DNA of 20,459 nt from a virus, in IMG/VR virus record IMGVR_UViG_3300012006_000040, positions 1 through 20,459 of that record. The stretch is one strand, 5' to 3'. The translations under genes and the position numbers were made by a program. The notes beneath the pieces are model-generated. The model saw only the letters and a program-made list of their open reading frames with translations, had not been told where the DNA came from and searched no databases. This document shows, one piece after another, positions 1 to 20,459 of this stretch; positions within the stretch are counted from its first letter, which is position 1; each line of letters starts with the position of its first letter.

Positions 1-1788
1 TTTTGGTTTAAAATCAACAGCACTTGGAATAAGTTTACTAATATTCTTAATACCTAATACTTCTAACATCTGTTTATTAAGTTCCGGTAGATCATAGATT
101 TGTGGATTAGCTTGAGCCATCTGCATAACCGCTTGATACTGTACAACTTTTTGAGACATTGTTGCAGCATTTGGATCTGATACAGGAATTACATCACAGT
201 TATCATAATCAGATTGTTTAGCACGTCTATCACCTACTTCGGGTTCATAATTATATTCGTCAGGTGTATAATCTCTAATGATGCCTTTAAGAAGTTTAAA
301 CTCTTGTTTCATTGCGTAGTAGATGCGAGCTTGTACAGCTGACATTACTTTGAGAGTTCTTTCTAAAATAGCTAGTGTTGTTCCTACTGGAGCATTCGCT
401 GACATATCGGAAACTTTTAATCCGTCTGCATTAGCAAACGCACGACCTTCATCGATGATTTGATTCATCAAACTATTTAATACTTGTGAAGGCTCTTTAT
501 ATGGAAGAGGTAAGATGTTGTCACGGATAGCACCTGATGGTACATCAACGTCACGGAATTCTCCTGGAGCAATTGGAGTATCATCACCTTTAATTCTAAG
601 ACCGCGAGATTTTAAACCGCCTGGTAAATTTGATAAAGTACCTGCATCAACAAGTTGACGTAAGATCATAGTACCTGATTTTGCAAAGGCACCTATCAAA
701 TGAATTAAACCAAAACAATAGAAGCCAAAGCCTGGTATATAACCGTAGTGTACGAAGTGTTGGCGTTTAGCTTTTAAATCATCTTCTGGGTCCCAATTGC
801 GACGTATAGCTAAAACTGTGCTTGTGCCTTGTTCAATAGTTACAACATAAGGTAGTGCAATACCATCTTCGTCATCACCATTTTCTAAATCTAAATTAAC
901 ATGCATTTCAAGAATTTTATATCTGTCGTCTTCAGATGCATTAAAGCCCATTTTCTCCGCAATCTTTTTCTCAGCTTCGTCAACGGTATGTGAAGGTTCA
1001 CCAAGTTCTACATCTTTGTAGAAGCCAGCTACCATAAGTTTTTTTAATTCATTCTTAGTCTTACGCATCACATGAGTTATACGCTCACATGTTTCTAAGT
1101 TAGATGCACCATATGGAACTACAATATCTTCTGCAGTCACATACATAGATACTTGACGTCCTAATGACGGGTCATAATAAACTTTCTTAAATGCGTTACC
1201 TGCAAGTCCTAGCCCCCATAGCATGCGTTCATGTTCAGGTCTATACTCAGGCATTTTCTCAGTCAACTGATAGTTCATGTCATCACGAACACGTTCAGCT
1301 GCGTCTTCTTTTTCTCTTGTTTGTTTGCCTACGATTACTGTTTTTACTGGGCCAGCTGCAGGGAAAGTTTCCATCATAGTTTCCGCTTGGAATTTCACAA
1401 GGGCTTCAGTCATTAAGGGATGGTATACGTTGCAAGCACCGGGCCACGGTTCGGTTCGATCTTCTACTTTAAGACCTAATAATTCTAGACCCTCAACATA
1501 AGTGTTGAGCCAGTCTTTTCTTGATTCTATATCTGTTTGAAAGTCACCAATTAAATCACCCGCTAATTGTGTTAAAGTGCCTTCATCTAATTCTTCAGCT
1601 AAGTTGGCATTGAATTCAGAGTCAGTTGTTTCTTTACCTGGTTCAATCGTAATCTCCATACTACCGTCATCTAATGTTACACTGTCTGGATTCTCAATCT
1701 CAATAGATAGCGCTGCGTCTGCCATAGTTGGTTCTTTATCTATACCTAGTGGAGCTTGGTATAACCCTTTATCAATATTATCTGCCAT
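1..1788 (-). CDS. Phage portal protein (C-terminus beyond window edge)
   Basis: The portal forms the dodecameric ring at one capsid vertex through which the terminase pumps DNA and to which the neck attaches. The minus-strand frame stays open for 596 codons from the ATG at 1786-1788 to the window edge, so only the C-terminus is missing. Recognisable stretches are the early WLNTYVEGLELLGLK segment, EPWPGACNVYHPLM near residue 115, EHERMLWGLGLAGNAFKKVY near residue 190, and HFVHYGYIPGFGFYCFGLIH near residue 340. These resemble the P22-like portal family found in many environmental phages; this rests on memory of the family, not on an alignment. An AAAGGA Shine-Dalgarno lies 7 bases upstream of the ATG. 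It is the third gene downstream of the terminase genes, the usual order for this module. Confidence 0.85.
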   Translation of the reverse strand, partial: MADNIDKGLYQAPLGIDKEPTMADAALSIEIENPDSVTLDDGSMEITIEPGKETTDSEFNANLAEELDEGTLTQLAGDLIGDFQTDIESRKDWLNTYVEGLELLGLKVEDRTEPWPGACNVYHPLMTEALVKFQAETMMETFPAAGPVKTVIVGKQTREKEDAAERVRDDMNYQLTEKMPEYRPEHERMLWGLGLAGNAFKKVYYDPSLGRQVSMYVTAEDIVVPYGASNLETCERITHVMRKTKNELKKLMVAGFYKDVELGEPSHTVDEAEKKIAEKMGFNASEDDRYKILEMHVNLDLENGDDEDGIALPYVVTIEQGTSTVLAIRRNWDPEDDLKAKRQHFVHYGYIPGFGFYCFGLIHLIGAFAKSGTMILRQLVDAGTLSNLPGGLKSRGLRIKGDDTPIAPGEFRDVDVPSGAIRDNILPLPYKEPSQVLNSLMNQIIDEGRAFANADGLKVSDMSANAPVGTTLAILERTLKVMSAVQARIYYAMKQEFKLLKGIIRDYTPDEYNYEPEVGDRRAKQSDYDNCDVIPVSDPNAATMSQKVVQYQAVMQMAQANPQIYDLPELNKQMLEVLGIKNISKLIPSAVDFKPK

Positions 1789-1791
1789 AAT

Positions 1792-1956
1792 TTAATCCTT
1801 TATCCCGTGTCGTTGATTCCATTTATCTTTGTGCCAAAACCACCAGCGTCTATATCTTTTAAAGTTTGTATGTTTGCGTTTGTTTTTATCTGATATACGC
1901 TCTTTAATATATCGATTTCTTCTACCAAACAAACTAACAACTTTATAAACAATCAT
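1792..1956 (-). CDS. Small basic protein between terminase and portal
   Basis: This is a 54-residue ORF whose ATG overlaps the large-terminase TGA as ATGA, so it is probably translationally coupled. It ends 3 bases before the portal ATG and fills the gap exactly. The protein is very basic and aromatic: its middle is rich in Arg and Lys, followed by RRWWFWHKDKW. There is no Cys, signal peptide or membrane segment. A small nucleic-acid-binding or packaging accessory role would fit the position and charge, but that is inference and I do not recognise a family. Tight coupling on both sides is the main reason to call it a gene. Confidence 0.6.
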   Translation of the reverse strand: MIVYKVVSLFGRRNRYIKERISDKNKRKHTNFKRYRRWWFWHKDKWNQRHGIKD

Positions 1957-3488
1957 ACTGCGTATAATCTATTTCTAGAACTTCTAAATCCTTGTATCTC
2001 TTCAGGTTCATCATTAGGTAATCTAATAAACCCACCTTGTCTGAACCGCATCAACGCCATGGTTGTCGAGTCCACTAAGTCGTCATTAGCTCCTGCTGGG
2101 AAGTCATTACATTCTTCGATAACCTCATGAGCCCATCGTCTATCAGGTGCCCAAACTACACCACTTCTAAATAAGTCAGATACTGCATTGACTCGGCTAA
2201 TCTTATCTTGTCCTTTACCTGGTGTGAATTCACCTAGGGGCACGCCTGTTCTTCTCATCTCTTGATAAAGTGCGGCGCCGTTAGATTTCTTTTCTACTAT
2301 AAATGCGTCAGGTTCCCAATCTTTATACTCTTCGAGTACTAGCTCTTTAAGTTCTGGAAACTCTAGTCGTTTCTTAATTGAATTTAATAGTATTATATTA
2401 TAATTGTTAGTTTCTTCGTTGAAAAATACCCCCCACGTAGTCAGCGCATTGTAGTCAGCTCTAGTATTTGCCTCTTGTGCCGCGTCTAACGACATAATAG
2501 TAAACTCACAGTGTGGAGGGTCTTCTTTCTCCCATATCTTCCACCACTCACGTTTTATCAACGCGCCTTCTTCGGATACTGGATTTTGTAAATACTGAGC
2601 GTTCCAATACCTAATATCTAGCGCAGCTTTCTTTGCCTGTAATTCTTCAAGTGGCCAAAACTCAGGCCAAAGACTTTTTACTTCCCCGTCTTTATCTTCA
2701 ATGATCGCAGGAAACTCAACGAGCTCCCATTCATCTACGCCTTCTTGCTTTACCATCTGGTTAACAATTTGTCCTGTTAAATCCAGCTTACTCCACCGAG
2801 TCATCACTACAATAATAGCACCGCCTGGCATAAGACGCTGAATAGGACCAGACTGAAACCACTCCCAAGCAGGTAAAAAAATATCCGAACGTCCTGTTTT
2901 TGCATCCTGTTCTGAGTGAGGATCATCAATGATAAATAGATCGGCCCCGCGACCAGCAAGAGCGCCCCCCACACCGATGGCAAAGTACTCCCCATTAAAA
3001 TTAGTTCCCCAACGAGATGCGGATTTGCTATCAGCTTGTAACTCTACTTTCGGAAAAATATCTTTATAAGCATCTGAGCCCACCAAGTTACGCACACGAC
3101 GGCCAAAGTTAACCGCCAGATCAGCTGTGTGAGACGCCATAATAATCTTTTTAGCAGGATACTTTCCAAGAAACCAAGCAGGTGCCAGATATGAGATAAG
3201 CTCAGACTTCCCGTGTCGCGGCGCAATATTGACAATAACTCTTTTCTTTTTGCCGTTGGCAATGTCTTCAAATATTTTTGCAAGCTTTCTATGGTGCTCT
3301 CCTATAATGTAGCCAGGGTAGACATGCTGAATAAAGTCTAAAAAATGTTCTGCCCCATGTTCTTGTACTGCATGCTTCTTATATATACGTAGTGCATTAA
3401 GTGCTTTTACTTTTTGTGCATCTGTTAACTCAGAGAAGTTTTCTTCTATTGTTGCGATGGCTTCTGGGGTTAACTTTTCATCGCTCAT
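1953..3488 (-). CDS. terL: Terminase large subunit (packaging ATPase/nuclease)
   Basis: This is the motor that cuts concatemeric phage DNA and drives it through the portal using ATP. The 511 residues match the usual length of two-domain large terminases. The N-terminal ATPase has a Walker A-type loop APRHGKSE (89-96), Walker B LFIIDDPH (184-191) and a following motif MTRWSKLD (229-236). The C-terminal RNase H-like nuclease has MSLDAAQ (D335), IVEKKSNG (E399) and ANDDLVDS (D469/D470/D473), giving the expected acidic triad. The start overlaps the end of the upstream small-terminase candidate by 11 bases, and the stop overlaps the next small ORF as ATGA, so the four genes form one transcription unit. 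All catalytic motifs look intact. Confidence 0.95.
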   Translation of the reverse strand: MSDEKLTPEAIATIEENFSELTDAQKVKALNALRIYKKHAVQEHGAEHFLDFIQHVYPGYIIGEHHRKLAKIFEDIANGKKKRVIVNIAPRHGKSELISYLAPAWFLGKYPAKKIIMASHTADLAVNFGRRVRNLVGSDAYKDIFPKVELQADSKSASRWGTNFNGEYFAIGVGGALAGRGADLFIIDDPHSEQDAKTGRSDIFLPAWEWFQSGPIQRLMPGGAIIVVMTRWSKLDLTGQIVNQMVKQEGVDEWELVEFPAIIEDKDGEVKSLWPEFWPLEELQAKKAALDIRYWNAQYLQNPVSEEGALIKREWWKIWEKEDPPHCEFTIMSLDAAQEANTRADYNALTTWGVFFNEETNNYNIILLNSIKKRLEFPELKELVLEEYKDWEPDAFIVEKKSNGAALYQEMRRTGVPLGEFTPGKGQDKISRVNAVSDLFRSGVVWAPDRRWAHEVIEECNDFPAGANDDLVDSTTMALMRFRQGGFIRLPNDEPEEIQGFRSSRNRLYAV

Positions 3489-4101
3489 CTTCTACAACTT
3501 CCGCATCAATCACTTCTTTTTCTTTAACTAATCCTTTAGCCTTCAGCTCAGCTAACATACTTAGTAATTCTTTTTCAACTTCTTCCATCGACTCAACTTT
3601 GTGGGTCACTTCTGTCTTCTTCTTAAAGGCATCGACGCCGTCGATCTCACCAATACTTCTTAGCGCGGCTATTTTTTCTTTGGGGTTATCAGTCTTTTCT
3701 ACAACCTCAACAAGTCTATTCAAAACGTACAACTTAAAATCCGCTAACTGTTCTGTCAACATACATTGAGTCTGCCCTACTAAGCCAGCTAAGAACGCCA
3801 TCGTTTCATTTGGATACTTATCAAACTCTGGTTTAAGTAGAGGGTTACTCATCATCTCTTTAGCTAAATCTTGTGCATCTTTTATATTAGAGTACGTGGG
3901 CTTTATGTCTTCGCCTTTTATATCAGCTACTGCTTTTATAGTTTCTGCCCTAATGTTTAACTCTTCATTAATAGTCATTTCAGGTAGAGCTTCTTTTGCA
4001 TTCTTAGGGATTGGGACGTCGTTCTCTATAGTAGGGATAAGAACTGCATGGAAATGCTCGTCCTCATTTACGTCCGATTGGTTTGATATTTCATTTGACA
4101 T
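3478..4101 (-). CDS. Probable terminase small subunit / packaging accessory protein
   Basis: This 207-residue, largely helical and acidic protein is the first gene of the minus-strand packaging operon and overlaps the large terminase start by 11 bases. Its centre (about residues 70-150) is predicted helical and includes LVGQTQCMLTEQLADFKLYV and KEKIAALRSIGEIDGVD. The C-terminus is highly charged (VESMEEVEKELLSMLAELKA, then acidic residues). Position and size suggest the DNA-recognising small subunit, but I see no clear helix-turn-helix, so the assignment depends on context. No strong Shine-Dalgarno is visible next to the ATG; AGGGTG lies rather far upstream. An internal scaffold or packaging accessory factor is the alternative. 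Confidence 0.6.
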   Translation of the reverse strand: MSNEISNQSDVNEDEHFHAVLIPTIENDVPIPKNAKEALPEMTINEELNIRAETIKAVADIKGEDIKPTYSNIKDAQDLAKEMMSNPLLKPEFDKYPNETMAFLAGLVGQTQCMLTEQLADFKLYVLNRLVEVVEKTDNPKEKIAALRSIGEIDGVDAFKKKTEVTHKVESMEEVEKELLSMLAELKAKGLVKEKEVIDAEVVEDER

Positions 4102-4145
4102 GTGTCGCTGATTACACCCTAGAAATTATTTGCAGCTATTCCTGT

Positions 4146-4174
4146 AATATATAGTGTTTCAAAGATTTTTGCAA
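4146..4174 (-). promoter_or_regulatory. Sigma70-type promoter for the packaging operon
   Basis: Read on the minus strand, TTGCAA (4169-4174) is followed by a 17-base spacer and TATATT (4146-4151). This is a good match to a bacterial -35/-10 pair with ideal spacing. Transcription would begin near 4138-4140, about 38 bases before the ATG of the small-terminase candidate. TTGCAA is its own reverse complement, so the hexamer reads the same on both strands of this divergent intergenic space. Confidence 0.6.
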
Positions 4175-4182
4175 GTCTTTAG

Positions 4183-4188
4183 TATAAT
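4183..4188 (+). promoter_or_regulatory. Consensus -10 box placed for a leaderless transcript
   Basis: A perfect TATAAT lies 6 bases before the ATG at 4195, so a normal start site (about 7 bases after the hexamer) would fall on or next to the A of the start codon. The -35 is weak: TTTCAA at 4157-4162 with a 20-base spacer is the best I see. There is no purine-rich Shine-Dalgarno between the -10 box and the ATG, which supports a leaderless mRNA. Confidence 0.5.
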
Positions 4189-4194
4189 AGCCGT

Positions 4195-4560
4195 ATGAAA
4201 GACTTTTTATTATATGTAGCTTATGGGGTATTATTGTGGATACTATTCATAGTTTTTTCTATGCCTGTCTATTCTACTACGGGTATTAACTCTGATGAGA
4301 TTAAAGAGTTCTCTATAAAGACTCCACCGGGTGAAATAGTATTAACAAGAGAACCTTGCGAATATATAAAGATGGGTGTAAAGGATTATCCTTATGTGGC
4401 TTACGCTGTTCAAAAAGGTTACCCTCATGTTGAAGGTTGTTGGACTATGGACATTATAGATAGGTTCAAAGCTGTTAAAGTATATTTTCCTCAAACTAAG
4501 TCTATCGAATACTATAACCCTTCGCTATTTGAACCTCGTTTAACTAAACCTAGCCTATGA
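4195..4560 (+). CDS. Membrane-anchored or exported protein, unknown function
   Basis: This is a 121-residue protein with an N-terminal hydrophobic segment (about residues 4-26, LLYVAYGVLLWILFIVFSM) that could be a signal anchor or uncleaved signal peptide. The rest is about 95 polar residues containing two cysteines (EPCEY and EGCWT) that could form a disulfide outside the cytoplasm. I do not recognise a family. Its start lies directly downstream of a TATAAT with no Shine-Dalgarno. Its stop overlaps the start of the SprT-like gene by 4 bases (ATGA), so the two form a pair. It is the first plus-strand gene next to the divergent packaging operon. An envelope role such as superinfection exclusion or lysis timing is possible but not shown. 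Confidence 0.65.
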   Translation: MKDFLLYVAYGVLLWILFIVFSMPVYSTTGINSDEIKEFSIKTPPGEIVLTREPCEYIKMGVKDYPYVAYAVQKGYPHVEGCWTMDIIDRFKAVKVYFPQTKSIEYYNPSLFEPRLTKPSL

Positions 4561-4901
4561 AAACTACGTTGACCAAGAAGAATCTTGAGATACTATACAA
4601 CATGGCCTGTCAAATGGCACCTTTTAATACCCTACCTATGCCTAAGTCGCGCAAAGTCAAGTTCAAAGTGATTAAGAACCCAGATATATACGGTTGTTTT
4701 GATGAAGAAGAGATGGAGATTCAAATAAGTTCTAATGCATGTGGCCACTTTACCACTATTTTTCAGACATTGCTCCATGAAATGGTACACTTAGCTCTCT
4801 ATGTTAGGGGTGATGATGACTTTCATGAGCATGGTGCCAAGTTTCTTCGTATTAAAGCAGTCTACTCCGAGTTATACAACTTCGATCCCAAGGCAATCTA
4901 G
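4557..4901 (+). CDS. SprT-like zinc metalloprotein
   Basis: The 114-residue protein carries HEMVH (74-78), a zincin HExxH motif, followed by EHGAKF with a likely third ligand H92. This arrangement is typical of SprT/Spartan-like domains. Cellular SprT-family members act on DNA-protein crosslinks; the role of small phage versions is not established. The protein is only the catalytic core, without the C-terminal zinc ribbon seen in many bacterial SprT proteins. It is coupled by ATGA to the upstream membrane protein and is followed by a noncoding region with a terminator-like inverted repeat. Domain identity is fairly secure; the substrate is unknown. Confidence 0.75.
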   Translation: MKTTLTKKNLEILYNMACQMAPFNTLPMPKSRKVKFKVIKNPDIYGCFDEEEMEIQISSNACGHFTTIFQTLLHEMVHLALYVRGDDDFHEHGAKFLRIKAVYSELYNFDPKAI

Positions 4902-4903
4902 CT

Positions 4904-4951
4904 GTTTTCATTTAGTTTGGAACTTTGTTTGTTTTGAATGAAAACGCTTTT
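4904..4951 (+). terminator. Possible terminator after the SprT-like gene
   Basis: GTTTTCATT (4904-4912) and AATGAAAAC (4937-4945) form a perfect 9-bp inverted repeat around a 24-base loop, with a flanking GC pair possible. TTTT follows at 4948-4951. The long loop and AT-rich stem make it weaker than the other terminators here. Confidence 0.35.
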
Positions 4952-5110
4952 ACCCTAACTTTCTGATATTTCAGGATTTTTTTATAAAAATTTTTTTACA
5001 ACGCCCTTTATTTGAGTGACGGGGGGTGTTTCCTATAGATTTTGTATTTTTTGCCTACTATTTGTACAAGTTTAAGTGTAAACAGAGTCCACGGAGTCCC
5101 AACTAAATTT

Positions 5111-5133
5111 GGGGGGGTTGGGTACGGGTGGGG
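5111..5133 (+). other. G-quadruplex-forming motif
   Basis: Four G-runs of 7, 3, 3 and 4 (5111-5117, 5120-5122, 5126-5128, 5130-5133) are separated by short loops TT, TAC and T. This satisfies the standard G3+N1-7 pattern on the plus strand. It sits 7 bases upstream of the phased GTCCA array in an otherwise AT-rich genome. Confidence 0.6.
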
Positions 5134-5140
5134 TTGCGAA

Positions 5141-5230
5141 GTCCACTAAGTCAAAACCAAGTCCAATTTTGTCCAACTTTGTCCTTTTCTGCGTCACTTC
5201 GTCCAACTAAGTCCAACTGCGTCCACTAAG
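5141..5230 (+). repeat. GTCCAACTNN repeats on a 10-bp pitch
   Basis: Nine consecutive 10-base steps start at 5141. Clear units are GTCCACTAAG (5141), GTCCAATTTT (5161), GTCCAACTTT (5171), GTCCAACTAA (5201), GTCCAACTGC (5211) and GTCCACTAAG (5221); 5181 keeps GTCC, and 5151 and 5191 are degenerate. The first and last units are identical. Two further GTCC words lie at 5087 and 5096. The pitch places every unit on nearly the same face of the helix, as expected for cooperative protein binding. Ten is not a multiple of three, so a protein repeat does not explain it. Confidence 0.7.
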
Positions 5231-5278
5231 TAAGCCCCGACATAACCAAGCCCGACCACGTTTGACCACGTTGATAAT

Positions 5279-5358
5279 GTTCCCACTTCGTTTGACTTTG
5301 TTCCCGTAATTGTTCCCACTTAAATACTTGATTAATAAGGAATGTTCCCTGTTCCCAC
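5279..5358 (+). repeat. Cluster of GTTCCCAC words (left half of opposed repeats)
   Basis: GTTCCCAC occurs at 5279-5286, 5312-5319 and 5351-5358, with variants GTTCCCGT at 5300-5307 and GTTCCCTG at 5344-5351. All are in the same orientation. The reverse complement, GTGGGAAC, recurs at 5461 and 5590 on the far side of a G-run, so the two clusters face each other. Confidence 0.65.
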
Positions 5359-5454
5359 TGTTTTCACATAGGGGGTGGGGGGTAGATTTGGAAAACTTTG
5401 TTTGGCTTCGTGTCACTACGCAAGTGTAAAAAGCCCCGCAGTTATCACTATGCG

Positions 5455-5477
5455 TCACAAGTGGGAACATGGGAACA
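5455..5477 (+). repeat. 23-bp direct repeat, copy 1 (contains GTGGGAAC ATGGGAAC)
   Basis: This copy is identical over 23 bases to 5584-5606. It contains two 8-base words in tandem, GTGGGAAC (5461-5468) and ATGGGAAC (5469-5476), the reverse complement of the words at 5279-5358. An AT-rich tract follows directly. Confidence 0.75.
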
Positions 5478-5524
5478 ATCACATAATAATAATAATAAAT
5501 AAATATAATATATATATAAAACAA
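5478..5524. other. AT-rich tract, candidate DNA-unwinding element
   Basis: About 47 bases are made almost only of A and T, with TAA/AAT triplets and a TATATATA run. The tract follows repeat copy 1 directly and lies 59 bases before copy 2. Placement between iteron-like repeats is typical of origin melting elements, but no experiment or homology supports this yet. Confidence 0.45.
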
Positions 5525-5583
5525 CAACTTAGGAACATCAAACCAAGTCAAAAACCTTGTTCCCCGTAATAATGAGTATAGTT

Positions 5584-5606
5584 TCACAAGTGGGAACATG
5601 GGAACA
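5584..5606 (+). repeat. 23-bp direct repeat, copy 2
   Basis: This is a perfect second copy of 5455-5477, starting 129 bases downstream, with GTGGGAAC at 5590-5597 and ATGGGAAC at 5598-5605. A lone GGAAC at 5532 and a GTTCCCCGT at 5559-5567 lie between the copies. Confidence 0.75.
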
Positions 5607-5725
5607 TCAATTAAATCAAGCACTTACGAAATAAACACCCCGAAACCCTTACTTTTTTAAACTTGGTACGTTTATTAGATAGCAACACCGAACGAAGTTA
5701 AACATTATTAAACGAAAGGCACTAT

Positions 5726-5896
5726 ATGAACAGAGCAAACTTAACAGGACTTTATATCACTTGGCTTTTAACCACGTTAAACGCAATCTTAGGCTTCACT
5801 ACTATGAACACCACGCCCGACTTAGCTATTACCTTTTTTATCGGGGCTTTTATATCGTTGATACTATTTTGGACGTGTCTTTTTAATCGGGGCTAA
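5726..5896 (+). CDS. Small two-helix membrane protein
   Basis: The ORF encodes 56 residues with two predicted membrane helices: about residues 7-24 (TGLYITWLLTTLNAILGF) and 34-52 (AITFFIGAFISLILFWTC). A short Thr/Asn-rich turn separates them. An AAAGG Shine-Dalgarno lies 8 bases before the ATG. It is the first gene after the repeat-rich region and is followed by a good terminator, so it appears to be transcribed alone. A two-helix protein of this size could be a holin or a superinfection-exclusion factor, but the endolysin is 8 kb away and nothing specific is recognisable. Confidence 0.65.
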   Translation: MNRANLTGLYITWLLTTLNAILGFTTMNTTPDLAITFFIGAFISLILFWTCLFNRG

Positions 5897-5920
5897 GTCG
5901 CAATCGGTCGCAAACTAGGT

Positions 5921-5958
5921 AAGGGGGGCTTGGCATGGTTTTTGCTTAGCCCCTTTTT
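5921..5958 (+). terminator. Rho-independent terminator
   Basis: GGGGCT (5925-5930) pairs with AGCCCC (5948-5953) around a 17-base loop that can itself pair through GC/GC. Five T residues follow (5954-5958). It closes the 56-residue membrane-protein gene. Confidence 0.7.
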
Positions 5959-6049
5959 ATTTAAATCAAAAATAAATTACACAAACGTTAAAAACTGAAC
6001 TAAAATCGCTCTTAGTAGTAAAATCTTAAACTTTTAAGGGGTATCAACC

Positions 6050-6196
6050 ATGGCAACACGTCAAACACTTACAAACGAACTCAACGAAGTAGGCTATACA
6101 AACTTAGACCAACTGAGCGACACCGAACTAGAAAACTTATTTCAAACCGAATTAAAAAAAGCATACGCAGTACTAACCAACTCAACAACTAACTAA
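6050..6196 (+). CDS. Small hypothetical protein (48 aa)
   Basis: The 48-residue ORF starts at an ATG with AAGGGG 10 bases upstream. The protein is helical and mildly acidic (YTNLDQLSDTELENLFQTEL), with no Cys and no membrane segment. I do not recognise it. It opens the run of same-strand genes after the 5921-5958 terminator and ends 13 bases before the next gene. The upstream AT-rich stretch (5959-6035) has TAAAAT hexamers at 6001 and 6019 that could serve as a -10 box, but no good -35 pairs with them. Confidence 0.55.
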   Translation: MATRQTLTNELNEVGYTNLDQLSDTELENLFQTELKKAYAVLTNSTTN

Positions 6197-6209
6197 GGAC
6201 ACACAAACC

Positions 6210-6602
6210 ATGGAAAACTTAAACCTATCAACAGAAGCACAACGCTTTGACCAAATAGAAAAACTACGCAACGAAATACGCCCGACAAAATCCTATCAAG
6301 TCACACACGCACCACAGGGCAAGACATTTTTTGACGAAGCCAACGGGGGAAGCATTACAATCAACGGGCACCCCATAAGTGTCAAATACTTTTATCAAGC
6401 AACGCCCCACGATATGAAACAAACAGAAAACTACGCCCGAGAATTAGAAAACAATCTAAGAGCCGAACACGCAATTAAACACGGCACAACTCACACCCCG
6501 AGCGTGTTGGACTTAATCGCATCAACTCAAATCAACCAAGCATTAAACGATTTAATCACACGAGAACAAAACGAAGGGGAAGCAAACCATGAGAATGACT
6601 AG
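6210..6602 (+). CDS. Hypothetical protein (130 aa)
   Basis: This is a soluble 130-residue protein without Cys or membrane segments. The N-terminal 25 residues are helical. A beta-type middle follows (KTFFDEANGGSITINGHPIS, about 48-67), and the C-terminal half is helical. No family is recognised. GGAC in the short gap before the ATG is a weak ribosome site. Its end overlaps the next small membrane ORF by 14 bases. Codon use is typical of this module: many NNC endings (AAC, GAC, CAC) and GGG glycine. Confidence 0.7.
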   Translation: MENLNLSTEAQRFDQIEKLRNEIRPTKSYQVTHAPQGKTFFDEANGGSITINGHPISVKYFYQATPHDMKQTENYARELENNLRAEHAIKHGTTHTPSVLDLIASTQINQALNDLITREQNEGEANHEND

Positions 6603-6753
6603 ACTAGAAAAGAGATATGAACAGCTAGAACGCATAAGACAAATGAAACACCAACAGGACATGGACGGCTTTATGATAGGGCTAGGCATACTCGGGGGAA
6701 CACTTCTCGGGTGTATGATTATGGCTTTAATTATGGGGGGGTATTTAATATGA
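6589..6753 (+). CDS. Small single-pass membrane protein A (54 aa)
   Basis: The 54 residues comprise a charged N-terminal helix (TRLEKRYEQLERIRQMKHQQ, about 4-23) and one long hydrophobic segment (about 28-54) ending ALIMGGYLI. This suggests a single-pass protein with a cytoplasmic charged head. The start overlaps the preceding gene by 14 bases (AAGGGGAAG upstream acts as ribosome site) and the stop overlaps the next gene as ATGA. Its LIMGG tail is shared with the next ORF. Function is unknown. Confidence 0.6.
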   Translation: MRMTRLEKRYEQLERIRQMKHQQDMDGFMIGLGILGGTLLGCMIMALIMGGYLI

Positions 6754-6845
6754 GTATTTTCAAGGGCGTCATGTATTTAATCTTTTTAATTTGGTGTTTA
6801 TTTTCTTTTTGGTGCTTTTTAACTTTAATCATGGGGGGCTTTTAA
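6750..6845 (+). CDS. Tiny membrane protein B (31 aa)
   Basis: This 31-residue, almost entirely hydrophobic peptide has Phe, Trp and Leu through its length and two Cys, and ends TLIMGGF. It is coupled to the preceding ORF by ATGA and stops one base before the next ATG. The last codons double as a G-run ribosome site for the 553-residue protein. It could be real or could serve only to couple translation. The shared LIMGG tail with its neighbour suggests a local duplication. Confidence 0.5.
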   Translation: MSIFKGVMYLIFLIWCLFSFWCFLTLIMGGF

Positions 6846-6846
6846 T

Positions 6847-8508
6847 ATGTTGAATACATACCAACTCAACGCAGTTAGAAACTTGGTGCGACCAATTACG
6901 CCCCACTTAATCACGCTGAACCGACTAATCCAATACAACGAGGGGGAACCCTACGAAGTAAAAGAGCAATTAAAGGCACAATTAAGAGCAGATGCAAAAC
7001 AAAGCCGTTATAGATACGACTTCAATCAGAAAGCAACGGCGAGGGAATTTAAACTTAACGGGCACAATCTCGCAATAGAACGGGCGAAAGTAAAAGACGC
7101 TAGGAAAGCGTCCCCCGATAGCGTCATAGAATATATAGACTACATCACGCACTACTTACGGGACGATATACTAAAAAGAGTAGAGCCCCGAGTTTTAGAC
7201 ATAAGAGAAAAATTCAAAACGGGCGAGTGGGAAAAATTAGATTGGCAAAAGTACGGACTGAATGAGCCCGACAAACTAAGACGCTTGAATAGTCTTTTCT
7301 CACTTCATAACGTCCACTACTCAATCATAAGCCCCATGTTAATCGCTTACTATCCAAACTTAGAACACTTCAGACAAGGGCGAGAAGTACGCACCAAGCT
7401 AGGAAAATATCTCACTCAATTTAAAGAACAAACAGAGCTCACAGACTTGGAAATTAAAAGCATAACCGAAGCACACACAGCACGGGTACAAGCACAGCAA
7501 GGGTGGGAAGTACGTTTTATTGATAGCACCGACAGCACAGGGTGGGTGAATATCTACGGACAAGGCGAACGTTTTAATTCATGTATGACCAACAGCAAAT
7601 CCGTCCAAGTGTACGCACACGAAAAGAGCGTTTTAAAATTGGCTTATATGTTAGAGGGGGGCTTAGTCATAGCCCGTGCAATAGTACGAACTCAAAATAA
7701 TTGGGACGATACGGGGGACGCATCAAAGGGATATATAAGAATTTACCCAGACGCTAACGGACACGCCGAGGGACGATTTTTAAAAGACACACTAAGAAAT
7801 CTAGGTTATGAATATCAAACAAACTTAAACGGGTGTTTATTAAAAGCGATACCACACGAAAACGAGGACGGCGTTTATATGGCACCTTATATTGACTACG
7901 GGAACGGGGGCGATCAAACAGGCGAACCCGAAAACATAGACGGCAAAACATACATAGTCATAGGTCATGGCGAATATGATCTAGCAAACACGGGGGGCTG
8001 GACGTCCAACGTTGAGAAGTTTTCTTGTGACGATTGCGGGGACGAAGTGGACGAGGACGAAATAGAATACGTTGAGGACGCAGACCGACATATTTGCAAC
8101 GGGTGCCTTGAGAATGATTACACTTACGCCATAGGCAGACGGGGTGACGAGTATTATGTTTATAGTGACAACGCCATTCTTGTAGGTGATGATTATTACG
8201 ACGTCAATTATTTAAGTGATAACGATATTTACCTTTGTGAAGCGTCAGACAATTATTATCACATGGACGACTTAGTAAATACTTCAAGGGGTTTAATACA
8301 TCAAGACTACGCACAGGCACTTGACCACGAGGACAGCGAGGGCAACAGCTACGCACACGAGAACGACGCACACCAACTGAGTGACGGGACTTGGTGCCAT
8401 GAGGACGACGCCGACGAACTACAAGAAAAGATTGACGCAGAGAACGAGGACGAGGACGAAACCGAAACACAACCAACAACACAAGGGGCAACAAATGAAA
8501 ACAACTAA
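6847..8508 (+). CDS. Large zinc-ribbon protein, unknown function (553 aa)
   Basis: This is the second-largest plus-strand gene here. Residues 1-215 are helical and basic. Residues 219-335 form a beta-rich domain with FNSCMTNSKSVQVYAHEKSV (243-262) and GGLVIARAIVRTQ (271-283). This resembles an uncharacterised phage family with a conserved SCM segment and a following 'ARAIV' strand, faintly like PcfJ-type proteins; that is memory only. A treble-clef or zinc-ribbon-like Cys set follows (CDDC 394-397, CNGC 417-420), then an acidic repetitive region rich in Asp, Tyr and His, and a strongly acidic tail (520-545). The start has a G-run ribosome site. It overlaps the peptidase gene by 14 bases. The acidic tail could mimic DNA or be a flexible tether. 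Confidence 0.75.
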   Translation: MLNTYQLNAVRNLVRPITPHLITLNRLIQYNEGEPYEVKEQLKAQLRADAKQSRYRYDFNQKATAREFKLNGHNLAIERAKVKDARKASPDSVIEYIDYITHYLRDDILKRVEPRVLDIREKFKTGEWEKLDWQKYGLNEPDKLRRLNSLFSLHNVHYSIISPMLIAYYPNLEHFRQGREVRTKLGKYLTQFKEQTELTDLEIKSITEAHTARVQAQQGWEVRFIDSTDSTGWVNIYGQGERFNSCMTNSKSVQVYAHEKSVLKLAYMLEGGLVIARAIVRTQNNWDDTGDASKGYIRIYPDANGHAEGRFLKDTLRNLGYEYQTNLNGCLLKAIPHENEDGVYMAPYIDYGNGGDQTGEPENIDGKTYIVIGHGEYDLANTGGWTSNVEKFSCDDCGDEVDEDEIEYVEDADRHICNGCLENDYTYAIGRRGDEYYVYSDNAILVGDDYYDVNYLSDNDIYLCEASDNYYHMDDLVNTSRGLIHQDYAQALDHEDSEGNSYAHENDAHQLSDGTWCHEDDADELQEKIDAENEDEDETETQPTTQGATNENN

Positions 8509-9592
8509 ACAAAACGAAACACTACGCAACACGCTTTTAAATATTTTATCAATCAGACGCCAACACGGCACGAAAGGCGAAGCGTATTTTATAGAAACGT
8601 ATCTATCAGACGGGGACGTTCAACAACTCAAGAACGAAACGGGCGAGGTTATAGCCTACTATATAGACAACAGAAAAGAGAACAGCACAGCGAATACAAC
8701 ATTATGGTCATGCCACATTGACACCATGCACAACTCAGAGCCCGACAAGATAAAACAAGAAGTTTATTGTGATGACTTCGGGACGGCTTTCGTTGATGAG
8801 AAATCAGACTGCCTTGGTGCAGATGACGGGGCAGGGGCTTTTCTTTTATTGGAAATGATACAGGCTAACATTGGGGGCGTATATGTATTCCACAGGGGCG
8901 AGGAAAGAGGGTGTTGGGGTAGTAAGCAAGTGGCGACACTTTACGGCGATTTTATAAAACAATTTAATCATGCCATAGCCTTTGACAGACGGGGCACCAC
9001 GTCAGTAATTACACACCAAATGGGTGAGAGGGCTTCAAGTGATACTTGTTCAAATGCGATCGCTTCGCTTCTCGGCATGGGGTACGAATTAGACGACACG
9101 GGACTATTCACAGACACGGCACAATACATGGAACAGGTGAGCGAGTGCCTAAACATATCAATAGGCTATCAATCAGAACACAGCAACAAAGAAACCCTAG
9201 ACACCGACCACGTTTTGAAACTACGGGACAAAGTACTAGCGATTAAGTGGGACGAGATAACCCTACCCCACGAACGTGACTACACCAAGGTGGAATTTAA
9301 ACAGGGCTACGGCTCAACGTGGGGGGCTAATGATTATTACGGCATAGGGTCAAGCCCCGTTATTGATGAGCTCTACGCTAAAGACTATAAGGGCTTATTA
9401 AATTGGATTAAGACAGCACACCCCGAGGACATAGCCGACGCTATAAGCGAACTCTTAGACGTCTATGCTTATTCAATGGACGCCGAATATAACGCCTATA
9501 ATGAGCCCTACTACAACACTTTAAACCCTAACCCCGTGCATGAGTGGGACGACTACAACCACGAACTAGAACACGGACACGAACGCACCTAA
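8495..9592 (+). CDS. M20/M42-type zinc metallopeptidase-like protein
   Basis: The 365-residue protein has the dinuclear-zinc aminopeptidase pattern: SCHIDT (H74, D76), LGADDGAG (D110/D111), HRGEERG (E136, E137), AFDRRG (D164) and YQSEHSNKE (H229). These correspond to the metal ligands and catalytic carboxylate of the M20/M28/M42 clan, and the GADDGAG/EE pairing recalls PepT. Such enzymes release N-terminal residues or split di- and tripeptides; some members act on other amides. I chose the ATG at 8495, 38 codons inside the longest frame, because AAGGGG lies upstream and the longer form would overlap the previous gene by 128 bases. All ligands are present, so it is probably active. A terminator follows. 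Confidence 0.75.
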   Translation: MKTTKQNETLRNTLLNILSIRRQHGTKGEAYFIETYLSDGDVQQLKNETGEVIAYYIDNRKENSTANTTLWSCHIDTMHNSEPDKIKQEVYCDDFGTAFVDEKSDCLGADDGAGAFLLLEMIQANIGGVYVFHRGEERGCWGSKQVATLYGDFIKQFNHAIAFDRRGTTSVITHQMGERASSDTCSNAIASLLGMGYELDDTGLFTDTAQYMEQVSECLNISIGYQSEHSNKETLDTDHVLKLRDKVLAIKWDEITLPHERDYTKVEFKQGYGSTWGANDYYGIGSSPVIDELYAKDYKGLLNWIKTAHPEDIADAISELLDVYAYSMDAEYNAYNEPYYNTLNPNPVHEWDDYNHELEHGHERT

Positions 9593-9614
9593 GGGGACTA
9601 AGTTTTAACTTAAC

Positions 9615-9638
9615 GCCCCTCTACTCGAGGGGCTTTTT
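9615..9638 (+). terminator. Rho-independent terminator after the peptidase gene
   Basis: GCCCCTC (9615-9621) and GAGGGGC (9627-9633) form a perfect 7-bp stem with a TACTC loop, followed by five T residues (9634-9638). It ends the 6050-9592 unit. An alternative upstream hairpin using GGGG (9593-9596) and CCCC (9616-9619) would exclude it. Confidence 0.85.
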
Positions 9639-9783
9639 ATTGGGTGCTATTTGCACCCACACACCCACCAAGTCACACTAAAAAAGAAAGGTACACCCGA
9701 CCAATAGGACGAACGAAAAACAATAACCCTACTCACAACGTGGTTATTCAAACCGACCGAGTGCTGCGAACTTTACCCCCGAC

Positions 9784-9810
9784 CAAAACTTAGCCCCATG
9801 CTAAGTTTTG
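9784..9810 (+). other. Strong 11-bp hairpin
   Basis: CAAAACTTAGC and GCTAAGTTTTG pair perfectly over 11 bp around the loop CCCAT. No long T-run follows on the plus strand, so it is not a classic terminator. The CTAAGTTTT word of its right arm also occurs at 9598-9606. Confidence 0.65.
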
Positions 9811-9934
9811 AAACCAGTTGCTTTTAGAGGACGTGAGCCTTTGTTAGAACGCGAGACTTTGGGGAGAGGGGTTTAAACGGGGTCGCTAACCGACGCATAG
9901 TAGGCTCGATAGGAGTGGGTTTATATAATTAGGA

Positions 9935-9948
9935 CGCGAGGATTGTAT
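9935..9948 (+). repeat. CGCGAGGATTGTAT element, copy 1
   Basis: This is identical over 14 bases to 10095-10108, where the last AT is the beginning of a start codon. Here the following bases are AGG rather than G, so there is no ATG. A TATAAT lies 5 bases upstream. Confidence 0.55.
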
Positions 9949-9952
9949 AGGG

Positions 9953-9973
9953 TTGATAAGTTTTGCTTATCAA
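9953..9973 (+). other. 8-bp hairpin with TTTTG loop
   Basis: TTGATAAG (9953-9960) pairs with CTTATCAA (9966-9973). It lies 4 bases after the first CGCGAGGATTGTAT copy. No T-run follows. Confidence 0.55.
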
Positions 9974-10094
9974 AGAGGGTCGCTTGATTTAAAAAATGTC
10001 TCACAAATGATAAAAAACATCAAAAAAGTTTACACAAAACCAAAAAAGTATGCTCTAATAATAATTCGTAATAAACATTATTAACTACTTAGAC

Positions 10095-10108
10095 CGCGAG
10101 GATTGTAT
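10095..10108 (+). repeat. CGCGAGGATTGTAT element, copy 2, at a start codon
   Basis: Here GAGGA in the element is the Shine-Dalgarno for the ATG at 10107, 4 bases downstream. The duplication of the ribosome-site region upstream may be an ancestral gene start or a bound RNA element. Confidence 0.55.
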
Positions 10109-10331
10109 GAAAGAAAAAACAAACCATTCAGAAAGCCAAGTTATATTAGAGAAGGTGGGACTTAACGCCGTGACGTGTGGTCATTGTGGGGAACTTATGT
10201 TTCACGAAACAAAAAATAATTTAGATAGTATAACGTGCTATCATTGTAACTTCGAGGGTGAGCCGTGTGACTTTCCCGACTACTATTATAGTGATTTAGA
10301 TGAACGCTTTTTAAGAGGAGAACTTGTATGA
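10107..10331 (+). CDS. Small zinc-ribbon protein (74 aa)
   Basis: The protein has CGHC (24-27) and CYHC (44-47), a CxxC-16-CxxC zinc ribbon, plus Cys54 and an acidic Tyr-rich tail (DFPDYYYSDLDERF). Such ribbons bind nucleic acid or protein partners, for example RNA polymerase, but no specific family is recognised. It is the first gene of a run of twelve small coupled ORFs. GAGG in the repeated CGCGAGGATTGTAT element is its ribosome site. Its stop overlaps the next start as ATGA. Confidence 0.75.
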   Translation: MKEKTNHSESQVILEKVGLNAVTCGHCGELMFHETKNNLDSITCYHCNFEGEPCDFPDYYYSDLDERFLRGELV

Positions 10332-10552
10332 AAAGATTTAGGATTGTGATACCTGAGAAAAGAGTCGAAGTGGTAGAAGTAGTGTATGAAGTAAATGCTA
10401 AAGATGACGCCGAAGTAGAGGAAATTTTAGAGGCTATGCGTGATGGCAATACTTGTGATAGTTGGGAGTACATAGAGACTAAACCAAATCGTTGGGGTTT
10501 TGAAGTCGAAGATATATTATATGATGAGATGATATTGGAGGAATTAAAATGA
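10328..10552 (+). CDS. Small acidic protein (74 aa)
   Basis: The 74 residues run as a beta-type N-terminus with Lys and Arg (KRFRIVIPEKRVEVVEVVYEV), an acidic helix (AKDDAEVEEILEAMRDG) and an acidic C-terminus. The strand-helix-strand layout with an 'A.DDAEVEE' helix recalls small phage proteins of the DpnD/PcfM-like kind, but this is weak. AGAGGAG before the ATG is a good ribosome site. ATGA overlaps couple it to both neighbours. Function is unknown. Confidence 0.65.
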   Translation: MKRFRIVIPEKRVEVVEVVYEVNAKDDAEVEEILEAMRDGNTCDSWEYIETKPNRWGFEVEDILYDEMILEELK

Positions 10553-10806
10553 GAGTATTAAGAAACCATAACCGAAACATAATCCTTGAACTACAACGTA
10601 GTCGCAAGTGGTCAATCGTCGTGGTACATGACGGCGTAGGGTACGCTAAGAAAAAGTTTACTAATGAAGTGATAGACCGTGACTGGCACGAGTTTGAGTA
10701 CGACGTTAAGAAAGCGATCAAGTACATGATAGCCCCCATACTATCATCGACGTCCCCTGAATTAAAAACAGAACTTAGACAAGCATTGAAAGGAGTAGTG
10801 GTATGA
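10549..10806 (+). CDS. Hypothetical protein (85 aa)
   Basis: The N-terminus is basic and beta-rich (MRVLRNHNRNIILELQRSRK, then WSIVVVHDGVGYAKKKF). An amphipathic helical C-terminal half follows (DVKKAIKYMIAPIL). The protein is net basic, so nucleic-acid binding is possible. No family is recognised. GGAGG lies 6 bases before the ATG, and 4-base overlaps join it to both neighbours. Confidence 0.65.
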   Translation: MRVLRNHNRNIILELQRSRKWSIVVVHDGVGYAKKKFTNEVIDRDWHEFEYDVKKAIKYMIAPILSSTSPELKTELRQALKGVVV

Positions 10807-11069
10807 GTAGGGCGAGGGCAGAAAGTATTTTAAAGAACGTGATACAGGCGATGCAGGACGCTGATGAAATTGAGGGCGTTGAGGGCTTTGACTATCTATG
10901 GCTAATGAGACGTATAAGAACCGAGGCTCAAAGACGTGCAGATGTTTGCGCTGATAATATAGATTGGACGGGAGAAAAGTTTGAACCCATTATGGAGGAA
11001 GAAGACTTTGAACCAAGCGATGACAAACGCTTTGACGATGCAGACGGGGTAGTGTATGAAAACGAATAA
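10803..11069 (+). CDS. Hypothetical protein with acidic tail (88 aa)
   Basis: Residues 1-50 form amphipathic helices with many Arg (MSRARAESILKNVIQAMQ, then RRIRTEAQRRADVC). Residues 55-88 are strongly acidic (EEEDFEPSDDKRFDDADG). The basic head and acidic tail resemble small phage regulators that bind host proteins, but nothing specific can be said. AAAGGAG is the ribosome site. It overlaps the previous gene by 4 bases and the next by 14. Confidence 0.6.
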   Translation: MSRARAESILKNVIQAMQDADEIEGVEGFDYLWLMRRIRTEAQRRADVCADNIDWTGEKFEPIMEEEDFEPSDDKRFDDADGVVYENE

Positions 11070-11211
11070 TGATAAGATACAACATTACTTTAAATATAAT
11101 TACTATCAATGGGCAACACCAAGAACAGAACTCGAAGCTAAACGCTTTGCATTGGTGAAAGCATGGCGTAAACAATCGAGCGACGTTAAACAAGACAAGG
11201 GGGCAGTATGA
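11056..11211 (+). CDS. Small basic protein (51 aa)
   Basis: The ORF encodes 51 residues, basic and aromatic at the start (KIQHYFKYNYYQWATPR), then a helix (TELEAKRFALVKAWRKQ). Its ATG lies inside the end of the previous gene, 14 bases before that gene's last base. Its TGA overlaps the next start as ATGA. The coupling pattern supports it; only GGGG at 11046-11049 serves as a ribosome site. Function is unknown. Confidence 0.55.
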   Translation: MKTNNDKIQHYFKYNYYQWATPRTELEAKRFALVKAWRKQSSDVKQDKGAV

Positions 11212-11471
11212 GTGATGACTATGATGATTTAGACGACGGCTTGACGTATTGCGTTTATTGCTACGACGCAGTGCCCGAGTGGAAAGGCAGTTGTTGTGGT
11301 GAAAACCATTTTATGACAGGGTTTGAAATTAAAGAACATGAGAAAGAATTAAACGAAATAGATAAAAGAATGAAAGGTGCAAGTCAAACATACGACCCAC
11401 CAATGACACAGACAGAAGAATACTTATTAAAACAACAAAGGGAGGACGAACACAAAAGCCATGGTTACTAA
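11208..11471 (+). CDS. Small Cys/His protein, possible zinc finger (87 aa)
   Basis: CVYC (15-18) and CCGENH (29-34) supply a CxxC...CCxxxH set that could bind one zinc. An acidic N-terminus (DDYDDLDDG) precedes it and a charged helix follows (EIKEHEKELNEIDKRMKG). The family is unknown. GGGGGCA before the ATG is a weak ribosome site, and ATGA coupling to the preceding ORF is clear. It overlaps the next ORF by 11 bases. Confidence 0.65.
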   Translation: MSDDYDDLDDGLTYCVYCYDAVPEWKGSCCGENHFMTGFEIKEHEKELNEIDKRMKGASQTYDPPMTQTEEYLLKQQREDEHKSHGY

Positions 11472-11628
11472 AGAGAAACAGAAACAGATTATCGTGGAGC
11501 AGATTGTAGTGACAGGATATATTAAACACGCTAATGGAAAAAAGATGCCGTTCTCATACAACAAGAACGATTTTAAACCCAACGATTTAGTTGGAATTTT
11601 TGAAGGAGTAGGGAGGATATACGAGTGA
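11461..11628 (+). CDS. Small basic protein (55 aa)
   Basis: The 55 residues are basic and beta-type (KQIIVEQIVVTGYIKHANGK, then KNDFKPNDLVGIFEGVGRIY). The composition suggests a small all-beta fold, perhaps RNA- or DNA-binding. GGGAGGACG about 15 bases upstream is a distant ribosome site, so translation probably depends on coupling with the overlapping gene. Its TGA overlaps the next GTG start. Confidence 0.55.
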   Translation: MVTKEKQKQIIVEQIVVTGYIKHANGKKMPFSYNKNDFKPNDLVGIFEGVGRIYE

Positions 11629-11924
11629 CACAACATCAACAGAACGAAGAAAAGAAACGGAAGTTTGAAGAAGACATTATCGAAGTAGCCGTAGCTGAAT
11701 ACTATCAGTACGCTGACGTACATAAGCGAGAGCGAAAAGAAAAAGATGCCGAGATGTTTTATACAGCGATGCGGATTGGTGTAATACGAGGTTTGAACTT
11801 TGCCACCAATCAATACATCGAGTCACTAAGAAAATTTGAACAGGAGAAAGCAAATGCAAATGGGACTACGAGCGCAGATAAAGTTAGCGAGAGCGTTTCT
11901 AAAACTAGTGAAGGAGAAAAGTAA
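11625..11924 (+). CDS. Helical charged protein, GTG start (99 aa)
   Basis: The start codon is GTG (11625-11627), overlapping the previous TGA as GTGA, with GGGAGGA 7 bases upstream. The protein is helical and charged (EEKKRKFEEDIIEVAVAEYY, then HKRERKEKDAEMFY). A central FYTAMRIGVIRGLNFATNQY segment may pack as a helix, and the tail is Ser/Thr-rich. No Cys or membrane segment is present. The family is not recognised. The stop overlaps the next ATG by one base. Confidence 0.65.
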   Translation: MTQHQQNEEKKRKFEEDIIEVAVAEYYQYADVHKRERKEKDAEMFYTAMRIGVIRGLNFATNQYIESLRKFEQEKANANGTTSADKVSESVSKTSEGEK

Positions 11925-12172
11925 TGGCACAAGATATTAAGATTGAACAGAAGTTAAATGAAATCAATCATGACTATCAACGTATGCGCAAACTTGCAAA
12001 GCGACGCAGACTAGGCGTTTTAACTAGAGCAAACAAAATGAAAGCGCAGCAAGAAAAAGAATTACAGAAAAAATTAGGTAGTGAGGCTTGGATTGATTTA
12101 AAACGAATTAGCGTAGTAGAAGCAAGCGTATGGGTAGCAGTAGGATTAATAATTGGTTTTTGGATACACTAA
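11924..12172 (+). CDS. C-tail-anchored membrane protein (82 aa)
   Basis: The N-terminal 60 residues are helical and basic (DYQRMRKLAKRRRLGVLTRA, then KAQQEKELQKKLG). One hydrophobic segment at the extreme C-terminus follows (about 66-81, ASVWVAVGLIIGFWI), so the protein is probably anchored in the inner membrane by its tail with the basic part in the cytoplasm. GGAG lies 8 bases before the ATG. Function is unknown. A membrane-recruitment or spanin/holin-like role can be imagined but is unsupported. Confidence 0.65.
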   Translation: MAQDIKIEQKLNEINHDYQRMRKLAKRRRLGVLTRANKMKAQQEKELQKKLGSEAWIDLKRISVVEASVWVAVGLIIGFWIH

Positions 12173-12181
12173 GGAGAGGAT

Positions 12182-12463
12182 ATGATTAAATTTATTATCG
12201 TAGCAGAAGTAAAGATGACGGAAGAAGAATACAAAGTGGTTGAGTCTTGGGGCGTTGAACCAAGTGACTACATTACAACAATTCTTACTGATCATGCAAG
12301 AGACAAAGGTGTTATGATTAAAGCTAGAACATCGCAAACAAGTTATAACTTATATGATGACGTCAATAAAGCAGTAGAAAAGATTGAAAAAGATAAAGCA
12401 TTTGAAGAACTTGAAAACGAAATCACGAGCCGAGCTTGTATCGGTGGATCGTGTGAAGACTAA
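12182..12463 (+). CDS. Hypothetical protein (93 aa)
   Basis: The 93 residues begin with a hydrophobic strand (MIKFIIVAEVKMTEEEY). A mixed middle follows, then an acidic helix (DDVNKAVEKIEKDKAFEELE) and a Cys-containing tail (ACIGGSCED). AAGGAGAGG directly upstream is a strong ribosome site. No family is recognised. It lies 9 bases after the tail-anchored protein gene. Confidence 0.65.
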   Translation: MIKFIIVAEVKMTEEEYKVVESWGVEPSDYITTILTDHARDKGVMIKARTSQTSYNLYDDVNKAVEKIEKDKAFEELENEITSRACIGGSCED

Positions 12464-12477
12464 CTTAAGGAGATATA

Positions 12478-12765
12478 ATGGATAACGCACATAAAGATTT
12501 TAAACGCATTAGTACTAGAATACATCAAGCCTTTGAAGCTAATAACCCACAAAAAGATAGTCGCGTTGAGGTTTATTATAGTGGCAAGAGCTTCATGGCA
12601 AAGAAAGCGGGAGACGAGTTAGGCACAACCGATAAGAATGTTTATCGAAAGCTCGTGGGCGTCTATGATGCAAGTAAATTAACCTACAAAGATACTTATC
12701 TTAATGATGACTTACATTGGGCGGATCTTTATATGCTCACTAAGTTAGACAAGGTAGGACATTGA
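12478..12765 (+). CDS. Hypothetical protein (95 aa)
   Basis: This soluble, slightly basic protein has a helical N-terminus (HKDFKRISTRIHQAFEAN). A stretch with GDELGTTDKNVYRKLVGVYD (about 46-65) reads like a short helix-turn-helix-type helix pair, but it is too weak to call. AAGGAGA before the ATG is a good ribosome site. The stop overlaps the next start by 4 bases. Function is unknown. Confidence 0.65.
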   Translation: MDNAHKDFKRISTRIHQAFEANNPQKDSRVEVYYSGKSFMAKKAGDELGTTDKNVYRKLVGVYDASKLTYKDTYLNDDLHWADLYMLTKLDKVGH

Positions 12766-13145
12766 TGAGAGAAAAGAGAGCGACAGATATTGTTAGGCAC
12801 TACCAAGTCCACGGGAAAAGCCTAACACAATTTGAAGTCTACGATATTATTTTAAGTTTATTTACAGATGAGGAACAATTTTCATCTAAAGATATATCTG
12901 ATAAATTAGGTATTGAGTTAAAAAGTGTCTCGAACTTGATGTCATTCTTGCACAGATCGGGGCAGTTATCGGGTAAAATAATTAGTGGACGTATGCACTA
13001 TTACAAAATAGAGCGGTGTTTTCTACAGGACTTGTTTCACCCGATGCCCGACTTTGTTATTAAGGGCGTAACTAAACATAAGCTCGAAGACAAACAACCT
13101 CGTCGTAAAAAAGGCGAGGTCTACTATAAAAAATTTGGAGATTAA
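12762..13145 (+). CDS. Winged-helix DNA-binding protein
   Basis: The 127 residues contain a winged-helix pattern at about 38-84: FSSKDISDKLGIELKSVSNL as helix-turn-helix, then MSFLHRSGQLSGKI and a wing strand pair (GRMHYYKIER). A basic tail (KHKLEDKQPRRKKGEVYYKK) could add DNA contacts. Such a protein would bind operator DNA and could control the switch between early and late genes; the targets are not visible, though the repeats at 5141-5606 are candidates. The first Met at 12762 gives ATGATGAGA; the second, 3 bases on, is equally possible. Confidence 0.65.
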   Translation: MMREKRATDIVRHYQVHGKSLTQFEVYDIILSLFTDEEQFSSKDISDKLGIELKSVSNLMSFLHRSGQLSGKIISGRMHYYKIERCFLQDLFHPMPDFVIKGVTKHKLEDKQPRRKKGEVYYKKFGD

Positions 13146-13146
13146 T

Positions 13147-13266
13147 ATGGACGTGATCGGTTGGATAACTGTAATTTACATTGTGGCTTGGATTGGGACT
13201 TATACCCCCGCATTTAAATCAGAACCACCACAAGAAACAAAACAAGTGCAAGAGGTAAAGAAATGA
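13147..13266 (+). CDS. Tiny membrane protein (39 aa)
   Basis: The ORF encodes 39 residues: an N-terminal hydrophobic helix (about 4-20, IGWITVIYIVAWIGTY) and a polar Gln/Lys/Glu tail. Its ATG follows the previous stop by one base with GGAG upstream, and its TGA overlaps the next gene as ATGA. It is a candidate for an anti-holin or small holin-like or accessory membrane peptide, since the endolysin is 550 bases downstream. This is inference from position only. Confidence 0.5.
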   Translation: MDVIGWITVIYIVAWIGTYTPAFKSEPPQETKQVQEVKK

Positions 13267-13550
13267 CGCCCGAGGGTAAAGTAAAACTAAAAGTCAAGAA
13301 AATACTTGATGAGTTAGAGGCGTACCACTTTTCTCCGATGATGACAGGGTATGGACATAGCGGAGTACCCGACATTATCGTGTGTTATAGTGGCATGTTT
13401 ATAGGTATTGAGTGCAAATCGGGTAAGAATGTCCCTACTTTGTTGCAAGAAAACAACATGAAACGCATCAGAACCGCTGGAGGATATACAATCGTAGTAA
13501 ATGAGAGTAATATAAGCACATTATTGACAACAATAAAGGAGTTACTATGA
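13263..13550 (+). CDS. VRR-NUC domain nuclease
   Basis: The 95-residue protein is a stand-alone VRR-NUC fold of the PD-(D/E)XK superfamily. SGVPDIIVCYSG carries PD (36-37), IGIECKSGKN carries E50-x-K52, and the family Gln is in PTLLQ (Q62). Stand-alone VRR-NUC proteins occur in many phages and have been linked to branched-DNA or Holliday-junction cleavage. This would resolve replication or recombination intermediates before packaging. All key residues are present. Overlaps of 4 bases at each end join it to the tiny membrane ORF and the DUF3310 gene. Confidence 0.88.
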   Translation: MTPEGKVKLKVKKILDELEAYHFSPMMTGYGHSGVPDIIVCYSGMFIGIECKSGKNVPTLLQENNMKRIRTAGGYTIVVNESNISTLLTTIKELL

Positions 13551-13780
13551 CTGAAAACAACGTCGACATGGTAAATAACCCGCCACACTATACTACAGGT
13601 GGCATCGAAACAATTAGTTTCATTAAAGCAAAACTATCTACAGAAGAATATTGTGGATACATCAAAGGAAATCTTCTCAAGTACTCAAGCCGTCTCGGAC
13701 TCAAAGGTAACCCCATTGAAGACGCAGGCAAAATTGCTTGGTACGCCAACGAACTCAAGAACTATCTCGAGTCAAAATAA
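13547..13780 (+). CDS. DUF3310 family protein (T7 gp1.7-like)
   Basis: The 77 residues show the DUF3310 signature: NNPPHYTTGGIETISFI (10-26) and GNLLKYSSRLGLKGNPIEDAGKIAWYANEL, ending in a short helix. T7 gp1.7, a member of the family, is described as a nucleotide kinase; whether short versions keep that activity is unclear. A role in nucleotide supply or dideoxynucleotide sensitivity is the family-level expectation. AAGGAG is the ribosome site. It sits between the nuclease and the endolysin. Confidence 0.85.
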   Translation: MTENNVDMVNNPPHYTTGGIETISFIKAKLSTEEYCGYIKGNLLKYSSRLGLKGNPIEDAGKIAWYANELKNYLESK

Positions 13781-13786
13781 ATAAAT

Positions 13787-13814
13787 AACTGAAGCCAGTT
13801 GCTTAAAAGGAGGT
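13787..13814 (+). promoter_or_regulatory. Hairpin and perfect Shine-Dalgarno before the endolysin
   Basis: AACTG (13787-13791) pairs with CAGTT (13796-13800) around an AAGC loop. AAGGAGGT, a full anti-Shine-Dalgarno match, follows at 13807-13814, 4 bases before the ATG. It is the strongest ribosome site in the window. The word CCAGTTGCTT also occurs at 9814-9823. Confidence 0.5.
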
Positions 13815-13818
13815 CTAG

Positions 13819-14166
13819 ATGATAGATCAAGCGTTAGCCTGTTTAGCTCAAACAATTTTTATGGAAGCCCGCGGCGAAAACCATCAAGGTCAAGTCGCCG
13901 TAGGTTATGTATTGATGCGTAGAGCCGAATTTAAACCCGAGCGTATTTGCTCAGAGATGGCGAGACCCGCACAGTTTTCTTGGTACGGCAAGCAAAAGCC
14001 CCCTCAGAAATCCGAGCTTAAACCATATTATCTCGTTGCATGGCGGGTCATGTATAAGTTAGAACCCGACTATTCTAAAGGATCAACCCACTTCCATAAC
14101 TTCACAGTAAACCCTAGGTGGAACATGAAACCTCGTGTTACAATTCAGAATCACATTTTTTATTAG
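13819..14166 (+). CDS. SleB/CwlJ-type cell wall hydrolase (endolysin)
   Basis: The 115-residue protein is a bare hydrolase-2 (SleB-like) domain: FMEARGENHQGQVAVGYVLM with the catalytic-type Glu in EARGE (E16), PERICSEMARPAQFSWYG, and a C-terminal GSTHFHNFTVNPRW. The family cleaves peptidoglycan glycan strands as a lytic transglycosylase. There is no signal peptide, so a holin is needed for access, and none is certain here. A very strong Shine-Dalgarno suggests high expression. It is probably the lysis enzyme, placed within the replication module rather than next to the structural genes. Confidence 0.88.
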   Translation: MIDQALACLAQTIFMEARGENHQGQVAVGYVLMRRAEFKPERICSEMARPAQFSWYGKQKPPQKSELKPYYLVAWRVMYKLEPDYSKGSTHFHNFTVNPRWNMKPRVTIQNHIFY

Positions 14167-14174
14167 AGGTTAGA

Positions 14175-14519
14175 ATGAATATCATAGGGAAGTATAACAA
14201 TGTTATTGCTATACCATCGATTGACAAAACAGTAGACCAAAATACAGTCGGGTTAATTGCAACCCCTGAGGGTAGACTTATTACAGCCATATTTATTCAA
14301 GCATTGGAAGACCTTGACTTTGAGTTAAAAGAAGGATACCCGCTTGATACCTTAGATTGGTTTATGTCAGAGAGCCCGATGCTTCATATAGCGTGTTGGC
14401 TGCTTGAATGGAATGTACACTCACTAAGACAAAAAATCAAAGACAGAATTAAAAAAGATGGACGGATATTAAATCTTAAAAATAAAGATGAGGAGACAGA
14501 AGATGAAGATAACGCTTGA
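14175..14519 (+). CDS. Hypothetical protein (114 aa)
   Basis: I chose the ATG at 14175, 19 codons inside the longest frame, because GAGGT lies just upstream and the longer form would run into the endolysin. The protein has a beta-type start (IIGKYNNVIAIPSID), a helical centre (ITAIFIQALEDLDFELKEGY) with one Cys in a hydrophobic stretch, and an acidic tail. No family is recognised. Its end overlaps the next gene by 17 bases. Confidence 0.65.
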   Translation: MNIIGKYNNVIAIPSIDKTVDQNTVGLIATPEGRLITAIFIQALEDLDFELKEGYPLDTLDWFMSESPMLHIACWLLEWNVHSLRQKIKDRIKKDGRILNLKNKDEETEDEDNA

Positions 14520-14757
14520 CATTGATTATGAAATAGCAGAACCGATTATAGTTGTAGTATTAAAAGAACAGTATGAACTTCTATTGAAAGATGCTCCTCT
14601 AGGATTTGAAGAAGAAATAAATTTAAGTGAAGCCTATAAATTAGTATTAGAAGACTTTATGGGAAGCAAAGAATTTCAAAAGTATACACATGACCTAGCT
14701 AAAAAGAATAAAAAGTATGATAGCAAACGATTAACCGAAGCCGAAGGGGGTTTGTAA
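14503..14757 (+). CDS. Hypothetical acidic protein (84 aa)
   Basis: AGGAG at 14491-14495 is ideally spaced for the ATG at 14503, so I prefer it over the upstream ATG at 14488. The protein starts with an acidic strand (MKITLDIDYEIAEPIIVVVL) followed by helices with EEEINLSEAYKLVLEDFM and a Lys-rich region. It is soluble and has no Cys. Function is unknown. The TAATG junction with the next gene suggests coupling. Confidence 0.65.
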   Translation: MKITLDIDYEIAEPIIVVVLKEQYELLLKDAPLGFEEEINLSEAYKLVLEDFMGSKEFQKYTHDLAKKNKKYDSKRLTEAEGGL

Positions 14758-14972
14758 TGGACGAATTAGAGATAGCAGAATTGAGTAATAAAGTAGATGA
14801 CTTTTTAATTAACGAAGTTGAACGATATAAAATATCACCTTTGGAGTTGAGCGCTGTTATTAATGCAAGGTTATACTTATTTAATGAAATTAGTGGATCA
14901 GAAGAACATTTCAAACAGCTTCTTGATACTTTACAAGAATTTGAACCCGCTGAGAAACCTACACTACAATGA
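14757..14972 (+). CDS. Hypothetical acidic helical protein (71 aa)
   Basis: The 71 residues are almost wholly helical and acidic (MDELEIAELSNKVDDFLINE, then SGSEEHFKQLLDTLQEFEPA). The start codon shares a base with the previous stop, and a G-rich ribosome site (GAAGGGGG) lies upstream. The stop overlaps the next tiny ORF as ATGA. The family is not recognised. Confidence 0.62.
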   Translation: MDELEIAELSNKVDDFLINEVERYKISPLELSAVINARLYLFNEISGSEEHFKQLLDTLQEFEPAEKPTLQ

Positions 14973-15067
14973 AATTAGATGCTATAATAACGGGCTTAAT
15001 TGTATTTTCAATATTATGGTTTATAGGAGGAGTAATTAAATGTCTTTACCTTTTACACACGCTTTAG
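14969..15067 (+). CDS. Tiny membrane protein (32 aa)
   Basis: The ORF encodes 32 residues that are one hydrophobic helix (IITGLIVFSILWFIGGVIKC) with short polar ends. It is coupled to the preceding gene by ATGA and overlaps the next gene by 28 bases. It may act in the membrane or only keep ribosomes moving across the junction. It is a weak holin-type candidate given the endolysin 800 bases upstream. Confidence 0.42.
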   Translation: MKLDAIITGLIVFSILWFIGGVIKCLYLLHTL

Positions 15068-15222
15068 TTGAAGACGGAGAGATTGTTCGTAAGTATAGAT
15101 GGTCGCGCCGTGAAGCTAAATGGTATAGAGATACACATAAAGATGTTACAATAATAACCTTAGAACAAGAACCCAAAGTCCAAGAAGACTTGTTTGAATT
15201 AGTCGGAGAATGTTTAATATGA
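15040..15222 (+). CDS. Small hypothetical protein (60 aa)
   Basis: The ORF encodes 60 residues: a short beta-type N-terminus (LPFTHALVEDGEIVRKYR), a basic helix (WSRREAKWYRDTHKD) and an acidic end (EQEPKVQEDLFELVGE). AGGAGGAG lies 10 bases upstream of the ATG and is the reason to trust this start despite the overlap with the tiny membrane ORF. It is unrecognised. Confidence 0.6.
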   Translation: MSLPFTHALVEDGEIVRKYRWSRREAKWYRDTHKDVTIITLEQEPKVQEDLFELVGECLI

Positions 15223-15485
15223 AAGTAACACCTGCGTATAAAAGATTAACAGATGAAGAATTAGTAGCAAAAATTAATGAGTGTATAGAAAAGTTTCCTA
15301 ACATATCAAGGTCTAAACTTCTAGACAATATTGGTAGCTCTTATGATAGAATAATTGGATTAGAACAAGAGGGTAAGGTTACGCTCCCTCAAAAAAGAAA
15401 CGCTAATAATAAATGGTCACAAAATTTTCAATTTATGGGTAAAGAGTTAGGCAGTAAATATGGCAGACGAAATAGACAGAGCTAA
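15219..15485 (+). CDS. Small basic protein with possible helix-turn-helix (88 aa)
   Basis: The ATG at 15219 is preferred over 15210 because GGAGA (15205-15209) is correctly spaced and the ATGA overlap with the previous stop is kept. The protein has LTDEELVAKINECIEKFPNI followed by SRSKLLDNIGSSYDRIIGLE, which reads as a possible helix-turn-helix. A basic tail follows (RNANNKWSQNFQFMGKELGS, then KYGRRNRQS). DNA binding is plausible but not established. It overlaps the TraR-like gene by 26 bases. Confidence 0.6.
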   Translation: MKVTPAYKRLTDEELVAKINECIEKFPNISRSKLLDNIGSSYDRIIGLEQEGKVTLPQKRNANNKWSQNFQFMGKELGSKYGRRNRQS

Positions 15486-15654
15486 TGAGTACATGGAAGT
15501 CATCACTGATATTGCAATTAAGAACGCTGCAGCGGAAGCTAAAGTGGCCCCGAACCTTTCGGGCAAGTGTACGTGGTGTGGTGAAGACGTTCCCGATACA
15601 AGAAGGTGGTGCTCAACAGACTGCCGAGATGAATTTGCAAGACACGCAAAATAA
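15460..15654 (+). CDS. TraR/DksA-like zinc finger protein
   Basis: The 64 residues combine an N-terminal DEIDRANEYME (3-13), matching the DxxDxA tip motif of DksA/TraR, with a four-Cys zinc finger: CTWC (37-40) and CSTDC (51-55). Family members enter the RNA polymerase secondary channel and alter promoter choice in the manner of DksA plus ppGpp. At 64 residues it is TraR-sized, lacking the long DksA coiled coil. TraR-like proteins are common in phages and plasmids. It would fit as a host transcription modulator. It overlaps the preceding gene by 26 bases, and the polymerase gene starts 42 bases later. Confidence 0.8.
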   Translation: MADEIDRANEYMEVITDIAIKNAAAEAKVAPNLSGKCTWCGEDVPDTRRWCSTDCRDEFARHAK

Positions 15655-15696
15655 ATAAGTAATTTGCAGTAAACGCAATTTTAATGAAAGAGACCC

Positions 15697-17562
15697 ATGC
15701 AACTTATAACGCTTGACTTTGAAACATTTTATGATACAGGATACTCACTCTCAGGACTTACAACAGAAGAATATATTAGAGACCCGCGCTTCGAGGTTAT
15801 CGGAGTAGGAGTAAAGATAGATGACGGCGATACTCATTGGTATACAGGTACTCATGATGAAATTAAAGCTAGGTTACAAAGCTATGATTGGGACGATTCT
15901 ATGTTGCTCTGCCACAATACCCAATTTGATGGCGGAATTCTTTCTTTCGTATTTAATATTATTCCTAATGTATATTTTGATACTCTTGGTATGGCTCGTG
16001 CCATTCATGGTGTAGATGCAGGTGGTAGCTTAGCCGCCCTCGTTGAACGATATGAGTTAGGTGCTAAAGGTACAGAAGTAGTAGAGGCTAAAGGTAAACG
16101 CAGACTTGACTTTGCTCACGATGATCTAGAACGTTATGGCTCTTATTGTAAGAATGACGTTGAATTAACCTATAAGCTTTTCTATGTATTAAATCCCATG
16201 TTCCCGCAAGAAGAATTAAAACTTATTGATTTAACCTTACGCATGTATACCATGCCCGTATTAGAAGTAGATGATGGCTTACTTATTGAACGATTAGAAG
16301 AAGTCAAGCTAGAAAAGTCACAGCTATTACAGGGTCTTATGGTTAAACTTGTATGTGAAACAGAAGAATGCGTCAGAGCAAAGCTTGCATCTAATAAACA
16401 ATTTGCAGAGATATTAACTGAGCTAGGCGTAGTTGTACCTACTAAAATAAGTCCTGCGACGGGTAAGGATACGTTTGCTTTAGCTAAAGGCGATGAGGGC
16501 TTCTTAGCTTTGATGGAGCATGAAGATCCGTTTATTCAACAATTATGCACAGTTAGGTTAGGTACTAAGTCAACCATAGAGGAGAGTAGAATTGAAAGGT
16601 TCATCGGTATTGGGGCGCGTAATAAGGGTAAGCTGCCTATTCCTCTTAAGTATTACGGCGCACATACGGGTCGATGGGCAGGCTCGGATAAAGTCAACTT
16701 CCAAAACTTACCAAGCCGAGATAAGAAAAAGAAAGCCTTAAAGAATGCAGTCATAGCACCAAGTGGTCACATAGTTATTAACTGTGACTCATCACAAATT
16801 GAAGCCCGAGTACTTACATGGATAGCGGGACAAGACGATGTTGTCCAATGGTACAAAGAGGGTCGAGATGTTTATTCAGAGTTTGCGAGTAAGGTATATG
16901 ATAGACCCATTACTAAAGACGATAAGACAGAACGCGCTGTAGGTAAGACTTGTATTCTTGGACTAGGGTATGGCACAGGCTGGCAGAAGTTACAACAGAC
17001 TTTAAAGATCGCTGCGAATACAGAGCTCGATGATCTAGAATGCCAAAGGTTAGTAAGAGTTTACCGCGAAGTTAATAATAAAGTGATTGAGTTTTGGCGT
17101 ACTTGTGACGAAGCCTTACATGATATATCTTCATGGCCGTACCAAAAAGAACCTTATTATCTAGATAAGAATAAAGCATTACTTGTAACGTCAAGAGGTA
17201 TTAAATTACCTAACGGACTTTATATACAATATCCCGGACTGACGTATGATACATCGGAAGCAAAGAGTCGGTTTACTTATAAATCTAGACGCGGTACTAT
17301 ATCCGTTTGGGGTGGGTCAGTAGTAGAGAATGTTATTCAAGCCTTAGCCCGTATTATTGTGGGTGAACAGATGATAGAGATTAATGATAAGTATCGCCCT
17401 GTATTAACTGTACATGATGCTGTAGTTTGTGTAGCTAAAAAAGATGACGCCGATAAAGCTAAAGATTTTATTATGGAGATCATGTCAAAACCACCGAAGT
17501 GGGCGGAAGGATTACCCGTAGCATGCGAAGCTAACTATGGAGAAAGCTATGGCGATTGTTGA
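15697..17562 (+). CDS. polA: Family A DNA polymerase with 3'-5' exonuclease
   Basis: This is the replicative polymerase of the phage. The DEDD exonuclease has LDFET (D7, E9), NTQFD (N74-D78) and YCKND (Y150, D154). The polymerase domain has motif A CDSSQIEAR (D364), motif B R413-AVG-K417-TCI-L421-GLG-Y425, and motif C TVHDA (H573, D574). There is no 5'-3' exonuclease domain, as usual for phage enzymes of about 620 residues. The residue equal to E. coli Phe762 is Leu421. Motif C has HDA rather than the common HDE. GAAAGAGA gives the ribosome site. The end overlaps the HNH gene by 14 bases. Confidence 0.95.
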   Translation: MQLITLDFETFYDTGYSLSGLTTEEYIRDPRFEVIGVGVKIDDGDTHWYTGTHDEIKARLQSYDWDDSMLLCHNTQFDGGILSFVFNIIPNVYFDTLGMARAIHGVDAGGSLAALVERYELGAKGTEVVEAKGKRRLDFAHDDLERYGSYCKNDVELTYKLFYVLNPMFPQEELKLIDLTLRMYTMPVLEVDDGLLIERLEEVKLEKSQLLQGLMVKLVCETEECVRAKLASNKQFAEILTELGVVVPTKISPATGKDTFALAKGDEGFLALMEHEDPFIQQLCTVRLGTKSTIEESRIERFIGIGARNKGKLPIPLKYYGAHTGRWAGSDKVNFQNLPSRDKKKKALKNAVIAPSGHIVINCDSSQIEARVLTWIAGQDDVVQWYKEGRDVYSEFASKVYDRPITKDDKTERAVGKTCILGLGYGTGWQKLQQTLKIAANTELDDLECQRLVRVYREVNNKVIEFWRTCDEALHDISSWPYQKEPYYLDKNKALLVTSRGIKLPNGLYIQYPGLTYDTSEAKSRFTYKSRRGTISVWGGSVVENVIQALARIIVGEQMIEINDKYRPVLTVHDAVVCVAKKDDADKAKDFIMEIMSKPPKWAEGLPVACEANYGESYGDC

Positions 17563-17998
17563 TAAAAAAAAGTACCATAAACAGTGGCGATTAAATAATC
17601 CTGATAAGATAAAAGCATATGTACATAAACATCAGGCAAAATCTACACAGAAACTTAAAAGATGGCGACATGCAAACCCTGCGAGATGTTTACATCTTAA
17701 TATAAAAAGTAGGGCTAAACGAATGGGAACAGAGTTTAATTTAGATTGGCAAGATATTGATATACCTATTCTATGTCCTGCGCTTGGTATACCTATAATG
17801 GCAGGCACAAATGAAGGAATGAGAACAGGACCATCACCTCACTCTCCCTCGGTAGATAGGATAGATAACAATAAAGGATATGTTAAAGGTAATATACAGG
17901 TGCTTAGTCACAAAGCTAATACGATGAAGAATAGCGCATCACCTGAACAACTAATTAGATTTGCAAATTGGATAATTTATATATACGGAGGGAAATAA
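17549..17998 (+). CDS. HNH endonuclease
   Basis: The 149-residue protein begins with a basic tract (KKKYHKQWRLNNPDKIKAYV). The HNH core follows: CPALGIPI (76-83), HSPSVDRIDNNKGYVKGNIQ (98-117) and VLSHKANTMKN. This is the arrangement of small free-standing HNH homing-type enzymes found beside phage polymerase genes. I chose the ATG at 17549 because GGAGA lies 7 bases upstream; the ATG at 17537 would include that site. The gene overlaps the polymerase end. It may be a mobile insertion, and it and the next gene are more AT-rich than the surroundings. Confidence 0.88.
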   Translation: MAIVDKKKYHKQWRLNNPDKIKAYVHKHQAKSTQKLKRWRHANPARCLHLNIKSRAKRMGTEFNLDWQDIDIPILCPALGIPIMAGTNEGMRTGPSPHSPSVDRIDNNKGYVKGNIQVLSHKANTMKNSASPEQLIRFANWIIYIYGGK

Positions 17999-18510
17999 TG
18001 GCGTACTCATTTATGGAAATTAAACATGAGTCTAACATTGCAGACAGTATTTTAGAATACGCAAAGAATGATGAAGCATGGTTTCCTTATTATAATTTTA
18101 TAGGCAAACCTTTACCATACGATCTATTAGAACAAGATCCTTTTTTTGAATGGTTAGGAAGCAGATATAAATATTTAGGTGGAGTTATTAAATTAGATCC
18201 ATATACTTGTTATGATTGGCATGTAGACACTAGGCGCGGCGTAGGAATTAATATGTTATTAACGCCTAATGGAAGTGTATATAGTCATAGTTTATTTTCA
18301 AGGAATAAAAAAGAAGCAAGTAGAAACTTTATGCAACTACATTACAAACCTAATACATATTACTTATACAATACTCAGCATGAACACATGGTAATTAATT
18401 TTCAAAAGCCAAGATATATGTTTAGTGTAGAATTTTTAAAAGATAAAGATGAATTAACATTTGATCAATTATTAAAAGACGTGGAGGAAAATTATGAAAA
18501 AAACAGCTAG
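17998..18510 (+). CDS. 2OG-Fe(II) oxygenase-like protein
   Basis: The 170-residue protein has a beta-helix-type layout with WHVDTRRGVGINML carrying HxD (H75, D77) and a distal EHMVINFQKPRYMFSVEF with H130 and R139. This is the metal and 2-oxoglutarate ligand pattern of aspartyl-hydroxylase-like oxygenases. Such genes are frequent in aquatic phages and may modify bases or proteins; the substrate is unknown. GGAGGG lies 5 bases before the ATG at 17998, which I prefer over 17968. It shares one base with the preceding HNH stop and overlaps the following small ORF by 17 bases. Confidence 0.7.
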   Translation: MAYSFMEIKHESNIADSILEYAKNDEAWFPYYNFIGKPLPYDLLEQDPFFEWLGSRYKYLGGVIKLDPYTCYDWHVDTRRGVGINMLLTPNGSVYSHSLFSRNKKEASRNFMQLHYKPNTYYLYNTQHEHMVINFQKPRYMFSVEFLKDKDELTFDQLLKDVEENYEKNS

Positions 18511-18715
18511 GAATGAATCAACAGGAGATCTGTTACAAAGTAAACCAAACAATGATTTGTTTGAAAAGAACTTTGACTTGATTTTTAGAAAGAAAGAATT
18601 GCCTATAGATAAAGAATGGGATCAAATGAAACCCGTAGGGCAAGAAGTTTTACCCGAGTATGAACTTAATAAATCAACAGGCGAAGTCCAAAAGGTAGAT
18701 CATGGCAACAGCTAA
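18494..18715 (+). CDS. Small hypothetical protein (73 aa)
   Basis: A 73-residue, charged and probably disordered protein (KKTARNESTGDLLQSKPNND, then KSTGEVQKVDHGNS). There is no Cys and no membrane segment. GGAGG lies 7 bases upstream. It overlaps both neighbours by 14-17 bases. I do not recognise it. Confidence 0.55.
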   Translation: MKKTARNESTGDLLQSKPNNDLFEKNFDLIFRKKELPIDKEWDQMKPVGQEVLPEYELNKSTGEVQKVDHGNS

Positions 18716-18890
18716 AACACAAGTACACAAAAGTAGAAGGCATGCTGATCCGTTTAAAACAAGAACGGGTAAAGATAAATTAAAAGCGCTGCCTATGAAA
18801 AAGCTATATGAGCTGTTAGATAAAGCCGAAGAAGGTAAAAAGAAAGCAAAGATTGCTAAAGAGATATCAAGGAGAACTCCGATTGGCTAA
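18702..18890 (+). CDS. Small Lys-rich protein (62 aa)
   Basis: The 62 residues are very basic (AKTQVHKSRRHADPFKTRTG, then KDKLKALPMKKLYELLDKAE). An amphipathic helix with EEGKKKAKIAKEIS follows, which may bind DNA or RNA nonspecifically. The ribosome site is weak. Its end overlaps the Cas4-like TTG start by 8 bases, which suggests coupling between the two. Confidence 0.55.
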   Translation: MATAKTQVHKSRRHADPFKTRTGKDKLKALPMKKLYELLDKAEEGKKKAKIAKEISRRTPIG

Positions 18891-19539
18891 TTACACGTGG
18901 TCTTATTCAGCTTTAAGTGAGTATCTTAAGTGTCCTAAAAAGTACTATGAAATTCGAGTAGCCCAAAACTATACGGTTATTCCTAGTGAAAAGATGATTT
19001 ATGGAACAGAAGTACATAAAGCTTTAGAAGACTATGTAAAAGACGGTAAAGAATTAGCATTAAACTATTTAAGATTTAAAGGAGTAGTCGATGAACTTAT
19101 TGCGATCCCTGGGGATAAATATGCAGAGTATGAAATGGCTTTGGGGAGAGATAAAACCCCGTGTGCTTTTGATGACACTAATAGATGGGTGCGTGGTATT
19201 GTGGATTTGCTCATTGTTGATAATGACTATGCTTTTATTGTCGACTATAAGACTGGTTCAAATAAGTACCCAGACTCTAAGCAACTTAAACTTATGGCGT
19301 TAATGACCTTTGCTCACTTCCCAAACATTAATAAAATCAAGGCAGGCCTCCTCTTTGTGATGCACAATAGCTTTATTACAGAAGAGTATACAAGGGATAA
19401 GATAGATAAGTATTGGGACGACTTTGGTCAATCGCTTGCAAGATTAGATATGTCATACGATAATAACACATGGCAAGCTAACCCAACACCGCTCTGTAGA
19501 TATTGCCCTGTTAAGAGCTGTGAATATAATAAATCGTAG
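18883..19539 (+). CDS. Cas4/RecB-like PD-(D/E)XK nuclease with Fe-S cluster
   Basis: The 218-residue protein has the RecB-family core: TEVHKALEDY (H45), GIVDLLIVD (D108), IVDYKTGS (D121, K123) and DSKQLKL (Q134). Cys17 (LKCPKKYYE) joins with Cys205, Cys208 and Cys213 (PLCRYCPVKSCEY) as the four ligands of an Fe-S cluster, as in Cas4 and AddB. Stand-alone Cas4-like nucleases in phages probably trim DNA ends during recombination. The start is TTG at 18883, with AAGGAGA at 18869-18875 spaced 7 bases away. An ATG-initiated form is not available upstream. No CRISPR locus is near. Confidence 0.85.
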   Translation: MANYTWSYSALSEYLKCPKKYYEIRVAQNYTVIPSEKMIYGTEVHKALEDYVKDGKELALNYLRFKGVVDELIAIPGDKYAEYEMALGRDKTPCAFDDTNRWVRGIVDLLIVDNDYAFIVDYKTGSNKYPDSKQLKLMALMTFAHFPNINKIKAGLLFVMHNSFITEEYTRDKIDKYWDDFGQSLARLDMSYDNNTWQANPTPLCRYCPVKSCEYNKS

Positions 19540-19548
19540 GAGAATAAT

Positions 19549-19869
19549 ATGGCATATGCAAAAGGTAAGAGACCTTATAATCATGAGTATGAGCTAGAAA
19601 AGAAACGTGGTGAACATGAACGTCGAATGGAAAGACAACGTGCTCGTCGAGCTATAGATAAAGCTAACTATGATAGCCCTAAAGATAAAGATAAAACCGC
19701 AGAGGTTCGAGAGGGTAAAGATGTAGCCCATAAGAAAGCATTAGACAAAGGCGGATCAAATAAAGACGGCGTAGTCATACAGAGTGCAGCAAAGAATAGA
19801 TCGTTTAACAGAGACAAGAAAGGTAATCTAATTTCAGAGATTAGTAGTAGAGAACGTAAGAAGAAATAG
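19549..19869 (+). CDS. Conserved-looking basic protein, possible HNH-like (106 aa)
   Basis: The 106 residues start with a Lys/Arg-rich helix (KKRGEHERRMERQRARRAID). A segment DVAHKKALDKGGSNKDGVVI (58-77) followed by AAKNRSFNRDKKG is present. This D-x-H ... N-R-S pattern recurs in phage proteins I have seen described as hypothetical or HNH-like, but the third HNH ligand is not clear. GTAGGAG lies 7 bases upstream. It sits between the nuclease and helicase genes, so a DNA-processing role is plausible. Confidence 0.65.
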   Translation: MAYAKGKRPYNHEYELEKKRGEHERRMERQRARRAIDKANYDSPKDKDKTAEVREGKDVAHKKALDKGGSNKDGVVIQSAAKNRSFNRDKKGNLISEISSRERKKK

Positions 19870-19913
19870 TAATACACAGAAAGGCATCGGGGATGTCTAG
19901 TTAAAAGGATAGT

Positions 19914-20459
19914 ATGGAACTTATAGAAAATACCGCAGTAAGAATTACCGTGCCTGAACACATCGTCCCACATATTACGGACGCAATTGAAAAGTCAGAA
20001 GTCGTTGAATGGAAAGGTAACCTAGCAGACGTAATGGTTTACTGGGGCTTACATGAGATGACTAAGCTTAACCAAATTGTGTCATTCAGAACTAATCTGC
20101 CTTCACCTATCACTCGGGACTATCATTATCCCGGGCTGTATAAACCATTCGATCACCAAAGAATAACCTCTGAGTTTCTCTCGATTAATCGTCGAGCCTT
20201 TTGTTTTAACGAAGCTGGTACGGGGAAAACTTCATCAGTACTATGGGCAGCGGATTATTTAATGAATCAAGGCGAGATCAAACGTATTCTTATTATATGT
20301 CCTTTGTCGATTATGTATTCAGCTTGGCAGGGTGATGTCTTTAATACGTGCATGCATAGAACCTCAGCCGTAGCTCACGGAACAGCAGAAAAAAGAGCTA
20401 AGATTATTAACGGAGAATACGAGATCATCATTATTAACTATGATGGCGTAGGGGTAGTA
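19914..20459 (+). CDS. SNF2/superfamily 2 helicase, N-terminal part
   Basis: The gene is open to the window end after 182 codons. Visible motifs are a Q-like motif (YKPFDHQRITSEFL, 76-89), Walker A FNEAGTGKTS (98-107) and motif Ia LIICPLSIMYSAWQGD (126-141). IIIINYDGVG (171-180) is next, and DEAD/DExH motif II lies beyond the edge. The pattern fits phage SNF2-family helicases, which unwind or remodel DNA during replication and are common next to polymerase genes. The N-terminal 75 residues may form a separate domain. AAAAGGAT serves as the ribosome site. Confidence 0.85.
   Translation, partial: MELIENTAVRITVPEHIVPHITDAIEKSEVVEWKGNLADVMVYWGLHEMTKLNQIVSFRTNLPSPITRDYHYPGLYKPFDHQRITSEFLSINRRAFCFNEAGTGKTSSVLWAADYLMNQGEIKRILIICPLSIMYSAWQGDVFNTCMHRTSAVAHGTAEKRAKIINGEYEIIIINYDGVGVV

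Follow-up and report, generated by a model that had tools for sequence, protein, structure and literature searches.

The analyzed stretch of DNA (the window) is a virus record of 20,459 bases, which represents a genome fragment. About 800 bases between a SprT-like gene and a rightward operon are noncoding and contain an array of short tandem repeats. This array forms the outer arm of a module of ~500 bp, which recurs in nearly all genomes examined. Along this operon follow genes for an M28-type peptidase, an endonuclease, a family A DNA polymerase and a PD-(D/E)XK exonuclease, and the TerL/p207 genes are no more than about 1 kb away from the region. The following features were identified:

4557–4901, plus strand: SprT-like gene, neighbour of the module on its left by synteny
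4976–4998, plus strand: AT-rich tract, left edge of the noncoding element that is conserved downstream of the SprT-like gene; same tract in relatives
5111–5133, plus strand: G-quadruplex-like block rich in G, GGGGGGGTTGGGTACGGGTGGGG, which bounds the array on the left; also in array-less relatives
5141–5231, plus strand: array of GTCCAACTNN-like units with an ACYNNGT core at a pitch of ~10 bp
5232–5274, plus strand: array continued in degenerate form (ACCAAGC, ACCACGT, ACCACGT), a weaker pattern to about 5274
5279–5320, plus strand: left iteron set, GTTCCC at 5279, 5300 and 5312, degenerate GTTTGAC at 5290 (spacing 11, 10 and 12)
5321–5333, minus strand: exact match to the IHF consensus, AATCAAGTATTTA (consensus search)
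5343–5358, plus strand: direct iteron pair TGTTCCC, TGTTCCCAC
5366–5384, plus strand: second G-rich block, in a stem-loop of inverted iteron pairs (DNA fold z −3.56)
5462–5477, minus strand: inverted iteron pair TGGGAACATGGGAACA
5483–5522, no strand: AT-rich stretch, probable DNA unwinding element (A/T at 43 of 45 positions; blocks in relatives align with it)
5519–5531, plus strand: IHF-like site with one mismatch
5559–5564, plus strand: single iteron on the right side of the AT-rich stretch
5591–5607, minus strand: second inverted iteron pair TGGGAACATGGGAACA
5614–5626, plus strand: exact match to the IHF consensus, AATCAAGCACTTA
15697–17562, plus strand: family A DNA polymerase, rightward operon

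The cassette at 5726–9592 encodes p130, a 553-aa phrog_6980 protein and the M28-type peptidase, and its coding strand is unusually A/C-rich. The 553-aa protein was seen only in array-bearing relatives (G008, G025, G030 and others); it has diverged far more (41–46%) than the terminase has (84%). No relatives were gained when p553 was used to find them among viral contigs. The cultured terminase relatives HTVC027P, HTVC023P, 023Pt_psg01 and DSL-LC04 have about 50% identity and differ in the gene order around the terminase. Genomes of the relatives carry terminase and structural genes, and a tyrosine integrase was found in none of 23 records (the control search was positive in 14 of 14 genomes), for which reason the phages look virulent. 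In 84,980 bacterial and archaeal genomes, only two TerL-related loci were detected, both on contigs of 6–7 kb. In two relatives (G021, 65.8 kb; G024, 54.3 kb) the terminase is located near one contig end and the polymerase near the other, an order compatible with a map that is circular or circularly permuted.

Units starting with GTCC were found at positions 5141, 5161, 5171, 5181, 5201, 5211 and 5221 and units starting with GTC at 5150 and 5193. These seven GTCC and two GTC starts within 5141–5221 agree with the initial annotation, which had described units mostly beginning with GTCC, and the first and the last unit are identical (GTCCACTAAG), as stated there. The 10-base steps it reported hold for the mean register of 10 bp, whereas individual spacings vary between 8 and 12 bp (9, 11, 10, 10, 12, 8, 10, 10 and 9) with internal slips. 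The autocorrelation was compared to dinucleotide-preserving shuffles. For 5087–5230, the identity at lag 10 resulted in a z-score of 4.5 (p = 0.0005 across all lags from 2 to 40). For 5141–5231, the z-scores were 4.7, 4.4 and 4.3 at lags of 20, 40 and 10, respectively, and the top lag score was not matched by any lag from 2 to 40 in 2000 shuffles. The 10-bp repeat is thus real, and what actually recurs, about once per ten bases, is a core of ACYNNGT.

A start of the array at 5087, as proposed before, is too early. The GTCC at 5087 and 5096 are located 5′ of the G-rich block (5111–5133) and do not belong to the array, since they are part of a conserved element retained by relatives without an array. 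This noncoding element of ~150–200 bp (4976–5133) consists of the AT tract, GGGGGGTGTTT, ...GGAGTCCCAACT... and the G-quadruplex-like block. It is retained in most relatives, even where array and origin are located elsewhere, and is often directly followed by a TTGACA/TATCCT promoter there. The element could possibly be a pac site or a terminator.

Compared to the related contig L086, indels in the array include lengths that are not a multiple of three, and whole units of the window array are missing from L086. The array is therefore noncoding, as the initial annotation had claimed, and the 138-aa minus-strand ORF spanning it is a mechanical ORF. An RNA element was rejected, as no Rfam match was found and the array does not fold (fold z +0.67). 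Neither blastn searches for related DNA in phage and plasmid collections nor a megablast search of the whole window against phages resulted in a match. The pattern is that of a set of predicted binding sites, not of a structured RNA or a coding repeat.

For the comparison across relatives, terminase and SprT searches yielded about 160 related uncultured contigs and, from these, 100 non-redundant noncoding regions including that of the window, of which some may overlap in origin despite de-duplication. The array-type phages are uncultured phages from water and sediment. The same type of array was present in at least 22 related contigs (window included), so that its conservation could be confirmed. 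In the 22 contigs selected, the array is located 3′ of the same G-rich block and all 22 show an enrichment of the ACYNNGT core, with 4 to 11 copies versus about 0.3 to 1.1 expected; as these contigs were picked because an array was visible, 22 of 22 describes this set and is not a frequency.

The pitch is 10 bp in the window, L002 and L086, 9 bp in the GTTCA-type clade and 11 bp in most of the GTTACA clade. Strict phasing on one face of the helix is not conserved, since other relatives have a pitch of 9 or 11 bp. The binding of a protein to one helix face, suggested before, was therefore retained in part: repeated sites on noncoding DNA fit a protein-binding array, whereas the strict phasing is not kept. 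Among close relatives, the change per site was 0.043 for the C and 0.051 for the G of the core, 0.304 for the two N positions and 0.166 for the remaining positions. Thus, NN within ACYNNGT changes fastest and C and G change slowest. The NN dinucleotide is nonrandom: GC, TC, AA and AT dominate, whereas GG, CT, AG and GT are absent (125 cores from 13 arrays, which include close relatives).

To the right of the array, the module begins with the left iterons, a site with the IHF consensus (GTAAGTNNTTGATT in reverse) and a pair of iterons. These are followed by a G-rich stem-loop, an inverted pair, the AT-rich stretch and a second inverted pair, in this order. A second IHF site after the last inverted pair is usual among the relatives. 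The view that no named phage element is like the array therefore misses its context, as the array adjoins an iteron-origin-like module. GTTCCC/GGGAAC was found 10 times in the 500 bp of the window module versus 0.2 expected. The module is the densest repeat window of the window record, and the densest heptamer repeat in the genome for most of 15 records.

The iteron positions relative to the start of the AT-rich stretch (all left positions approximate) are −222/−211/−199 and −157/−149 on the plus strand and −30/−22 on the minus strand to its left, and near +80 on the plus strand and near +114/+123 on the minus strand to its right. This geometry is nearly constant in about 18 genomes, in which the iteron is GTTCCC, GTTCCA, GTTCTA, GTTCAT, GTTCAA, GTTACA, GTTACC or GTTGCC; the type per genome was assigned visually, based on printed sequences and k-mer counts, ahead of the geometry table. 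The spacing of the left iterons is similar in L108, G004 and G020 and amounts to ~10–12 bp across the genomes with a module. The layout is different in a more distant clade, whose iterons are GTAATTT or GTTATAA and which has five or more IHF-consensus sites. In this clade, the interval from the G-rich block to the origin encodes a protein of 206–230 aa that belongs to no known family (L115, 6735–7397, with homologues in G009, G017, G019 and G021; L099 is similar-looking).

In 15 modules, 45 IHF-consensus sites were found versus 1.35 in shuffles (maximum 6). Their density is 3.73 per kb in the modules and 0.16 per kb elsewhere, a difference of about 23 times. The site in the phages is narrower than the IHF consensus (ACTTA kept), and a protein other than IHF may therefore bind there. 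No DnaA box (TTATNCACA) is present at the module of the window, the nearest match being at 16543, and one TTATCCACA was found near the AT-rich stretch of G007. In most larger genomes the cumulative GC skew reaches its minimum at the module or no more than a few kb away, a signal that is confounded by divergent gene orientation.

A DUF927 protein is encoded in 19 of 23 records, namely in every record above 40 kb and in no shorter fragment. At the family level it matches primases and primase-helicases, and its PDB hits are a protein of a pathogenicity island and a helicase of SCC (8tch, 3.6e-7; 5dgk, 3.1e-6, and 9.7e-9 in another search). By synteny, the DUF927 gene of the window phage is expected some kilobases past the right end. 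In G001 the module (9.3–9.8 kb) and the DUF927 gene (28.6–31.5 kb) are some 20 kb apart. The DUF927-containing Cch is a relative of the SaPIbov1 Rep helicase, and SaPI Rep binds iterons via its C-terminal domain (PMC7581432). In the phage DUF927 proteins, few parts are less conserved than the C-terminal end. For the iteron type, one C-terminal window of 18 gave a nominal association (partial r 0.21, p 0.013, uncorrected), and N-terminal windows performed equally well. A gene-by-gene search for a protein that tracks the iteron type gave no clear winner, the best candidate being a small gene present in 9 genomes with a partial r of 0.41.

A 117-aa helix-turn-helix protein (L167, 8213–8566) with a conserved recognition helix VSRMxIHSWFRG has a homologue in 18 genomes, and its gene is located directly upstream of the DUF927 primase-helicase gene in G001. 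As initiator this small protein fits poorly, since the region of its recognition helix is conserved while the iterons change.

Taken together, the module is best read as a Pri-Rep-ori-like origin, and the call as a putative replication origin is well supported. The DUF927 protein is probably the initiator. With moderate confidence, the array is considered the outer (left) arm of this iteron-type origin. From the anatomy of the module and the relatives of its proteins, the following course of initiation can be proposed. The initiator, probably the DUF927 primase-helicase, would bind the iterons that flank the AT-rich stretch to the left and right, IHF would bend the DNA at the IHF-consensus sites, and the AT-rich stretch would melt and allow the helicase to load. 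The degenerate array would offer many weak, close sites, which could gather or nucleate the initiator beside the strong iterons; alternatively, it could titrate the initiator for copy control.

Most likely, the array provides weak auxiliary sites for the same initiator as the iterons, since, over large distances, array words and iteron class change together: GTCCA occurs with GTTCCC/GTGTCC, GTTCA with GTTCA, and GTAAA/GTTAT with GTTACA. This initiator would then bind the array as well. Nevertheless, the window, L002 and L086 have a common GTCCAAC array although the iteron types of the latter two differ from that of the window, so that the ligand of the array may be another than that of the iterons. 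The array is also not essential, because many relatives (L108, G020, G001 and others) keep the inner iterons and lack the long array.

It could also be speculated, with low confidence, that the array is a new accessory element of the origin. Here, a degenerate ACYNNGT landing strip would be occupied by a filament-forming phage protein that feeds the initiator or helicase to the unwinding site. The pitch would be fixed at 9, 10 or 11 bp per lineage, and the inner dinucleotide would be fast-changing and nonrandom.

A partition or centromere-like function, or another cooperative array, is unlikely. A small protein of the ribbon-helix-helix type would coat the 9–11 bp repeats, as ParR does on parC, and serve segregation, DNA organisation or autoregulation apart from the iteron initiator. 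Tandem direct repeats of this length resemble ParR sites (PMC9426499), and the array is the same in the window and L086 despite their differing inner iterons. However, no ParM/ParR-like gene was found among the annotated neighbours (Pfam scan, 20 window proteins), the phages look virulent, and over larger distances the array words shift with the iteron class.

Transcription control, with the array as a repressor- or activator-bound operator of the early rightward operon, appears improbable. The upstream position would fit, array-less relatives have a promoter-like TTGACA...TATCCT and a gene directly after the G-rich block, and repressor sites likewise switch specificity among relatives. An operator would leave the paired inverted iterons, their fixed spacing, the AT-rich stretch and the IHF sites unexplained, and the first downstream gene is several hundred bases away from the array. 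Quite improbable is also a packaging (pac) site, at which the small terminase would bind phased repeats. The proximity to TerL/p207 and the adjoining G-rich element, which is conserved even without an array, would be in agreement with it, but many relatives keep their terminase genes with no array near them, which makes the array a poor pac candidate, and the G-rich element is the better one. Arm-type sites of integrases are short tandem repeats and the attP of lambda also has IHF sites, but an attP is extremely improbable given the lack of a tyrosine integrase in the 23 records and the presence of only two TerL-related loci, on short contigs, among the cellular genomes.

Under the favoured reading of the array as part of an iteron-type origin, the region would be of wider use, as origins of uncultured phages are rarely located. 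Constant spacing combined with a switching recognition sequence would represent a natural series of origin specificities, which could be paired with a primase-helicase. Moreover, geometry instead of sequence could locate origins in other environmental phages.

Among known systems, parC centromeres bound by ParR also have tandem direct repeats, with sites of 11 bp in R1 and 10 bp in pB171 (PMC9426499). In contrast, no par genes were recognised among the annotated neighbours here and the array is embedded in an origin-like module. Replication origins with iterons beside an AT-rich stretch and IHF sites have been described (PMC4980987). The iteron plasmids R6K gamma, pSC101, P1 and F share the iterons, the AT-rich unwinding region and, in some, the IHF sites (PMC4980987). 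They differ by direct repeats of 17–22 bp, compared to iterons of 7–8 bp in inverted pairs here; a DnaA box, common but not universal there, is missing at the window module, and no RepA/pi-type Rep was found. The satellite phage P4 has an ori/crr with the alpha primase-helicase. It is similar in the type of initiator, a primase-helicase with its own iterons, and differs in geometry, repeat sequence and genome context. P4 has been compared with the PICIs (PMC6092414).

PICI origins consist of an AT-rich region between two iteron sets (PMC6092414), which is the arrangement found here. Like the PICI/SaPI Pri-Rep-ori, the near-complete relatives encode a DUF927-type helicase with a primase region (PMC7581432), the gene being outside the window, and the iteron sequence varies between relatives. 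Unlike satellites with an integrase and a helper phage, these are large, apparently virulent phages with terminase, structural genes and their own family A polymerase and without tyrosine integrase. Whereas the SaPI origin adjoins rep, directly downstream, the distance is ~20 kb here (G001), and IHF sites, the extra 9–11 bp array and G-rich blocks are present in addition. The results thus suggest that the PICI-like iteron layout extends to large phages.
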